Positions 1-64,000 of a stretch of DNA of 64,000 bases are shown piece after piece. The notes beneath the pieces are model-generated. The model did not search any database. It was not told the origin of the DNA and worked only from the letters and a program-made list of their open reading frames with translations. Each line of letters opens with the position of its first letter. Positions within the stretch are counted from its first letter, which is position 1. The stretch comes from Chitinophagales bacterium (GTDB lineage Bacteria; Bacteroidota; Bacteroidia; Chitinophagales; LD1), in assembly GCA_016786765.1 (NCBI GenBank), contig JAEUUZ010000059.1:124001-188000 (forward strand), read 5' to 3'. The translations under genes were made by a program, and so were the position numbers.

Positions 1-252
1 GTCTCTAAAGGTAACTGTCCTGTTGTTACTGTCGGACAAGTTTACTTCACCAACAAAACCGAAAAATTTATTGTCGGTGCTCCTGTATACAAAAGCCCTT
101 TCGGTTTTTTCACCTACATTAAATTTTAAATGCAAATCAATTTCGTTATCAAATTGTGAAATACAATCGAAATCAATAGAGGTCTGCTCTTGTTTTTTAC
201 ATGAGGTAAATAGTACAATTAGACCTACAAAAATAAGATGAATACTTTTCAT
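1..252 (-). CDS. Lipoprotein, 3' part cut by window edge
   Basis: An open frame starts with ATG at 252 and runs off the left edge without a stop, so only 84 N-terminal codons are seen. The product begins MKSIHLIF, has a hydrophobic stretch, then a lipobox-like FTSC and a lysine-rich segment, as in Bacteroidota lipoproteins. The rest (phrases such as NEIDLHLKFNVGEKTERAF) suggests a beta-rich periplasmic domain; I recognise no family. It lies 32 bp downstream of dps on the same strand. It is not visibly related to the two lipoproteins at 772-1702. Confidence 0.7.
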   Translation of the reverse strand, partial: MKSIHLIFVGLIVLFTSCKKQEQTSIDFDCISQFDNEIDLHLKFNVGEKTERAFVYRSTDNKFFGFVGEVNLSDSNNRTVTFRD

Positions 253-284
253 TTTGGGTTTTAAAAGTTGGCGGGCGAATGCAA

Positions 285-761
285 TTATTTCTGCAAGAAA
301 GCAGAGTACATCCACACTAATTTTTCTTGTGCACGGATATAATCGCTCATTAAGGCATTTGTTCCTTCATCGCCTGCATCACCCGATAACGTTAGCAATT
401 CGCGTTGCAATGCAATAACAATTTTGAAGGAATGTAATATATCTTCCACCGCTTTCTTTCCATCGGTTACTTTACCGGCTTCAGTGATTTTGGCTACTTT
501 CTTATAATCGGAATATTTGTGATTTGGGGAATGCCCAAGGGTGAGAATACGCTCCGCTACTTCATCTATCTTCAACACTAAATCGTTGTAGAGCTCTTCA
601 AATTTCAAATGCAGTTCAAAGAATTTTTCACCTTTAATATTCCAGTGATACCCACGTGTATTCTGATAAAAAAGGGAATAGTTGGCTAACAACACATTCA
701 ATTTTTCTGCTAATTTTTTGGATTTAGCACTGTCTAATCCGATGGCGTTAAGGTTTTTCAT
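285..761 (-). CDS. dps: Dps-family ferritin-like DNA-protection protein
   Basis: A 158-aa four-helix-bundle protein of the Dps family, which oxidises and stores iron with peroxide and shields DNA during starvation or oxidative stress. The ferroxidase residues are visible: His39 in the YHWNIKG motif, His51 in FFELH, and Asp66/Glu70 in IDEVAERI, with the expected spacing. The length fits the family. I chose ATG 761 (MKNLNAIGL) because the frame can be extended upstream only with sequence unlike Dps, which would run into the next gene's end at 772. It is last or next to last in a minus-strand group with three lipoprotein genes. Confidence 0.93.
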   Translation of the reverse strand: MKNLNAIGLDSAKSKKLAEKLNVLLANYSLFYQNTRGYHWNIKGEKFFELHLKFEELYNDLVLKIDEVAERILTLGHSPNHKYSDYKKVAKITEAGKVTDGKKAVEDILHSFKIVIALQRELLTLSGDAGDEGTNALMSDYIRAQEKLVWMYSAFLQK

Positions 762-771
762 ATTAATTGTT

Positions 772-1257
772 TTATGGAATTTTGTTGCCAATATAGGTAC
801 ATGTTGTAGAACCTCCCCATTTCGTATACATTGCAGAGTAAAGATATCGAACGACATTATTACTCGTATCAAAATCTATAGCTTTTGAGGGTGGACTTAT
901 AATATCTCCTTCTAGTCTAAAACTGTTTTTATTTCCGCTTAATGGGTAAAATAAATAACCCTGACAATTAATTTTGTCACCAGATAAATTGTCTTTAACA
1001 AATTCAAAAGTTACTAATGGGCTATTGACAACAGAATCCCAATAAGAGTCTTTAAAGTTTCCTGTACTATCCATCCAAACATTGTGCTTGTAGTAATGTG
1101 TGTAGCAACTATATTTTCCAACAATAGCATCTCGAAAATCGATAGTATCTTTAGGCGTATTGTTGTTTGAATTATTGTTGTTTACAATTTCCTTCTTCTT
1201 GCATGAACTTATGATCATCAACAATGCTGTCATTAACAAAAAAATCGTTCTAATCAT
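772..1257 (-). CDS. Lipoprotein, paralogue of the next gene
   Basis: Predicted 161-aa lipoprotein starting MIRTIFLL, with lipobox ISSC followed by KKKE and an Asn-rich linker (NNNNSNNN). The mature part begins DAIVGKYSCYTHYY and ends with a YIGNKIP strand. The neighbour at 1274-1702 shows the same order of motifs (GDYKCNRRY near the start, YIGEKIQ at the end), so the two are tandem paralogues. ATG 1257 is chosen because it sits directly before the signal peptide; the longer frame would overlap the neighbour. Function unknown. The conserved ends suggest a small beta-sandwich or lipocalin-like domain, which is only a guess. Confidence 0.75.
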   Translation of the reverse strand: MIRTIFLLMTALLMIISSCKKKEIVNNNNSNNNTPKDTIDFRDAIVGKYSCYTHYYKHNVWMDSTGNFKDSYWDSVVNSPLVTFEFVKDNLSGDKINCQGYLFYPLSGNKNSFRLEGDIISPPSKAIDFDTSNNVVRYLYSAMYTKWGGSTTCTYIGNKIP

Positions 1258-1273
1258 TTTACTATTGTTTTCA

Positions 1274-1702
1274 TTATTGAATTTTCTCTCCAATATACGT
1301 TTTTGACTCTGAGGAGAATTTGGTAGCAGAAATAGAATACACGTATTGAATTTTTTTGTGCGACTTATCGAAGGTGATGGATCGTACCGGTCCTCCGGGA
1401 TATTCACCAACTACATAGAATTCCGTGAGTCGCGAATCGGTGGGGTAGAATTCAACATTATCTATTCTTATCCTATCACTAGCGCCTCCTTTTTCAATAT
1501 GTACGGTATTGTAAACGGAATAAATAGTAGTATCGCTGCTGCTGCTATTCCAATGCCCTGTACTATCCGGCCCGTTGAAGTTACTTGTATATCTTCTATT
1601 GCATTTATAATCGCCAATAATTTGGTTACGGGTATATTCTTTGCAGCCGGTTAAAGCATATACAATTAAAATCGTAAGGAGCAAAATGGGGGCTTTTTTC
1701 AT
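1274..1702 (-). CDS. Lipoprotein, tandem paralogue
   Basis: A 142-aa lipoprotein with signal peptide MKKAPILLLTILIVYALTGC (lipobox LTGC). It shares with the next gene downstream (16 bp away) an opening I-x-G-x-Y-x-C motif, a middle F-Y-P segment, a FDxSxxxxxYxYS motif and the terminal YIGxKI. Export and lipid anchoring are read from the sequence; the duplication is inferred from motif order. No function can be assigned. The divergent intergenic space to parE is 158 bp and must hold promoters in both directions, but I could not identify a convincing element. Confidence 0.78.
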   Translation of the reverse strand: MKKAPILLLTILIVYALTGCKEYTRNQIIGDYKCNRRYTSNFNGPDSTGHWNSSSSDTTIYSVYNTVHIEKGGASDRIRIDNVEFYPTDSRLTEFYVVGEYPGGPVRSITFDKSHKKIQYVYSISATKFSSESKTYIGEKIQ

Positions 1703-1860
1703 AATGGAGTAAGTTTCGCTACCGAAAATACACTAAATGCGCCTAAAATTATATGACTTTAGTCTGAATTGTCTTCTTTTCTCTCCATTGTGGATTACTA
1801 TTTCTGCCAAATTCATTTTGCTAATTAATTTAGCATCGAATTTCGATAAACGAGAAAAAG

Positions 1861-3747
1861 ATGGCAAAAGAACGGGAAAAGATAGAGGTGGAATACAATG
1901 AGGACAATATACGGTCGCTCGATTGGAAAGAACACATGCGTATTCGTCCGGGGATGTACATCGGTAAAACCGGTGATGGTTCTTCGGTAGATGATGGAAT
2001 TTATATTCTCCTTAAAGAGGTAGTAGATAATACAATAGATGAGTATGTGATGGGCTACGGTAACAAAGTAGAAATCACCGTTACTCGTGAAAAAGTTACC
2101 GTACGCGATTATGGTCGCGGTATTCCATTAGGGAAAGTAATCGATTGTGTGTCGCAGATCAATACCGGTGGAAAATACGATTCTAAAGCCTTCAAAAAAT
2201 CGGTGGGTTTGAACGGGGTGGGTACCAAAGCGGTGAATGCGCTTTCTGCCTACTTTAAAGTATATGCCGTTCGGGAAGGCGAAATGAAATGCGCTGAATT
2301 CGAACGTGGCGAATTGGTGAAGGATCATAAAGTGGTGAAAACAGACGAGAAGAACGGTACGTATGTAGAGTTCATTCCCGATACCACCATTTTCAAAAAC
2401 TATCACTTCATTAATGATTATGTGGAGCAGATGGTGATGAACTACACCTATCTGAACACAGGCTTGGCGTTTCATTTCAACGGACAACGATTCATTTCGC
2501 AAAAAGGATTACACGATTTATTGTCGCGCAAAAAAGCCGTTGAAAACTTGCGTTACCCCATCATTCACTTAGTAAGCGATGATATTGAAATTGCATTGAG
2601 TCACAGTAACCAATACGGTGAAGAATACTATTCGTTTGTGAACGGACAGTATACTGTGCAAGGCGGAACACACTTACAAGCATTTCGCGAAGGGATTGTG
2701 AAAGTGGTACGTGAGTTCTACAAAAAAGATTACGACACAGTCGATATTCGAGAAGCCATTGTAGCTGCCATTTCCATTCGTATTCAAGAGCCGGTGTTTG
2801 AATCGCAAACCAAAACAAAACTCGGAACCGAGAAATTGTTGGGCGAAGAGAAAACCATGAAAGCCTTTATTTATGAGTTTTTGAAGCAGCATCTCGATAA
2901 TTACTTGCACAAAAATGCGGAAACGGCTGATGCGTTGTTGAAACGAATTTTGCAATCGGAGCGGGAACGAAAAGAGATTGCAGGGATTAAAAAGCTGGCG
3001 AATGAACGTGCGAAGAAGGCGAACATTCACAACAAAAAATTACGCGATTGCAAACAGCATTTAGGCGATTTGAAATACGAACATCGTTTGCGTACCACCT
3101 TGTTTATCACCGAGGGAGATTCTGCAAGTGGATCGATTACTAAGTCTAGAAACACTGACTTACAGGCCGTATTCAGTTTGCGCGGTAAGCCGTTGAACTG
3201 TCACGGACTCACGAAAAAAATTGTGTACGAAAACGAAGAGTTCAACTTGTTGCAACACGCGTTGAACATTGAAGATTCGGTAGATGAATTGCGCTACAAC
3301 AATATTGTTATTGCTACCGATGCCGATGTGGATGGTATGCACATTCGCTTATTGATTTTGACTTTCTTCATGCAGTTTTTTCCGGATGTGGTGCGTAACG
3401 GGCATGTGAAAATTTTGGAAACACCGTTGTTCCGGGTGCGAAACAAACAACGTACGGTGTATTGTTATTCGGAAACCGAAAAGCAGCAAGCCATTGCCTC
3501 ATTCAATAATAAATGCGAGATCACGCGTTTCAAAGGGTTGGGAGAAATTTCACCGGAAGAGTTTGGCGGATTTATTGGGGAAGATATTCGCTTGTCGCCC
3601 GTAATTATCAATGACGACAACGATTTGAAGAGCATCCTCGATTATTATATGGGAAAAAACACGCAAGAGCGTCAAGATTTCATCATCGACAATTTACGTA
3701 TCGAAAAAGACGATGCCGAGTTGGAAGTAGAAATGGAATTAGCATAA
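1861..3747 (+). CDS. parE: DNA topoisomerase IV subunit B (ParE type)
   Basis: A 628-aa ATPase subunit of a type IIA topoisomerase that decatenates daughter chromosomes. GHKL ATPase features: catalytic Glu53 and Asn57 in [21 protein letters not shown], and the [14 protein letters not shown] lid. A TOPRIM domain follows, with EGDSASGS near residue 415 and the metal-binding [10 protein letters not shown] near 487. The length (about 630 aa) and the partner gene 21 bp downstream, which is parC-like, support ParE rather than GyrB, which is usually a little longer in this phylum. Probably the first gene of an operon continuing through parC. Confidence 0.93.
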
Positions 3748-3768
3748 ACGAATTAGAAAATAGAGCAA

Positions 3769-6369
3769 ATGGAGAATACGAATTTACCCGAAGGCGGGGA
3801 TAACGAAGCAAAGGTGATACATGTAGATGGCATGTTCAAAAATTGGTTTTTGGACTATGCATCGTATGTTATTCTAGAGCGAGCGGTGCCGGCTATTGAA
3901 GATGGCTTGAAACCTGTGCAGCGAAGGATTTTGCATGCATTGTATCAAATGGATGATGGTCGTTTTCATAAAGTAGCGAACGTTATCGGACAAACCATGC
4001 AGTATCACCCGCACGGGGATGCCAGTATTGGCGATGCATTGGTGAACATTGGACAGAAAGAATTGATGTTCGATACTCAAGGTAACTGGGGCGATGTACG
4101 CACAGGCGATAGCGCTGCTGCTCCGCGTTACATTGAGGTGCGTTTGTCGAAATTCGCTAAAGACGTGGCCTTCAACCCCGATACCACTACTTGGCAATTG
4201 AGTTATGACGGACGGAAGAAAGAACCCGTTGTGTTGCCTATGAAATTTCCGTTGTTGTTGTTTCATGGTACCGATGGTATTGCCGTAGGGCTTTCAACGA
4301 AAGTAATGCCGCATAACTTTGTGGAGATTTTGAAAGGCTCCATGGATATTCTCAAAGGCAAGAAACCTAAGCTGTATCCCGATTTCCCGACTGGTGGCTT
4401 GGTAGATGTGAGCGAATACAACAGCGGTGCACGTGGTGGTAAAATCAAAGTAAGAGCGAAGATTGAAATCGTTGATAAAAAGAATTTATCGATTCGGGAG
4501 ATACCTTTTGGAACAACCACTTCATCGTTGATTGATTCGATCTTGAAAGCCAATGATAAAGGCAAAATCAAGATTAAGAAAGTAACGGATAGTACAGCTA
4601 AGGATGTCGATATTCAAATTGAATTGTTGCCGGGAACCGATCCGGATGTGACCATTGATGCTTTGTATGCCTTTACGGATTGTCAGTATTCCATTTCTCC
4701 CAATGCTTGTGTGATTGTTGGCGATAAACCAATTTTCACAACCGTAGATGAGATGTTGCGTATTTCAACGGAGAATACAAAAGAGTTATTACGACAAGAG
4801 TTGTTGATTAAGCAGAGCGACTTAAACGAAAAATGGCATTTCTCTTCCCTCGAAAAAATATTTATTGAGAAGCGCATCTACCGCGACATTGAAGAAGCGG
4901 AAACCTGGGAGGCTGTAATCTCTAAGATTGATAAAGGTTTGACGCCTTATAAGAAATTGTTCAAACGCGTTATCACCCAAGAAGATATTGTTCGATTAAC
5001 GGAAATCAAAATCAAACGTATTTCGAAATTCGATGCCTTTAAAGCTGATGAAGAAATTAGAGGCATTGAAGAAGGCTTGAAGCAAGTGGCTTTCGATTTG
5101 GAAAACTTGGTGGAATATGCCATCAATTATTTCGAAACGTTGTTGAAGAAATACGGTAAAGGTCGCGAGCGAAGAACGGAAATTAAAGGCTTTGAAACCA
5201 TTGAAGTAAAACAAGTAGTAGCCAACAACACTAAGTTGTATGCCAATAGAGCCGAAGGTTTCATTGGAAGCGGTTTGAAAAAAGACGAGTTCATTTGCGA
5301 GTGTGCAGATATCGATGATATTATTGCCTTTACGCGTTCCGGCAAAATGATGGTGGTGAAAGTTGGCGATAAGAAGTTTATCGGCAAAGACATCATCCAC
5401 ATTGCGGTTTGGAATAAGAGCGATGAGCGTACAACCTACAATTATGTGTATTACGATGGCGCTTCGAAACGTACTTATGCAAAGCGTTTCAACGTTTCCG
5501 GTGTAACCCGCGATAAGGAATACGATTTGGCACAAGGTACAGCCGGTTCAAAAGTGTTGTATTTCACGGCTAACCAAAATGCAGAAACGGAAATTGTGAA
5601 AGTGCAATTGCACCCGAATTCTTCTGCTCGTATCAAAGAGTTTGAATTCGACTTTGCTGCCTTGGATATTAAAGGTCGTCAGTCGATGGGAAATATTCTC
5701 ACCAAATTCCCGGTACGCAAAATTGAGTTGAAAGAGAAAGGTTCATCTTCTATTGGAGGTTTGAAATTGTGGTTCGATAAGAAATTCGGACGTTTGGCTT
5801 CCGAAGAGAAAGAATTGTATTTGGGAGAATTCAACACTGGTGATCGTATTTTAGTGGCTTACAAAGATGGTAATGTGGAGTTAACGAACTTCGAACAGAC
5901 CAATAAATATGAGCCGGACGATATGTTGTACATCGGCAAGTTCGATCCTCAAAAGCCATATAATGCGGTATATTTTGATGGAGCTTCTAAAAACTATTAC
6001 GTGAAGCGCTTTTTAGTGGAGTTGAAAACGGAGCGCAATAAAGTACCTATTGTCACTGAACACAAAGATTCAAAGTTGGCCATTTTCTCCGATGCAAAAG
6101 AGGCATTTGTGAAATTCCATTTCTTAAAGGGAAAGGAAAAAGAGAAGTTAGAAACCGAAGTGAACTTATCGGAAATGATTGATGTAAAAGGATGGAAGGC
6201 TCTAGGGAATAGACTTTCGCAACATTTGGTGACCGGTAAGTTAGAAGAAGTGGTGAAGGTAGTTGAGCCGGAGGTTGTGGAGGAAACAAAGCCAACTACA
6301 ACCATTGAGTGGGATATTCAACCGAGCGAGATAGCCAAGAAAAAAGGTCAGCAGGGCGATTTATTTTAG
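3769..6369 (+). CDS. parC: DNA topoisomerase IV subunit A (ParC type)
   Basis: An 866-aa cleavage subunit partnered with the preceding parE product. The active-site tyrosine is Tyr121 in AAAPRYIEVRL. The quinolone-resistance region reads YHPHGDASIGDALV (residues 79-92). The winged-helix and tower regions are followed by a coiled-coil gate and a C-terminal beta-propeller-like half (repeats such as YYDGASKRTYAKRF and YFDGASKNYYVKRF near residues 560 and 740). The C-terminal tail is charged (VVKVVEPEVVEETKP). Length matches Bacteroidota ParC. It is in the same operon as parE. Confidence 0.93.
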   Translation: MENTNLPEGGDNEAKVIHVDGMFKNWFLDYASYVILERAVPAIEDGLKPVQRRILHALYQMDDGRFHKVANVIGQTMQYHPHGDASIGDALVNIGQKELMFDTQGNWGDVRTGDSAAAPRYIEVRLSKFAKDVAFNPDTTTWQLSYDGRKKEPVVLPMKFPLLLFHGTDGIAVGLSTKVMPHNFVEILKGSMDILKGKKPKLYPDFPTGGLVDVSEYNSGARGGKIKVRAKIEIVDKKNLSIREIPFGTTTSSLIDSILKANDKGKIKIKKVTDSTAKDVDIQIELLPGTDPDVTIDALYAFTDCQYSISPNACVIVGDKPIFTTVDEMLRISTENTKELLRQELLIKQSDLNEKWHFSSLEKIFIEKRIYRDIEEAETWEAVISKIDKGLTPYKKLFKRVITQEDIVRLTEIKIKRISKFDAFKADEEIRGIEEGLKQVAFDLENLVEYAINYFETLLKKYGKGRERRTEIKGFETIEVKQVVANNTKLYANRAEGFIGSGLKKDEFICECADIDDIIAFTRSGKMMVVKVGDKKFIGKDIIHIAVWNKSDERTTYNYVYYDGASKRTYAKRFNVSGVTRDKEYDLAQGTAGSKVLYFTANQNAETEIVKVQLHPNSSARIKEFEFDFAALDIKGRQSMGNILTKFPVRKIELKEKGSSSIGGLKLWFDKKFGRLASEEKELYLGEFNTGDRILVAYKDGNVELTNFEQTNKYEPDDMLYIGKFDPQKPYNAVYFDGASKNYYVKRFLVELKTERNKVPIVTEHKDSKLAIFSDAKEAFVKFHFLKGKEKEKLETEVNLSEMIDVKGWKALGNRLSQHLVTGKLEEVVKVVEPEVVEETKPTTTIEWDIQPSEIAKKKGQQGDLF

Positions 6370-6429
6370 GGGGAATAGCTGTTTTGGTCAAATATTTCTA
6401 TTTTGGAGTATCAAAACCAAGACCAAACC

Positions 6430-6648
6430 ATGCAATCACAAGACAAAGACATCTTCACCGAGAAGGTTGCCGCAGGAAAGCGGACGTATTTCATTGATTT
6501 GAAAGAGAAGCAGAATGGCGATCGTGTATTGAAAATTACAGAAAGCAGAAAAAATGAAGGCGAGTTCATTCGTTCGACTGTGATGATTTTTCAAGAAGAC
6601 TTTGAAAAATTCTTCACTGCGCTCGATCGCGTGAAAGCCGAGATGTAA
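6430..6648 (+). CDS. PUR-alpha-like (DUF3276) nucleic-acid-binding protein, short form
   Basis: A 72-aa protein made of one PUR-like repeat: KVAAGKRTYFIDLKEKQNGD, ITESRK, and FQEDFEKFFTALD. Family members bind single-stranded DNA or RNA and dimerise to build the Whirly-like fold. ATG 6430 is preferred over an in-frame TTG at 6403, which would add nine unconserved residues. It begins 60 bp after parC and ends one base before ruvX. A longer paralogue lies at 26843-27259. Confidence 0.83.
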   Translation: MQSQDKDIFTEKVAAGKRTYFIDLKEKQNGDRVLKITESRKNEGEFIRSTVMIFQEDFEKFFTALDRVKAEM

Positions 6649-6649
6649 G

Positions 6650-7075
6650 ATGGCAAGGATAATGGCATTTGATTATGGCAAAAAGCGTGTAGGCATTGCC
6701 GTTACCGACCCTTCACAGATTATTGCAACTGCACTCGATACTGTCGAGACTAAACTGATATTCCCTTTTATTTCGGCTTATGTAGCCAAAGAAAATGTTG
6801 AAGCCTTCGTGGTAGGTATGCCCTATAACTTTGGCCATCAAGAAAACGAGGTGATGAAGTTTGTGGTACAATTTATCAATGAATTGGGTAACAAATTTCC
6901 CACCATCCCAATTCACAAAATAGACGAGCGTTTTACATCAAAAATGGCAACTGCCGTTATTTTACAGAGCGGAGTGAATCGTAAAGATCGACAAAATAAA
7001 GCAACAGTAGATAAAGTAAGCGCTTCGATACTTTTGCAGTCGTATATGGAAATGCGCAGTAATAAACCTTTTTAA
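6650..7075 (+). CDS. ruvX: Putative Holliday-junction resolvase RuvX/YqgF
   Basis: A 141-aa RNase H-fold protein of the YqgF/RuvX family, implicated in pre-16S rRNA 5' maturation in some bacteria and in junction resolution by fold. Typical motifs: FDYGKKRVGIAVTD at the N-terminus with catalytic Asp8, VVGMPYNFG in the middle, IDERFTSK with the catalytic Glu, and a late Asp in ATVDKVSASILLQSYM. Start ATG 6650 lies one base after the previous stop, which implies translational coupling. Confidence 0.92.
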   Translation: MARIMAFDYGKKRVGIAVTDPSQIIATALDTVETKLIFPFISAYVAKENVEAFVVGMPYNFGHQENEVMKFVVQFINELGNKFPTIPIHKIDERFTSKMATAVILQSGVNRKDRQNKATVDKVSASILLQSYMEMRSNKPF

Positions 7076-7124
7076 GCAATTCCAATTCACTATATTCACA
7101 CCCGTAAAAAAGAACGATACTGAT

Positions 7125-7682
7125 ATGATATTTCCTATTGTGGCTTACGGAGATCCTGTTTTGCGAAAGAAAGGTGAAGAGATAACGAAAGACTATCCCG
7201 AGTTAAGCAAGTTGATTGATGATATGTTTGATACCATGCACAAATCGCGTGGTGTGGGTTTGGCGGCTCCGCAAATCGGCAAGGCTATTCGCTTGTTTAT
7301 TATCGATAGTCGTAAAATGTACGATGAAGGGGAAGAAGAAAAAGGCTTGGAAGAAGTATTTATCAATGCACAAATTATTGATGAAGAGGGAGAGGACTGG
7401 AGATTTGAAGAAGGTTGTTTGAGTATTCCAACCATTCGTGAAGATGTTAGTCGTCAGCCGAAAATTACGATTCAATATTACGATCGCAATTTCAAATTTC
7501 AAGAGCGTACTTTCGATGATTTAACAGCACGTGTTATTCAACACGAATATGATCATATAGAAGGCATTTTGTTCATCGACCATCTAAAACCATTGAAAAA
7601 GAGTTTGCTGAAAGGCAAGTTGGAAAAGATTTCCAAAGGTATGGTAGATGTGAACTACAAGATGAAGTTTCCTAAGAAATAA
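7125..7682 (+). CDS. def: Peptide deformylase
   Basis: A 185-aa metalloenzyme that removes the formyl group from the N-terminal Met of new proteins. All three family motifs are present: GVGLAAPQIG (residues 43-52), EGCLSIP with metal ligand Cys98, and QHEYDHIEG with ligands His140 and His144 and catalytic Glu141. Length is normal. The 3' end overlaps the convergent nhaA by 11 bp, with no separate terminator hairpin visible between them. Confidence 0.96.
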   Translation: MIFPIVAYGDPVLRKKGEEITKDYPELSKLIDDMFDTMHKSRGVGLAAPQIGKAIRLFIIDSRKMYDEGEEEKGLEEVFINAQIIDEEGEDWRFEEGCLSIPTIREDVSRQPKITIQYYDRNFKFQERTFDDLTARVIQHEYDHIEGILFIDHLKPLKKSLLKGKLEKISKGMVDVNYKMKFPKK

Positions 7683-8865
7683 GCGTTTCATCTTCTTTTG
7701 TTGATGTAAGCAAAAGCCACATAACGCCTGCAATTGATGAAATGCAGGACCCAATAACAATATACAATTTCGACTGAGCAATCAATGCATTGTCTGTGAA
7801 GGCTAATAGCGTAACAAAGATAGACATGGTGAAGCCAATACCACCCAACATCCCCATTCCTACTATTTGATTCCATGTTACCCTTTCCGGTAGTTTACCC
7901 CATTTCATTTTCACACTTAAGAAAGAGAATAGGAAAATACCAATGGTTTTGCCGAATATCAATCCTAGTATAATACCTAAAGCTAACGGGGAGCCAATTT
8001 CAGCAATATATTGTGGTTGAATATGAATGGCTGTGTTACAAAATGCAAAGAGAGGTAAAACAAAAAAATTGACAGGTCGTTCCAAGAAATGTGTAAGTAG
8101 TTGGAATGATGAATGTTCATTCTCTTCATCTAGCGGGATGAAAAATGCCAACACCACACCTGCAACTGTTGCATGCACACCGCTCATGGCTACTGTAATC
8201 CATAAAAACACTCCTACTATTAAATAGACCCAAAGTGTTTTGATCCCTGCTTTATTCAAAATGAAAAGCAATGCAAGAATGCCTGCTGCTGCTATTAATG
8301 CCGTGTAATTCAATTGTGCAGTATAGAATACGGCAATCACCAACACGGCTCCTAAATCATCAACTACGGCTAGTGTTGTAAGTAAAACAATTAAGTTTTT
8401 GTTCACGCGATGTTTAATCAATTGTAAAACAGCTAATGCAAAGGCAATATCCGTTGCCATTGGAATGGCCCATCCCGAAGCAGATGCTTTATTGAAATTG
8501 AATAACGCAAAAATAAGTGCGGGGAAAACCATACCTCCAATGGCAGCGGCAAAGGGCACAGCAGCAGTTTTAAAATCCGAAAGTGAACCAATCAGCAATT
8601 CGCGTTTAATTTCTAAACCCACTAGTAAAAAGAAGAAACTCATCAACACATCGTTGATGAAGGCTTCTGTAGTGAAATGTAGTCCTCCTATGTTAACCGT
8701 ATGGTGCCAAATGTTGGCAAAAGAATCACTCCACATCGAATTCGCCAACACTAAAGAAAGTATAGCGCTAGTGATAACAATATTACCCGATGCGGTTAAT
8801 GTTTGCGCAAACGATTGGAATTGTAGCTGGGTTAGAGAAAGGATTTTTTTAGTGGTTTTTCGCAT
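7672..8865 (-). CDS. nhaA: Na+/H+ antiporter NhaA
   Basis: A 397-aa inner-membrane antiporter that exports sodium in exchange for protons. It has about 12 hydrophobic segments and the key acidic pair Asp169/Asp170 in LAVVDDLGAVLVIAVF, corresponding to E. coli Asp163/164. Asp139 in PMATDIAFALAV matches E. coli Asp133, and LLVGLEIKRELLIGSL is also family-typical. It starts 13 bp after the PorE-like gene, so it may share that transcript. Its end overlaps def tail to tail. Confidence 0.95.
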   Translation of the reverse strand: MRKTTKKILSLTQLQFQSFAQTLTASGNIVITSAILSLVLANSMWSDSFANIWHHTVNIGGLHFTTEAFINDVLMSFFFLLVGLEIKRELLIGSLSDFKTAAVPFAAAIGGMVFPALIFALFNFNKASASGWAIPMATDIAFALAVLQLIKHRVNKNLIVLLTTLAVVDDLGAVLVIAVFYTAQLNYTALIAAAGILALLFILNKAGIKTLWVYLIVGVFLWITVAMSGVHATVAGVVLAFFIPLDEENEHSSFQLLTHFLERPVNFFVLPLFAFCNTAIHIQPQYIAEIGSPLALGIILGLIFGKTIGIFLFSFLSVKMKWGKLPERVTWNQIVGMGMLGGIGFTMSIFVTLLAFTDNALIAQSKLYIVIGSCISSIAGVMWLLLTSTKEDETLIS

Positions 8866-8878
8866 CGCAATCTAAAGC

Positions 8879-10801
8879 TTATAATCCTGTTACAACAAAC
8901 TCTGTTCTTCTGTTTTTTTGCTTGCCTTCTTCCGTTTTATTATCTGCAATAGGCTTAGTCGAACCAAAGCCTTTGGCGCTTAATCGAGCAGCCTCAATAC
9001 CATTGCTAATCAAATATTCCATAACGGCTTTTGCTCTATTTTCTGAAAGTACTTTATTTTCTGTTTCAATACCTGAATTATCGGTATGGCCGCTCAACTC
9101 AATTTTCATGGTCGGATTTTTTTTCATCAAATCCACTAAGGTATTCAGTTCCGTTTTCGACACATCGCGCAATTCGTATTTATTCACTTCAAAGAAGATA
9201 TTGTTCAATACCACCGATTTTCCCACTTCAATTTTCTTCAAATAAATATCCAATTGGTAAGGTTCGTTCTTTGTGAAATTCTTTAATGAGAAGTTCGCAG
9301 AATAAAACAAATACCCTTCTTTACTTACTTGGCAAGCGTAATCATTGCCATAGGGAATCGTAGCCAGAAATTCACCGCTACTGTTGTCGGAAGTGAGCGA
9401 GCCATAAAGGTTTCCGCCATTACTAATATCAAACAACTGAATGTTGGTTTTGATAGGCGCTTTCGTCATTTCATCAAAAACTCTTCCTTTTATGTAGGTA
9501 ACGTGTTGCGGTTGAACGCTCTCATCTAATTCAAATTTATAGATATCCATTCCTCCTTTTCCTTCCGGTCGTTCAGATCCAATATAGGCCGTGTTTCCAT
9601 CGGTAGTAATGCAAATACCTATTTCTTCACCCGGTGTGTTAATGGGGAATCCTAAATTAACCGGAGCGCCCCAATGGCCTGCAGCATCGCGTTTACAATA
9701 AAAGAAATCGGCATGTCCGAAACCTGGATGTCCGTCTGAAGAAAAATATAACGTTTTATCATCAGGGTGAATGAACGGACGTTCTTCATCCTTTTCTGTA
9801 TTGATTGTGGGGCCTAAGTTTTCCGGCTTCGACCACATAAAATCGTCTCCTAACGTTGTTTTATAAATGTCTAGCCCACCATAACCGCCAACTCTGCGCG
9901 ATGCAAAATAAACCGTTTTCCCATCGGCCGATAAACAGGGTTGAATATCCCAACCCGGACAATTTACTTTGTTGCCAAGGTTTTTCGGACGATCCCATCC
10001 ACCTGTCACTTTCTTGGTGTAGTAGATATCGCAATCGCCAACAGCATCGGGTCTTCCGCACGAAGTGAAAAACAAATATCTTCCGCTAGGCGAAACACAA
10101 GTAGCTCCTTCAAAATATTCATCGGTTGAAATTGGTCGACCCACTAACTCGGCTTGTTGAAACACACCGCCTCTATTTTCACTGGAAAAAATGTTTTCAT
10201 CTATCACCCGTCCAATTTTTTCATCACGTGTGAAATACACAAATCGCTCATCGGCAGTTACTGATGGCATCAATTCATCATCTGCTGTATTAACGCCTTC
10301 TCCTAAGTTAATCGGATTGAATTTCTTTGGAACCATTAAAGCTTCTGCAGCAAAATCGCAGCTTTTCACTCTGTTGGTAATTTCGTTTTTCTCGCCTTCC
10401 GATAATGCACCAGCATCCATTGTTGCGAAAATAGCTTTTGCCTCTTTGTATTTACCGGCATACATATACGCATCTCCACGCATCATGTCGAGATTCTTGT
10501 TGTAATTCGGTTTCAGCTCTTTTACTTTGTCAAAACAAATGGCTGCGGAATCATATTGCTGCAAATTTTCGAAATATACTTTTCCCATCAACCACCAGCC
10601 ATCAACAAATTTGGGTTGACGTTTAACGATTCCTTGGAGCATATCTATTGCTTGCCCAGATTTTCCCAAGGCATAAGCGTTATCAGCTTGCTGGTAATCA
10701 TCTTTTAAGTTTTTACTGGCATTGCTGAGTGTAACTACTTGTGCAGTAGAGCACATGCTTAATAACAAAATCAGTAGGCTCGATACAAAAAGTTTATTCA
10801 T
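8879..10801 (-). CDS. PorE-like TPR / beta-propeller / OmpA-family protein
   Basis: A 640-aa exported protein. Layout: signal peptide (1-20); TPR-like helices (about 35-165); a PD40/WD40-like propeller (about 190-420, recurring phrases such as FTSCGRPDAVGDCDIYYTKK and YFASRRVGGYGGLDIYKTTL); a carboxypeptidase-regulatory/CNA-like beta domain (about 430-520); and a C-terminal OmpA peptidoglycan-binding domain (about 525-640, SGHTDNSG, LSENRAKAVMEYL, NRRTEF). This architecture is that of PorE, which attaches the type IX secretion machinery to peptidoglycan, and of several OmpA paralogues in the phylum. A Cys at residue 17 is followed by STAQ, but its -1 Met makes a lipobox weak. Confidence 0.82.
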   Translation of the reverse strand: MNKLFVSSLLILLLSMCSTAQVVTLSNASKNLKDDYQQADNAYALGKSGQAIDMLQGIVKRQPKFVDGWWLMGKVYFENLQQYDSAAICFDKVKELKPNYNKNLDMMRGDAYMYAGKYKEAKAIFATMDAGALSEGEKNEITNRVKSCDFAAEALMVPKKFNPINLGEGVNTADDELMPSVTADERFVYFTRDEKIGRVIDENIFSSENRGGVFQQAELVGRPISTDEYFEGATCVSPSGRYLFFTSCGRPDAVGDCDIYYTKKVTGGWDRPKNLGNKVNCPGWDIQPCLSADGKTVYFASRRVGGYGGLDIYKTTLGDDFMWSKPENLGPTINTEKDEERPFIHPDDKTLYFSSDGHPGFGHADFFYCKRDAAGHWGAPVNLGFPINTPGEEIGICITTDGNTAYIGSERPEGKGGMDIYKFELDESVQPQHVTYIKGRVFDEMTKAPIKTNIQLFDISNGGNLYGSLTSDNSSGEFLATIPYGNDYACQVSKEGYLFYSANFSLKNFTKNEPYQLDIYLKKIEVGKSVVLNNIFFEVNKYELRDVSKTELNTLVDLMKKNPTMKIELSGHTDNSGIETENKVLSENRAKAVMEYLISNGIEAARLSAKGFGSTKPIADNKTEEGKQKNRRTEFVVTGL

Positions 10802-10820
10802 GTTTTGGTTTTCAAACGCG

Positions 10821-11432
10821 TTATGGAATGTTCATGTATTTATGCACCTGCAAGGATATTTTCCATTGCTGATGTTCTTTAACATACTCGATGATAAGAG
10901 GCAATAATTCTTCTTCTTGTTCCCATTCGGGTTGAAGATAAAGTTTGCATTGTGGCGATACTTGTGCTGCATATTCTTCAGCAAATCGAAAATCGTTCCT
11001 ATGGTTGATAATCATCTTCAACTCATGTGCTTTTAACATGTTTTCCGATAAAGGAAGTTTATAGCGTTTGGGCGAAATGGTTATCCAATCAAACTGTCCG
11101 CGCATTGGATAACATGCAGCGGTTTCAATATTTACTTGAATAGCTTCGGCATGCAGGGCAGCTGTTAATGGTGTTAAATCGTGCATGGAGGGCTCGCCAC
11201 CGGTAATCACTACCAACTTGGCTTCGGCTTCTTTTACCCAGCCAACAATTTCTTCTACCGTAAATTTCGAATGCGCATCTACCTCCCACGATTCTTTAAC
11301 ATCGCACCACGGGCATTGTACATCACAACCTCCCAAGCGAACAAAATAAGCTGCATTGCCTTGATAATAGCCTTCTCCCTGGATGGTGAAGAAGTGCTCC
11401 ATAACGGGCAACAAAGAAGAAGATAGACTCAC
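10821..11432 (-). CDS. queE: 7-carboxy-7-deazaguanine synthase (radical SAM)
   Basis: A 203-aa radical-SAM enzyme that contracts 6-carboxytetrahydropterin to 7-carboxy-7-deazaguanine in the queuosine pathway. The cluster ligands are Cys36, Cys40 and Cys43 in GGCDVQCPWCDVKESW, the usual CxxxCxxC. Other family signs are FFTIQGEGYYQG at the N-terminus, VITGGEPSMHDL for SAM binding, and WITISPKRYKLP. It sits 20 bp upstream of the PorE-like gene. A likely queuosine-precursor transporter is encoded at 22331-23110. Confidence 0.93.
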   Translation of the reverse strand: MSLSSSLLPVMEHFFTIQGEGYYQGNAAYFVRLGGCDVQCPWCDVKESWEVDAHSKFTVEEIVGWVKEAEAKLVVITGGEPSMHDLTPLTAALHAEAIQVNIETAACYPMRGQFDWITISPKRYKLPLSENMLKAHELKMIINHRNDFRFAEEYAAQVSPQCKLYLQPEWEQEEELLPLIIEYVKEHQQWKISLQVHKYMNIP

Positions 11433-11484
11433 AGATAACAGTATTCAAAACTATGCATTGCAGTATAGTTCTGCCCACAAAGCA

Positions 11485-12399
11485 TTAATCAATTAATTTC
11501 AGCTCGAATATAGCTTTATCGTAGATGGCTTGCTCCAAATTAATCTTATCGTTATCCACAGGGAAGATGATTGTGTAGGGTTCTTGTTCACCTTCTTTGT
11601 AGTAGCTTACCTGAAAGGCAAAGCCGGTAACATCTTTCGATTCAAACGCTGCATTGAGCTTCATCAAAATAATCACTTTGCCATCAGGTGCCAATTGGTT
11701 ACCCGATTCACGCATCGTTAATACTTGCATTTCGGGCGTATAATTAGGCACGTTCACGGCTCCTTTGGCTTTAATGGCAATGCGTTGGAAAAGTTTTGAA
11801 GAACTGGCAAATTGCACTATACCATCACCATCTACATTTGCTTTTAAGGAATTACTTTTCGATAAATAAGTGAAGAAACGCTTTTCACTCGTGTTCGGAA
11901 TGATGGCTTTCAATTCGCCATACGTGAAGTCCATAATTTTTTCACCGTTCTTCATATCGAAGTAAGTGTAAGTATCTTCTTGCTCCCCGGTAGTAGGGTA
12001 GTGGGCGTTTACCACTTTGAGCGAATAATCGATATCCGCAGCTTCAATATCTTTTGTCCAATCGATTTTTGTACCTTCTAAACTTTTGCACGAAATCTTG
12101 AATTGCTTTGCCGTATTAGCATCTTGCGATAACTCTCGGCTTTCGCTTTGTTCAATACTCAATAACACTTTAGCGCTGTCTTTACCGGCTAATTCTAAAA
12201 TGTCGAACTTGCTTTCTGTTTTGGAGAAGAATAGTTTGCCATCTTTTTTCGTTACCGAAATTTTGGATGGAGTATTTTTTTCATACACCGAATCTCCACC
12301 GGTTGCTGTAGACGTCTCGTTTTTACAGGCATTCAACAGAATCCCTAATAAGATTAAGATACCGAAAATGACGTTCGTATTCGAATAGTTAAAACGCAT
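11485..12399 (-). CDS. Lipoprotein of unknown function
   Basis: A 304-aa predicted lipoprotein: hydrophobic segment [12 protein letters not shown] followed by lipobox LNAC and a polar linker ([10 protein letters not shown]). The mature part is rich in beta-forming sequence and contains [24 protein letters not shown] and [14 protein letters not shown]-like segments. I do not recognise a family. Its first 11 bases overlap the 3' end of folD, so the two are probably co-transcribed and coupled. Confidence 0.75.
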
Positions 12400-13270
12400 G
12401 TTTATAGGCTTTAAGAGTATTTAATAAAAGGGAAACAACGGTCATTGGACCAACACCACCCGGCACAGGAGTAATGGCTGATGCTTTTGGTGCTACCTCA
12501 GCAAACTTCACATCGCCTTTCAATCGCCAACCGGCTTTGGCTGTAGCATCTGTAACGCGTGTAGTTCCAACGTCAATAATCACGGCTCCTTCTTTCACCA
12601 TATCACCGGTCAAAAATTCGGGTTTACCCAATGCGGCAATAATGATATCGGCTTGTAAGCAAATTTCTTTTAGGTTTTTGGTTTTGGAATGACAAACAGT
12701 AACCGTGGCATTGCCTGTTTTTCCTGCACCCGACATTAATATACTCATCGGTCGGCCCACAATATTACTTCTGCCAATCACCACACAGTTCTTACCTTCT
12801 GTAGCGATGTTGTAACGTTCTAATATTTTCGTGATGCCCAGTGGAGTAGCCGATACGTATGCATCGATACCCAATGCCACACGGCCAACATTGATGGGAT
12901 GAAAACCGTCCACATCTTTTTTGGGATCGATGTGTAGAATTACATTATCGGCTGAAATTGTTTTCGGTAAAGGCAACTGAACAATGAAACCGTCAATTGT
13001 ATTGTCGTTATTCAGTTTCGTGATTTCGGCCATCAATTCTGCTTCCGTAATGGTATCCGGAAATCGGAGCATAGTTGATTGAAAACCTACTTGTTCGCAG
13101 GCTTTTACTTTATGCCCTACATAGGTTTCACTTCCTCCATCGTTTCCTACTAAGATAGCTGCTAAATGCGGAGCGCGTTGGCCTTTGGCAACATAGGTCG
13201 CTACTTCCGCAGCAATTTCTAGTTTTAATTCATCAGCTAATTTCTTTCCATCGAGGAGAAGTGGTTCCAT
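12389..13270 (-). CDS. folD: Bifunctional methylenetetrahydrofolate dehydrogenase/cyclohydrolase
   Basis: A 293-aa FolD that interconverts 5,10-methylene-, methenyl- and 10-formyl-tetrahydrofolate with NADP. Key residues visible: Tyr50 and Lys54 in [16 protein letters not shown], the GFIVQLPLP motif, DVDGFHP, the nucleotide-binding [12 protein letters not shown], and the C-terminal [11 protein letters not shown]. Length is typical. It precedes and overlaps a lipoprotein gene and follows lepA by 69 bp. Confidence 0.96.
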
Positions 13271-13339
13271 GGGTAATTTATTTTGATGGGTTTGTCAATC
13301 TATACAACGAAAAACAGCCGAAAATATTGAATGCTATAC

Positions 13340-15130
13340 TTAATCGTTCAACTTCAATACCGAAATAAAGGCTTCTTGCGGTACTTCTACTTTACCAAAC
13401 TGTCGCATTCTTTTCTTTCCTTTTTTCTGTTTTTCCAAGAGCTTACGTTTACGTGAAATATCACCACCGTAACATTTTGCAGTAACGTCTTTACGCAATG
13501 CTGAAATGGTTTCACGCGCGATTACTTTCGCTCCAATAGCTGCTTGAATTGGAATAGAGAACTGTTGAGGAGGAATGAGTTCCTTTAATTTTTCGCACAT
13601 TCTTCTACCAAAATCTTCCGCTTTAGAACGGTGAATCATAGCACTGAAAGCATCTACGCGTTCTGCATTTAAGAGAATATCGAGTTTTACTAAATCTCCT
13701 TTTCTAAAATCAATTCTATGATAATCAAATGAAGCATAACCTCGTGAAATCGATTTTAATTTATCGTAAAAATCAAAAACAATTTCAGCCATTGGCATCT
13801 CAAACATCATCTCCACTCGGTCTTCCGTCAAATAATTCTGACTGGTTAGGATTCCGCGTTTGTCCATACAAAGCGAAATAATACTTCCGAAATATTCCGG
13901 CTTTGTAATCACTTGTGCACGAATATAAGGCTCTTCCAAGCTTTCTATACGCTGAATTTCGGGCATATCGGCCGGGTTGTTAATCACCAGTTGGGTACCA
14001 TCGGTAAGATATGCGTTGTATGAAACTTGTGGAACCGTGGTAATAATCGACATGTCATACTCCCGCTCCAAACGTTCAGTTACAATCTCTAAGTGCAATA
14101 AACCCAAGAATCCACAACGGAATCCAAAGCCCAATGCAATAGATGTTTCCGGTTCAAAAACCAACGAAGCATCGTTCAATTGCAACTTCTCTAACGAATC
14201 TCTTAAATCGGCATAATCGTCATTATCCAACGGATAAATACCAGCGAATACCATTGGCTTCACATCTTCAAAACCGTGAATCGCTTCCTCACAAGGATTT
14301 GTAGCCGATGTAATGGTATCCCCCACTTTAATTTCTTTCGAGTTTTTGATACCGGTAATAATATAGCCTACATCACCGGTTTTTACTTCCGGACGTGGTT
14401 CCATATCCATACGCAAAACGCCCACTTCATCAGCGTTATAAACATTCGCAGTATGGAAGAATTTTACTTGGTCTCCTTTTTTGATTGAGCCATCTACTAC
14501 ACGATAATAGGCAATAACCCCACGAAACGAGTTGAACATCGAGTCGAAAATCAATGCGCGAAATGGCGCATCCTGTTTGCCTTTTGGAGCAGGAATTCGT
14601 GCTACAATAGCGCTTAAAATCTCATCCACACCTTGTCCGGTTCTACCACTTGCACGAATGATTTCTTCGCGTTTACAGCCGGTAAGGTTCATCATTTGAT
14701 CTTCTACCAATTCCGGATCGGCTCCGGGCATATCAATTTTATTGATCACAGGAATAATCGTCATGCCCAATTCTACCGCCAAGTAGAGGTTTGAAATGGT
14801 TTGTGCTTGTATACCTTGAGAGGCATCCACTAACAACAAAACGCCTTCACATGCAGCGAGCGATCGCGAAACCTCATACGAAAAATCTACGTGGCCCGGT
14901 GTATCAATCAAGTTGAAGGCATATTTTTGTCCATCTTGAAAGTAATCCATTTGGATGGCGTGACTCTTAATGGTAATCCCTCGTTCGCGTTCCAAATCCA
15001 TATTATCCAAAACGGTGTCCATCATCTGGCGCTCCGAAATGGTTTTCGTAGTTTCAATTAAACGGTCGGCAAGCGTACTTTTACCGTGGTCAATGTGTGC
15101 TATAATGCAAAAATTACGGATGTTTTCCAT
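13340..15130 (-). CDS. lepA: Elongation factor 4 (LepA)
   Basis: A 596-aa translational GTPase that acts on stalled or back-translocated ribosomes. The P-loop is [10 protein letters not shown] (11-20), switch I follows in a [14 protein letters not shown] segment, DTPGHVDF is G3 and [11 protein letters not shown] is G4. The LepA-specific C-terminal domain ends [20 protein letters not shown]. Length is exactly as expected. Start ATG 15130 ([16 protein letters not shown]) is unambiguous. Confidence 0.97.
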
Positions 15131-15215
15131 GTCGCGAAAATAATCTATAATATGGGAAAAACTAGTGCAAGGGTGAAGTTAATATCCACTACAATTAAAC
15201 AATAGCTGAGTTTTA

Positions 15216-15731
15216 CTATTGCCCTTTGGCCAAAACATTGGCTTTGATAATCAGCTCTGTTTGGTTAGGCTCGGTATTAGTTTTAACGGTTACCGTTTTA
15301 ACCTGCGTTCCGAATTTATCTTTCGAGTCGAATTGTACCTTAATTTCTCCTGTTCCTCCGGGAGGTATTGGCTTCTCGGGCCACTCAGGTACTGTGCAAC
15401 CACAACTGCCAATGGCATTACTCACCAGTAAGGGATTCGTTCCCGTATTGGTGAATGTAAATGAGGTATTGCTTAACACATTTTCTTTAACGGTACCAAA
15501 ATCAAATTCCTTTTTAGCAAAGGCAATGGTGGTGATAGGTCCCTTCTGATTTTCTTTTACATCGTAGTAGGGATCTTCCGGAATCTTTGCAAAAGGAGAT
15601 GTTTCTTTCTCTAAATCTTTAATCTGTTGTTGTAATGCACTTACTTGTTTCGATAACTTCACAATATAGAAGGCGCTACCTCCTATAAGGGCTAGCAATA
15701 GAACAATAGCAATTGTAACTATGGTTTTCAC
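15216..15731 (-). CDS. DUF1573 protein with N-terminal membrane anchor
   Basis: A 171-aa protein with a hydrophobic helix (residues 4-27), a short coiled-coil-like stretch (KLSKQVSALQQQIKDLEKE), then a DUF1573 immunoglobulin-like domain with TIAFAKKEFDFGTVKENV, FTFTNTGTNPLLVSNAIGSCGCTVPEWP and the final strand KTVTVKTNTEPNQTELIIKA. The Cys-Gly-Cys-Thr motif is typical. The role of DUF1573 is not established. Only 5 bp separate it from the flavodoxin gene upstream. Confidence 0.88.
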   Translation of the reverse strand: MKTIVTIAIVLLLALIGGSAFYIVKLSKQVSALQQQIKDLEKETSPFAKIPEDPYYDVKENQKGPITTIAFAKKEFDFGTVKENVLSNTSFTFTNTGTNPLLVSNAIGSCGCTVPEWPEKPIPPGGTGEIKVQFDSKDKFGTQVKTVTVKTNTEPNQTELIIKANVLAKGQ

Positions 15732-15736
15732 TTGAA

Positions 15737-16261
15737 TTATTTTAAGCCTAATTCACCTAAAATTTGCGCAATCCATTTATCTAAGCGCTCGTTGGTTAAC
15801 TCGTCTTGGTTGTCAACGTCAATACATAAACCAACAAACATATCGCCTCGAAGGGCTTTAGAATGATCGTATTCGTACCCTTTTGTAGGCCAGAAACCAA
15901 CCAGTGTTCCGTTTTTCTTCTCCACAATATCGGCAAAAACACCTAATGCATCACAGAAATATGACGCGTAGCCGTACTGATCGCCTAATCCGAAGAAGGC
16001 TACCTTTTTAGTCGAGAAATCTACTTGTTCCATTTCCGGAATAAACTCTTCCCAATCGCCTTGTAATTCTCCATCGTACCAAGTGGGCATACCTAAAATA
16101 AGAATATCGTACGCTTCAAAATCTTCTTTTTTCTTTTTGTAGATTTCTTTCAAATCCACTGTATCAGCGCCTAAAATGGCTTCTAATTTTTTCTTTAAAT
16201 CTTTCGATACAACTTCTGTGTTTCCTGTATCTGTCCCGTAGAATAATCCTATCTTTTTCAT
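15737..16261 (-). CDS. fldA: Flavodoxin (long chain)
   Basis: A 174-aa FMN electron carrier. The phosphate-binding loop is GTDTGNTEVVSKDL at the N-terminus, and the isoalloxazine-contact segments are MPTWYDGELQGDWEEF and GLGDQYGYASYFCDALG. The size places it among long-chain flavodoxins, which replace ferredoxin under iron limitation in many bacteria. It lies 36 bp downstream of the S41 protease gene and 5 bp before the DUF1573 gene. Confidence 0.95.
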   Translation of the reverse strand: MKKIGLFYGTDTGNTEVVSKDLKKKLEAILGADTVDLKEIYKKKKEDFEAYDILILGMPTWYDGELQGDWEEFIPEMEQVDFSTKKVAFFGLGDQYGYASYFCDALGVFADIVEKKNGTLVGFWPTKGYEYDHSKALRGDMFVGLCIDVDNQDELTNERLDKWIAQILGELGLK

Positions 16262-16297
16262 ATTGTATGTATGGTTGTCGCTTTGTTTTAGAAGCGC

Positions 16298-17965
16298 TTA
16301 TTTCTTTTTCTTACTAATGGATTTCTCTTTTTCTTTCTCTTTTTGTTTGATTTCCTTCTCTACCTTTTTCTGTTCTTTCTTAGTAGGTGTAAGTATGGCG
16401 AATTGGTCGGTATTAATCAACTCTATCGCTTTTTTATACGATGTGTTCGATTGGTTCGCTACTTCCCAGAACGTATTATTGTCGAACAAATTGCGGGCAA
16501 TTAAACTCTTTGTTTGATTTAAGAACAATGGCATAGAACGAGCTATTTGCGCACTGTCGCGGGCAATTGAATCTTTGTCGGCTTTCGCAAACAACAATTC
16601 AATAACTTCTGTTTTCGGATCAAAGTTCATTACAAATGCTTCAGCTGTTGGGAAACGCTCCTTTAATTTATTTCTGTTTACATCAACATACTCTGTACAG
16701 AAATTGTTCAATACGCCCTTTCTTCTGATTTGTTGATAGTATTCCGAGTTTACTGACGTATCGATAGGGATAAACACATCCGGTACAACGCCACCACCGC
16801 CAAACACCTTGCGTTTGTTTTTAGTGAAATACAACAACGAATCCGGGAAGTGGGTAGTGTCGGCACCGAACAATTCTCCACTTTTCAAACGTTTACTGTA
16901 TTCATCGTAATAGTCTTTTTTGCCTTCGTTATACGGTCGTTGAATACATCTTCCGCTCGAAGTATAATAATGTGCAACAGTCAATCGAACCAACGAACCA
17001 TCGGCAAAGCTAAACGGTTTCTGCACCAAACCTTTTCCAAACGATCGTCTGCCCACAATAATCGCACGATCCAAATCTTGCATACAGCCCGAAAAAATTT
17101 CAGCCGCAGAAGCGGAACCTTCATCAATTAATACTACTAATTTTCCTTTCGGGAACGAGGCTATTCCATTACTGAAATACTCTTCTTTCTTAGCATGTAC
17201 GCCCTCGGTATAAACGATCGGTTCCTTTTCGATTGGAATAAATTCATTGCAAAGCTGAATGGCTGTGTTCAAGTATCCGCCAGAATTTCCTTCCATATCC
17301 ATAATCAAACTCTCCATGCCTTGCGCCTTAAGCTTTTCCATAGCTTGGCGGAATTCGTTCATGGTGGTTGCCGAGAAACGAATTACTTTAATATAGCCGA
17401 TGCCCGGAGCTGCCATGTAAGATGCTTCAACAGAGTACACCGGTATTTTATCGCGGGTAATCGTGAACTCCAATAGGCCTTTTGCACTTCTTCGCACTAC
17501 GCCAACCTTTACTTGTGTGCCTTTCGGACCACGTAAACGTTTAATTACGCCCTCGTTTTCAATTTTAATATTCGCTACCATCGTATCGTTAATTTTTACA
17601 ATACGATCGCCTTCCATCAAACCCACTTTTTGCGATGGTCCTCCGGAAATCACCTCATTAATCATAATGGTGTCTTTCCAAATTTGGAAGGTAACGCCAA
17701 TACCGTCAAAGTTACCTACCAAAGGCTCTTCGTTCCGTTTCACATCTTTCTGCACGATATAAGCGGAGTGAGGATCAAGTTCCTCCAACATCTTTACAAT
17801 GGCAGCATTTGCAATTTTTTCATTGTCAACGGTGTCGGTATAATAATTGTTGATGAGGCGCATCATCTCTCTCAACTTCTCGCCTTGATCTAATTTTTGC
17901 TGACCAAAAGTCTGCATAAACAAGGTGCTTGCAAAAAGTAGTGCGAAATTTCTTATTAATCTCAT
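16298..17965 (-). CDS. S41 (CtpA-like) carboxy-terminal processing protease
   Basis: A 555-aa exported serine protease. Signal peptide residues 1-21, N-terminal helices, PDZ domain about 85-170 (GIGVTFQIWKDTIMINEVISGGPSQKVGLMEGDRIVKIND), then the S41 core with catalytic Ser284 in DEGSASAAEIF and Lys311 in RRSFGKGLVQ. The family degrades or trims periplasmic proteins from the C-terminus. The C-terminal tail is almost entirely Lys/Glu/Ser. It is probably the first gene of the minus-strand run, divergent from leuS (165 bp between). Confidence 0.93.
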   Translation of the reverse strand: MRLIRNFALLFASTLFMQTFGQQKLDQGEKLREMMRLINNYYTDTVDNEKIANAAIVKMLEELDPHSAYIVQKDVKRNEEPLVGNFDGIGVTFQIWKDTIMINEVISGGPSQKVGLMEGDRIVKINDTMVANIKIENEGVIKRLRGPKGTQVKVGVVRRSAKGLLEFTITRDKIPVYSVEASYMAAPGIGYIKVIRFSATTMNEFRQAMEKLKAQGMESLIMDMEGNSGGYLNTAIQLCNEFIPIEKEPIVYTEGVHAKKEEYFSNGIASFPKGKLVVLIDEGSASAAEIFSGCMQDLDRAIIVGRRSFGKGLVQKPFSFADGSLVRLTVAHYYTSSGRCIQRPYNEGKKDYYDEYSKRLKSGELFGADTTHFPDSLLYFTKNKRKVFGGGGVVPDVFIPIDTSVNSEYYQQIRRKGVLNNFCTEYVDVNRNKLKERFPTAEAFVMNFDPKTEVIELLFAKADKDSIARDSAQIARSMPLFLNQTKSLIARNLFDNNTFWEVANQSNTSYKKAIELINTDQFAILTPTKKEQKKVEKEIKQKEKEKEKSISKKKK

Positions 17966-18130
17966 TTGCGAGTTATATAATTGCGTTGTAAATAAACGGG
18001 TGCGAATTTAGAAAAAAATGCACCGCTACATACTGCATTTTAATTAATTAAACATTCTTTGGGTTTGTTTTTGTAGTTTAAGCCCGTTTGAACGCACATT
18101 TATTGACTTTTTATATAGAAATACCGCATC

Positions 18131-20914
18131 ATGGAGTTTGATTTTCGAAGAATTGAGGAGGAGTACCGTAAGTATTGGATTGAAAATGAGGTGTATACCG
18201 TAACGGAAGACAGCACGAAACCGAAGTATTATGTGTTGGATATGTTCCCGTACCCAAGTGGAGCAGGTTTGCACGTAGGGCACCCGCTGGGCTATGTGGC
18301 TTCCGATATTTTTTCGCGCTACAAACGCATGAAGGGCTTTAATGTATTGCACCCTATGGGTTTTGATGCCTTTGGTTTGCCGGCCGAACAGTATGCGATT
18401 GAAACCGGAACACACCCGCAAATCACAACCGATAAAGCCATTGCTACTTATAAAGAACAACTGGCAAAAATTGGCTTCAGCTATGATTGGACGCGTGAAG
18501 TGAAAACCTGCGATCCCGATTATTACAAATGGACACAGTGGATTTTCTTACAATTATTCGATAGCTGGTACAACAAGGAAAGCAACAAAGCCGAGAAAAT
18601 TGAAACCTTATTGGCTCGTTTTGAAAAAGAGAACAGAACTGTTGATGTTGATGGACAACCGAAACAGTGGAATTTATTAACAGAAGACGAAAAACAAATG
18701 CATTTAATGCATTATCGTTTGGCGTTTCAATCGTACACCGAAGTGAATTGGTGCGATGCCTTAGGTTGTGTGTTGGCGAACGATGAAGTGAAAGATGGTA
18801 AGAGTGAGCGCGGTGGTTTCCCTATTGAACGCAGAAAGATGAAGCAATGGAGTTTGCGCATCACTGCTTATGCCGATCGTTTGTTGGAAGGCCTGGAAAC
18901 CTTGGAGTGGAGCGAATCCATGAAAGAAATGCAACGCAACTGGATTGGCAGAAGTGAAGGCGCTTTGATTGATTTCAAAGTGAAAGATCGCGAAGATTTT
19001 ATCAAGGTGTTCACCACACGTGCAGATACTATTTTTGGAGCAACATTTTTAGTGTTGTCTCCGGAACACGAATTGGTGGAGCAATTGGTTACTGCCGAGC
19101 AAAAATCAACTATCGATGAATATGTGGCGTATGTGAAAAGCCGATCTGATGTAGAACGTCAGCAAGAGAAAAAAGTAACAGGGGCATTTACCGGAGCTTA
19201 TGCTTTGAATCCGTTCAACGGCACGTCAATTCCGATTTATATTGCCGAATATGTGTTGGCAGGCTATGGGACAGGCGCTATTATGGCGGTACCGGCTGAT
19301 GACGAGCGCGATAAAAAGTTTGCTGAGAAGTTTGGTTTACCGGTGATTGAAGTGATTGATAAATCGATGTATCCGGGTGCAACTATTGAAGATAAGTTAG
19401 GCAAGATGATCAACTCCGAATTCTTGAATGGAATGGAGGTGAAAGATGCTATTGCCAAAATGTTGGATGAAGTGGAAAGCCGCAATATTGGTTCGCGTAA
19501 AGTGAATTACAAATTGCGCGATGCGAGTTTCAGTCGTCAGCGTTATTGGGGTGAACCGATTCCTGTCAAATACAAAGTAGTAGGTGAGCCTGATTCTCCT
19601 TTGAAAGGGGAAAGCGATGATATTCCGTATGCTTTATCGGCTAGTGAATTGCCATTGGTATTGCCGGAAGTGGATTCCTTCAAACCGAGTGGTGACGGAC
19701 GTTCGCCATTAGCGAACAATGCCGACTGGGTAGCGAAAAACTATGAAACCGATACCATGCCGGGCTATGCCGGCAGCAGTTGGTATTTCTTGCGCTACAT
19801 GGATCCGAAAAACAAAGAAGCTTTTGCGGCAAAAGATAAATTAGACTATTGGCAAAATGTGGATTTGTATTTGGGCGGAAACGAGCATGCCGTGGGGCAT
19901 TTGTTGTATGCGCGTTTGTGGACGAAAGTATTGTTCGACTTAGGTTACTTGCCTTTCGATGAGCCGTTTAAGAAGTTGGTAAATCAGGGGATGATACAAG
20001 GTGTTTCAAATTTCTTGTATCGAATCGAGAATGAAAACAAATTTGTTTCATCAAGTATAGTAGATGGATATCTGCACGATGAAGTTAAAGTTGATTCAAT
20101 TAGAACGAATATTGAATTTGTAGATAATAAATACGAATTGGATGTTGATGCATTTATCAAGTGGAGACCTGAATACAAAGATTTTGATTTTGAAAGATCA
20201 AATGGAGCCTTTCATGTAATGAGTGTAGTCGAAAAAATGTCCAAGTCGAAATACAATGTTGTCAACCCAGATGATGTTATCGCAACGTATGGAGCCGATT
20301 GTTTCCGCATGTTCGAAATGTTCTTAGGACCTATCGAACAATCAAAACCTTGGGATGATAAGGGTATCAGCGGAGTATCGAGTTTTTTGCGTAAGTTCTG
20401 GCGTTTGTTCTACAGCGAAACAGCATGGAAAGTTACTGATGAAACACCTACCGATAAAGAGTTGAAGGTATTGCACAAAACCATCAAGAAGATCAATGAA
20501 GATGTAGAGAAAATGTCGTTCAATACATCTGTAAGTCAGTTTATGATTACTGTTAACGAATTGCAAGATTTGAAATGTAGTAAACGTGCTATTCTTGAGC
20601 CTTTAGTATTGTGTTTGGCTCCATTTGCGCCTTTTATTACCGAAGAATTGTGGAAAGCATTGGGCAACAAAGGTTCTGTGCACAAAGCTGCATTCCCTGC
20701 ATTGGAAGAAAAGTATTTGGTAGAAAGCGAATTCGAATATCCGGTGTCTATCAACGGAAAAACACGTGCCTCTATTGCATTGCCTGCCGATATTTCGCAA
20801 GAAGATGCTTTGGCGAAAGTAATGGAAATTGAGATGGTGCAGAAATGGATGGAAGGCAAACCGGTGAAGAAATTCGTGTTCGTGAAGGGCCGAATCGTAA
20901 ACATTGTAGTGTAA
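18131..20914 (+). CDS. leuS: Leucyl-tRNA synthetase
   Basis: A 927-aa class I synthetase that charges tRNA-Leu. The HIGH-type motif is HVGH (48-51) in GAGLHVGHPLGY, and KMSKSKYN lies near residue 701. The editing domain contains the GTGAIMAV segment followed by PADDERD, where most LeuRS have PxHDxRD or PxGDxRD. An extra segment before KMSKS (about residues 620-690, NFLYRIENENKF to FERSNGAFHV) accounts for part of the length. A membrane-protein gene starts 8 bp downstream. Confidence 0.96.
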   Translation: MEFDFRRIEEEYRKYWIENEVYTVTEDSTKPKYYVLDMFPYPSGAGLHVGHPLGYVASDIFSRYKRMKGFNVLHPMGFDAFGLPAEQYAIETGTHPQITTDKAIATYKEQLAKIGFSYDWTREVKTCDPDYYKWTQWIFLQLFDSWYNKESNKAEKIETLLARFEKENRTVDVDGQPKQWNLLTEDEKQMHLMHYRLAFQSYTEVNWCDALGCVLANDEVKDGKSERGGFPIERRKMKQWSLRITAYADRLLEGLETLEWSESMKEMQRNWIGRSEGALIDFKVKDREDFIKVFTTRADTIFGATFLVLSPEHELVEQLVTAEQKSTIDEYVAYVKSRSDVERQQEKKVTGAFTGAYALNPFNGTSIPIYIAEYVLAGYGTGAIMAVPADDERDKKFAEKFGLPVIEVIDKSMYPGATIEDKLGKMINSEFLNGMEVKDAIAKMLDEVESRNIGSRKVNYKLRDASFSRQRYWGEPIPVKYKVVGEPDSPLKGESDDIPYALSASELPLVLPEVDSFKPSGDGRSPLANNADWVAKNYETDTMPGYAGSSWYFLRYMDPKNKEAFAAKDKLDYWQNVDLYLGGNEHAVGHLLYARLWTKVLFDLGYLPFDEPFKKLVNQGMIQGVSNFLYRIENENKFVSSSIVDGYLHDEVKVDSIRTNIEFVDNKYELDVDAFIKWRPEYKDFDFERSNGAFHVMSVVEKMSKSKYNVVNPDDVIATYGADCFRMFEMFLGPIEQSKPWDDKGISGVSSFLRKFWRLFYSETAWKVTDETPTDKELKVLHKTIKKINEDVEKMSFNTSVSQFMITVNELQDLKCSKRAILEPLVLCLAPFAPFITEELWKALGNKGSVHKAAFPALEEKYLVESEFEYPVSINGKTRASIALPADISQEDALAKVMEIEMVQKWMEGKPVKKFVFVKGRIVNIVV

Positions 20915-20922
20915 ATACATTT

Positions 20923-22269
20923 ATGTCTATACCAATTGGGAAAACTGCACAATGGATTGCATTAACAGTGCTGCTCCTTATGTTGATTCCTTATGGTTGG
21001 GCATCTCTATCCGCTTTTCCCGCTGCAGATGATTATTGCTGGTCGTGGGATGTAGTGAAGCATCAACTACACTTATATAAATTTTTGTTGTACAGCTATC
21101 GTGATGTGCACAGCCGTATGACAAGCGATGTGTTCCTCTATTTCGCTCCGCTGAATGTGCATTCTTTATTGGGCTATAGGCTTGCACCCATTATTTTAAT
21201 GCTGCTGTTTTTGGGAAGTTTGTTTTTCTTTTTTCAGCAGTTTTTTCGATTTCAATCTTTGGCAACCGCCCTTATGACCATGCTTTTTGCTAGTGGTACG
21301 TTTGCATTATTTCCTTGTTTGGCGGAAGCCTTTTATTGGTACACCGGAGCATGGACGTACACGCTCGGTACCATTTTGTTCTTTCCGTTTTTATGGAGTT
21401 TGATGCACTTTTCAGCGAATAAAAAGCTATCCGTAGCAGTTCTAATAATTGCCACTTTTGCGTTCTGCTCCACCTGCAGCGAATTGCATTTAATGCTGTG
21501 CACCGGCACTTTGGTGCTGACTTTATTGTATCATTTGTATGCCCAAATATTACACCGTTATTGGTTTTTGGTTGCAGGTATATTGTTGGTGTTCGTATTG
21601 TTATTGGTGGTAGGACCCGGTAATTTTCACCGCAATAGCATGTTTTCACAACAACGCGATGTGTACGCTATAATTTATCGTTCTACTGTGAATAGTATTG
21701 ATTTTGCTAGAGCCTGGATGTTTAATCCCTTTGCATTGGTGATGGCATTTGGCATTGTATTGTTTGGCGAACAATTAAAAATCAAGATGATGCCGATTGT
21801 GTTTACACTTTTGTTTTTAGCGATGTTGTTGTTGATTTCGGTTTTCGTCCCTACTTATATTCAGGGTATTATAGGGCAATTGCGAACCGTGAATGCCGTT
21901 ACTCCGGTGTTCTTGTTAGGTTATTTTTATCTCTTGCTTTGTCTACGAAATAACTATTTGCAATCCTTTGTTTTGCAGTTTCCGGCTTCAGGAGCGCTAT
22001 GGTTTGTACTCGTTGTTGTGGCTATCGTTTACACCAAAAATACTAAAGTACTCTACACCGAATTAGCCGATGGAACCATTGCCAACTGCTATGCAGAGCA
22101 AATGATTCAACAAGAAAAAATTATGCATTCTACTGCCCCGAATTTGGAAGATGTTCCATCACTCAGCAAACGAAGTATTATCGTGAACTACGATATAAAA
22201 CCCGGAGAAAAGAGCTTCGTGAATAATTGTCCGCGTATTTACCTCAATAACATGGGCTTGTTGAAATAG
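20923..22269 (+). CDS. Polytopic membrane protein, DUF6056/GT-C-like
   Basis: A 448-aa protein with about ten hydrophobic segments. The first extracytoplasmic loop contains PAADDYCWSW, followed by SRMTSDVFLYF. An Asp-Asp in the first loop of a polytopic protein is typical of GT-C glycosyltransferases and DUF6056 proteins, so a lipid-sugar transferase role is possible but unproven. ATG 20923, eight bases after the leuS stop, is chosen because the longer frame would overlap leuS and adds a non-hydrophobic leader. Co-transcription with leuS is likely from spacing alone. Confidence 0.72.
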   Translation: MSIPIGKTAQWIALTVLLLMLIPYGWASLSAFPAADDYCWSWDVVKHQLHLYKFLLYSYRDVHSRMTSDVFLYFAPLNVHSLLGYRLAPIILMLLFLGSLFFFFQQFFRFQSLATALMTMLFASGTFALFPCLAEAFYWYTGAWTYTLGTILFFPFLWSLMHFSANKKLSVAVLIIATFAFCSTCSELHLMLCTGTLVLTLLYHLYAQILHRYWFLVAGILLVFVLLLVVGPGNFHRNSMFSQQRDVYAIIYRSTVNSIDFARAWMFNPFALVMAFGIVLFGEQLKIKMMPIVFTLLFLAMLLLISVFVPTYIQGIIGQLRTVNAVTPVFLLGYFYLLLCLRNNYLQSFVLQFPASGALWFVLVVVAIVYTKNTKVLYTELADGTIANCYAEQMIQQEKIMHSTAPNLEDVPSLSKRSIIVNYDIKPGEKSFVNNCPRIYLNNMGLLK

Positions 22270-22330
22270 AATTTCTACATTTTCTCATTAGCAAATCAAC
22301 AAATCAGCACATTATCTGTTATATTGCAAT

Positions 22331-23110
22331 ATGCTTCTAATCAACAACAAATCAGCCCGACTCTATATTTTCTTAGCTGCGTTTTTTATTGTCAATGCCG
22401 TAGTAGCCGAATTTATGGGCGTGAAAGTCTTTTCGCTCGATGATACCTTTGGGTGGACGCCTTATGTGTTCAATTTCTTCGGACAAGAAATCAAAGGATT
22501 CAACCTTACCTGTGGCGTTATTTTGTGGCCCTTTGTGTTTGTAATGACCGACATTATTAACGAGTATTTCGGAATGAAAGGCGTTCGTTTCATTTCTTTT
22601 ATTGCAGCAGGTTTAATTGCCTATGCTTATATTATGTTGACTTTGGCGATGCACAGTTCGCCTTCATCGTGGTGGACGTATAGCAGTAACTATGGCACAG
22701 AGCTCGATTTCAACAAGGCTTATATAGCGGTATTCGGACAAGGGAACAACATCATTGTAGGTTCGTTGTTGGCATTCTTGATTGGTCAGGTATTGGATGT
22801 GTTTACCTTCCACTGGATCAAGAAGAAAACAGGGGAGAAGTGGATTTGGCTGCGGAGCACGGGCTCAACGCTTGTTTCTCAGCTCATCGACAGCTTTGTG
22901 GTGCTCTTTTATGCCTTTTACATTGCAAAATCGGGTACAGCGCAACAATGGTCTATTCAGTTAGTGTTGGCGGTTTGTACGGTGAATTATATCTACAAAT
23001 TCATTATGGCACTGGCTATGACGCCTGTTATTTATGCCGTTCACGAAGCCATTGAGCGTTATTTGGGACACGATTTAGCCAAGCAGTTGAAGGCGGAAGC
23101 GGCACAGTAA
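22331..23110 (+). CDS. yhhQ: Queuosine precursor transporter (YhhQ/VUT_1 family)
   Basis: A 259-aa membrane protein with about six helices. The segments FVMTDIINEYFGMKGVRF and GSLLAFLIGQVLDVFTFHWIKKKTG, and SLVSQLIDSFVVLFYAF-like text, are hallmarks of the VUT_1 family, members of which import preQ0/preQ1 or related 7-deazaguanines. This fits with queE at 10821-11432. The sequence identifies the family; the exact substrate is inferred. Confidence 0.9.
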   Translation: MLLINNKSARLYIFLAAFFIVNAVVAEFMGVKVFSLDDTFGWTPYVFNFFGQEIKGFNLTCGVILWPFVFVMTDIINEYFGMKGVRFISFIAAGLIAYAYIMLTLAMHSSPSSWWTYSSNYGTELDFNKAYIAVFGQGNNIIVGSLLAFLIGQVLDVFTFHWIKKKTGEKWIWLRSTGSTLVSQLIDSFVVLFYAFYIAKSGTAQQWSIQLVLAVCTVNYIYKFIMALAMTPVIYAVHEAIERYLGHDLAKQLKAEAAQ

Positions 23111-23137
23111 GTTGAAGATAGAATTGCGAATCTTAAA

Positions 23138-23320
23138 CTACTTCAACCATTTTTTAAGCTTAGTTTTGGCTTCAGATTTTGAGATTACCTTGTTTTCAGT
23201 AGATTGTAGAAGCCCCTTTTCAACTTTTTGTGTGAAAGTAAGTTCATCAATCAATTGATCCAAAGAGAACTATTCGGGCAATTTACCTATCGTTTTTCTA
23301 ACTGTCTGTTTCGTGAGCAT
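23138..23320 (-). pseudogene. Broken antitoxin-like gene (in-frame TAG)
   Basis: Reading the minus strand from ATG 23320 gives 60 codons interrupted only by TAG at codon 17 (23270-23272): MLTKQTVRKTIGKLPE, stop, then FSLDQLIDELTFTQKVEKGL continuing to AKTKLKKWLK and a terminal TAG. The pattern (start MLTK, LPE-x-FS, IDEL, E-K-GL, a late EA-K-L-KKWLK) is that of the small antitoxin-like proteins common in Bacteroidota, often paired with a RelE/ParE-type toxin. No toxin frame follows; yhhQ occupies that side. One base change explains the stop. This fills most of the gap between yhhQ and the thiolase gene. Confidence 0.7.
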
Positions 23321-23425
23321 GCTAAAGATTTCTTTCCAAAGTTAACTTAAAAATAAGAAATACGACTTGGAAATTGAAAAAACGATAGTTCATTAATTTC
23401 GGTTAAAATCTGAGCAAAAATTATG

Positions 23426-23433
23426 TAGGTTTG
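23426..23433 (+). promoter_or_regulatory. Putative -7 element for the thiolase gene
   Basis: TAGGTTTG fits the Bacteroidota -7 consensus TAnnTTTG and ends 21 bp before the thiolase start. A clear -33 TTTG at the usual distance is not seen, so this is tentative. Confidence 0.4.
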
Positions 23434-23454
23434 ACTCACAAAAATCAAAACAAT

Positions 23455-24630
23455 ATGAATGAAGTATTTATAGTAGCCGTGGCGAGAACGCCCATTGGAA
23501 GTATGAGTGGAGTGTTATCGGGTGTAACGGCTGTGGAATTAGGTAAACAGGCCATTCAAAAAGCGATTCAAAAAGCAGGCATTACGGGCGAAGATGTGCA
23601 AGAAGTAATTATGGGTAATGTGATTCAGGCAAACAACGGACAAGCTCCGGCTCGTCAGGCCGCTTTAGGCGCAGGCGTTACCGTGAATGCAACATGTACT
23701 ACTATCAATAAAGTATGTGCTTCAGGAATGAAAGCCGTGATTTTAGGAGCGCAATCGATTGTGTTGGGCGATAAAGATATTGTTGTTGCCGGTGGAATGG
23801 AAAGCATGACCAATGCGCCTTTCATGTTAGAAAATGCGCGAAACGGTTATCGTTATGGCAATGGCGGATTGATTGATTCAATTGTGAAAGATGCTTTGCA
23901 AGATCCGTACAGCAAAGAAATGATGGGTTGCAGTGGCGATCGTTGTGCAGCGAAATACAGTTTTTCGCGTGAAGATCAAGATGCATTTGCATTGGAATCG
24001 TATCGCAGAGCTACTGAGGCACACAAAAACGGTTGGTTCAACGATGAGTTATTCCCGGTTGAAATTAAAGGTCGTGGTGAATCAACCTTCGTGAGCGATG
24101 ATGAGGAATACAAAAAATTAAAAGCAGATAAGGTGGCCTCTTTGAAACCGGCTTTTGGAAAAGATGGAACAGTTACTGCTGTGAACGCTTCTAAAATCAA
24201 CGATGGTGCTGTTGCATTAGTGTTGATGAGTGGTGCTAAAGTGAAAGAATTGAATGCTACACCAATCGCGAAATTCATTGGTTATGCGGATGCAGAACAA
24301 ACGCCTGATGAATTTACAACAGCTCCGGCTAAAGCTATTCCTTTAGCGCTTAAAAAAGCAGGAATTGAATTAAGCCAGGTAGATTACGTAGAAATCAACG
24401 AAGCCTTCGCAAACGTTACCATGGCCAACACTAAAATCTTAGGCTTGAACCCTGAGAAAGTAAACGCATTTGGTGGTGCTGTAGCATTGGGTCACCCGGT
24501 AGGGATGAGCGGAGGAAGAATCATCGGTACGTTGATTTCAGTATTGAAACACAAAGGCGGTAAATACGGTGTTGCGGCAATCTGCAATGGCGGTGGCGGT
24601 GCAAGCGCAGTTGTGATTGAGAAACTATAA
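23455..24630 (+). CDS. Acetyl-CoA C-acetyltransferase (thiolase II)
   Basis: A 391-aa thiolase that condenses two acetyl-CoA or cleaves acetoacetyl-CoA. The nucleophile is Cys88 in INKVCASGMKA, followed by GGMESMTNAPF, the catalytic His in ALGHPVGMSGGR and the second Cys in AICNGGGGAS. The size is normal. ATG 23455 (MNEVFIVAVARTP) is preferred to a TTG eight codons upstream because family members start here. No beta-oxidation partner is next to it. Confidence 0.94.
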   Translation: MNEVFIVAVARTPIGSMSGVLSGVTAVELGKQAIQKAIQKAGITGEDVQEVIMGNVIQANNGQAPARQAALGAGVTVNATCTTINKVCASGMKAVILGAQSIVLGDKDIVVAGGMESMTNAPFMLENARNGYRYGNGGLIDSIVKDALQDPYSKEMMGCSGDRCAAKYSFSREDQDAFALESYRRATEAHKNGWFNDELFPVEIKGRGESTFVSDDEEYKKLKADKVASLKPAFGKDGTVTAVNASKINDGAVALVLMSGAKVKELNATPIAKFIGYADAEQTPDEFTTAPAKAIPLALKKAGIELSQVDYVEINEAFANVTMANTKILGLNPEKVNAFGGAVALGHPVGMSGGRIIGTLISVLKHKGGKYGVAAICNGGGGASAVVIEKL

Positions 24631-24670
24631 TCGTTCGAATTCTCTTTGAATTTGAATCAAACAATAAAGG

Positions 24671-24703
24671 AATGTTGGCCCATGCGCCAGCATTTCTTTT
24701 TTA
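24671..24703 (+). terminator. Rho-independent terminator after the thiolase gene
   Basis: Nine-base stem AATGTTGGC (24671-24679) pairs with GCCAGCATT (24686-24694) with one G-U pair and a 6-base loop, followed by a T-rich run (TCTTTTTT). It lies 40 bp after the thiolase stop and just ahead of the S4-protein gene. Confidence 0.7.
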
Positions 24704-24713
24704 AATCAGACAT

Positions 24714-24968
24714 ATGAAAAAGTTTCAATTAGACGAAAACGAATACATCGAGTTGAATAAACTAATGAAAGTAGTTGATGTAGTGAGCACAGGAGGCGAA
24801 GCCAATATTCGCATTATGAATGGCGAAGTGAAACTGAATGGAGCAACGGTTTCAGAGAAACGTAAGAAAATCCGCGTGGGCGATAAGATTGTTTACGGTA
24901 AAATCATTATAGTAGTAGAGAAAAAGGTTAAAACCGATGCTCCATCGGAGGAAGCCCCAAAGGAATAA
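24714..24968 (+). CDS. Small S4-domain RNA-binding protein (YbcJ-like)
   Basis: An 84-aa protein consisting almost wholly of an S4 RNA-binding fold: FIELNKLMKV-type opening (YIELNKLMKVVDVVSTGGEA), the turn MNGEVKLNGATVSEKRKKIR, and the strand GDKIVYGKIIIVV. Similar stand-alone S4 proteins occur across bacteria; their RNA partner is not known. The tail is charged (KTDAPSEEAPKE). It starts soon after a terminator, so it may have its own promoter. Confidence 0.87.
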   Translation: MKKFQLDENEYIELNKLMKVVDVVSTGGEANIRIMNGEVKLNGATVSEKRKKIRVGDKIVYGKIIIVVEKKVKTDAPSEEAPKE

Positions 24969-25011
24969 TTACATTTACCTCGTTTTCATGTCAAAGTATA
25001 ATTAGCAGCAG

Positions 25012-26748
25012 TTGAAGTCTTTACGCACCTTACTCCCTTATTTTTCCAATTACAAACTCAAAACGGCACTCGGAATTTTGTTCATTGTGTTGGCGAATTT
25101 GTTTAAGACATACAACCCTGTAGTGGTGCGTGATGCTATCAATAAACTAGTAGCCCATTTAGAACATCCTACGGATGCAACATCACTAACAGAGATAGTT
25201 GTAGCTTTTTCCATTGTGTTTTTTGTGGTAGCCATATTGGAAGGCATTTTTACCTTTTTTATGCGGCAAACCATTATTGTGGTTTCGCGTTTTATTGAAA
25301 AAGACATGAAGGCCAAATTGTTCGATCATTATCAATATCTCGATCAGGCGTTTTTCAGAAGAAACAATACCGGTGATTTGATGAACAGAGTTACCGAAGA
25401 TATTGCCAGAGTGCGCATGTTTATTGGTCCATCGATTATGTACTCCCTCAACTTATTGGTGATGTTTATTTTTTGTACCGTAAATATGGTGCGGGTAAAT
25501 TGGCAATTAGCGCTGTTTGTATTGATACCAATGCCTATTTTATCGTATACCATTTATCGCTTGAATAGTAGTATCAACAAAACAAGTGAAGAGTTGCAAG
25601 CAAAGCTTTCGGATCTTACTACCATGGCACAAGAATCGTTTTCGGGGATACGTGTGATACAAGCATACGTGCAAGAGAAAATGATGGCTCGTTTTTTTGA
25701 AGATGCCAGTGAAGAATACAAAACCGAATCGCTGAAACTTGCGCGAATAGAAGCGTTCTACTTTCCTTTGATAATGTTTCTGGTGGGCTTCTGTTTGCTA
25801 ATTATCATTTTAGTGGGTGGATATTTTAATATTAACGGTAAAATTAGCATCGGAAATATAGCCGAGTTTATGTTGTATCTTAACATGCTTACTTTTCCAA
25901 TGAGTGCTTTAGGTTGGGCAGTTGCATTAACTCAACAAGCGGCAGTGTCTATGCGAAGAATAAACGCATTCATGGAAGAGCAACCTTCTGTTTTAAATCA
26001 AGATGCTCCTGCTTTTACCTTAAATGGCGATATTGAGTTTAGAGATGTAACGTTTGTCTATCCTGATTCGGGCATAAAAGCGATTAGTCATTTGAACCTG
26101 CACATCAAAGCCGGACAGCGTGTGGCCATAATCGGTAAAACCGGTTCCGGGAAATCTACTATTGCCGATTTGTGTATGCGCATGTACGATGTAACCGAAG
26201 GGCAAGTGTTGGTTGACGGTAAACCTATTCAGCAGGTAAATACTGCTTCGCTTCGCCAATCCGTAGGGTATGTGCCGCAGGATGTTTTTCTTTTCTCAGA
26301 TACTATTTCGAGCAATTTATTGTTCGGCAATAACACCGATAATTTGGCTCCGGTCTTAGCAAAACAGGTGGCTATTAACGAAGAGATTGAAAAATTTCCG
26401 GAAGGGTACGATACCATGGTGGGTGAGCGGGGGGTTATGCTTTCCGGTGGACAGAAACAGCGAATTTCCATTGCGCGAGCTTTATCCGGGAATCCGAAAA
26501 TGTTAATTTTAGATGATTGTCTTTCCGCTGTAGATGCGCGCACCGAGAAAATTATAGAACATAATTTGCTTGACGAGATGAAGGCCAGAACCACTATTGT
26601 GATTACACATCGGGTGTTTTCATCGATTTCTTTCGATACTATTTTTGTGTTAGATGCGGGGGTATTAATTGAGCAAGGTACACATGCTGAATTGATGCAA
26701 CGCAATGGATTTTATTCGCATCTTTATAATCAGCAAACGGCAGAATAA
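25012..26748 (+). CDS. ABC exporter half-transporter (MdlB/MsbA-like)
   Basis: A 578-aa fused permease-ATPase. The membrane domain has six helices (residues 1-320) and the nucleotide-binding domain follows: Walker A GKTGSGKST near 374, signature LSGGQKQR near 478, Walker B LILDDCLSAVD near 498 and the H-loop ITHRV. The catalytic Glu after Walker B is Asp, as in one half of some heterodimeric exporters such as BmrC. Start: no ATG fits, since the nearest upstream ATG (24988) reaches a stop after five codons, so TTG 25012 (KSLRTLLPYFSNYK) is inferred. The substrate is unknown. Confidence 0.88.
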   Translation: MKSLRTLLPYFSNYKLKTALGILFIVLANLFKTYNPVVVRDAINKLVAHLEHPTDATSLTEIVVAFSIVFFVVAILEGIFTFFMRQTIIVVSRFIEKDMKAKLFDHYQYLDQAFFRRNNTGDLMNRVTEDIARVRMFIGPSIMYSLNLLVMFIFCTVNMVRVNWQLALFVLIPMPILSYTIYRLNSSINKTSEELQAKLSDLTTMAQESFSGIRVIQAYVQEKMMARFFEDASEEYKTESLKLARIEAFYFPLIMFLVGFCLLIIILVGGYFNINGKISIGNIAEFMLYLNMLTFPMSALGWAVALTQQAAVSMRRINAFMEEQPSVLNQDAPAFTLNGDIEFRDVTFVYPDSGIKAISHLNLHIKAGQRVAIIGKTGSGKSTIADLCMRMYDVTEGQVLVDGKPIQQVNTASLRQSVGYVPQDVFLFSDTISSNLLFGNNTDNLAPVLAKQVAINEEIEKFPEGYDTMVGERGVMLSGGQKQRISIARALSGNPKMLILDDCLSAVDARTEKIIEHNLLDEMKARTTIVITHRVFSSISFDTIFVLDAGVLIEQGTHAELMQRNGFYSHLYNQQTAE

Positions 26749-26842
26749 TTCTTAAAAAGTGATATTATTTGGCATAATTGTTGGCGATTAATTTTTAAAA
26801 GCACTATTTTAGATTATTAACTATAACCAAAAAAAGAAAAAC

Positions 26843-27259
26843 GTGGAGAATCAAGGTGGAAAAAACAATGGTTTTTATAGTAGAAAATTAAAAGCAGGGA
26901 AACGTAGAACCTACTTTTTTGATGTTCGTGATACTAAACAAGGTGATTTCTATTTAACCATTACCGAAAGCAAGAAAAAGTTTGATGGCGATGGATACGA
27001 GAGCCACAAAATCTTTTTATATAAAGAAGACTTCAAAAAATTCATGGAAGCCTTGAACGATACGGTTAATCATGTGAAAACAGAGCTAATGCCTGATTTT
27101 GATTACGAAGCTGATCGTTTCATTCCAACGCAAGAAAATAACGGCAATTATTATCAACAAACGGAAACAAAACAAACCGAAACACCACCGGCTGAAAATC
27201 CAACTTCAGATTATATTTCTACCGGAACCATCAGTGATGATGAAGAAATTAAGTGGTAA
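26843..27259 (+). CDS. PUR-alpha-like (DUF3276) protein, long form
   Basis: A 138-aa protein read from GTG 26843. Residues 1-85 carry the PUR-like core seen also at 6430-6648: KAGKRRTYFFDVRDTKQGDFYLTITESKK and LYKEDFKKFMEALNDTVNHV. The C-terminal 50 residues are polar and low-complexity (QQTETKQTETPPAEN) and end DDEEIKW. Bacterial PUR proteins bind single-stranded nucleic acid as dimers. No good ATG alternative precedes the conserved core, which supports the GTG start. Confidence 0.85.
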   Translation: MENQGGKNNGFYSRKLKAGKRRTYFFDVRDTKQGDFYLTITESKKKFDGDGYESHKIFLYKEDFKKFMEALNDTVNHVKTELMPDFDYEADRFIPTQENNGNYYQQTETKQTETPPAENPTSDYISTGTISDDEEIKW

Positions 27260-27355
27260 TTATTGTTTTCAAATGCTTTCAATTCCTATTTCTTATTGAG
27301 GTGAAGGCATCTTATCTATTTTTATATCTTTAGCTTTAAATCAGCTACTCAAATT

Positions 27356-28729
27356 ATGTTTGCTCGAATTATTGTGCTCTTTATTTTTTTTGCAGGATTA
27401 AGCATGAATGCTTTTGCTCAATCACCCGCAACCAAAGCCGGTCCAATGAAATCGCAAGGATTTACTAAGCCTCGAATGGCCAACGATGAGTTGCGCAAGG
27501 CTTCGGAGGAAATTAACAAAGAAGCATTGTTTGTGGAGCCAATGGATTCATTAGTTACACCACAAGACAATCCCTCTGAAACAAAGCGCATCACACATAC
27601 TACCATTACGCTTTTACTTTCTTTTGATGCACCGCATGCTGCTTGGAAAATGTCGTCTTATATGAAAGCCGAAGATCCTATTGAGGCTCGAGGTATTAAG
27701 ATGAAAGAATCTTCACAACAGGCTATGGACTTTTATGAAGGCTTTATGTCGGCCATTAACGAAAGTGCCCCGTTTTTCAATATTCATTTACAAGTGTTTG
27801 ATGCTACAAAAAGCGACTCATTATTACGTGAAGTATTGAAAAACGATTCGATTAAGCACAGTGATATTATCATCGGACCCGGCTCCATTTCCGGGGCACG
27901 AATTGTTTCGGAGTATTGCAAAAAGAATAAGATTATTAATATTCAACCTTTTATTGCCGCCCGAAATATTGCATCACAAAATCCTTATTTAGTAAAACTT
28001 GCACCATCAATTGATGCCCATATGGCAAGGATTTTTAGAACTATTGTTGACTCGTTTTCAACCTATAAAACAGTAATTTATTGCTCGAAACGCGAGCGTG
28101 ATTTTGTTGCCGCCTCGGCAATTGATACTTTATTTAAGCAATATAATTTAACGGCAAAGCGCAAGTTGAATTATGTTTTCGTAAATAATGGAGATACCAC
28201 AAAGTCTTCCGCAGCAAGAAGTTTAGGTGCAAATGTATCCGGGGGAAAAACGGTTATTGTGTATTGCAGCTACGACCCATCTACTGTGGAGCAAACGTTA
28301 AAAACCTTTCAACGCGGCAGTGCTGTTATATTTGGAATGCCAACTTGGTTGAACGAGGAGTTGATTCGTGTAGATTATATGAATAATGCCGATTTGCATT
28401 TCACTGATGAATTTTTTGCCGATACTTCCGATAATCAGGTGAAAGATTTTGGAAGACGATATTTGGCTAGCTACGAACATCATCCATCGCAAAGTGCATT
28501 TCTTGGCTACGATGTTGCGCAATATTTACTCTTTTCTATGCAACTTAACGGGTATGTATTTCCGGAAAAAGGAATGTCTTCTCCTTACACCGGTTTAGGG
28601 CATAATTTTTCAATTAAGAAATATTATGCAAAGGGGAAAACCGACACTGTTCCTGTATTTCAATACTACACCAACGAATCAGTACATCAATTCCGATTAC
28701 AGGATTACAAGATTTTACTTTCTGAGTAA
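27356..28729 (+). CDS. Exported PBP1-like (type 1 periplasmic-binding fold) protein
   Basis: A 457-aa protein with signal peptide (cleavage after FAQ near residue 22), a 70-residue linker, then a sequence resembling type 1 periplasmic-binding proteins: MDFYEGFMSAINE, DIIIGPGSISGARIVSEYCKKNKIINIQPF, a middle YCSKRERDFVAASAIDTLF and a C-terminal HPSQSAFLGYDVAQYLLF. In this phylum such domains are often fused to LysM repeats; here no LysM is seen. The ligand is unknown. A weak TATCTTTA box lies about 26 bp upstream. Confidence 0.72.
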   Translation: MFARIIVLFIFFAGLSMNAFAQSPATKAGPMKSQGFTKPRMANDELRKASEEINKEALFVEPMDSLVTPQDNPSETKRITHTTITLLLSFDAPHAAWKMSSYMKAEDPIEARGIKMKESSQQAMDFYEGFMSAINESAPFFNIHLQVFDATKSDSLLREVLKNDSIKHSDIIIGPGSISGARIVSEYCKKNKIINIQPFIAARNIASQNPYLVKLAPSIDAHMARIFRTIVDSFSTYKTVIYCSKRERDFVAASAIDTLFKQYNLTAKRKLNYVFVNNGDTTKSSAARSLGANVSGGKTVIVYCSYDPSTVEQTLKTFQRGSAVIFGMPTWLNEELIRVDYMNNADLHFTDEFFADTSDNQVKDFGRRYLASYEHHPSQSAFLGYDVAQYLLFSMQLNGYVFPEKGMSSPYTGLGHNFSIKKYYAKGKTDTVPVFQYYTNESVHQFRLQDYKILLSE

Positions 28730-28894
28730 TTTCATTTCGTTTTTTAGTAGTCAGAAAATCGCAACTGTTTGAACAGCAATTACTTTTTTTTCTGTTCGTT
28801 GAAAACTAGTGTGTTTAATTTGGTGAGGGAGGAATGAAGTGTTAAATTCATTCAAGTTAGCAACACATTTTTTCTTCACCAAAACCAAACCAAG

Positions 28895-29233
28895 ATGAAT
28901 ACTGCTACTACAGAAATAGGCTTAACCTCTGCACAAAGCTGGTTAGCTGAAGGAAAATCGTTTGATGAAATTCAAAGCATGTTAAATGCTACCGGATTAT
29001 CGGCAGAAGATGTTGATTCGGTAATGAAACAGGTAAAAGACCAACGTTATGAAGCGCAACGCAGAAGAGGACTCCCTTTAATCGGAATAGGTGCTATGCT
29101 TTGTGTGTTAGGATGTGTTGTCACTATTTTAACAAGCGATACCGGTGGAACCGGTTTTCATTTTGCCTTGTATGGCATGACAGGTGTTGGAGCTACCACC
29201 ATTATGGGCGGTTTGGCGATTGTTCTGGGTTAA
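28895..29233 (+). CDS. Small two-helix membrane protein
   Basis: A 112-aa protein. The N-terminal 60 residues are soluble and helical with a UBA-like look (SAQSWLAEGKSFDEIQSMLNATGLSAEDVDSVMKQV); then come a basic stretch (RYEAQRRRG) and two hydrophobic helices separated by TSDTGGTGFH. No family recognised. A hairpin terminator follows directly, so it ends its transcript. Confidence 0.75.
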   Translation: MNTATTEIGLTSAQSWLAEGKSFDEIQSMLNATGLSAEDVDSVMKQVKDQRYEAQRRRGLPLIGIGAMLCVLGCVVTILTSDTGGTGFHFALYGMTGVGATTIMGGLAIVLG

Positions 29234-29251
29234 TACAACAGCATTTAAAAG

Positions 29252-29287
29252 AAAACAGCCGATAGATTTACACTGTCGGCTGTTTTT
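29252..29287. terminator. Bidirectional hairpin terminator
   Basis: An 11-bp perfect stem (29252-29262, AAAACAGCCGA, against 29276-29286) with a 13-base loop, flanked by A-rich sequence on the left and T-rich on the right. It lies between the plus gene ending at 29233 and the minus gene ending at 29303 and can serve both. Confidence 0.8.
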
Positions 29288-29302
29288 ATTTGCAATAGTT
29301 AC

Positions 29303-30808
29303 TTATCGGATAATTGATAAGTGTTGCATTTGCGATGTTCCATTGGCTAAAGTAATGCGAACGCAATAGTTACCGTTAGTTAAATCGGAAGTTTCTATAC
29401 GAATTTTATCCCCTTGCAGAGGGGTAATGGATGCGTTTATTTCTTTCCCTAACATATCCAATAGTTGAACTTTTACATCCTTGCTGTTAGTTGATTGTGC
29501 GAATGCAATAAACGCCTCATTCAATGCAGGATTGGGATATAGCTGGAAAGGCGAAGTTGAAGCTTGCGATTCGATAGTATTTGTAAGACTTTCTTCAATA
29601 CAAATATCATCTAATAAAAGATAAGGCGATGCCACAGTATTCCCTTTGATTTTAACACGCCACCATATTTGACCGAAATCTTTGCTTAACCCTGAAGCAA
29701 AGACTGTTGCTGTTTGCCAGGTAGTATTGCTGAAATTTGGTTTACTGAAAATGTTTTTGGCCCCAGCGGGAATATTCACCACATTGATACTTCCGCATCC
29801 CCCTTGGTTGTTGTGTGTTAATCCATCTGTTAAAACAACATCAAAAGAATCGAGAGGAACATTAGTAGCCAGAGAGGTATAGTAGCGGTACTTAAATGTG
29901 ATTTTATAGTTTTTCCCCGAAAGGAAATTGTAATCATACGCTGCTCCTTCCGCTCTGTTATTTCCACAAGCGCCAAGTAAAAGACATTGGGTTCCTGATG
30001 GGTAATTGATACCAGCTACATCGGGTAATATGCTTGGGCTCCCATTCACAGAAGACCATCCTTCAAGCGGCTGACCGATTCCTCTGAACAGATCAACAGC
30101 GTTTTCTTTGTTTTGAATGAGGCCTACAATCGAATCGTCAAAATTAATGCAGAGGGTACTTGCAAGTTCTTCAATACAAAAATCATCCATTAACAGATAA
30201 GGTGAATTAGCAACAGGCGATGAAATATTTACTCTAAACCAAAGTTGTGTATGCGGTTGAGAAAGACCCGAAACAGTTAAAGAAGCAGTTTGCCAAGTTG
30301 TATCATTAAAATTAGTTACCGATAAAATGTTTGTGGCTCCTGAAGGAATAGCGGGTACTGAAATTGTACCACATCCTCCTTGATTGATATGCCCCAATCC
30401 ATCCGTAAGCAAAACATCAAAAGTTTGAATAGGTGAATTCGTTGATTGCAAACTGAAGTATCTGTACTTAAATGAAACTTTATACTGTTTTCCGGTTTGG
30501 AAAGCATAACTGTAAGCTGCTCCTTCAGCCCTGTTATTCCCACAAGCGCCCATCAACAAACATTGTTTTCCCGAAGGATAATTAACGCCTGCAATGTTAG
30601 GGAAAATACTAGGGCTCCCACTTACTGAAATCCAGCCTTCGAAAGGTTGTCCAACTCCTCTAAAAAGGTCGATGGCGTTTTCTTTATTGGCTGTTATTCC
30701 AATTATCGAATCATCAAAGTTAAAGCATTTGGGTTGCGCCACTATTAGACCTGAAAGGAATAGGAGCGCGAAAGATAAGTGTATGTTTAGTTTCCTCATG
30801 TTCATCAT
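29303..30808 (-). CDS. Secreted protein with tandem duplicated domain and T9SS type A sorting domain
   Basis: A 501-aa exported protein. Signal peptide to about residue 25, then two copies of a roughly 195-residue domain. Both begin C-x-NFDDSI-x-G, share LFRG-x-GQP-x-EGW and a GACGNNRAEGAAY motif, and end LLxDDxCIEE. A C-terminal type A sorting domain (about 420-501) follows, with FQLYPNPALNEAF, QLLDMLGKEI and LTNGNYCVRI. It is expected to cross the outer membrane through the T9SS. The repeated domain looks like a carbohydrate-binding-module-type jelly roll, which is only inference. The start may be Met1, Met2 or Met4 (30808-30799). Confidence 0.85.
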   Translation of the reverse strand: MMNMRKLNIHLSFALLFLSGLIVAQPKCFNFDDSIIGITANKENAIDLFRGVGQPFEGWISVSGSPSIFPNIAGVNYPSGKQCLLMGACGNNRAEGAAYSYAFQTGKQYKVSFKYRYFSLQSTNSPIQTFDVLLTDGLGHINQGGCGTISVPAIPSGATNILSVTNFNDTTWQTASLTVSGLSQPHTQLWFRVNISSPVANSPYLLMDDFCIEELASTLCINFDDSIVGLIQNKENAVDLFRGIGQPLEGWSSVNGSPSILPDVAGINYPSGTQCLLLGACGNNRAEGAAYDYNFLSGKNYKITFKYRYYTSLATNVPLDSFDVVLTDGLTHNNQGGCGSINVVNIPAGAKNIFSKPNFSNTTWQTATVFASGLSKDFGQIWWRVKIKGNTVASPYLLLDDICIEESLTNTIESQASTSPFQLYPNPALNEAFIAFAQSTNSKDVKVQLLDMLGKEINASITPLQGDKIRIETSDLTNGNYCVRITLANGTSQMQHLSIIR

Positions 30809-31031
30809 TTTTACGAATATAATGAAATGTTGTTTGTAGCTACCTTTATTGTAAACCTTTAAAGAATAGCTTTATAAGTTTTAAAGCAAAACCAATTACC
30901 TTATTTTTTTCAGGAAAAGTCATATTAATCTGTTGTTTGTCCACAGGTTCGTCCACAGGTATAAAGCGCTTTCCTTTTTCTGCATTTCTTTCATAAATTT
31001 ATCGGTACAGATATATCCATAAAATTCACTC

Positions 31032-34000
31032 ATGAAAAAATATTGTCTATTTCTAGTAGCATTTTTCGTCATACTGGGCAGTAAGCAGATAGTTGCACAA
31101 CAGTGCGATGTAATTTATGTTACACCCACCGGAGCCTCTTCAGGTGTAGCCGGCACCAAAGCCAATCCTGCAAGTTTAACCTATGCATTAACATTGGTAA
31201 CTGCGACCTCCAATAAAATTTGGATGGCACAAGGTAATTATGCTTTAGCACAACCTATTCAACTGATTAGCAATGTAACCATAGAAGGTGGTTTTGATGC
31301 AACAACTTGGATTAAGAGCAATGCAACACCAACTGTTATTGCGAAGGATAACAGCAATGTAATTGTTGCAGCAAATGCATTAGTGGCTTTTGCTGGGAAT
31401 GCAGTAAGTAATTTTCGATTACAAGATTTAACCATAACAGTAGCGAATGCAGTAGGTGCGCAAACTTCGGTGTACGGAATTTATTTGAATGGATGCAGTA
31501 ACTACAATATAGTGCGTTGTAATGTTACAACAGGAAATGCCGGTGCAGGTGTGCCCGGTAATGGAGGAACTGCGGGTGCAGCAGGTGGAGCAGGAGGTGC
31601 AGGTCCTGCAGCAAATGGGAATGAACAATATTTTCCCGGAGGAACCGGAGGTGTTGGAGGCAATAATGGCGGAACAGGTTCTACCAATGGCCGACATAGC
31701 GGTGGAACCGGACCCGGAAGTCCAGGTGCAGGAGCATGTGGGGGTGCCGGAGGAGCAAGCGGAACAGGCCCATCTTGTACTGCGGGTTGTGCTTTTGGAA
31801 GTCCTAATTGCGGGAGTGCAACAGCCGGTCAACCCGGTGTAGCTGGAGGCCCCGGCACAGCTGGAAATGCAGGAGCACCAGGTCCGGCAGGAACGGTTGC
31901 TATTCCCGGTTTTTTTGTGCCGGGTGGGGCAGGAGGAACAGGTACTACAGGCACTCCTGGTTGCGGAGGCGGTGGTGGTGGCGGTGGCGGTGGCCGACAA
32001 AACAGTGGCCCCGATGATGTTGGCGGAGGCGGTGGAGGCGGAGGCGGAGGCGGCTTCGGAGGTACAGGAGGTACAGGTGGCACAGGCGGTGGAGGATCTT
32101 TTGCAGTTTTTTTATATAACAATGGAGCAGGTGGCAGTATTGCCGATTGTGCGCTTAATCCAGGTTTAGGAGGTATTGGTGGCGCTGGAGGAAATGGTGG
32201 ATCAGGCGGATCAGGCGGATCAGGTGGCCCGGGAGGTGCTGCCGGTTGCGGACCAAACCCAGGAGGCGCAGGTGGTGCAGGAGGAACAGGTGGAGCGGGC
32301 GGAGCAGGTGGTGCCGGAGCAAACGGACCAAGCACAGCCCTTTCTGAAAATGGAGGAACACCTGTAACACAAAGTAATATTACGTCTGTGCCCGGAAATC
32401 CACCGGTAATAGCAGTCGATAATCATGGATGTACCAATGCGCAAGTAATTTTTACATCACCAACATCCGGAGCTTGGAATTTCGGAACTGGCGCAACACC
32501 TACAACAGGAAGCGGATCAGGGCCAATTGCTGTAACGTACAGTAATACCGGAAGAAAAACAATTTCTTTCTCCGGAACTTCATTTACCGATTTCGTGGAT
32601 ATCTATACTTCGCAATCGGTATCAGGAACAATCACTGGGAAAAATGCACCGGCCATCAATGGTTGCCCTGATACATTTACTACAACAATTTCCGGTTCTT
32701 TGTATCAGTGGACATTCGGTGCAAATGCACAACCACCGGCTGTTTCAGGAGCGAGTTATCAATCGGCTCCAGTTGTTTTTCTTCAACCCGGTCCGCAATG
32801 GGTAGCCGTTTATGTTACAACTCCTTGTTGCGGTATTGTTAAAGATTCGGTGTTGGTGAATGTACAACCCAACTCGATTAATGTATTGTTAGCTGCCTCC
32901 AAAGATACAATTTGCGCAGGCGATGCGATTACGTATACGGCTACACCAACAGGCTATTTGGGCTATACCTTTATTGTGAACAATGTTCCGGTACAAAATG
33001 GTCCGTCTAATATATTTACTACATCTACATTAAACCCTGGCGACAGTGTTATTGTTGCTGCATTCGATGGTGTTTGTTTTTCTAATCCCAGTGCAGTAAA
33101 ACATCCGGTGGTGAATCCAATTCCTACAGTAAGTTTGGCGAGTTCCGATGCCGATAACACCATTTGCAGTGGCGATAATGTTACGTTTACAGCAACGCCT
33201 AACGGCTACGATACTTATACGTTTTATTACGGAGCAACTGTGTTACAAGCCAATGCTGCCAATACCTATTCAACAACTACATTAGCAGCCGGAAATTCTA
33301 TTACAGTTGTGGCCACGAATAAAGGTTGTAACAGTCTGCAAAGCACTGCAATTGTATCAACAGTAAATCCTATTCCTGTAATTACCATAAGCTCGCCTTC
33401 TCCAAGCTATTGTGTGGGCGATAATATAACCATAACCGCTAATCCAAACACATACGCGAACTACGATTTTAGTTTGAATGGAGCGTCCGTTCAAAGTTCA
33501 GCAGCAAATACTTACAGCGCTACAACATTTGTAACTGGCGATATAGTTGCTGTAGTGGCGTCTGCCAATGGATGTAATAGCAGTGTTCAAACATTACCTG
33601 CATTAACCGTAAATCCTATTCCTTCTGTAACATTAGCAAGCTCAGATGTCGATAATTCCATTTGTCAGAACGAGCAAATTACATTTACTGCTAGTCCGGC
33701 AGGTTTGGCGCTTTATGAGTTTTATAATGGAGCGACCTTACTACAATCTGGAGCTTCCGAAACCTATACCACCACAACACTTCCGTCAGGAAATAGTGTA
33801 ACGGTTTATGCCACAAATCTCAATTGCAAGAGTCCGGTGAGTAATGCCATTGTTACGGCTATTCAGCCGGCACCAACAGTAGATGCAGGTCCAAATCAAA
33901 GTGCTTGTGTGGATGCTGCTGTCATTACTTTATCGGGCAATAATCCGGTGGGTGGAAATTGGACTGGAACCGGAATTGTTAATGCCACAGGCGATTTCGA

Positions 34001-35096
34001 TCCTGCTGTAGCAGGTGTGGGTACGCCAACATTGTACTATTCTTTTACCGATATTGTTACGGGTTGTACAGGGATTGATAGTTTAACGTTCACCGTAACC
34101 CCTCTGCCAACAATACTTTTGGCTACACCTGCTGCTATTTGCGAAGGACAGTCGGCACAATTGTCGGCATCGGGCGGACAAACATACACGTGGTCACCGG
34201 CAGGCGATTTGGATAATGCGAATAGCAGCAATCCGTTAGCTACACCATTAACTACAACACCATATACTGTTACTGTTACGGATAACAATTCATGTAGCAG
34301 TTCGTCTTCCGTTACAGTAACTGTAAAACCAAATCCAATAGCAGATTTCACGGCTAGTGATGTGTGCTTAGGGTTGTCTACTTCTTTCTTGAATACATCT
34401 AATCCGAATGTTGGCATTACATCGGTATGGACATTTGGCGATGGGGCAAGTTCTATACTCGATAATCCTTCGCATACCTATGCAAAAGTAGATACGTTTA
34501 ATGTAACATTGATTGTGGCTTTAAATGGATGCTTGGATACAGTTACGCATGCCGCCATTACTTATCCCGCTACTATAGCCGACTTCAAAGCCTCACCAAC
34601 CTTGGGTTACGATGCAGGTAATAATCCAATTTCGTTTACGAATCTTTCCAAAAATTCAGATACATGGGTATGGGATTTTGGGGATATATCGGGTTCGAAT
34701 GTCAAATCGCCAGCACATCAATACACTACAACAGGTATTTATACCGTTCAGTTGATTGCGGCTAATAGTTATGGTTGTGCAGATACGATTACAAAGAATA
34801 ACTACATCCGTATTTATCCCGAACCGAAAGTATATATGCCAAATGCTTTCTCGCCAAACAGCGATGGCAAAAACGATGTATTGCAGCCCATTGTAAATGG
34901 AGTGAAGTTCTTTGATTTCAGTGTTTTTAACCGATGGGGCGAAAAGGTCTATCATTCCAACGACTCACAAACCGGGTGGGATGGTACATTCAAAGGAGCA
35001 ACTGTTCAGCCCGGCACCTATCCTTATTTGTTAAAGGTTGTGTTTGAAGATGGCCATGTGAGCGATTTAAAAGGCAGTATAACCGTGATTCGATAA
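31032..35096 (+). CDS. Giant glycine-rich surface protein with Ig/PKD repeats and T9SS type B sorting domain
   Basis: A 1354-aa exported protein. Layout: signal peptide (1-22); beta-helix-like N-terminus (about 25-175, IWMAQGNYALAQPIQLISNVTIEGGF); a Gly/Ala/Pro-rich region of about 260 residues with long Gly runs, interrupted by short beta-helix-like phrases such as SFAVFLYNNGAGG (about 355-380); four ~84-residue Ig-like repeats (about 615-950, each with C-x-GD-x-I-x-x-TA and a cysteine near the end); two more beta domains; two PKD domains (WTFGDG, WVWDFGDI); and a gliding-motility-associated C-terminal domain (AFSPNSDGKNDV, FNRWGEKVYHS). Likely a T9SS-exported adhesin. Type B cargo often needs a PorP/SprF partner, none of which is adjacent. 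Confidence 0.88.
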   Translation: MKKYCLFLVAFFVILGSKQIVAQQCDVIYVTPTGASSGVAGTKANPASLTYALTLVTATSNKIWMAQGNYALAQPIQLISNVTIEGGFDATTWIKSNATPTVIAKDNSNVIVAANALVAFAGNAVSNFRLQDLTITVANAVGAQTSVYGIYLNGCSNYNIVRCNVTTGNAGAGVPGNGGTAGAAGGAGGAGPAANGNEQYFPGGTGGVGGNNGGTGSTNGRHSGGTGPGSPGAGACGGAGGASGTGPSCTAGCAFGSPNCGSATAGQPGVAGGPGTAGNAGAPGPAGTVAIPGFFVPGGAGGTGTTGTPGCGGGGGGGGGGRQNSGPDDVGGGGGGGGGGGFGGTGGTGGTGGGGSFAVFLYNNGAGGSIADCALNPGLGGIGGAGGNGGSGGSGGSGGPGGAAGCGPNPGGAGGAGGTGGAGGAGGAGANGPSTALSENGGTPVTQSNITSVPGNPPVIAVDNHGCTNAQVIFTSPTSGAWNFGTGATPTTGSGSGPIAVTYSNTGRKTISFSGTSFTDFVDIYTSQSVSGTITGKNAPAINGCPDTFTTTISGSLYQWTFGANAQPPAVSGASYQSAPVVFLQPGPQWVAVYVTTPCCGIVKDSVLVNVQPNSINVLLAASKDTICAGDAITYTATPTGYLGYTFIVNNVPVQNGPSNIFTTSTLNPGDSVIVAAFDGVCFSNPSAVKHPVVNPIPTVSLASSDADNTICSGDNVTFTATPNGYDTYTFYYGATVLQANAANTYSTTTLAAGNSITVVATNKGCNSLQSTAIVSTVNPIPVITISSPSPSYCVGDNITITANPNTYANYDFSLNGASVQSSAANTYSATTFVTGDIVAVVASANGCNSSVQTLPALTVNPIPSVTLASSDVDNSICQNEQITFTASPAGLALYEFYNGATLLQSGASETYTTTTLPSGNSVTVYATNLNCKSPVSNAIVTAIQPAPTVDAGPNQSACVDAAVITLSGNNPVGGNWTGTGIVNATGDFDPAVAGVGTPTLYYSFTDIVTGCTGIDSLTFTVTPLPTILLATPAAICEGQSAQLSASGGQTYTWSPAGDLDNANSSNPLATPLTTTPYTVTVTDNNSCSSSSSVTVTVKPNPIADFTASDVCLGLSTSFLNTSNPNVGITSVWTFGDGASSILDNPSHTYAKVDTFNVTLIVALNGCLDTVTHAAITYPATIADFKASPTLGYDAGNNPISFTNLSKNSDTWVWDFGDISGSNVKSPAHQYTTTGIYTVQLIAANSYGCADTITKNNYIRIYPEPKVYMPNAFSPNSDGKNDVLQPIVNGVKFFDFSVFNRWGEKVYHSNDSQTGWDGTFKGATVQPGTYPYLLKVVFEDGHVSDLKGSITVIR

Positions 35097-35128
35097 ACAT
35101 TTTTTTATTTGCATTACAATTCTTAACA

Positions 35129-35794
35129 ATGGCATTTTTCACTAAAGAGTATTTCAAGTTTTTTTCCGAGTTGGAAAAGAATAATAATAAAGTTTGGTTT
35201 GATGCCAATCGTTCGCGCTACGAAGAATTTTTGAAGAAACCGTTCAAAAGCTTTGTAGAACATATTATTGCAGAATTGGCGAAAGAAGACTATACCATTT
35301 ATCGCGAAGCCTCAAAATGTATTTTTCGTATCAATAAAGATATTCGCTTCTCGAAAGATAAGTCGCCCTACAAACTCAATTGTGCAGCTGTTTTCGGGAA
35401 GGGAGGTACGAAGGATACTCGTCCGGGTTACTTCTTCCATTTAGGACACAAAGAAATTTTTATCGGAGGTGGAATGTACAGTCCATCGAAAGAAGAAATA
35501 GAGAAAATCCGTCAAGAAATTTATTACAACAGCGATACACTAAATGCTATTGTGAGCAAAAAAGATTTCAAACAATTGTATGGAGAAATCAAAGGCGAGC
35601 GGAACAAAGTATTGCCGGAAGATTATAAAGCCTTCATGAAAGAGCAACCGTATATTGCTAATAAACAATTTTATGTTGTAACTTCTTTTAGTAAAGAAGA
35701 AGTGTTGGCCAACGATTTCGATAAACAATTATTGAAAGCCTTCAAAGTTATGGCTCCGCTCAATGCCTTTTTAACTCAAGCCTTCAGCGAATAA
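35129..35794 (+). CDS. DUF2461 family protein
   Basis: A 221-aa protein of the DUF2461/TIGR02453 family. Typical segments: FFSELEKNNNKVWFDANRSRYEEFLKKPF, IFRINKDIRFSKDKSPYKLN, and GGGMYSPSKEEIEKIRQEI. The function is unknown; family members are widespread in Bacteroidota and actinobacteria. It begins 33 bp after the surface-protein gene and ends six bases before the next gene. Confidence 0.92.
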   Translation: MAFFTKEYFKFFSELEKNNNKVWFDANRSRYEEFLKKPFKSFVEHIIAELAKEDYTIYREASKCIFRINKDIRFSKDKSPYKLNCAAVFGKGGTKDTRPGYFFHLGHKEIFIGGGMYSPSKEEIEKIRQEIYYNSDTLNAIVSKKDFKQLYGEIKGERNKVLPEDYKAFMKEQPYIANKQFYVVTSFSKEEVLANDFDKQLLKAFKVMAPLNAFLTQAFSE

Positions 35795-35800
35795 TAAATT

Positions 35801-36466
35801 ATGCGATTATTACTTTGTTTACCCTCACCTGCTCCATTCAGCACCGTTATTGATTATTTGAATCAACACGGAAGTACTATGTTGCCGAAACAAACGGAAG
35901 ACGTTCAATACCTTTATTCTACTCGGTTTTTGCAGCACGATGTGGATGTAGCGTTTACTGGCGAAAGTTTATTTGAAGTGAATTACAAAGTAACGAAAGC
36001 CATTCAGCAGAAATATCATTTAGCCCTGAAAGTGGGATTCTGCGATAGTTTGAAAATCGACTTAGCTGTTGGTACGGTAGTGAATGTGATTAAGGAAAAA
36101 CCATTATTAATGAATGTGGAGGGGAAAGACGTTTATGAGTCGGGTTTACTGAATGCAAATGATTATCCCCATTTCAAAGGCACTTTCGTGAATATGAACA
36201 ACAGCTACATGAATGTGTTTTTAGATTTAAAGAAGGTGGTTTCGGGTACATTAACAAGTATTCCAAGCAATGACCTTCAAGTAAAGTATGCGCTCGACAC
36301 AATTACCAGCAATGGTATTGGATTTGTTTATCCGTGCATGTTTGAGCGGCAGCCTTTTTATCAAGTGAATGTGGTAAAAAGTAATTTAGTCAACGAACAA
36401 GCCGATGAAGAATTAGCCCAAAAAGTAATAAATGATATACTAATTGATATTTTGCAAAAAATTTAA
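35801..36466 (+). CDS. Divergent MTAN/futalosine-hydrolase-like protein
   Basis: A 221-aa protein that I align by eye with nucleosidases of the MTAN/futalosine hydrolase (MqnB) group. FTGESLFEVNYKVTKAIQQKY stands where TGVGMVATAYALGKAL is usual, LALKVGFCDSLKIDLAVGTVVNV where LxxNAGICGSFxxxLxxGDVVNV is usual, and FYQVNVVKSNLV where the final IRAVSNYVE strand lies. The catalytic SMEGAA segment is replaced by ITSNGIGF, so activity may be lost or altered. It is in a tight group with DUF2461 and DUF4442 genes (6 and 10 bp gaps). Alternatively it is a distinct unknown family. Confidence 0.6.
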   Translation: MRLLLCLPSPAPFSTVIDYLNQHGSTMLPKQTEDVQYLYSTRFLQHDVDVAFTGESLFEVNYKVTKAIQQKYHLALKVGFCDSLKIDLAVGTVVNVIKEKPLLMNVEGKDVYESGLLNANDYPHFKGTFVNMNNSYMNVFLDLKKVVSGTLTSIPSNDLQVKYALDTITSNGIGFVYPCMFERQPFYQVNVVKSNLVNEQADEELAQKVINDILIDILQKI

Positions 36467-36476
36467 ACTGCACACA

Positions 36477-37001
36477 ATGAATCAGGCAACAGTAGATGCA
36501 TACATTGCAAACCAAGAAATACAAGCACAACAATTTATTAAGCGGATAAAAAATCCGTTTTTGTTTCGCTTGTTTATGTTGATCAAATTGCCCATGGCTT
36601 TTTTGGCATCGGTGAAAGTGAAAGAAGTGAATGCTGATGTTTGTGAGATTTCAGTGCCATTTCGTTGGTTGAATCAAAATCCGTTTGGCTCTACTTATTT
36701 TGCGGTATTAGCCATGGCTGCTGAAATGAGCAGTGGAATGATTGCCTTGATGTACACACAAAATGCAAAACCATCTATTGCCATGTTGGTCACTAATCTT
36801 GACGCAAGCTTTATTAAGAAAGCTACTGGTGTAACTACGTTTAAATGCGAGAGTGGTAAAGCTATTCGTGAAGCCATTCAACAATCGGTGTTAACAGGAG
36901 AAGGTAGAACGATTACTTGTAAAGCTATTGGCTATTCTAAGACAGGGGAAATAGAAGCCGAATTCAATGTAACCTGGTCGTTTAAGGCAAGAACGAAATA
37001 A
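36477..37001 (+). CDS. DUF4442 hotdog-fold protein
   Basis: A 174-aa protein resembling DUF4442, a hotdog-fold thioesterase-like group. Features: a predicted helix with FLFRLFMLIKLPMAFLASVKV, the strand CEISVPFRWLNQNPFGSTYF, a helix VLAMAAEMSSGMIALMY and strands ending FNVTWSFKART. ATG 36477 is chosen over an in-frame upstream ATG at 36444 that overlaps the preceding gene. Enzymatic activity is not shown for the family. Confidence 0.83.
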   Translation: MNQATVDAYIANQEIQAQQFIKRIKNPFLFRLFMLIKLPMAFLASVKVKEVNADVCEISVPFRWLNQNPFGSTYFAVLAMAAEMSSGMIALMYTQNAKPSIAMLVTNLDASFIKKATGVTTFKCESGKAIREAIQQSVLTGEGRTITCKAIGYSKTGEIEAEFNVTWSFKARTK

Positions 37002-37026
37002 TTTATTTTCATTTACCTCATTTTTG

Positions 37027-37103
37027 GGGCGTGTAACCGGCTGTCCGTTGCAATCTTTGTCCATAGGAATGGTCAAAGGATTTTCACTGCCATCCGGCAC
37101 GCG
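37027..37103. repeat. Intergenic repeat, copy 1
   Basis: This block is repeated in inverted orientation at 48482-48561. The best-matching core is 47 bases (37043-37089) with only four mismatches, ending in GGATTTTCACTGC here and GGATTTCCACTGC there. It starts 25 bp after the DUF4442 gene stop. No ORF uses it and it does not fold as a tRNA. Confidence 0.75.
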
Positions 37104-37341
37104 GCTTGGTGAATGGGTTCGATATTTAGTAGTCGATACAAAGAAGTGTGTTATTAACTATTTTATCTGTCTCAATCTAAATGTATTACTTTGATAAAGT
37201 CGGATTTAGAAGGCACAAGAACGAGTATAAATACCTGATAAACGCGTATTTATTGTGCTGAATTAGCTCTAATGTAATTTACCTTTGACAAAGTGAAAAT
37301 TCTGAATAAATAGTTCATTTTATAAAAATTAACCTACAAAT
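37104..37341. promoter_or_regulatory. Upstream region of the 37342 operon
   Basis: The 238 bp before the operon hold two operator-like palindromes, ACTTTGATAAAGT (37188-37200) and CTTTGACAAAG (37283-37293, perfect around a central A), and between them a perfect 8-bp inverted repeat ATAAATAC/GTATTTAT (37227-37253). The second palindrome overlaps TACCTTTG (37280-37287), which fits the Bacteroidota -7 consensus. Operators and promoter are inferred from sequence only. Confidence 0.45.
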
Positions 37342-37800
37342 ATGGAAGCCCTAATAATAGCCGAAGACCCAAATAGAACGATTGTGAAATTTTCGGAAGA
37401 CTATAGTATAAAACAGTCATTATTTGAGCAAGGAGTTTCATTAACTATAGATGTATTTTGTTCCAAAATTATTCAACCTGCTCATAGTGCCACTTTATAT
37501 GGAGGTACTCCTTCCCCAAGATATCTCATAAAACCAGCACGAGAATTGATTTCTGATATTAAATTGAACATTACAGCAAAGGAGTTGAAAGGCTGTCGCT
37601 TAACTTTTGTATCCAGTATAACAAAAATAGATGTGGAGGGGATATTGTTAACGGATGATGAATTGAATAACGATATTTTGTTAACTGTCAAGTATCTTTT
37701 AAAGGCAGGTGAAGATATAATCGCAGATTTTGATGTTAAAGGAAAGTATCCTAGACAAGTAATAGAATCTTTTCGTACTACCCTAAAATTTAAATCATGA
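37342..37800 (+). CDS. Protein of unknown function, operon gene 1
   Basis: A 152-aa protein with no signal peptide or membrane segment. The first half contains FCSKIIQPAHSATLYGGTPSPRYLIKP and the second is a predicted beta-rich region with KLNITAKELKGCRLTFVSSITKIDVEGILLTDDELNND. I recognise no family. The stop overlaps the next gene's ATG by four bases (ATGA), which shows translational coupling with the exported protein that follows. Confidence 0.72.
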   Translation: MEALIIAEDPNRTIVKFSEDYSIKQSLFEQGVSLTIDVFCSKIIQPAHSATLYGGTPSPRYLIKPARELISDIKLNITAKELKGCRLTFVSSITKIDVEGILLTDDELNNDILLTVKYLLKAGEDIIADFDVKGKYPRQVIESFRTTLKFKS

Positions 37801-39074
37801 AAAATCTAGCACTTTGTTTTTTTACATTATATCTAAATTTTTTTGCAATGGGTCAAACCATTGATCAAATGCGTACACCTCTCTCTCCAGCATACACCAT
37901 TTTAGATCAGACTCCAACAACAATTGAGCGACCATCATCTGTCCAAGCGCTAAGTACAAATATTCAAAGCGCTTTTGCAAATGGGAAATTTAAGCCTGGT
38001 ATTGGTCTAGAGTTGACCCCATTTTGGATGATGCTAAAAAAGAACTACACCATCACAGAGTATCTTTCTGCCGATCCGAAAGGAAGAAAAGATTATGGTA
38101 AACTTCTATTGCAACATCTCTCTTTTTCCGCTGCTACTTCTTCTTCAGACACTTTTTCCGTTGGAAGTATTACACCTGGTTTGGGGATATCATATGGCGT
38201 ACGAGCATTGATATGGCCTGGCAATATTTCGAAAAGAACTTTAGCCAAAATTGAAGCGATAAACACAACTGTAAAAGGCAATAGTTATTTAAATGTTGAG
38301 TTAGAAAACGTTCTATCGGATATTGAAAGTGAAGACGAACAAACACTTAATGCCGAAAGGTTGAAAAGTATATTAAGTAATAGACTTCATGTTGAATTCT
38401 CAAAAAGCGAAGAAGATATATTAAGAGAAATTGATAAAAGGGGCTCATCAGCATTTGAGAAAAATAAAGGTTATTGCTATGATTTTGTGAACGAATACAT
38501 TAAGACAAAACTTCCCCTATTTGTAAAGGATGCAGTTGCTTTATCCAAAGAGTTATCGAGTGCTAGGGAGGGATTTATGTGGGAGGTAGCTACTGCAGGT
38601 TTAACTGTTTTTCAAGAAAATAAGTTTAGTAAGTCTTATTTTGCAAAGGCTCAAGTTTGGACTACTTTATCCTATAGAATTTTATCTGATGATGAGAATC
38701 TGAAAAAGAGCGTGGACATTATGATGCTTTTCCGTGGGACATTTAATGATCGTTCAATCGATTCATCCCATTATTTCGATATTGCCGGGAAAATTCAATG
38801 GAATAATAATAGTTGGGATTTAAGTGTTGAAGGAGCTATGCGATTTGCAACAAGACCAACCACAATCCCTGACGTAAATGGGAAAATACCTAAAAACTAC
38901 ACTTATCGTTTAGTCGCAAATTTCAACTACAAGATTAATAATGTTATTGGTCTAAACGTCTCATTTGGCAAATCTTTTGATGGTATTTCAACTGAATTTG
39001 ATAAAAAAAAGGAGCAATCTATTCTAGCATCTGGTGGGCTTAATGTGGGAATTGGAAAACTTAATACAAAATAA
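37797..39074 (+). CDS. Exported beta-rich (possible outer-membrane) protein, operon gene 2
   Basis: A 425-aa protein with signal peptide (cleavage near GQ, residue 20). It has alternating amphipathic stretches typical of an outer-membrane barrel: FKPGIGLELTPFWMML, HLSFSAATSSSDTFSVGSITPGLGISYGVRALIW, FNYKINNVIGLNVSFGKSF. A helical middle section of about 120 residues (EDEQTLNAERLKSILSN to LPLFVKDAVAL) interrupts it. The end, GGLNVGIGKLNTK, lacks the terminal Phe usual for Bacteroidota barrels. No homology recognised. Confidence 0.7.
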   Translation: MKNLALCFFTLYLNFFAMGQTIDQMRTPLSPAYTILDQTPTTIERPSSVQALSTNIQSAFANGKFKPGIGLELTPFWMMLKKNYTITEYLSADPKGRKDYGKLLLQHLSFSAATSSSDTFSVGSITPGLGISYGVRALIWPGNISKRTLAKIEAINTTVKGNSYLNVELENVLSDIESEDEQTLNAERLKSILSNRLHVEFSKSEEDILREIDKRGSSAFEKNKGYCYDFVNEYIKTKLPLFVKDAVALSKELSSAREGFMWEVATAGLTVFQENKFSKSYFAKAQVWTTLSYRILSDDENLKKSVDIMMLFRGTFNDRSIDSSHYFDIAGKIQWNNNSWDLSVEGAMRFATRPTTIPDVNGKIPKNYTYRLVANFNYKINNVIGLNVSFGKSFDGISTEFDKKKEQSILASGGLNVGIGKLNTK

Positions 39075-39084
39075 GTTTTCTCAC

Positions 39085-39112
39085 TTTGGTTGGTGTTCCG
39101 CCACCAACCAAA
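39085..39112. repeat. Perfect 11-bp hairpin repeat, possible terminator
   Basis: TTTGGTTGGTG (39085-39095) pairs perfectly with CACCAACCAAA (39102-39112) across a 6-base loop, 10 bp after the preceding gene. A related but imperfect copy stands at 48352-48400. No T run follows, so rho-independent termination is possible but weak. Confidence 0.6.
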
Positions 39113-39264
39113 ACTATCAGTGGCAAAATTTACTTGTTTACAATCTGCAAACAGAACAAGCAACAGATAAAGGTAATTCAACCCCATAAGACTTGAATGG
39201 TCGAGGATTTAATTTCTAGAAATAGTATTATTCGAAATATTGCTAAACATTCTAAACTATTTAT

Positions 39265-39357
39265 ATGCTTTTACTTGTACTTCTTTCTTTTTTGAATAGC
39301 TCTTTTAAGCTGTCGCTTACAATTGGTATTGTTTTTACTTTGGGAGCAGTAGCATGA
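39265..39357 (+). other. N-terminal fragment upstream of an in-frame stop
   Basis: A 30-codon frame, ATG 39265 to TGA 39355-39357, encodes MLLLVLLSFLNSSF followed by a hydrophobic stretch ending FTLGAVA. It is in the same frame as, and directly abuts, the next gene at 39358. Together they would make a two-helix membrane protein, so this is probably the original N-terminus cut off by a nonsense codon. Confidence 0.55.
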
Positions 39358-40089
39358 GTGTTTTTTATTTACCGTATCTTAAAAGATAAAGAAATAGATG
39401 ATGCACGTGCAGACAAATTTATTGAGTTAGGGAAATGGCTGTTTGTATCCGTTGCCATGGTGCTTGGCGCAGCTGTAATTAGTGATAGTTTCAAAGAACG
39501 CGATCAAGATGTTAAAGAAATGGCACTTTTTGAAAAATATGCGACCACTTTCTCAACCCTCGAAGGTTTTGATGTAAAATGGAACATGTGTGAATACTTC
39601 GCTGCAGTTGCACCTGAGGGACAGTTAAGAGAGTCTTGGGGGAAATATAAAGAGGTGTTAAACCCATATTTTAAGAGTTACACGAATAATAAAATGGTAG
39701 TAGGTGTATTGGAAGACAAAAAGATTAAAACGACTTCTGAAATAATGGTGCTAAAAAAAATCCAAGCAGATATTGCTTCTTTAGATAAACCCTTTGTTAT
39801 TAGTGAAGCGTCAATGAATGAATACTTGATTATTATATCAAACGATGAAAGTTTAGCAGGGGCAACTGATGAATTTAATAAAGTAAAGGCTAATTCGAAA
39901 GCTTGCATTATCAAACAAAATGAAAATTCGTTCATCACCATTTTTGACCGTTACAGGACACAGGCAGAGGCTTTGGATGCACTTTCTGCTGCTAAAAAAG
40001 TTAATGCAGGAGCTTATATTATGGAGCTCAATAGGCTATGTAGTAAAGGGATATTGCCTTCTACAGATTGTATGATTTGTAATAACTAG
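39358..40089 (+). CDS. Membrane-anchored protein of unknown function, maybe N-terminally truncated
   Basis: A 243-aa protein from GTG 39358, directly after an in-frame TGA. It starts FFIYRILKDKEIDDARADKFIELG, has one membrane helix (residues about 25-42, WLFVSVAMVLGAAVI) and a soluble domain of about 195 residues ending in CSKGILPSTDCMICNN. Segments CIIKQNENSFITIFDRYRTQ and ALDALSAAKKVNAGAYIMEL recall a SPOR fold (peptidoglycan-binding), a low-confidence reading. If the TGA is read through or is a sequencing error, a first helix ending GAVA would precede it. Confidence 0.6.
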   Translation: MFFIYRILKDKEIDDARADKFIELGKWLFVSVAMVLGAAVISDSFKERDQDVKEMALFEKYATTFSTLEGFDVKWNMCEYFAAVAPEGQLRESWGKYKEVLNPYFKSYTNNKMVVGVLEDKKIKTTSEIMVLKKIQADIASLDKPFVISEASMNEYLIIISNDESLAGATDEFNKVKANSKACIIKQNENSFITIFDRYRTQAEALDALSAAKKVNAGAYIMELNRLCSKGILPSTDCMICNN

Positions 40090-40407
40090 TTTAAACTTGA
40101 ACGCTGTCTGTAATCTGATTATAGGTAAGTTATAAATGTAGTATTGACTTTCTTCAATTCATTACTTCTCTCTTTCTAGTTCGTTTTTAAAGTTTTTTCG
40201 AATGCTATATCACCTATACAAATATTTCAAAATGGCAGTCGTGTGTATAACAAGCATACAATTTAAGTTCCTTTCGAAATATAATGTATACAGTTGTAGG
40301 TTATCCTAAATTATACGCTCTAGCTAGAGACTATGTGTTTCAAGTTTTTTAGTTTAAAAACTTTTTCGTTACATTGTTATCAAACAAAAAAAAATCAAAT
40401 TTAGTTC
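40090..40407. other. 318-bp AT-rich intergenic region
   Basis: No ORF, RNA gene or clear promoter consensus was found. The only structure noted is a short palindrome TCTAGCTAGA near 40319 and stretches of poly-A before the next start. It separates the unknown operon from the SRPBCC gene. Confidence 0.5.
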
Positions 40408-40863
40408 ATGCAACTCCTTCCGCTCACACCCGATTGCACCATTATTTCTTCACGCATTCTTGATGCACATGTTGATTTGGTTTACCGTGCTTTTGAAGAC
40501 CCCGAGCATTTGAAAAACTGGTGGGGTCCACATGGCTTTACAAATACCTTTAACGACTTCGATTTACAAGTGGGTGGCCAATGGAACTTAATTATGCATG
40601 GCCCTGATGGCGCAAACTATACTAACGAAAGTGTTTTCTTGATCGTTGATAAACCGCACCGAGTGGCTTGGTATCGCTTAACAAATCCGCTCTTTCACAT
40701 GCTCATCACTTTTGATGAATTACAAGAGCACAAAACAAAAGTTACCTTCTATATGATTTTCGAAACAGCAAAAGAATGTGAGGCGATTCGATACTATGTT
40801 GTAGATAAAAACGAAGAGAATTTTGATCGATTAGAAGAAGAACTCAAAAAGATGACAATTTAA
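40408..40863 (+). CDS. SRPBCC / AHSA1-like START-fold protein
   Basis: A 151-aa protein of the Activator-of-Hsp90-ATPase-1-like SRPBCC group: RILDAHVDLVYRAFEDPEHLKNWWGPHGF, DFDLQVGGQWNLIMHGPDG and PHRVAWYRLTNPLFHMLITFDEL. These proteins have a hydrophobic ligand cavity; the ligand is unknown. The next gene begins 18 bp later, and SRPBCC and YdeI-like genes are often neighbours. Confidence 0.9.
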   Translation: MQLLPLTPDCTIISSRILDAHVDLVYRAFEDPEHLKNWWGPHGFTNTFNDFDLQVGGQWNLIMHGPDGANYTNESVFLIVDKPHRVAWYRLTNPLFHMLITFDELQEHKTKVTFYMIFETAKECEAIRYYVVDKNEENFDRLEEELKKMTI

Positions 40864-40881
40864 TCGTATCTCCACAATAGC

Positions 40882-41439
40882 ATGACACCTACTTTTTTCG
40901 CAACACAAGAAGCCTTCCGTACATGGTTGAAGAAACACCACAACACTGAAACAGAGTTACTGGTGGGTTTCTATAAAATAGGCAGCCATAAACCTTCTAT
41001 CACTTGGTCGCAATCTGTTGATCAAGCATTGTGCTTTGGTTGGATTGATGGTGTTCGCAAATCAGTAGACAGCGAAAGTTATTGCATTCGTTTTACGCCT
41101 CGCAAAGCCGTTAGCATTTGGAGCGCCATCAATATTAAAAAAGTTGAAGATCTAACGGCACAAGGTTTGATGCAACCTGCAGGCTTTAAAGCGTTTAGTT
41201 TACGAAAGGAAAGTAAGTCGCGCATTTACTCACACGAAAATGAAACGGCTGCACTAACACCTGAAATGGAGCAGCAATTTAAAGCAAACACAAATGCTTG
41301 GGAATTCTTTCAAGCGCAAGCACCATCCTACAAGAAATTAGCTCTGCATTGGCTGATAAGTGCAGAGCAAGAGAAAACAAAGTCTAAGCGACTCTTAAAG
41401 TTAATCGAGTTTAGTCAAGATGGCAAAAGGCTTTTGTAA
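40882..41439 (+). CDS. YdeI/OmpD-associated family protein
   Basis: A 185-aa protein of the YdeI/OmdA family, marked by FRTWLKKHHNTETELLVGFYKIGSHKPSITW, the QALCFGWIDGVRKSVD core and RFTPRKAVSIWSAINIKKVEDL. Family members have been linked to antimicrobial-peptide resistance in enteric bacteria, but the molecular role is unclear. It is likely co-transcribed with the SRPBCC gene upstream. Confidence 0.88.
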   Translation: MTPTFFATQEAFRTWLKKHHNTETELLVGFYKIGSHKPSITWSQSVDQALCFGWIDGVRKSVDSESYCIRFTPRKAVSIWSAINIKKVEDLTAQGLMQPAGFKAFSLRKESKSRIYSHENETAALTPEMEQQFKANTNAWEFFQAQAPSYKKLALHWLISAEQEKTKSKRLLKLIEFSQDGKRLL

Positions 41440-41485
41440 TGTCTTACCATTTTAGTACTTGTGTTTTTCATCAAGTGCTTAAATT

Positions 41486-41548
41486 TGTAGAGTGGCTTTC
41501 CATTCTTAATCGTTTGAATTTGCTATAGTTTTCGGTATGTAGAGTGGC
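41486..41548. repeat. 11-bp direct repeats upstream of the GlxA-like gene
   Basis: TGTAGAGTGGC occurs at 41486-41496 and again at 41538-41548, 52 bp apart, which is about five DNA turns. They lie just upstream of the promoter at 41565-41609. AraC-family proteins often bind two direct half-sites in this arrangement, so these could be operator half-sites. Confidence 0.5.
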
Positions 41549-41564
41549 CGAAAATGTCTTTTTG

Positions 41565-41609
41565 TTGTCTTAACGGATTCATTAATTGTACTTAGATTTG
41601 TTCAACAAA
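41565..41609 (+). promoter_or_regulatory. Promoter with palindromic operator, copy 1
   Basis: TTGTC (41565-41569), a 23-bp spacer, then TAGATTTG (41593-41600, fits TAnnTTTG). The -7 box overlaps a perfect 13-bp palindrome TTTGTTCAACAAA (41597-41609). The gene starts at 41615. The same arrangement with the same 23-bp spacer occurs at 45666-45710. Shared regulation is inferred from this identity. Confidence 0.6.
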
Positions 41610-41614
41610 AAATT

Positions 41615-42532
41615 ATGGCGACACGATTTGTATTTTTACTCTTACCGCAGCTTCACATATTAGATTTGGCAGGTCCGGATCAAGCATTACATGAGGCAAT
41701 GGATTATGGTGCGGATTTTTCAATCGAATATTGCGGGATTAATGAATCTATAGTATCTACAAGTGGTTTGCCTTTCGGGGAAGTGCAACATTTTACAAAA
41801 GTCAAATTGAAGAAAGGCGATTTTCTGGTAATTCCAGGTTCTGATTTTACGTACCTGATTTCTCCAAAGTTCCTCGCAAAGAAAGATTTGTTTCAATGGA
41901 TTGGAACAAATTATACAAAGGGCGTTAATATTTGCAGCATTTGTATTGGTGCTTTCGTGTTGGCCGAAACCGGATTATTAAATGGCTTATCGTGTACAAC
42001 TCATTTTAAAAAAACAAAGGAGCTACAAAAGCGTTATCCTAAACTAAAGGTAATTGAAAATATTCTATTCACCGATCATAACGGTATATATACAAGCGCT
42101 GGGATTGCATCGGGGATTGACTTAATGTTGCACATCATTGAGAAACTAAAGGGGAGTTACTTTGCCTACAAAGTTGCCAGAGAATTAGTGGTTTACAACC
42201 GCAGAGCCGGACATTTAGCCCAAGAAAGTGAGATGTTGAAATTTAGAAATCACATACATTCTGGTGTTCATAAAGTGCAAGATTTCATTATTGAAAATAT
42301 ACACCGGAAAATAAGCATGAGCGATTTAGCGAATATCGCCAACATGAGCGAGCGTAATTTTACACGAGTATTTAAAAAGGAAACGAATATAACCGTTAAC
42401 GATTTTGTAACCATTATTCGGAAAGAGAAAAGTATGGATTTACTTAAGAATCCGGATTTGTCAAAGCGCGAAATAGCCAACAAAGTTGGTCTTCAAAGTG
42501 AAAAGCAATTAGCCCGAATTCTCAACAAATAA
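41615..42532 (+). CDS. GlxA-family transcriptional regulator (DJ-1/PfpI-AraC)
   Basis: A 305-aa regulator. N-terminal DJ-1/PfpI-like domain (about 1-195) with the nucleophile elbow SICIGAFVLAETGLL; C-terminal AraC-type HTH (about 220-305) with DLANIANMSERNFTRVFKKETN and KREIANKVGLQSEKQLARIL. GlxA-type regulators usually control genes linked to small-metabolite or stress responses. It sits three bases before the M1-like gene, and the promoter ahead of it carries a 13-bp palindrome (see 41565-41609), so autoregulation and control of the neighbour are plausible. Confidence 0.9.
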   Translation: MATRFVFLLLPQLHILDLAGPDQALHEAMDYGADFSIEYCGINESIVSTSGLPFGEVQHFTKVKLKKGDFLVIPGSDFTYLISPKFLAKKDLFQWIGTNYTKGVNICSICIGAFVLAETGLLNGLSCTTHFKKTKELQKRYPKLKVIENILFTDHNGIYTSAGIASGIDLMLHIIEKLKGSYFAYKVARELVVYNRRAGHLAQESEMLKFRNHIHSGVHKVQDFIIENIHRKISMSDLANIANMSERNFTRVFKKETNITVNDFVTIIRKEKSMDLLKNPDLSKREIANKVGLQSEKQLARILNK

Positions 42533-42535
42533 CAC

Positions 42536-45070
42536 ATGAAATCAATTTTGCTTTCGTGTATTTTCTATCTATTAATTGCTGATTCAATGATAGCGCAAAC
42601 AATCGATACAAAACATATTTTGATACACTTAACCTTCGATTGGCAACAACGTCTGGCCGATGGATTTGTGGAGATAACTCTTTCACCTACTCAAGAAACG
42701 AATACGATTTGCTTAGATGCCGGAATGTTGAATATAAAGTCGGTTTTCCTTAACAATAAATTGTTATCGTTTAGTTATGATGGTAGCGATACTAAAGACA
42801 ACCTTCTCATTCAACTGGATAAAACCTATCAAACAAACGAATCATTAGTTTTAAAAATAAATTATACTACTACTTATGAGAATCGGTCTGACCCGAATGC
42901 AATTTGGGGGAGTTTTGGCAAAGGCTTGCGATTCCAAGGTCCAACAGCAACATCACCTTCTAAAAGGAGGCAGATATGGAGCAGTGGAGAACCAGAAGGC
43001 AATAAATACTGGTTCCCATGTCATGAGGCAATAGAGGATATTCACACTACAGAGGTAATAGCGACAGTTGAAAAGCCATTGATGGTCATTAGCAATGGTA
43101 CACTTCACCCAGTAACGGATAATGGTAATAACACCCGAACTTTTCATTATACTTCGGATACTCCATTCCCTAATTATCTGGTAGCAATTGTAGTTGGAGA
43201 ATATGATGATGTAATGCTACAATCGAATACTACAACTATTCACAATTATGGATATCCACACGAGCGTGATGCAGTAAAAGCTACAACTGAACTGCTTCCC
43301 AGTATGTTGCAATTTTTGGAACAGAAAACGAATTATACATATCCCTTCAAACAATATTCGCAGGTAGTTGTGCAAGATTACCCTTTCCCCGGTTTAGTAG
43401 GGCAACATTCTGTTTCAATTTTGTCGGATAACTATATTGATGATTATGGTGTGCATAAAGATTTTAAATATTTATGGGATGGAGTAGCTGTAGAAGCATT
43501 GGCCAGTCAGTGGTTTGGAAGTTTAATTATGCCAAAAAAGTGGGGCGATATTTGGTTGAGTAAGGCATTTGCCCAATATTTTGCCGGCCTTTTTACAGAA
43601 AAAGATAATGGCAGAACGGAGTATTTAAGTTATATACAGCCTTTTGAAAAAAGTAATGTGCTGAGTGAATGGGAGGCAGGAGTAATACACCCTACAGCTA
43701 TTAAGAATGCAGATCACAGATCTTCAGTTATACCTGAACAATATTCCAAATACAGAGGCGCTCTGATTTTGCGTATGCTGCAAAAAGAAATAGGAGAGGA
43801 GCATTGGTGGAAGGCTATACAGCTTTTTGTAAAAACAAGTGCATTTAAACAAGTGAGTACAAGTGATTTTCAAAAAACTATTGAGCAGGTTACAGGGAAA
43901 TCGTATCAATGGTTTTTCGATCAGTGGGTATATAAAATTGGATTACCACATTTTGAGGTTACTCAGCAGTATGATACAACACAAAAACAACTTATACTTA
44001 TTGTAAAACAACCAGAGAACGAGAAAAATGATAGTGCCTATGCGCAAGTAAAATTTTATACGGGTAAGCTTGATGTTGGAATCGAGAATGCAGTTCATAC
44101 AATACGTATTGAACCAAAAGCGGAGAACAGGTATGTTTTTTCATTATCAATTCCTCCAAAATTTATCCATTTTAATGTGGATGGGATATGGATTTGTAAG
44201 ACTGAATTTAAAAAATCATGCGATGAATATTTAATGCAGTTAAAATATTGTAACAGTGTTTTAGCAAAGCAAGAAGCGTTAGATCAGTTGGTAGAAATAG
44301 CCAATGATTCTGCCACTGCTAATGAGCTAAGGGAAAGAATAAAGACTGCCTTTTGTAACGAAATTCAATCTAAAACCTATTGGCGATATCGTGTATATGC
44401 TATAGGTAGTTTACGTAAGATTGTTGCAGCACCTTATAATGATGGAATTTGTTCAATGCTATTGGATATCATTAAAACAGAACATGCGTGGCTAAAAACT
44501 TCAGCTATTTTTAGTTTAGGAAATACTAAAGACGAAAAATATGTTGATGTGTATCTAGAGGCACTAAAAGATAGTAGCGATCGGGTGGTCAATGCTGCCG
44601 CTGTTGCATTAGGGAAAACAAAGTCTCATAGGGCGTATGCTGCTCTAATGGATTTAGAACATAAACCATCATGGAAAAATCAAAGTCGAATTAGTGCGCT
44701 GAATGGTTTGGAACAATTAGCGGATGATCGAGCAGCCACTTATGTATTAAATTGTATAAAAGATAATACCTCACCACGTTGGTTTTTGGCAACTCCGGTA
44801 TGGGATTACCCTTATGCTGCTGCAAATACTTTAGTAACTTTAAAAAAGGCTGATGAAGCTTTCCCTATTTTGTTTGAACGGTTTAAACAAGCATTGACCG
44901 ACAACGACATTAACGATATTTTTCAAAATGTTCAATTGATAGATATACTCAATGATAAAAGAGGTATAGAAGTATATCGTTTACTCAAGGAGAAATTTAA
45001 AATGGATACAGTAATCCTTGGCGCAGTTCAAAGTTACGAGCTACAGTATTTGGAACGAATGAAAGACTAG
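42536..45070 (+). CDS. M1 aminopeptidase homologue lacking zinc ligands (probable pseudoenzyme)
   Basis: An 844-aa exported protein with signal peptide (1-20), an M1-type N-terminal beta domain (WGSFGKGLRFQGP; EPEGNKYWFPCHEAIEDIHTTEV is a family phrase), a peptidase-like core and C-terminal HEAT-like repeats (about 650-810). In the core, HELAH is replaced by EALAS (320-324, followed by QWFGSLIMPKKWGDIW), and the third zinc ligand in WLNEGFA is Lys343 (WLSKAFA). The GAMEN motif is replaced by LVGQHSV. A working zinc site therefore seems absent. The fold match is strong; loss of catalysis is inferred. Confidence 0.83.
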   Translation: MKSILLSCIFYLLIADSMIAQTIDTKHILIHLTFDWQQRLADGFVEITLSPTQETNTICLDAGMLNIKSVFLNNKLLSFSYDGSDTKDNLLIQLDKTYQTNESLVLKINYTTTYENRSDPNAIWGSFGKGLRFQGPTATSPSKRRQIWSSGEPEGNKYWFPCHEAIEDIHTTEVIATVEKPLMVISNGTLHPVTDNGNNTRTFHYTSDTPFPNYLVAIVVGEYDDVMLQSNTTTIHNYGYPHERDAVKATTELLPSMLQFLEQKTNYTYPFKQYSQVVVQDYPFPGLVGQHSVSILSDNYIDDYGVHKDFKYLWDGVAVEALASQWFGSLIMPKKWGDIWLSKAFAQYFAGLFTEKDNGRTEYLSYIQPFEKSNVLSEWEAGVIHPTAIKNADHRSSVIPEQYSKYRGALILRMLQKEIGEEHWWKAIQLFVKTSAFKQVSTSDFQKTIEQVTGKSYQWFFDQWVYKIGLPHFEVTQQYDTTQKQLILIVKQPENEKNDSAYAQVKFYTGKLDVGIENAVHTIRIEPKAENRYVFSLSIPPKFIHFNVDGIWICKTEFKKSCDEYLMQLKYCNSVLAKQEALDQLVEIANDSATANELRERIKTAFCNEIQSKTYWRYRVYAIGSLRKIVAAPYNDGICSMLLDIIKTEHAWLKTSAIFSLGNTKDEKYVDVYLEALKDSSDRVVNAAAVALGKTKSHRAYAALMDLEHKPSWKNQSRISALNGLEQLADDRAATYVLNCIKDNTSPRWFLATPVWDYPYAAANTLVTLKKADEAFPILFERFKQALTDNDINDIFQNVQLIDILNDKRGIEVYRLLKEKFKMDTVILGAVQSYELQYLERMKD

Positions 45071-45129
45071 TATTATCTTTTTTTGTTATAGATAAATTGT
45101 TCCTCAGTCCACAATTCAAAAAGTAGTAT

Positions 45130-45591
45130 ATGTTTTCATCTTATTCTTCCAGGCCTATTCGTTTTATAAAAGTATTGCACCATCAAAATTGGAAGATTAA
45201 GCTATATAGCATTTCAGTAGAAAGTGCATTAGTTTCAGTCGATAACATCACCCTTGCCACAAGGTCTTTAGAGCAATGGCTCTCTAAATGTAACGTGTAT
45301 GCTCTCCCAACATATAATATAGCAACACTTATACTCCATGAGGGCAAAGAAGGATGTTTCGCTATTTTGAATTGGTGGCTTGATCAAAACATGACACAAA
45401 ACTATATTTACTTGAAGCGCCAACAGGAAAAAGTATTTGAGTTAGTTTCAGATCGAGGAATGTCGGTTTGTGTTTGGGAAATGGCTGTTCTTTGGCATGA
45501 ACGTAATGCATGGGTAAAACATGTGCTGATGCAACACGAACAGCCCAATTTTATTGGCTATCTAGCCGATCAATTGAATTGTGATATTTAA
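45130..45591 (+). CDS. Protein of unknown function
   Basis: A 153-aa soluble protein without signal peptide or membrane helix. It contains ALPTYNIATLILHEGKEGCFAILNWWLDQNMTQNYIYLKRQ and VCVWEMAVLWHERNAWVKHVLMQHEQPNF, which are rich in Trp and His. I recognise no family. It follows the M1-like gene by 59 bp on the same strand. Confidence 0.65.
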   Translation: MFSSYSSRPIRFIKVLHHQNWKIKLYSISVESALVSVDNITLATRSLEQWLSKCNVYALPTYNIATLILHEGKEGCFAILNWWLDQNMTQNYIYLKRQQEKVFELVSDRGMSVCVWEMAVLWHERNAWVKHVLMQHEQPNFIGYLADQLNCDI

Positions 45592-45622
45592 CAAGCGTTT
45601 ATTCCTCCAAACAAAATTTTAG

Positions 45623-45635
45623 AATAGATTCTATT
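45623..45635. promoter_or_regulatory. Perfect 13-bp palindrome
   Basis: AATAGATTCTATT reads AATAGA-T-TCTATT, a perfect 6+1+6 palindrome, 31 bp upstream of the TTGTC element of the promoter at 45666-45710. It may be a second operator for the lipoprotein gene. Confidence 0.35.
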
Positions 45636-45665
45636 GTAACTCTTTTGGCTATATATGTCGGATAG

Positions 45666-45710
45666 TTGTCCGTATGGTTTTAGTACTTCTCAATAGTTTT
45701 GTTCAACAAA
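45666..45710 (+). promoter_or_regulatory. Promoter with palindromic operator, copy 2
   Basis: TTGTC (45666-45670), a 23-bp spacer and TAGTTTTG (45694-45701, fits TAnnTTTG) overlapping the palindrome TTTGTTCAACAAA (45698-45710). It matches the GlxA-gene promoter in motif, spacing and palindrome. The lipoprotein gene starts at 45721. Confidence 0.6.
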
Positions 45711-45720
45711 AACAATAAGT

Positions 45721-46038
45721 ATGAAAAATTTAATCGTAGTTCTTTTTTTAATTTGTAGTGCTGCTTGTAGAAAGCCAGCTACAACGAATTGTTCTAATAC
45801 TATTGCCGGCACATTAAAGTACTCTCCTCAAAGTGGTTCATGCATGGATTGGTATATTGTTACGCCATCGGGATGGCTCATGCCTGCAAATCTTGAATCG
45901 TTTTTGGTAACACCCAAAGATAATCAACCCGTAAAGTTTTCATATGAGTATGCTGCAACTCCTTCGATGAATTTTGCTTGTAACATTGCCCCGCTCATTA
46001 CTATTACTTGCTTAGATTCAACGGTTACAATTCGCTGA
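45721..46038 (+). CDS. Small cysteine-rich lipoprotein
   Basis: A 105-aa lipoprotein: signal MKNLIVVLFLICSAAC with lipobox SAAC, then RKPATTNC and a short beta-rich domain with four further Cys (positions near 23, 41, 82, 93) that could form disulfides. No family recognised. Its promoter carries the palindrome described at 45666-45710, so it may belong to the same regulon as the GlxA-like regulator. Confidence 0.7.
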   Translation: MKNLIVVLFLICSAACRKPATTNCSNTIAGTLKYSPQSGSCMDWYIVTPSGWLMPANLESFLVTPKDNQPVKFSYEYAATPSMNFACNIAPLITITCLDSTVTIR

Positions 46039-46232
46039 TATTTTTCATCTTCTCATCGCTCGTGCCATTAGAAAAAGTTGAAGTAAGTTTATATAAATCT
46101 ATAGTTGGTATCCATACCAAACATAGACATTTTTCATGTTTAAGCGGATTGGTTATGGTGCTAATCACCTAAAAAAACGCTAAAATATTCTTAATAGTTT
46201 TTCATCTCCAAAGAAGTTCCGCAAATTCAACA

Positions 46233-47297
46233 ATGCGAATTTGTTTTGCTTTGTTTTTATTACTGCCTTGTTTTGGTATGGCACAACTTTCAACAAACAT
46301 CAATACACTCGATTTTGGCACCTTTAGTGTGGATTCCATCCCAATTAAAATCGTTGAACTCAAAATCACAAACATTACCACTAAAAGTATTCCTATCCAT
46401 ACACTAGAGTGTAATACTTTTCTTTTCAACCCTTCGCTTAACAGAGTTTCAGGCGAGGGTCCTATTCTGTTTCAGATGCCTGAGAAAAACATATTAGTAA
46501 AACCTAAACAAACACGCTCTGTTTTTTTTTATCCTGATAAGCATAGATTTCACACAATGGATGTGCATTACGACACTGCATCTTTGTTTAGTATTTGTTA
46601 CGGCAAAGACTATCAATTTAAAGAGATTCCAATTGTTTACAATGTAGTTCCGAATATACAATGGGAAACAAGTACGTTAAATCTAGGACGATGTAAACAA
46701 GGAGATGTGTTAAAGGCTGTCTTTCGATTTAAAAATACAACGGCCAATACCATTCATTGGGAGAACGGTTGGTTTAATGGAAATGGAATTGGGGATAGTG
46801 TGTTGTATCCTCGAATAGTTTTGCCGTATGCATCTGATAGTGTTGTTTTTAGAGTAAATACAACATACGAAGCAGATAGTATAATAAAGTCGTTTGAACT
46901 GCATCCTGCTTTTAATTTTGAAGATTCAAAGCTAGGAGATGATATGCCCTATCTCTTACATTATGTTTATGTTGTAGACAGTTTTCATTTTTTTGCTACC
47001 ATTGATTTTGAAGCCACAAGCATCAATACAATTGTGGATCATCTTGGACCCATTGATTTTACGTATGCGTTTAGCAATAAGGGGACAGCTCCTTTGCATA
47101 TTTATAGTTGTAAAGGTTCAAGCGGCAGTGTTGTTCCTATTTACCCACAACATCCTATTTTGTCCAACGAAAGTGCTGAGATTAAAGTGCATTATGATTG
47201 TAATTATGTTGGACCATTTACAAAAACAGTCGCCATTGTATCTAATGCTAGAAAGCATCCTTATAAAGTTTTGGTGTTGAGTGGAAGCGTGAAATAG
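46233..47297 (+). CDS. Exported DUF1573-like protein
   Basis: A 354-aa protein with signal peptide (cleavage near GMAQ, residue 18) and about three Ig-like DUF1573/ASH-type segments: NINTLDFGTFSVDSIPIKIVELKITN, ETSTLNLGRCKQGDVLKAVFRFKNT, and HLGPIDFTYAFSNKGTAPLHIYSCKGSSG. Such domains are common in exported Bacteroidota proteins; the role is unknown. Compared with the anchored DUF1573 protein at 15216-15731 it lacks the clean CGCT motif. It begins 194 bp after the lipoprotein stop; no promoter box recognised there. Confidence 0.75.
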   Translation: MRICFALFLLLPCFGMAQLSTNINTLDFGTFSVDSIPIKIVELKITNITTKSIPIHTLECNTFLFNPSLNRVSGEGPILFQMPEKNILVKPKQTRSVFFYPDKHRFHTMDVHYDTASLFSICYGKDYQFKEIPIVYNVVPNIQWETSTLNLGRCKQGDVLKAVFRFKNTTANTIHWENGWFNGNGIGDSVLYPRIVLPYASDSVVFRVNTTYEADSIIKSFELHPAFNFEDSKLGDDMPYLLHYVYVVDSFHFFATIDFEATSINTIVDHLGPIDFTYAFSNKGTAPLHIYSCKGSSGSVVPIYPQHPILSNESAEIKVHYDCNYVGPFTKTVAIVSNARKHPYKVLVLSGSVK

Positions 47298-47586
47298 TTG
47301 TGTTGGTATTTCACAAGAGGCGCATCTACACTTAACATGAATACAATTCCAATTGATTTGCTTAAAAGTGACATAAACGCATGGGAGCTAAAGTTCGCCT
47401 GCCACAGGCTATGCATAAAACTTGCGCTATCCTGTGCCCAATACAAACTCTGCAACAATTATGATTCTTCTTTTTGATTGGTATTGTTGATTAATTTGGG
47501 CAGGTTTGATTAGGCAATCAGTAACAGGAACAAAGTAATTGAGTTGTTGGTTGCATTTATATTGCTAACGAATCCAAAATACGAAG
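47298..47586. other. 289-bp intergenic region with a dyad
   Basis: No convincing ORF. A dyad CACAGG (47403-47408) and CCTGTG (47431-47436), extended inward by partly matching TA-GC bases, could form a hairpin with a loop of about 10 bases. It lies before the VIT1-like gene; function unknown. Confidence 0.4.
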
Positions 47587-48288
47587 ATGATAACACTAGA
47601 GAATTACTTAGATAACCATTATATACACCGAAGCAATTGGTTACGGGCATCTGTTTTGGATGCAAACGATGGAATAATATCCATTTCGAGTCTTGCCATT
47701 GGCGTTGCAGCAGCAAGTGTGACCCGTGAGCCTATTGTTTTGGCCACCGTTGCAGGGCTTGTAGCAGGGGCATTATCTATGGCAGCCGGAGAGTATGTTT
47801 CCGTTAGTTCTCAAACCGACACTGAAAAAGCCGATATAGAAAGAGAGAAAAAGGAACTCGAAGCAATGCAGGAGGAAGTGTTAAAAATATTAGCTCAAAT
47901 CTATGAGAAGCGTGGACTAAAAAAAGAGACGGCTCAACAAGTGGCGCTGGAATTAACGCAAAAGAATGCCCTAGAAACACACATGCACGATGAGCTAGGC
48001 GTAAACGAGATGAGTAAAGCCAATCCGATTCAAGCCTCATTGGCATCGGGGGCAGCATTCTCTGTTGGTGGGGTTTTGCCACTATTAGTTATCCTTTTTG
48101 CACCCGTAAAGGGCATGGAATATTGGCTCTATGGATTCACCATTGTATTCCTTGTCATATTAGGTGCCATTGCTGCAAAAACAGGCGGTTCAAGTATACC
48201 TAAAGCCGTTCTGCGCATTACGGTTTGGGGTAACATTGCTATGGGCTTATCGGCATTTGTGGGGTATATCTTTGGTGTTCGAGAGTAG
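47587..48288 (+). CDS. VIT1/CCC1-family metal transporter
   Basis: A 233-aa membrane protein of the vacuolar iron transporter (VIT1/CCC1) family. The N-terminus, SNWLRASVLDANDGIISISSLAIGVAAASV, and AGLVAGALSMAAGEYVSVSSQTDTE are typical; the middle soluble segment REKKELEAMQEEVLKILAQIYEKRGL corresponds to the metal-binding helices; and three C-terminal helices follow. Members move Fe(II) or Mn(II). Direction and metal in this organism are inferred. Confidence 0.93.
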   Translation: MITLENYLDNHYIHRSNWLRASVLDANDGIISISSLAIGVAAASVTREPIVLATVAGLVAGALSMAAGEYVSVSSQTDTEKADIEREKKELEAMQEEVLKILAQIYEKRGLKKETAQQVALELTQKNALETHMHDELGVNEMSKANPIQASLASGAAFSVGGVLPLLVILFAPVKGMEYWLYGFTIVFLVILGAIAAKTGGSSIPKAVLRITVWGNIAMGLSAFVGYIFGVRE

Positions 48289-48351
48289 TTGTAACGGCCT
48301 TCGATTGGAAGTCCAGTAAAAATGCCAATACTCGTCAAATTACTTCTACCC

Positions 48352-48400
48352 AATTAGATGGGGTTCGCCATCAACCGAAACTTTCATTGGTAAATGTAAA
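48352..48400. repeat. Hairpin-repeat copy 2
   Basis: This stretch resembles 39084-39133: the block GTTCGCCATCAACCGAAACT here matches TTCCGCCACCAACCAAAACT there, and ATTGG and GTAAA-like elements follow in the same order. Roughly 70% by eye. The GATGGnnTTCGCCATC part can form a hairpin. Confidence 0.45.
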
Positions 48401-48410
48401 ATGAAACACA

Positions 48411-48435
48411 GACTGCTTCGTTCCTCGCAGTGACG
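48411..48435. repeat. REP-like GACTGCTTCG element
   Basis: A 25-base sequence with inverted ACTGC (48412-48416) and GCAGT (48427-48431) around a CTTCGTTCCTC-like core and followed by GACG. Sequences of this type recur in bacterial intergenic regions. Function unknown. Confidence 0.55.
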
Positions 48436-48481
48436 TAATACTTATGCCTTTTTTGTGTTAATGCTGAATGGATACCCAATG

Positions 48482-48561
48482 CCCGCGTGCGTGATTGCAG
48501 TGGAAATCCTTTGGCCATTCCCATGGACAAAGATTGGAACGGAAAGCGCGGCATCACGCCC
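48482..48561. repeat. Intergenic repeat, copy 2 (inverted)
   Basis: The reverse complement matches copy 1 at 37027-37103, with a 47-base core carrying four mismatches. Both copies lie between genes. The ends CCCGCGTGCG and CATCACGCCC are GC-rich. Confidence 0.75.
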
Positions 48562-48573
48562 AATGCATTTGTC

Positions 48574-48673
48574 GATTTAAGATTTTATTATTTAAGATTT
48601 TTGGATTTGGAACTACCGTAAGCTTCATGTATGACTTCAAAATCTTAAATCAAAAATCGCTGAATCTTAAATA
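48574..48673. repeat. Nested AT-rich inverted repeats
   Basis: GATTTAAGATTTT (48574-48586) is perfectly complementary to AAAATCTTAAATC (48639-48651), and TATTTAAGATT (48589-48599) to AATCTTAAATA (48663-48673). Because both left arms contain TTTAAGATT, a nested hairpin can also form. Confidence 0.6.
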
Positions 48674-48777
48674 ATACACAATATCTACCTATCTGTTTAC
48701 GTTCTAAAGATTAGACAGCACCAACAACCTGTTGATACCTTGCCTATGCAATAGAACGCTTACCTACGTTGAAGTAA

Positions 48778-48785
48778 TATATTTG
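48778..48785 (+). promoter_or_regulatory. Putative -7 element for the TPR gene
   Basis: TATATTTG fits TAnnTTTG and lies 22 bp before ATG 48808. No clear -33 box. Confidence 0.4.
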
Positions 48786-48807
48786 ATTAGACTTATTGTA
48801 TCTGGTT

Positions 48808-51800
48808 ATGCGAAATTTTTTATTGTTTGGTTTATTGTTGGTGTTCTCGGTGGCGAGGAGTCAGCAAACCTTTGTCTACACCGACCCCAATGCGGCCTTC
48901 AGAAAAGGAGTGGAGCTGTTTGAGGAGAAGAATTATGCTTCTGCCAGACGACAGTTCGAGAAAATTTATGAGCAGCGGTTGGATAACACGGCTTCGAAAA
49001 ATACATTGCTGTGGACAGAAGTGGAGTATATGATTGCCGTTTCGGCTGCCGAAAATAACGATGTAGATGCAGAACCCTTGTTGTTTAATTTCTTGCAGAA
49101 TCATAGCGATAGTCACCGTAGCGCGTACATTAATTTTTACTTGGGTCGCTACTACTACATGAACAATAAGTATCAGGAATGTATCGATCAGTTAGCGAAG
49201 TTATCGGCTGATGAGATTCCTGATAAATACCGCACCGATTATAAGTTTCAGTTGGGTTATTGCTATTTCGTGAAAAAGAAATTTGATGAGGCGAAGCCAT
49301 TATTCAAGTCGATTAAAGACATTAAAGAAAAGTACTACTACCCGTCAAACTACTACTACGCCTTCATTTGCTTCTACAGAAAAGAATACAACGAAGCGTT
49401 GAAAAGCTTTTTAGCCATTGAAGATTCAAAGATGTTTTCTTCTGTGATTCCGTACTACGTGTCGCAGATCTATTACATGAAGAAAGACTACGACAAAACA
49501 ATAACGTATATCAAATCGCATATCGATAATACAGATGTGACATACCGAGACGAGATGAATCACTTGTTGGGTGAGAGTTATTTCCAGAAGTCGGATTATG
49601 CGAAAGCCTTGCCGTTGTTGGAAGCGCATGTGGCAAAGAATACCAAAGTGCGTAAAGAAGATATTTATGAATTGGCCTATTCGTATTACAAAATGGGCGA
49701 TTACAAAAATGCCATCAGCAATTTTCTGCAGTTGAATTTGGTGGACGATAGAATGGGGCAAAACGCCACATACACGTTGGCCGATTGCTATTTGAAAGTG
49801 AACGAAAAGGAAAAAGCAAAGGCGGCTTTTCAGTCGGCAGCCGCGAAAAACTTCGATGTGAAAACGCAACAGAATGCCTTGTTCAACTTCGCGAAATTAT
49901 CGTTGGAGATGGGCAACCCAACCGAGTGTGTGAGTGCATTAGAGCAATATTTAGCAACGAATCCTTCTACCGATAATTTGAACGAAGCCAACGAATTGAT
50001 GGCTGTGGCTTTGTTACAATCGAAAGATTATGATAGAGCCTACGAGATTATTGAGAAATTGCGAACATTGAGTCCATCGTTGAAAGAAGCTTACCAACGC
50101 GTAACCTATTTCAGAGCATTGCAATTGTATAATGATGGGAAAACACAAGCATCGATAACCTTGTGCGATAAATCGCTCAAATACCCGGTTAAAGGGGAAT
50201 TACAAGCCGGAGCTTATTACGTTAAAGCAGAAAATTTATATGCACAGAAAAGTTATGCCGATGCGTTTTCATTTTATCAAAAGTGCGATCAGTTGATGAC
50301 ACAAGAGTATGCATCAATACTTGGTTTCGGTAGTAAACATATAGCTTACAATTCGGCTTATGCCTTGTTTAAGTTGAAGCAATATGAGCGTTCTGCTAAC
50401 TACTTCAAGAAATATATCAATAGTCCAATAGCAGGGCAGGAGCAGATGCTGGAGGATGCGCAGTTGCGATTAGCGGAGTGCTCGTTTGTAGAGAAGGATT
50501 TTTCGGTGGCCTTGCGCAATTACGATGTGGTTGCTAAATCGAGTTCAACGGAAGCAGAATATGCAAATTTCCAAAAAGGAATTGTATTGGGCCTAATGAA
50601 TCGCGATGCAGAGAAAATTGATGTGTTGAAAGATTTGATTCAAAAGTATCCTATCTCTAAAACCTTAGATAGAACATACTTTGAAATTGGGGAAACCTAT
50701 TTGGATATGGATAATAGTAATGGCGCTATATCGTACTATAATCAACTGATTCAGAACTATCCGAAAAGTTCGTTAGTGCCATCGTCTTATTTAAAAATTG
50801 GATTAGCCGAATACAACCAAGGTAATAAAGAAGGCGCATTGAAACAGTACAAATACTTAATTGCAAATTATCCTTCGTCAAAAGAATCGAAGCAAGCGTT
50901 ATCTGCTATTAAAGATTTGGGGGTTGAGTTAGGCCGCCCGGATGAATACATCGATGTGGCTACCGTTTCGCAATCGGAGAAAGATTCGTTGACGTACCAA
51001 GCGGCTGAAAACGCTTACACGAGTAACGATTGCGATAAAGCCATTATTTTATTTGCCAAATATTTAGATAAATTCCCGAAAGGCTACTTTATTCAGGAAG
51101 CGCACTTGTATCGATCAGAGTGTTTGTTGAAACAAAAGCAATATACCGCAGTGTTGGTTGATTATGATGCCTTAATACAAATTTCACCGAAGTTTAAAGA
51201 GAAGGCGTTATTGAACGCTTCGGGTGTGGCGTTTTTTGAGTTAAAGGATTATGCACGAGCGATGGGTTACTATAAAGCATTGGCGGAGAATTCGAGCACC
51301 TATCAAAATACGTATACGGGCATTGTTGGTGTATTGAAATGTGCCTCGAAAACCAATAATCACGGAGAAGTGATAAAAGCAGCCGATCGTATTATCAATA
51401 ACAATGCATCCAAAGAAACCGATGTGGCAGAGGCTTATTATTTGAAAGCTAAATCGGCTTATACTATCAATAGTAAAGAAGTTGCTTATGCTGCGTTCAA
51501 CAAAGTAGCTGCTGGACCGTCATCAGAGCGCGCAGCAGAGTCGAAGTATATGACAGCGAAAATTTTGCGAGAAAATAATTTGCATAAGGCATCGCTCGAT
51601 ACTTGTTTTAAAATCAAATCCAAGTTTGCGAGTTACGAATATTGGTATGTGAAGACGTTCATTTTGATGGCCGACAACTACTATCAATTAGGCAATGTGT
51701 TGCAAGCAAAGGCAACGCTGGAAAGTATTGTAGCGAATTACAAAGGCGATGATACTTTGTTGGAAGAAGCGAAAGCGAAGTTGGATGAAATCAACAACGA

Positions 51801-51900
51801 GGAATTAAAGAAATCTCGAATTATGGAAATTGCACCTAGCGATGAAATGCAAATGATTCAGGGCGATTCAATTTTGAACAATCAAAATTTGAAGAAGTAA
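48808..51900 (+). CDS. Large exported TPR-repeat protein
   Basis: A 1030-aa protein with signal peptide (MRNFLLFGLLLVFSVARSQ) and around twenty TPR-like helical repeats (for example AFRKGVELFEEKNYASARRQFEKIYEQ, IPYYVSQIYYMKKDYDKTITYIKSHI, SLVPSSYLKIGLAEYNQGNKEGALKQY). The C-terminus is charged. TPR arrays of this kind bridge proteins in the periplasm. ATG 48808 is preferred to TTG 48796. One base separates it from the barrel gene, so the pair is probably an operon with the SPOR gene. Confidence 0.85.
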   Translation: MRNFLLFGLLLVFSVARSQQTFVYTDPNAAFRKGVELFEEKNYASARRQFEKIYEQRLDNTASKNTLLWTEVEYMIAVSAAENNDVDAEPLLFNFLQNHSDSHRSAYINFYLGRYYYMNNKYQECIDQLAKLSADEIPDKYRTDYKFQLGYCYFVKKKFDEAKPLFKSIKDIKEKYYYPSNYYYAFICFYRKEYNEALKSFLAIEDSKMFSSVIPYYVSQIYYMKKDYDKTITYIKSHIDNTDVTYRDEMNHLLGESYFQKSDYAKALPLLEAHVAKNTKVRKEDIYELAYSYYKMGDYKNAISNFLQLNLVDDRMGQNATYTLADCYLKVNEKEKAKAAFQSAAAKNFDVKTQQNALFNFAKLSLEMGNPTECVSALEQYLATNPSTDNLNEANELMAVALLQSKDYDRAYEIIEKLRTLSPSLKEAYQRVTYFRALQLYNDGKTQASITLCDKSLKYPVKGELQAGAYYVKAENLYAQKSYADAFSFYQKCDQLMTQEYASILGFGSKHIAYNSAYALFKLKQYERSANYFKKYINSPIAGQEQMLEDAQLRLAECSFVEKDFSVALRNYDVVAKSSSTEAEYANFQKGIVLGLMNRDAEKIDVLKDLIQKYPISKTLDRTYFEIGETYLDMDNSNGAISYYNQLIQNYPKSSLVPSSYLKIGLAEYNQGNKEGALKQYKYLIANYPSSKESKQALSAIKDLGVELGRPDEYIDVATVSQSEKDSLTYQAAENAYTSNDCDKAIILFAKYLDKFPKGYFIQEAHLYRSECLLKQKQYTAVLVDYDALIQISPKFKEKALLNASGVAFFELKDYARAMGYYKALAENSSTYQNTYTGIVGVLKCASKTNNHGEVIKAADRIINNNASKETDVAEAYYLKAKSAYTINSKEVAYAAFNKVAAGPSSERAAESKYMTAKILRENNLHKASLDTCFKIKSKFASYEYWYVKTFILMADNYYQLGNVLQAKATLESIVANYKGDDTLLEEAKAKLDEINNEELKKSRIMEIAPSDEMQMIQGDSILNNQNLKK

Positions 51901-51901
51901 T

Positions 51902-53533
51902 ATGAAAAGCGGAAATACAATAGCAATGAGAAGAGTGCAGTTTGCATTAGTAATGCTTATTTTTAGCGGATTACAGGTGTTTGCCCAAACATCGGTTGGA
52001 AACGATGAGGTAATTATTGTAAAAGAACACGATGCGAAAATCAAGGATGCCGATAAAATTTCAGTAGCGCCCAATATTCCGCAGTTGGAAGATCAGAAAA
52101 TGAATTTCGATTACAGTATTCCGGCTCGCGAGTACAAAGAGATGACTATTGAACCCAATCCAATGAAACCAATTGCCTTGTCGAAAGAGAAGTTGGAGCG
52201 CTTCAATCAGTCGTATATTAAGTTGGGTTTTGGCAGCCAGTTATCGCCTTTGGTGGAGTTTATGTACAATGGGAAGGGAAAGAATGTGCGTTATGGAGCA
52301 GAGGTGTATCATTTCAATGCAACGCCTTTCAGTATTAAGAATCAGCGGTTTTTCGATACTCGAGTGGGGGCTTACGTAAAGGCTTTCCCTTCTACGTTCC
52401 AATTCACTACCGAGTTTAATTTCCGAAATTATATCAACCATTTCTATGGCAATCAAAATGCTGAAACGTTAACCAGAAAGCAGATCCGACAAACATTTCA
52501 AGATTATGATGTAGTGGCAACATTCGGCTCATTGAAGAAAAATGCACCTGAAATCGATTTCAGTACTAAGGTTCAATTCAATTATTTCAATGAATTAGCG
52601 GGCAAGAGCAATGAATTTTTCTTGCATGGGGGTATAATGGTGGGTAAGAAATTCTTGAAGGTGCATTCACTTTCCGGAAGTTTTGATTTTGATATTTCGA
52701 AGTATAAATCATCACGCCAGAGTTTATGGAGAAGTTATTTCTTATTGAATTTGTTGTATGGTTATAACGATCAAAATTGGTTGGCGCGGGGTGGTATTAC
52801 GCTTGCTGTAGAAGGGGATAAGTTATATCCGCTACCTGATTTGTATTTGCAGAAGAAGTTGTACGAAAAATATGTGCATGCCTTTGTGGGATGGGATATT
52901 AAGTATTTGAAAAATTCGTATCGCAATTTTGCCTTCGACAATAATTTTGTGAATTCAGATTTGGAGTTAAAAAACACACGAGTTTCGAACTTGTATGGAG
53001 GCTTGAAAGGAACTGCTTCCAGTTTCTCGTATTTGGTTTCGGCCGGTTTCAAGCAAATTGCCAATCAAGCATTCTATTACAACGATTACTTCGACTCGAA
53101 ACGCTTTTATGTGGCATATGATACGAAAGTGAAGGTTATAAATGGGCATTTAGAGTTGGGGTACAATTTGAAGGACGATTTCACTGCATTGTTATCGCTC
53201 GATTATAACCACTACAGTCTTTCTGCTAACGATAAGGCCTGGTATCATCCCGATTTTTCGGCTAACTTGAAATTACGTTACAACTTGAAAGGAAAGATTG
53301 TTGTAGGTGCCGATATTCTTGGTTTTACGAACTATTATGGCCATGTAAATCCGTCTGATATTCGCCTAATAAAAGGGACTGCCGATGCGAATTTGAGTTT
53401 GGAATATATTTTTAACAAACGATTTTCTTTCTTCGGAAATTTGAACAATATAGCCCACCAAAAATACCAGCGATGGGGCAATTATCCGGTTTACGGTATA
53501 AACGGTTTAGTGGGCGCGAAATTTGCGTTTTAA
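51902..53533 (+). CDS. TonB-receptor-like outer-membrane beta-barrel protein
   Basis: A 543-aa protein with signal peptide (cleavage near VFAQ, residue 29) and a barrel-type body rich in alternating strands (YIKLGFGSQLSPLVEFMYN, YGAEVYHFNATPF, LSGSFDFDISKY), ending in Phe (GAKFAF) as outer-membrane proteins do. No plug domain is seen. It resembles the barrel part of TonB-dependent receptors; the cargo is unknown. ATG 51902 directly follows the TPR stop; a second Met (51926) is possible. Confidence 0.8.
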   Translation: MKSGNTIAMRRVQFALVMLIFSGLQVFAQTSVGNDEVIIVKEHDAKIKDADKISVAPNIPQLEDQKMNFDYSIPAREYKEMTIEPNPMKPIALSKEKLERFNQSYIKLGFGSQLSPLVEFMYNGKGKNVRYGAEVYHFNATPFSIKNQRFFDTRVGAYVKAFPSTFQFTTEFNFRNYINHFYGNQNAETLTRKQIRQTFQDYDVVATFGSLKKNAPEIDFSTKVQFNYFNELAGKSNEFFLHGGIMVGKKFLKVHSLSGSFDFDISKYKSSRQSLWRSYFLLNLLYGYNDQNWLARGGITLAVEGDKLYPLPDLYLQKKLYEKYVHAFVGWDIKYLKNSYRNFAFDNNFVNSDLELKNTRVSNLYGGLKGTASSFSYLVSAGFKQIANQAFYYNDYFDSKRFYVAYDTKVKVINGHLELGYNLKDDFTALLSLDYNHYSLSANDKAWYHPDFSANLKLRYNLKGKIVVGADILGFTNYYGHVNPSDIRLIKGTADANLSLEYIFNKRFSFFGNLNNIAHQKYQRWGNYPVYGINGLVGAKFAF

Positions 53534-53575
53534 ACGCAATTTCAAAATGTTCAAAAATTGTTTATAAATTGCAGC

Positions 53576-54709
53576 ATGAAGTACAGTGTAGAGATTTGCT
53601 TACGGGAATTGCTTTTCGTTCAAGAGTGTGTCATCATTCCGGGATTTGGAGGCTTTTTAACCAAGTATAAGTCGGCAGATATTGATTATTTGAACTATAC
53701 CATTACTCCGCCAACGAAATCAATTAGTTTTAACCGACAGTTACGCAACGATGATGGCTTGTTGGTGAATACCTTTTCGATGTTGAATGGAGTACCATTC
53801 AGTGAAGCAAATTTATTTGTTCGTAAATGGGCAAATCAGTTTGAAGCAACGTTAAAGGCCAATACTACTTATACACTAGCTCAAATCGGAACATTTGAAT
53901 GGGATGCTTTAGGAAGTACAATTTCATTTCTTCCGGATGTTAAGGAGAACTACCTAGTGGAATCATATGGTTTCCCTGCTATTATAGCTAAGCCTGTGTT
54001 TAGAAATACCCATGCTGCCGATAATACGGCTGTTGTAGTGAAGTCGGAATCGATTATTACGGATATTATTGAGGAGCCGATTTTATCGGAACCTTTTTTA
54101 AAAACGTCACCCGAAGAAGAAGTTTTGGAGCCTGTTACTGTTGAACCGGTGAACACTAAAAAACTTCTACTAGCTTGTTTTGGGATATTCTCTTTGGCGG
54201 TTATGACGATGCCTTTTTTCGGATTCCATTCCGATAAGATGAATTTAAACGAGGCCAATGTGTTGTCGGCTTTCTCTACTGTATTTCCGAGTAAATCGGT
54301 TGAGGTAGCTCCATTGGTTTTAGATAATATAGCTTCTCCTGAACTATCAGTTATCAACGAAGTAAAGATAGTACAGCCTGTGTTTATTGTTCAAGAAGAA
54401 AAGCAAGCAGAAGTTGTTCAGCCGGTTGAAGTGGTGAAAGAAGAAGTAGCTGTTGCTGCACCTGTTGTTGAGGAAGCTGCTACAAAGGCTAAGTATGTTA
54501 TCATTATGGGGGCATTCAAAGACAAGAAAAATGCCGAGAATTTAACAGCAAGTATTACTTCTGAAAATAAATCGCTCGATGCTCAATTAATTCCAAACGG
54601 TAAAGTTTCTTACGTTGCTATACTTGCCGGCAATACAGAAGCGTCAGCCGCTGCTAAGTTGAAAGAAGCAAAAGCCATCAACCCGGATTGTTGGATTAAA
54701 AAAATGTAA
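53576..54709 (+). CDS. HU-CCDC81 and SPOR domain membrane protein
   Basis: A 377-aa protein. Residues about 1-130 resemble the Bacteroidota HU-CCDC81 domains (FVQECVIIPGFGGFLTKYKSADIDY; ISFNRQLRNDDGLLVNTFSMLNG), which relate to histone-like HU folds. Then come a membrane helix (around 195-215, LLLACFGIFSLAVMTMPFFGF), a Glu/Val-rich linker and a C-terminal SPOR domain (about 305-377, KYVIIMGAFKDKKNAENLTASI), which binds denuded peptidoglycan at division sites. It could link DNA or envelope structure to septal wall. ATG 53576 fits MKYSVEICLRELL. Confidence 0.88.
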   Translation: MKYSVEICLRELLFVQECVIIPGFGGFLTKYKSADIDYLNYTITPPTKSISFNRQLRNDDGLLVNTFSMLNGVPFSEANLFVRKWANQFEATLKANTTYTLAQIGTFEWDALGSTISFLPDVKENYLVESYGFPAIIAKPVFRNTHAADNTAVVVKSESIITDIIEEPILSEPFLKTSPEEEVLEPVTVEPVNTKKLLLACFGIFSLAVMTMPFFGFHSDKMNLNEANVLSAFSTVFPSKSVEVAPLVLDNIASPELSVINEVKIVQPVFIVQEEKQAEVVQPVEVVKEEVAVAAPVVEEAATKAKYVIIMGAFKDKKNAENLTASITSENKSLDAQLIPNGKVSYVAILAGNTEASAAAKLKEAKAINPDCWIKKM

Positions 54710-54713
54710 TTCT

Positions 54714-55802
54714 TTACATGAACGGACAGAAGAACGGACGAGGTTTTCTGTTCATACATCCTTGAAAAATCAACGACAATTCAGGTCCTCCAAATGTTGC
54801 AGAAGCAAGGTTCAATTTCGATACGTTGATATCGTAGCTGAATCCAACACTTAACCCTTTAATGTCCACTCTGGTTTGTAATACTACAGCATCAGCCAAG
54901 TTAGTTTTTTGGAATAAGCCACGATATTGTGCGCCAAGGTAGAAGTAAGTTTTGCTGGTTACTCTGTTTCCCAATTGTACTTTAACTAAAGTGCCAATGT
55001 TATATTGTTGAGCAGGACCTTGGAAAGCAAACATAAATTGTGGCATCAACCATAATTTATCTCTTAACAAGAAAGTTCCTCCTCCATGGAAAATGGTTTT
55101 CAGATACAATTTTTGTCCTTGTGTATTACCCACAACAGTTTTAGCAAAAAGACCGGTGGAATTAAACGAAACATCGGGCTGATTCAAATGGAAAGCAGAC
55201 AATCCAAGGTAAATATTATGTCGGTCCATTCTAAAGTTCTTCGAAAAAATTGCACCTACACCTGCATCCAAATAAATCATATTCGTGCGGTTAATACTTG
55301 TTTCTCCGGTGGGAAGTGTAGGATTGTAACCTCCTAATAATGATGGGTCGTATTGTTCGTCATAGGTGCCTTTTGAAGGATTGATGCCACGATGATTAAC
55401 ACCAAATTGCAGTCCAACCGATAGGGAAGATGTTGCTTTTCTATCCAACATAAAGTGATAGGCAAAACTGAGATCGACTCTATTGGTATTCAATCGTAAT
55501 GAGCCTGCAACATCTGAATAAATGGATAATCCAAGTCCGGCAAAACTATTGAATTTAGTAGGTTTTCCAATGCCTACATCGCCCGATGCCCCAAAAGTGG
55601 TATACGTGTTTCCTCCTGAAACTGTATTCCATTGCGTTCTTGCGTTTACTCCAACTCTATAATCGCAGTTATTCAATCCGGCAAATGCTGGGTTCAATTG
55701 CAAGGGTGCTGAAGTATATTGCGAAAAATGAATATCCTGAGCAAAAGAAACACTCGTTAATAAAAGCGCTATCGGTAAAAGAAAATAGTTTTTAAAATTC
55801 AT
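54714..55802 (-). CDS. T9SS membrane protein, PorP/SprF family
   Basis: A 362-aa outer-membrane protein. Signal peptide (cleavage near FAQ, residue 22) then DIHFSQYTSAPLQLNPAFAGLNNCDYRVGVNARTQW, the PorP/SprF hallmark, and repeated barrel strands (GASGDVGIGKPTKFNSFAGLGLSIYSD, FDINVSKLNLAS-like). SprF is needed for export of the gliding adhesin SprB, which has a type B C-terminal domain. It lies just after the 2202-aa PKD protein (12 bp), the usual pairing. Confidence 0.93.
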   Translation of the reverse strand: MNFKNYFLLPIALLLTSVSFAQDIHFSQYTSAPLQLNPAFAGLNNCDYRVGVNARTQWNTVSGGNTYTTFGASGDVGIGKPTKFNSFAGLGLSIYSDVAGSLRLNTNRVDLSFAYHFMLDRKATSSLSVGLQFGVNHRGINPSKGTYDEQYDPSLLGGYNPTLPTGETSINRTNMIYLDAGVGAIFSKNFRMDRHNIYLGLSAFHLNQPDVSFNSTGLFAKTVVGNTQGQKLYLKTIFHGGGTFLLRDKLWLMPQFMFAFQGPAQQYNIGTLVKVQLGNRVTSKTYFYLGAQYRGLFQKTNLADAVVLQTRVDIKGLSVGFSYDINVSKLNLASATFGGPELSLIFQGCMNRKPRPFFCPFM

Positions 55803-55814
55803 ACGTGGTTCTTC

Positions 55815-58800
55815 TTATCTGGTTAACGTTACATTACCTTTTCCTGAGAATTTCTGTCCGTTGATACATTCAATTTCATAATCATAAACGAACACTCCAG
55901 GATTGGCTTCCATTCCAATGTTATTTAATTTTCCGTTCCATCCTGCTAAATCAGCGTTTGGTGATGCGTCTAAAGCCTCAAAAACTTTGTTGCCCCAACG
56001 GTCGAAAATTCTGAAGTGGTTAATTTTTGTCACCCCATTTCCTCGAATTCTGAATACATCGTTATGTCCGTCATTGTTTGGTGTAAATGTATTCGGAACA
56101 TAAACAATATCCCCGTTACAAGTAGTTAAAACTGTAATTGTTATTTCTGCTTCGTTCGTACACGTGATACCGTTTTTACCATAATAGATAGTTGCTTTAT
56201 AAGTTGTCGTTTCACGTGGAGAAGCAACCGGATTTTTACATTTTCGGCAACTCAATGTAGAATCCGGACTCCAAACAATGCTATCGATTATACCCGAGTA
56301 ATTGGCTAATAAACTAGAATTTAAGCCCAATAGAATTTGCTGCGGATCGGCTTCCAAATCGATAGGTACTCGCTGTACAACACCAATGGTTACTGTATCG
56401 TATGCCGGTTCACAATTTCCGTTGTAAACTGTTACAAGATATTTGATATTATTTAAAGGGGTAATTCTTACGCTAGGACTATCAGGCAGATTTACCCAAG
56501 TACTAGGCGACCATTTTACGCGATCAAATACACCTTGAATACTAAAATCAGCCGATTGTCCAAGACAAATAGTAGTATCAGCGGGTGTAACATTTATTAC
56601 CGGTGGTACATTTACGAAAATGGTTTTCGTTAATACATCGTTACAACCGTTGGCATCCGAAATCGATAAAGTAACATCAAAATTTCCACCTTGGTTAAAG
56701 GTATGTGTTGTTGAAATTCCTGTGGCATTTGGTGGTGAATTCACAAATGTCCAAGCATAAGAAAGCGAACTTAATGGGGCGTCACCTGCTTTAGAGTTAC
56801 TGGTAAATGTAGCCACTTTGCCAATACAGGTTGGTTGATTTGTAAAGCTAGCAACCGGGTTTTTGTTTACATGTATTTTCTTCACAGCTGTATCAGCACA
56901 ATTGTTCGAGTCAATCACTATGTGATAAACAAAATAATCACCTCCATTGCTGTACGAATGAGAAACATTCATAGTGGTATAATCCACAACATTATCGGGT
57001 TGCATATCCCAAAGATAGCTTGTAATTGGAGCCGATGTTCCTCTTGTAGAAGAGTCATTTAACGTTAATGGCTCGTTCTCACAAATTATGGAATCTCCCG
57101 GAAGTATACCTGCATTAGGTTTGTCAAAAATGGTTATGTTTTGTGTTAGAGTATCTCTGCACCCCCTCGTGTCAATAGCAATTAAAGAAACATTTACTGT
57201 AGTTGGCGTTGCAAAATATACACTCACATTAGTATCTATCTTATTGAATGGTATCCAATAGAAACTGGCAAGTGGATTATCGCCCGGTGTACTGCTGTTT
57301 TCAAAAAGTGTATTCTGTTCTTTACAGTTGTTTTTAACTACAAAGTTTGCAGTCGGTAAACTAAAAATCAGCGTATTTTTGGAAAGCGAAGAACTACATC
57401 CGTTAACATCTGTTACTGAAAGATTAACTACGTGAATTCCTGCAGTAGGATAGTTAAAGGAAACCGGTGATAAGTTAGAAACGGTATCAACGGAGGAAGG
57501 ATAATTAAAATCCCATATGTAATTATTGATGATACCTGATCCTTGTACTGAAGTATTAGTAAAATGACTCGTTGAGCCTAAACACACCGAATCTAATGTA
57601 AAGTTGGCTTGTGGCAACGAGTAAACAGTTACCGATTTTTGGAACGATTGAGAACAACCAAAGTTATTATACACGGTTAATCGCACTGAATATGTATTAG
57701 CCGTATTATACGTATGCGTAGGGTTTTGATTAGAAGAGTCTACTGTATTATCGCCAAAATTCCAAACCCATTTGGTGATGTTTCCATACCCGGCAACAGA
57801 GGAATCAATAAATAAAGTTGGATTTCCAACACAAACGCTAGTCGTACCAAAATTTACCACCGGTAGCGCAATAACGGCAACCGACATGGTAGTATCATCT
57901 TTACATCCGGCAGTATTCGTAGATGTAAGGGTTACATTGAAGTTACCATCGGTAGTAAATGTATGGGATGGATATTTCCCAACACCTGCAGCAGGAGGGT
58001 CATTGAAATTCCAAGTGGAGGAAGCATAATTAGCGTGAACACTTGCTGATGAGTCAATAAAATGGGTTGGATTGTTCAAACAAACCGAATCCGCAAAAAA
58101 CTGTGCTGTAACTTTCGAAACGCTTATGTTAATGGTGTCTAACGAACTACAGTTAAAAGCATCTGTTACATACACTTGATAGGCCGTATCAACTGTAGGC
58201 CAAACCTTTGTTGAGCCAATGTTTGGATTTGCAATGTTGTAATTGGGCACCCATTGATATGTCACACCACCTGATGCTGTTAGTATTCCAGAATCTCCTA
58301 AGCAGATTGTTTTATCAAGTCCTGCATTGGCAATTGGCGGAATTCGAGAGGTTAATGTTTTCATTGCTGTATCCACACAGCCAAATGTATCGGTTATCAA
58401 AAGTGTTACAGTGAAAGTGCCCACACCTACATTTTTACTTACATTTTGTGACAAATAGGAATGCGGCAAAGGAACGCTATTGCTGAATGTCCATAACCAA
58501 GAGTTAATATATGTATTTGTATCTGGAACAGAGGTATCCCAGAAACGAGCATCTTGGAGTTGACATCCTAAAGAATCATTTTCTGTAAAAGAAGCCTGAG
58601 GAGATTTTGGAATAAGCAGGGTTTGGTCTAAATAACTACTACAACCTAAATTATTCTTTTGGCGAAGCGTTACTTTGTATGTTCCCGGTTGGGCATATTT
58701 ATGACATGGGGAGAAAGATGTATCCATTTGTCCATCCCCAAAATCCCAAAGTATTGAATCTGTTGTTACCGCGCTATTTCCATTTTTTGATAAATTGTTA

Positions 58801-61800
58801 AAGCATACAGTGCCACTGTCGCAGAGCCCTGCTGTAGTAAAATTGAAATTAAGTATTGGGGTGTCTATTACAAAAGGAACTACCAAATCGTCATAAAGTA
58901 CTTGGCATTGTGTGTTATCTGTTAAAACCAAAATTGCTTGACAACTATCTATATTACAATGTTGAACAGTAATATCAAAAACACTCGGATTAAGATCTGT
59001 TCCAATAGGAGTAATATTAGAAATTGTTTGTGCAGGACCACATCCTGGAACAAATACCGCATTTTTGGTATTCACCAATTCTAAGTGATAGGTAACATTC
59101 GTACATGGGCACCCTCCATTAACCGGAGCATAGGAAAGTGTTCCATAAGGTCCGTCAATAATAATGATTTCTTTGTTTATACTATCAATACATCCGTTGC
59201 ACGATTTTACTTTTAACCAAACTCTAAACTTTCCTGCTTTTCTAAAGAATCGAGTAGGGTTTGCAATATACGAATGCGGACCTCCATCCCCAAAGTCCCA
59301 GTCATATTCGCAAATATCGTTAGTAGATGAATCTGTAAACTGAACTAATAAAGGTGGACATGCAGCGAAAGTTTGATCTACTCCATAATTAGCTCTAGGG
59401 TTTTGAACCGTTACCGTCTTAGTAATTGTGTCGGTACAATACCCATTTGCATCTGTTGCAATTAAAGTAACCGGGAACGTACCCGTTGAGCCATATTGCG
59501 CAAAATAGTCCTTGGATGTTGCATTTGCACCTAAGGTATTACCTGGTGTATTCCATTGGTAATTCACCGTTCCAATACCTGTTGTAGTGTTTAAAAATTG
59601 AATGGAATCAGTTGCACTTGAACAAGTGCTAGAGTCAGGAATGGTGAAATTGGCATTGACAGTATTCACAAAAATAGTTTTCGATGCAGTAACACTACAA
59701 CCATCCGCATTGGTTCTGGTAAGCTTAACCGCATAATTTCCTGAGGTGTTAAAGGTATGACATACAACTCCACAACCTGTGCTAAGTGGTGAGCCATCGC
59801 TAAAATCCCAAGTACAAGTGGTTAAACTAGAGTTAACCGCAATGGATGTATCTGTAAAGCAGGCATTATATGGTGCACAACCTGCAGTATCAGATGTGGT
59901 AAACCCTGTTCTTACAGAGGTTACTTTAATGTTTTTCGGAATACATACTTCTTCAAAACAGCCTCCGGGATATGTTACTCTACAACATGGCCTATAATTC
60001 CCCGGGTTATATAAGTAAGAGAATTGGCCAACGGTAGCTGCAGTGTTATAACTTAAACCATTCAATGTATCTCTATCACATAGTACTTGTGTGGGCGTAG
60101 GCGAACCCGGGGCAAGGGATAAACTAAGTAATGCATTTATGGAGTTACAACCAAGGGTATCATTTGTAGTTAAGCTGGCTCCTGTGCAAGAAATGGTAAC
60201 AGGAATAGTTTTGGAATGACTACATCCTGTTTTATAACTAAAGGCAGTTAAGGTAGCTTGAAAAGTACCGCAGTTGGGGTAAATGACGGTGGGTACAAAA
60301 TTAGAGTCTGTTGAGCTTATCGAACTTGGAAGACCGGAAGGGAATTGCCAATAAAACGAGTCGCCCAATAAAGTTTTGTTTTTAAAGTAAATTCTATATT
60401 TATTGGAACACACAGCCGAATCTTTAAAATTGGCTGCCGGAGCATAAATAGTAACAGTATCTGCCGGGCCTCCGGTGAAAGGAACGCCTCTACACCCTTT
60501 GCTTGAAGGAATAACCACTGGTTTGAAGTTGCCAATATTCTGATAGGTGTAACAAAATGTAACACAGCCTGTGTTAAATGTATCGTAAATTTTAAACCGT
60601 TTCATAGTGTCTACTGGTGCTTCGGGCAAAAAGATAATACTGTCTAAAGCTGCAGGTCCACATGCTGTTATACAAATTTTATCTTTTTCGTAGCACATCG
60701 ATTTAGGCGAAATACTGATACTTGAAATATTCACAGGAGTTCCAAAACAAACAGAATCCACCTTTTTCCCAATACATCCGGCTGCGTTTACAACAATTAA
60801 AGAATCTCGAAAACAACCAGCAGAGCCATAGTTTACAGTAGGTGGTGATGCAGTTGTAGATGAAGATGGAGAGCCTCCTGAAAATCCCCATGTTAAACTG
60901 GTTATGGCACTTCCCGAAGAGGTTGTGTTGGTAAAGTTTACAGCACCGGGTACACAAGGTGTTACATATGTAGAAGAGAAAGAGACATTTAAAGGTGATG
61001 CTGTAAAAATAGAGCCTGTTTGAGCCGTGGAGTTACACCCAAATGAATCTGTCAATAAAAGCGTAAATCCGGATGGCGCCCCAAATGCATTAATTCTGTA
61101 GCACAAATTAGGTTGATTGGTAGGTCCTATCGGTTGATATTGTGTATTGGTGGTCGACCAGTTATACGTACATCCCGGACATGCACCTCCACTGTAGGAA
61201 AGGCAAGTAGTGTCGGGAAGTTTACAAAAAGAGGTATCAGTATAGTTAATCGAAAAGTTTTTTGTTGTACCAACTGAAATGTAATTTCTAACAAGCACAG
61301 AGTCTATACATCCATTGGTAAAGGATACAACAAGTTTAACATCATATAAACCTGATGTATTATATCTTACACCGGTAACACTTGCCGATGACGCATTTTG
61401 TGGTGTTCCTCCAGGGAATGTCCAAGCATAATTAGCTATGGTTCCACTTCCGGTAAATGAAAAATTGGTGGTTCCTCCTACACACATTTTTTTTACCGAA
61501 GCATTAAACGTTGGTGCAGGATTGTTACCAATGTTAATGTAAGTTTGAATGATGGTATCTTTAAAACATAATGTAGTAGTGTCAGTAACCGTTAACTTTA
61601 CATCGTATACCCCTGTTGCAAAGCCAAAACTGGAAGTATCTTTGCTTGTTCCAAAGGGAATCCAAATGGTTGAAGGTTGTCTTCTATAAAACCATTGATA
61701 TTGTAAATTGGACGAAGAAACAGTTGTGGTTGCGAAATTAATAATTGTTGGAGTTGTACAACTGCTTGTTTGGGATGCTGTTACCGTATTAATTTTTGGT

Positions 61801-62423
61801 GCAGGTTTTATCTTAATAGTATCACTGAAAAAAGTAGTATCATCTGCACAACCTTTTGAATTAAGTACATAACAAGTTGGAATGTAATTGCCGAAATTTC
61901 CATATGTACAGGTAAAGCTTGGGGTATTGCCGACTAGTTTTCTAACTACTCCATTTCTACAGTCACAAATAATAGAATCTAATACACCACTTCCCGGATT
62001 GGTTATGTTTTGAAAGGTTACTGTTGTTGGCGGACATCCGGCTTTTGGCGAAAAAGAGAAATTAGCAGTGGGCTTACAAAATACTCTTAATGCATTAGGT
62101 ACAGTTCTGGTACATGTTTGTCCTGCTGCATTGGTTACCGTTAATGACACAGAATAATCGCCACAAACACTAAATATATAAGCATAGTTATTCGAAAAGC
62201 CGAGTGGTAATGTTCCAATAGGGCCGGTAATCGTCCATGTTCTATTGGTAATAGTTGAGGATGAAGTGGAAGCATCGCTCAATACAATGGCTATAGGAGC
62301 ACAACCTGAATCTTGTGTAGCTGTAAAATTACAGGTAATTTGTGCTTTTGCTTGGGTTAAACCTAATGCCCCAAAAAACAATATTGTAATGAATCGCAGT
62401 ATACTTAATCGAAATTGAATCAT
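55815..62423 (-). CDS. Giant PKD-repeat adhesin with T9SS type B sorting domain
   Basis: A 2202-aa exported protein. Signal peptide (about 1-28), then roughly twenty PKD/Ig-like repeats of 85-100 residues, many with the PKD signature (for example YDWDFGDGGP, ILWDFGDGQMD, WVWNFGDNTVD). A gliding-motility-associated C-terminal domain (about 2115-2202: VPNTFTPNNDGHNDVF, FDRWGNKVFEA) ends FSGKGNVTLTR. Size and layout resemble SprB-type adhesins. PorP/SprF genes stand on both sides, so export by the T9SS is expected. Many Cys residues suggest disulfides. Confidence 0.9.
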   Translation of the reverse strand: MIQFRLSILRFITILFFGALGLTQAKAQITCNFTATQDSGCAPIAIVLSDASTSSSTITNRTWTITGPIGTLPLGFSNNYAYIFSVCGDYSVSLTVTNAAGQTCTRTVPNALRVFCKPTANFSFSPKAGCPPTTVTFQNITNPGSGVLDSIICDCRNGVVRKLVGNTPSFTCTYGNFGNYIPTCYVLNSKGCADDTTFFSDTIKIKPAPKINTVTASQTSSCTTPTIINFATTTVSSSNLQYQWFYRRQPSTIWIPFGTSKDTSSFGFATGVYDVKLTVTDTTTLCFKDTIIQTYINIGNNPAPTFNASVKKMCVGGTTNFSFTGSGTIANYAWTFPGGTPQNASSASVTGVRYNTSGLYDVKLVVSFTNGCIDSVLVRNYISVGTTKNFSINYTDTSFCKLPDTTCLSYSGGACPGCTYNWSTTNTQYQPIGPTNQPNLCYRINAFGAPSGFTLLLTDSFGCNSTAQTGSIFTASPLNVSFSSTYVTPCVPGAVNFTNTTSSGSAITSLTWGFSGGSPSSSTTASPPTVNYGSAGCFRDSLIVVNAAGCIGKKVDSVCFGTPVNISSISISPKSMCYEKDKICITACGPAALDSIIFLPEAPVDTMKRFKIYDTFNTGCVTFCYTYQNIGNFKPVVIPSSKGCRGVPFTGGPADTVTIYAPAANFKDSAVCSNKYRIYFKNKTLLGDSFYWQFPSGLPSSISSTDSNFVPTVIYPNCGTFQATLTAFSYKTGCSHSKTIPVTISCTGASLTTNDTLGCNSINALLSLSLAPGSPTPTQVLCDRDTLNGLSYNTAATVGQFSYLYNPGNYRPCCRVTYPGGCFEEVCIPKNIKVTSVRTGFTTSDTAGCAPYNACFTDTSIAVNSSLTTCTWDFSDGSPLSTGCGVVCHTFNTSGNYAVKLTRTNADGCSVTASKTIFVNTVNANFTIPDSSTCSSATDSIQFLNTTTGIGTVNYQWNTPGNTLGANATSKDYFAQYGSTGTFPVTLIATDANGYCTDTITKTVTVQNPRANYGVDQTFAACPPLLVQFTDSSTNDICEYDWDFGDGGPHSYIANPTRFFRKAGKFRVWLKVKSCNGCIDSINKEIIIIDGPYGTLSYAPVNGGCPCTNVTYHLELVNTKNAVFVPGCGPAQTISNITPIGTDLNPSVFDITVQHCNIDSCQAILVLTDNTQCQVLYDDLVVPFVIDTPILNFNFTTAGLCDSGTVCFNNLSKNGNSAVTTDSILWDFGDGQMDTSFSPCHKYAQPGTYKVTLRQKNNLGCSSYLDQTLLIPKSPQASFTENDSLGCQLQDARFWDTSVPDTNTYINSWLWTFSNSVPLPHSYLSQNVSKNVGVGTFTVTLLITDTFGCVDTAMKTLTSRIPPIANAGLDKTICLGDSGILTASGGVTYQWVPNYNIANPNIGSTKVWPTVDTAYQVYVTDAFNCSSLDTINISVSKVTAQFFADSVCLNNPTHFIDSSASVHANYASSTWNFNDPPAAGVGKYPSHTFTTDGNFNVTLTSTNTAGCKDDTTMSVAVIALPVVNFGTTSVCVGNPTLFIDSSVAGYGNITKWVWNFGDNTVDSSNQNPTHTYNTANTYSVRLTVYNNFGCSQSFQKSVTVYSLPQANFTLDSVCLGSTSHFTNTSVQGSGIINNYIWDFNYPSSVDTVSNLSPVSFNYPTAGIHVVNLSVTDVNGCSSSLSKNTLIFSLPTANFVVKNNCKEQNTLFENSSTPGDNPLASFYWIPFNKIDTNVSVYFATPTTVNVSLIAIDTRGCRDTLTQNITIFDKPNAGILPGDSIICENEPLTLNDSSTRGTSAPITSYLWDMQPDNVVDYTTMNVSHSYSNGGDYFVYHIVIDSNNCADTAVKKIHVNKNPVASFTNQPTCIGKVATFTSNSKAGDAPLSSLSYAWTFVNSPPNATGISTTHTFNQGGNFDVTLSISDANGCNDVLTKTIFVNVPPVINVTPADTTICLGQSADFSIQGVFDRVKWSPSTWVNLPDSPSVRITPLNNIKYLVTVYNGNCEPAYDTVTIGVVQRVPIDLEADPQQILLGLNSSLLANYSGIIDSIVWSPDSTLSCRKCKNPVASPRETTTYKATIYYGKNGITCTNEAEITITVLTTCNGDIVYVPNTFTPNNDGHNDVFRIRGNGVTKINHFRIFDRWGNKVFEALDASPNADLAGWNGKLNNIGMEANPGVFVYDYEIECINGQKFSGKGNVTLTR

Positions 62424-62529
62424 ATAGTTAGTCTTATGTAATATTTTAGAGTGCTTTCAGCATCCGAAAGTTGCAACAATTATTCCATTTTTTTTAGCGT
62501 GTGGAAAAACTATTGGTAAGTTTTCACTA

Positions 62530-63531
62530 TTAAAAGTGAGGACAAGGGGTTTTATCCGCTTTGTCTTTTTTATTCCCTTGAAAAACATATCCCAAACCAA
62601 CTTCAAAAGCGCCAACTGTTTTTGATGCTTTTCGAAAATTAGATACATTAATATCATACGATAGTCCCAGTGAAAAGTTGTATAGATCAAGCTTTATATT
62701 CGGAATAACGGCATCTACACCACTGTTCACCAATCGGGCATTCACACCCACTGAGAAATAATTGGTGCTGGTGTATCTGTCCCCAAAAACAAATTGACCG
62801 GCAGCGCCTAAATTGGTTTGCCAAATTTTATTTTGAAACATGAAAAGAAACTGTGGTACAACATTCCATTTATCGTTTAATTGAATTTGAGCACCGGCAT
62901 GGCCAACATATTTTGCATACCATTTTTCGCTGCTGAATGCCGTTTTTTTATTAGCGGCCTGCAATAAGTGGTGGTAAGCAAAACCGGCATAAATATTTAA
63001 CTTCTTACGCACATAAACATGGTATCGTAGTCCAACATTTGCATCAAAAATCGAATTGCTTTGACCAAGTTTCTCATTGATTCCATCTGAAAAAACAGCC
63101 CCTGAAGTATTAAGCGAATTCATCTGGATTTCTGCTCCAACACCAAGGGCTATCGAGTGTTTTATCTCTCTCCCAAATCCCTTCGAATAGGCTAAATTGA
63201 CCATGGCATCAATAGTGGAAAAAGGATTCGTACCATTCTTATCATAATAAGCGCCTCCACCTACTCCAAAGTAATCATTTTTCAATAAACCCTTAAACAA
63301 TGAAGCATCCACATAACCTCCTCCTGTTTGAAATGAGCTGTTAAAGTTACTTACTGTTGCCCATTGGTTTCGATAAATGGCACCAATGCGCACAACCCCG
63401 TCATGAAACCCCGTCATAGCAGGATTTATATGCATGGGCATCATATGGAACTGACTGAAATGAACATCTTGAGCATTAGACCAAAGTGATGAAAATACAG
63501 TCGCGAATAGTATTGCTTTTTTCATATTCAT
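62530..63531 (-). CDS. T9SS membrane protein, PorP/SprF family
   Basis: A 333-aa outer-membrane protein with signal peptide and the PorP/SprF motif DVHFSQFHMMPMHINPAMTGFHDGVVRIGAIYRNQW, followed by barrel strands and a C-terminal YDINVSNFRKASKTVGAFEVGLGYVF. It overlaps the preceding type B CTD gene by one base (TAATG), so the two are translationally coupled. The reading frame from 63531 has two nearby Met codons (63531 and 63525). Confidence 0.93.
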   Translation of the reverse strand: MNMKKAILFATVFSSLWSNAQDVHFSQFHMMPMHINPAMTGFHDGVVRIGAIYRNQWATVSNFNSSFQTGGGYVDASLFKGLLKNDYFGVGGGAYYDKNGTNPFSTIDAMVNLAYSKGFGREIKHSIALGVGAEIQMNSLNTSGAVFSDGINEKLGQSNSIFDANVGLRYHVYVRKKLNIYAGFAYHHLLQAANKKTAFSSEKWYAKYVGHAGAQIQLNDKWNVVPQFLFMFQNKIWQTNLGAAGQFVFGDRYTSTNYFSVGVNARLVNSGVDAVIPNIKLDLYNFSLGLSYDINVSNFRKASKTVGAFEVGLGYVFQGNKKDKADKTPCPHF

Positions 63532-64000
63532 TATTTTACCAGGGTCACATAACCATTTACAATTTGTTTCACCGGCTGGGTGTATGTGCTGTAGGCAATG
63601 GTGTAACCATAGTTGCCGTCCATTTCTGAGTTATTGGTTTGGCTGTTCTTCCCATTCCATCGAAAATCAACATCAGTCGACTCAAATACTTTTGCCCCCC
63701 AGCGATTATAAATCCAGATTTGGAAGGTCTTAATTCCATCGTAATTCACATAAAAATCATCATTAACACCATCCCCATTGGGTGTAAAAATGGTAGGAAC
63801 TACTAGTTTACTTTCAGTAGTATCCACATATATGGTCGTCTGATCATTAAAAAGGCATCCTTTCCCGTATGTTGCAGTAGATGAATAAACGGTTGTAACA
63901 GTAGGGGATGTGTAATATTTCTTTTCATCATTTACACTTACATTAGCGGGGGTCCAAGAAATCGATTTGATTGCTGCATCGGTTTTGACTTCAATTTGGG
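63531..64000 (-). CDS. T9SS type B CTD protein, 5' part outside window
   Basis: An open frame continues to the right edge with no stop, so this is the 3' end of a longer gene. The last 95 residues are a gliding-motility-associated C-terminal domain (PTIFTPNGDGVNDDF, IYNRWGAKVFES, GNYGYTIAYSTY). Before it the visible residues form a short Ig-like strand region (SISWTPANVSVN, TATYGKGCLFND). The GTG at 63827 is inside the frame and should not be taken as the start. Confidence 0.85.
   Translation of the reverse strand, partial: QIEVKTDAAIKSISWTPANVSVNDEKKYYTSPTVTTVYSSTATYGKGCLFNDQTTIYVDTTESKLVVPTIFTPNGDGVNDDFYVNYDGIKTFQIWIYNRWGAKVFESTDVDFRWNGKNSQTNNSEMDGNYGYTIAYSTYTQPVKQIVNGYVTLVK

Follow-up and report, generated by a model that had tools for sequence, protein, structure and literature searches.

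At the araBAD promoter of Escherichia coli, the activator site of AraC ends near -36 and adjoins the core promoter. The operator described here has a like position, but the sensor domain of the regulator, the sequence of the site and the type of sigma factor are different. Closer in domain composition are CdhR and GbdR, GATase-1 AraC-family regulators of Pseudomonas aeruginosa, which according to the published account (PMC5806209) have the same DJ-1/PfpI-like (GATase-1) domain and AraC helix-turn-helix (HTH) as the product of gene 41615 in the window, the whole 64,000-nucleotide stretch of DNA analysed here. In CdhR the two GGTCGC half-sites are separated by 15 bp, giving a period of 21 bp, and the protein raises its own expression (PMC5806209). 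The distance from -60 to -39 in the window site is also 21 bp, but a third block lies in between and the half-site is TGnC as compared to GGTCGC. The promoters are of the TAnnTTTG type, unlike those of CdhR and GbdR, and the targets are envelope-type genes and not genes for carnitine or betaine breakdown.

The locus and its genes

The gene order is regulator (41615..42532), M1-like gene (42536..45070), HP153 (45130..45591) and then, under a second promoter, a small lipoprotein gene (45721..46038), all on the plus strand. The regulator is a GlxA-like protein of 305 aa with an N-terminal DJ-1/PfpI-like domain (Pfam DJ-1_PfpI 6e-17, residues 6-176) and a C-terminal AraC HTH (HTH_AraC 1.3e-10, HTH_18 3.8e-10), which makes it a GATase-1/AraC-type protein. 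Its best NCBIfam match is the FtrA/GlxA-type model NF006902 (3.9e-50), yet it is not an FtrA equivalog, the score being 170.9 bits as compared to a cut-off of 425, and the cut-off of the GbdR equivalog NF052371 is not reached either (98.3 vs 480 bits).

The M1-like gene begins 3 bp past the regulator gene and is probably in the same operon, to which HP153 would also belong by its position. Its product has HEAT repeats and an M1 domain (Pfam Peptidase_M1 6.6e-23), but the zinc motif HEXXH-18-E is absent in 10/10 aligned homologs, and the corresponding positions of the window protein read EALAS and LSKAF. Judged from the alignment it is probably a conserved pseudo-peptidase. HP153 is a conserved protein of 153 aa with no assigned function, which in relatives is a neighbour or carries the operator itself; no PDB relative was found at E up to 1, and the AlphaFold prediction made from two sequences had a mean pLDDT of 46.3 and was set aside. 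The lipoprotein (105 aa) has no family, and a 37% identical homolog in genome G052 has its own operator. Elsewhere in the window, at 31428-32335 on the minus strand, long open frames lie opposite a Gly-rich stretch of the 31032 gene and are probably composition artefacts.

The two promoters

According to the original prediction, TTGTC-N23-TAGnTTTG overlapping the 13-bp palindrome TTTGTTCAACAAA stands before two genes, the GlxA-like one and that of the lipoprotein, and both copies were exact. In the regulator promoter TTGTC is found at 41565-41569, the -7 box TAGATTTG at 41593-41600 and the palindrome at 41597-41609, and in the lipoprotein promoter TTGTC is at 45666-45670, the -7 box TAGTTTTG at 45694-45701 and the second copy of the palindrome at 45698-45710, all on the plus strand. 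Both boxes are TAnnTTTG boxes of the Bacteroidota sigma-A type promoter, and the promoters together with the gene content point to this phylum for the organism. We number positions after Flavobacterium johnsoniae, with the first T of TAnnTTTG as -12 (PMC6847099). A scan of the whole genome (3,624,525 bases), proposed together with the original prediction, gave two exact matches to TAGNTTTGTTCAACAAA, both in these promoters, none at one mismatch and 17 at two mismatches; the reversed control gave 10 matches at up to two mismatches. The bare 13-mer has six copies in the genome, and the four outside these promoters lie within open frames of 337, 638, 251 and 146 residues.

We also compared the two promoters with a sample of 464 kb from the same genome holding 48 candidate TAnnTTTG promoters, both window promoters included; many of these candidates are perhaps not genuine. 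Among the 1128 pairs of candidates only the window pair had all nine bases after the box identical (TTCAACAAA), for which the position-specific probability in a given pair is about 1.9e-5. The spacers are identical at 11/23 bases, by estimate somewhat above AT-rich chance, and upstream 13/40 bases match. A G at -10, as in TAGnTTTG, was present in 15/48 candidates; the depletion of G at this position described for F. johnsoniae (PMC6847099) was not visible in the sample, and no inference was drawn from it.

A longer site upstream of the -7 box

The two promoters have a longer site in common that had been missed, TGGC-N6-TGTC-N6-TTGTC, and the TTGTC noticed earlier is its last third. It is located at 41545-41569 (-60 to -36, plus strand, TGGCCGAAAATGTCTTTTTGTTGTC) in the regulator promoter, where it is kept in orthologs, and at 45646-45670 (plus strand, TGGCTATATATGTCGGATAGTTGTC) in the lipoprotein promoter. 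Both are exact matches to the composite, and both end exactly 23 bp 5' of the -7 box. Only two perfect matches to the full pattern TGGCN6TGTCN6TTGTCN23TANNTTTG exist in the genome, the window promoters, and with up to three mismatches allowed only one further match appeared, at three mismatches. The 25-bp part (TGKC, TGTC, TTGNC) had no other exact match and two one-mismatch matches in the 464-kb sample, which includes the window. A composite match in G000:C30 was taken as chance.

The derived form of the 25-bp site is TGkCYnAAAATGTC-N6-TTGnC. Its TGnC blocks, at -60, -50 and -39, are 10 and 11 bp apart, on one face of the helix. The outer blocks, TGKC (-60) and TGNC (-39), are separated by 21 bp, with the third block between them and a sequence unlike that of CdhR. 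What there is of a -33 TTTG element in the window promoters is just TTGTC, with TTG 25 bp from the box and within the operator. An 11-bp direct repeat, TGTAGAGTGGC, occurs at 41486-41496 and 41538-41548, and the second copy, which runs into the TGGC of the operator, could be an extra half-site.

Conservation of the site with the regulator

Forty GlxA-like proteins, that of the window included, were collected from 60 relatives, 395 genomes of the class, 396 genomes of the order and one further contig scan; weaker matches, and 2 of 32 rows of one search that had no assigned locus, were left out. A site with at most one mismatch was found within 300 bp upstream of 17/40 of the genes, as compared to 2/2000 shuffled stretches, and 15 of these 17 are followed by a TAnnTTTG box with no more than one mismatch, 13 of them at 23 bp and two at 24 bp. 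The other 23 homologs comprise four in which a linked gene has the site or the site lies at a greater distance upstream (L060, L129, L130, L010), two with a two-mismatch site and a perfect box at 23 bp (L063, L139) and 17 for which no convincing site was found. Fifteen regulators group together in the protein tree as a clade with a support of 100/99, and all 15 have the operator at the regulator or at a linked gene; in L129 it has two mismatches, and in L130 it is about 540 bp away upstream and the gap to the box is 24 bp. About 540 bp 5' of the regulator gene is also where the site of L158 (G533) is found.

The exact string TGGCYNAAAATGTCN6TTGNC has five matches in the 395 class genomes, each directly 5' of a GlxA-like gene. 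Such a gene, at E up to 1e-60, is present in only 9/395 genomes, and its association with the exact site is strong (Fisher 1.6e-9). Some of the genomes used for counting the motif had, however, also served to derive it. When one mismatch was allowed, the number of matches in the 395 genomes did not exceed the reversed control (24 vs about 28), and another search gave 9 vs 8. Of these 24 matches, 17 lay away from any GlxA-like or partner gene and had no TAnnTTTG 23 bp further on, and they were regarded as chance; matches in G307:C16 and G058:C44, from other searches, were treated in the same way. Furthermore, an alignment of 25 sites was selected by the motif, and its fixed positions are therefore circular; only the N positions are independent.

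In L054 the regulator is 70% identical to that of the window, the M1-like gene and HP153 follow it in the order found there, and the upstream region reads TGGCTGAAAATGTCTGTTTTTTGAC-N23-TATTTTTG. This contig (JASGCW010000013.1) is filed under a Limnohabitans bin, but the regulator groups with Bacteroidota-type homologs and the contig is probably misbinned.

Sites in other genomes

Fourteen genomes with the regulator clade and 14 without it were scanned for the composite site, which was present in 14/14 of the former and 1/14 of the latter. The 28 genomes gave 19 sites in the clade genomes, one in the others and three matches to the reversed control. The 19 sites stand before the regulator (10), the M1-like gene (4), an outer-membrane barrel gene (2), the lipoprotein gene (2) and HP153 (1), and four of the 19 are on contigs without a regulator match. 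The site was seen 5' of M1-like genes in G470:C41 and G726:C391 (45% and 47% identical to that of the window), 5' of HP153 in G533:C120 (57%) and 5' of a barrel gene in G305:C54 (46% to that of G052). The four off-contig sites are the strongest evidence, since only the DNA pattern was used to find them and their genes were identified afterwards, although the genomes are drafts and these sites may still be linked to the regulator at longer range. G052 has the site before the lipoprotein gene, with one mismatch, and an exact one before an operon of barrel and GlxA-like genes, the barrel protein being Pfam OMP_b-brl_3. HP153 occurs in 9/14 clade genomes and in 0/14 of the others. The three lipoprotein homologs from genomes without the clade (L041, L042, L043) all lack the site.

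Further sites were observed outside the clade. In G073 and G602 they are 5' of alpha/beta-hydrolase-like genes, identified by inspection, and in G176 an exact site is 5' of a truncated GlxA-like gene; at this locus (L163, G176:C197, site at 3358, minus strand) the operator and -7 box are exact, and the gene ends after about 40 codons. L167 has paired sites back to back near the regulator gene, at 7932 (minus) and 7967 (plus), and L169 has two near its regulator, at 6298 and 7627 (both minus), one of which precedes a gene for a Cys-rich small peptide and one for an esterase-like lipoprotein. The paired sites of L167 and L169 suggest a sister regulon whose operator is a variant form, and in a second subfamily (L063, L134, L139, L141) the operator seems to be a variant, of the TGTCCnTTTnTGAC type.

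Proposed regulation of the two promoters

The site has a fixed spacing, it is conserved, and it is tied to the regulator clade and to a set of target families. Common control of the two promoters is probable, with the 41615 product as the best candidate for the regulator. It is likely that both are targets of one autoregulated GATase-1/AraC-type activator, this product, acting through the 25-bp site, and that the palindrome is not its conserved site. The 41615 product would bind the operator at -60 to -36 and touch the RNA polymerase, with the proximal contact standing in for a -33 element, and would in this way drive its own operon (regulator, M1-like gene, HP153) and the separate lipoprotein gene. 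The DJ-1/PfpI domain may sense a small molecule that controls this activity. The comparison with CdhR, which has the same domain composition and repeats 21 bp apart and raises its own expression, speaks for this reading.

The original prediction saw in the palindrome over the -7 box a possible binding site for a repressor or an activator, with the GlxA-like protein as a candidate, and the palindrome is indeed exact in both promoters and occurs together with its -7 box only twice in the genome; the nine shared bases after the box are also hard to ascribe to chance. But TTTGTTCAACAAA is missing from 23/23 further promoters with the same architecture and operator, orthologs of the regulator gene included, the bases after the box match TTCAACAAA at 7/9 positions in L154 and at only 1-5/9 in the other 22, and the palindrome partly consists of the -7 box itself and the A-rich start region. 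An operator at the palindrome is therefore highly improbable. Selection on the shared parts and the 41615 product as candidate are the parts of that interpretation that stand. The common TTCAACAAA could be due to an extra site peculiar to this lineage, to selection acting on the bases transcribed first or to an old copying of the promoter. Derivation of the second promoter from the first by such copying would add to the preferred explanation and not replace it, and the spacer identity in promoters 4.1 kb apart is in line with this. With so few upstream bases matching, however, the identical bases after the box would still require selection, and the lipoprotein promoter of G052 has its own operator and no palindrome, so we regard a copy as quite unlikely.

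A mainly repressing role for the GlxA-like protein at the same site is unlikely. AraC-type regulators are mostly activators, which counts against repression, and the site lies 5' of the core promoter, as for activators. On the other side, CdhR without ligand lowers its own basal expression (PMC5806209). It is highly improbable that TTGTC is an ordinary -33 element and that both are plain, unregulated sigma-A type promoters; the published consensus TTTG/TAnnTTTG (PMC6847099) would fit, and TTG is found more often at 25 bp from the box than at any other single distance (6/48 candidates, both window promoters among them), but the conservation of the upstream TGGC-N6-TGTC would be left unexplained, and so would the near-exclusive co-occurrence with the regulator clade and the recurring target families. 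The link between the 41615 protein and the site comes from sequence comparison, which leaves room for some other regulator, but the site tracks the regulator clade across genomes and sits at the regulator's own promoter, and another protein reading it is very unlikely.

Implications

A literature search, which included the site and palindrome strings and left most subscription papers outside its coverage, found no paper on this operator or regulon. To our knowledge, few such operators have been described in this bacterial group. An M1-fold protein without the zinc motif, absent in all 10 homologs, is an odd target for such a regulator. It is possible, but a tentative suggestion, that the locus represents an undescribed envelope system of Bacteroidota, in which a DJ-1/AraC sensor switches on itself, a dead M1-fold protein that would bind or scaffold a peptide-like signal, HP153, an outer-membrane barrel and a lipoprotein, with the operator, set at an exact distance from the -7 box, in place of the -33 element.

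Through the operator the GlxA-like regulator most likely activates its own gene together with a small number of genes for the cell envelope. The operator would be an activator site kept at a fixed distance from a TAnnTTTG box, and it provides a concrete operator, regulator and target list for this bacterial group. HP153, the lipoprotein and the probably dead M1-like protein are thereby tied together by probable co-regulation, which makes their function testable.

Follow-up and report, generated by a model that had tools for sequence, protein, structure and literature searches.

What does a bacterial M1 aminopeptidase homologue do when every zinc-binding residue has been replaced, and when its gene directly follows that of a GlxA-type regulator? 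M1 enzymes require an HExxH motif plus a downstream glutamate, and the pseudoenzymes known in this family, such as TAF2 and Tma108, are mostly eukaryotic. The gene in question lies in a 64,000-nt stretch, referred to here as the window, of Chitinophagales bacterium GCA_016786765.1 (contig JAEUUZ010000059.1, positions 124,001–188,000, forward strand; Table 1). The clade to which it belongs is likely a group of exported M1-family pseudo-aminopeptidases of Bacteroidota that has spread horizontally and whose scaffold has been reused for binding.

Table 1. Features of the pseudo-M1 locus, in window coordinates; residue numbers are those of P0001.
Feature	Coordinates	Strand	Basis or remark
11.7-kb island holding the module	36993..48696		Absent at the orthologous site of a congener
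Left repeat copy, inverted relative to the right copy	37040..37104	+	Repeat search
GlxA/FtrA-type regulator P0002, DJ-1/PfpI domain plus AraC helix-turn-helix, 305 aa	41615..42532	+	Profiles
Exported M1-family pseudo-aminopeptidase P0001, 844 aa	42536..45070	+	ORF, profiles and model
Probable cleavable signal peptide, residues 1–21, MKSILLSCIFYLLIADSMIAQ	42536..42598	+	Read from sequence
Former GAMEN position, now GLVGQ (286–290; GLVGQHS 286–292)	43391..43405	+	Alignment
Clade signature N299-x2-D302-D303-x3-H307-x-D309-x2-Y312-L313-W314-D315	43430..43480	+	Alignment, 27/27 orthologues
Former HExxH, now EALAS (320–324), followed by QWFG (325–328)	43493..43519	+	Alignment
Former third zinc ligand (Glu), now Lys343	43562..43564	+	N/K/R/S across orthologues
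HEAT-repeat domain, residues 561–844	44216..45067	+	Profile, model and conservation
153-aa protein (PIRF...CVWE...WHERNAW)	45130..45591	+	Module member in 17/28 loci
Right repeat copy, 88% complementary to the left (65 nt)	48483..48547	-	Repeat search

Fold and loss of the catalytic site

The reading frame of P0001 is uninterrupted over 844 codons, and the sequence features named in the original prediction were all recovered as described: EALAS in place of HExxH, the intact QWFG and W-x-DIWL phrases (the latter WGDIWL, residues 336–341), K343 within WLSKAFA and the replacement of GAMEN. The catalytic tyrosine, which that prediction had not mentioned, is lost as well, its SYxKG motif being replaced by YSKYRG. 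Four domains follow one another, namely an N-terminal beta domain, a thermolysin-like domain without zinc ligands, an Ig-like domain and a C-terminal HEAT domain, with Pfam matches to Peptidase_M1 (6.6e-23), Peptidase_M1_N (1.6e-14) and HEAT_2 (4.4e-11). The HEAT repeats that had been proposed were thereby confirmed, on P0001 and on its orthologues.

Structure modelling, suggested earlier as a check, gave a confident M1 fold: the AlphaFold2 model of P0001 has a pLDDT of 90.3 and a pTM of 0.88, and aligns with the complete M1 enzymes ERAP1 and IRAP at Z 31–34 (Foldseek, VIA-align). The N-terminus is probably of the export type, as suggested by its sequence, by a hydrophobic helix in the model and by the hydrophobic N-termini of the orthologues. 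Eight M1 matches were found in the window genome, and the other seven all retain HExxH.

Scanning the contig collection and 198, 395 and 395 whole genomes yielded 27 further distinct orthologues, full or partial and 38–61% identical, which with the window protein make 28 proteins of one architecture (PF01433 in 28/28, PF17900 in 26/28). Their hosts are Bacteroidota by genome, among them the isolate Chryseobacterium defluvii, save one metagenome-assembled genome. This exception, a contig labelled Alcanivoracaceae MAG BB32, is probably mis-binned Bacteroidota DNA because all remaining orthologues are Bacteroidota.

The next relatives of the clade are active-looking M1 enzymes of Bacteroidota (sister group A2, e.g. 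L015 and L001), which share the four domains with C-terminal HEAT, the export signal and 27–30% identity, but keep GAMEN, HExxH-x18-E and the catalytic tyrosine. Among comparison M1 loci, HExxH plus WxG is kept in 47 of 48, the remaining one having HEIGH.

Residues at the site were counted in the 27 sequences extending across it, window protein included. HExxH is retained by none of them, and neither the first histidine, nor the catalytic glutamate, nor the third-ligand glutamate occurs in any (0/27). Position 320 is Q15 E7 N3 S1 Y1, position 321 is A24 S2 G1, position 324 is N13 S7 Q3 H2 T1 G1, and position 343 is N13 K11 R2 S1, never E; the clade has GLVGQ[HN] at the GAMEN place and SKxRG at that of the catalytic tyrosine. 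As to whether EALAS and K are conserved, the loss of the site holds across the clade, whereas the exact letters do not, the consensus being Q-A-L-A-N with N or K. The searches turned up no closer family with another known zinc site.

P0001 and its orthologues might still be aminopeptidases, acting through an unusual zinc site or with an external metal donor, as the intact QWFG and WLxxxF frames and the histidine at the second ligand position in 2/27 orthologues would allow. This is very improbable, given that the catalytic Glu, the first His, the third-ligand Glu, the GAMEN Glu and the catalytic Tyr are gone or replaced throughout the clade. At the level of sequence, the M1 fold is intact and the zinc site and catalytic machinery are gone, and M1 aminopeptidase activity has almost certainly been lost.

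Decay of a pseudogene would likewise remove a catalytic motif, but the conservation of the locus refutes both a pseudogene and a sequencing artefact, leaving them next to no weight. The frame is open in all orthologues, from independent assemblies and including the Chryseobacterium defluvii isolate, the operon is conserved, and dN/dS is about 0.1, within 0.09–0.15 (by Nei–Gojobori, 0.148 and 0.127 in two pairs of congeners and 0.087 in one other pair, the three that could be measured), which indicates that the pseudo-M1 genes are maintained. The sequence is thus no sequencing error, and the earlier inference of an inactive M1 scaffold that is not simply decaying is supported by the absence of the site in 27/27 orthologues, by purifying selection and by a confident four-domain model.

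Pseudo-M1 genes are rare and patchy, occurring in about 1.5% of genomes overall. They were found in 5/198 genomes of the first set, in 0/29 other genomes of the window genome's own family, and, with the window genome not counted, in 4/394 genomes of the class sample and 5/394 of the phylum sample, the carriers belonging to scattered families. Such a distribution is compatible with horizontal transfer as well as with repeated loss. Viral contigs held no orthologues, and plasmids held none either, just ordinary M1s at ≤26%.

A rebuilt segment and its possible function

Nine residues, N299, D302, D303, H307, D309, Y312, L313, W314 and D315, are invariant in 27/27 sequences. They lie just upstream of the former HExxH in a segment without counterpart in the active M1 relatives, which lack N-xx-DD-xxx-H-x-D-xx-YLWD. 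Mean column identity over residues 299–328 is 0.756, against 0.47–0.51 in the neighbouring domains and 0.36–0.51 in other regions. Since this residue set distinguishes the clade from active M1s, genomes annotated with an "M1 family metallopeptidase" at such loci can be corrected.

The HEAT domain is also unusually constrained, with a mean column identity of 0.458 in the pseudo-M1 clade versus 0.268 in the active sister group, where it is poorly conserved. The active enzymes are more conserved than the pseudo-M1 clade in their M1 domains (catalytic parts 0.57–0.63), while in the pseudo-M1 clade HEAT nearly equals the catalytic parts (0.50). The HEAT segments SDRVVNAAAVALGKT, PSWKNQSRISALNGL and RWFLATPVWDYPYAA rank among the best conserved of the protein. 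As read from the alignments, constraint has moved from catalysis to the N299–D315 segment plus the HEAT domain, and by analogy with known M1 structures the rebuilt pocket and the HEAT domain would face each other.

We favor a non-catalytic binding function for the pseudo-M1, which we infer to be probable. The protein would be located outside the cytoplasm, where its former substrate chamber may capture a peptide, a protein or a small ligand without catalysis. The DJ-1/AraC-type regulator encoded upstream probably controls expression: on detecting a small molecule it would activate the operon, whose small cytoplasmic enzymes may deal with the same compound or stress. Partner genes are also found without pseudo-M1, so the link to the small enzymes may reflect co-transfer rather than one pathway.

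The invariant D, D, H and D of the new segment could instead form a new metal or catalytic site. A re-tooled enzyme that lost its zinc site, gained an active or metal site from N299/D302/D303/H307/D309/Y312/D315 and performs a different chemistry would account for why nine invariant residues, of which five are acidic or His, crowd into 17 positions next to the former active site, and for the missing counterpart in active M1 relatives. We consider it unlikely: the segment matches no known metal or catalytic motif, and a ligand-binding or structural role would fit the invariance too. In the model, moreover, residues 304–330 form one long helix with the segment on and before it, so that the side chains may not converge. 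A related proposal, tentative and rather doubtful, is that the M1 scaffold swapped its zinc centre for the invariant site and became a different enzyme or a metal or ligand sensor outside the cytoplasm, in a mobile regulator-linked operon together with an undescribed family.

A clade of bacterial M1 pseudoenzymes under strong purifying selection, whose pocket has been rebuilt and whose operon is conserved, offers a tractable system.

Relation to TAF2 and Tma108

No description of the clade was found in a partial literature search; the two known M1 pseudoenzymes compared with it are eukaryotic. TAF2 is a scaffold and DNA-contacting subunit of TFIID (PMC6220335). It shares with the clade the M1 fold, the loss of zinc ligands (QSLAQ and K in human TAF2) and a HEAT-like C-terminal part, but is nuclear and eukaryotic and lacks the invariant segment. 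"TAF2-like pseudoenzyme style", the wording of the original prediction, proved a fair analogy, since among M1-type PDB entries TAF2 gives the best sequence match to P0001 as well as to the family profile.

A stronger reading would make the clade the bacterial sister of TAF2, which would then go back to a bacterial protein that had lost its activity beforehand. The family profile matches TAF2 at 8.6e-45 versus 1.2e-36 for the best active enzyme, and TAF2 falls outside the best 60 matches of the active sister profile. A motif-masked tree groups TAF2 with the clade at 99/98 support. Human TAF2 aligns with the model over 740 residues (Z 31.2) and shows a structure-based identity of 21%, the highest among the M1 chains listed (13–17% for the others), and the profile of the third, Ig-like domain of TAF2 (Pfam TAF2_3rd, PF25316) matches 2/28 members (best 7.3e-5) versus 0/10 active enzymes.

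Several observations weigh against this kinship, which we regard as quite improbable. Outside the catalytic core, support drops to 46 and 5, and the grouping breaks when one TAF2 is omitted. AU tests do not reject alternative positions for TAF2, which have higher likelihoods (p 0.66 and 0.73). The branches leading to TAF2 are long, and losing catalytic residues in common can draw lineages together in a tree. Against TAF2, certain active M1s of Bacteroidota also score nearly as high (85.6 against 92.4 bits). Given the out-of-core support, the unrejected alternatives and the near-equal active M1s, the resemblance may be convergence after the same constraints were lost, and kinship is not claimed. 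If true, the affinity would bear on the origin of a core transcription factor.

Yeast Tma108 is an M1 homologue proposed to act as a non-enzymatic holder of nascent chains (reviewed in PMC11266112). Its suggested reuse of the M1 substrate pocket for polypeptide binding resembles what may occur in the clade. Unlike the clade, it is tied to the yeast translation machinery and retains all active-site residues but one, whereas the clade has lost the whole set.

Operon, regulator and island

P0002 carries both domains of GlxA/FtrA-type regulators, DJ-1/PfpI (PF01965, 6e-17) and an AraC helix-turn-helix (HTH_AraC, 1.3e-10). Its best NCBIfam match is FtrA (3.9e-50), at 170.9 bits under the equivalog cut-off of 425 bits, so P0002 is not FtrA itself. 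Its stop codon ends at 42532 and the M1 ATG begins at 42536, leaving the predicted three bases between them. The predicted coupling to the regulator extends to 20 of 24 testable orthologous loci, with the regulator directly upstream of the pseudo-M1 in 14, elsewhere in the module in 6 and absent in 4. ATGA start/stop overlaps occur at several module junctions, e.g. between regulator and M1 in Chryseobacterium defluvii. Because the regulator is of a ligand-sensing type, its inducer may point to the ligand of the pseudo-M1. A second DJ-1/PfpI protein of about 194 aa, without a helix-turn-helix, is encoded near the pseudo-M1 in L076, L078 and L054.

The 153-aa protein downstream belongs to a family of about 153–155 aa for which neither Pfam nor NCBIfam nor the PDB yielded a sequence match. 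Invariant in its alignment (A3) are R8, K24, Y26, H70, W82, W83, C114-V-W-E117, E124-R125 and W128. Its model (pLDDT 93.9) has no PDB fold match at E < 0.001, which is no proof of a new fold. The family matches the pseudo-M1 in rarity: it occurs in 8/395 genomes, four of them shared with pseudo-M1 (Fisher p = 1e-6), and four of its loci are without pseudo-M1.

A DinB_2 protein is encoded in 16/28 loci and GNAT acetyltransferase and DUF1272 genes in several, in variable gene order (L050, L071 and L072). At or near the place of the pseudo-M1, three of the four 153-aa loci that lack it (L107, L108 and L109) encode an exported CBM9-DUF5916 protein with DinB, GNAT or DUF1272. Set alongside the pseudo-M1 loci, these suggest a module of one large exported protein plus small cytoplasmic enzymes. 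In L040, L043 and L054, an exported DUF4932 protein with HEYIH, possibly an active metalloprotease, is encoded downstream, near the pseudo-M1. A promoter scan around the operon gave 13 matches versus a shuffle mean of 17.2, no better than shuffles.

In a congener, the two genes that flank the island are adjacent, and window positions 36993 and 48696 map about 26 bp apart. The repeat, a copy of which lies a short way inside either island end, is about 76 bp long and has about 40 dispersed copies in the genome, mostly intergenic (L112–L141), so a chance copy at both ends is unlikely (on the order of 1e-5 by our estimate). A few other copies also form inverted pairs, about 1.2 kb apart, and the repeat folds weakly as DNA (z -1.7 and -0.2). 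No transposase was identified among the island ORFs profiled, and the module ends of other orthologous loci have nothing comparable but a 36-nt inverted pair in L071.

Within the island, AHSA1/SRPBCC and YdeI/OmdA-type genes lie directly upstream of the regulator (window 40408–41439). In Chryseobacterium defluvii, a tandem-like array of a ~123-bp repeat occurs upstream of the module (L041:699–1567).
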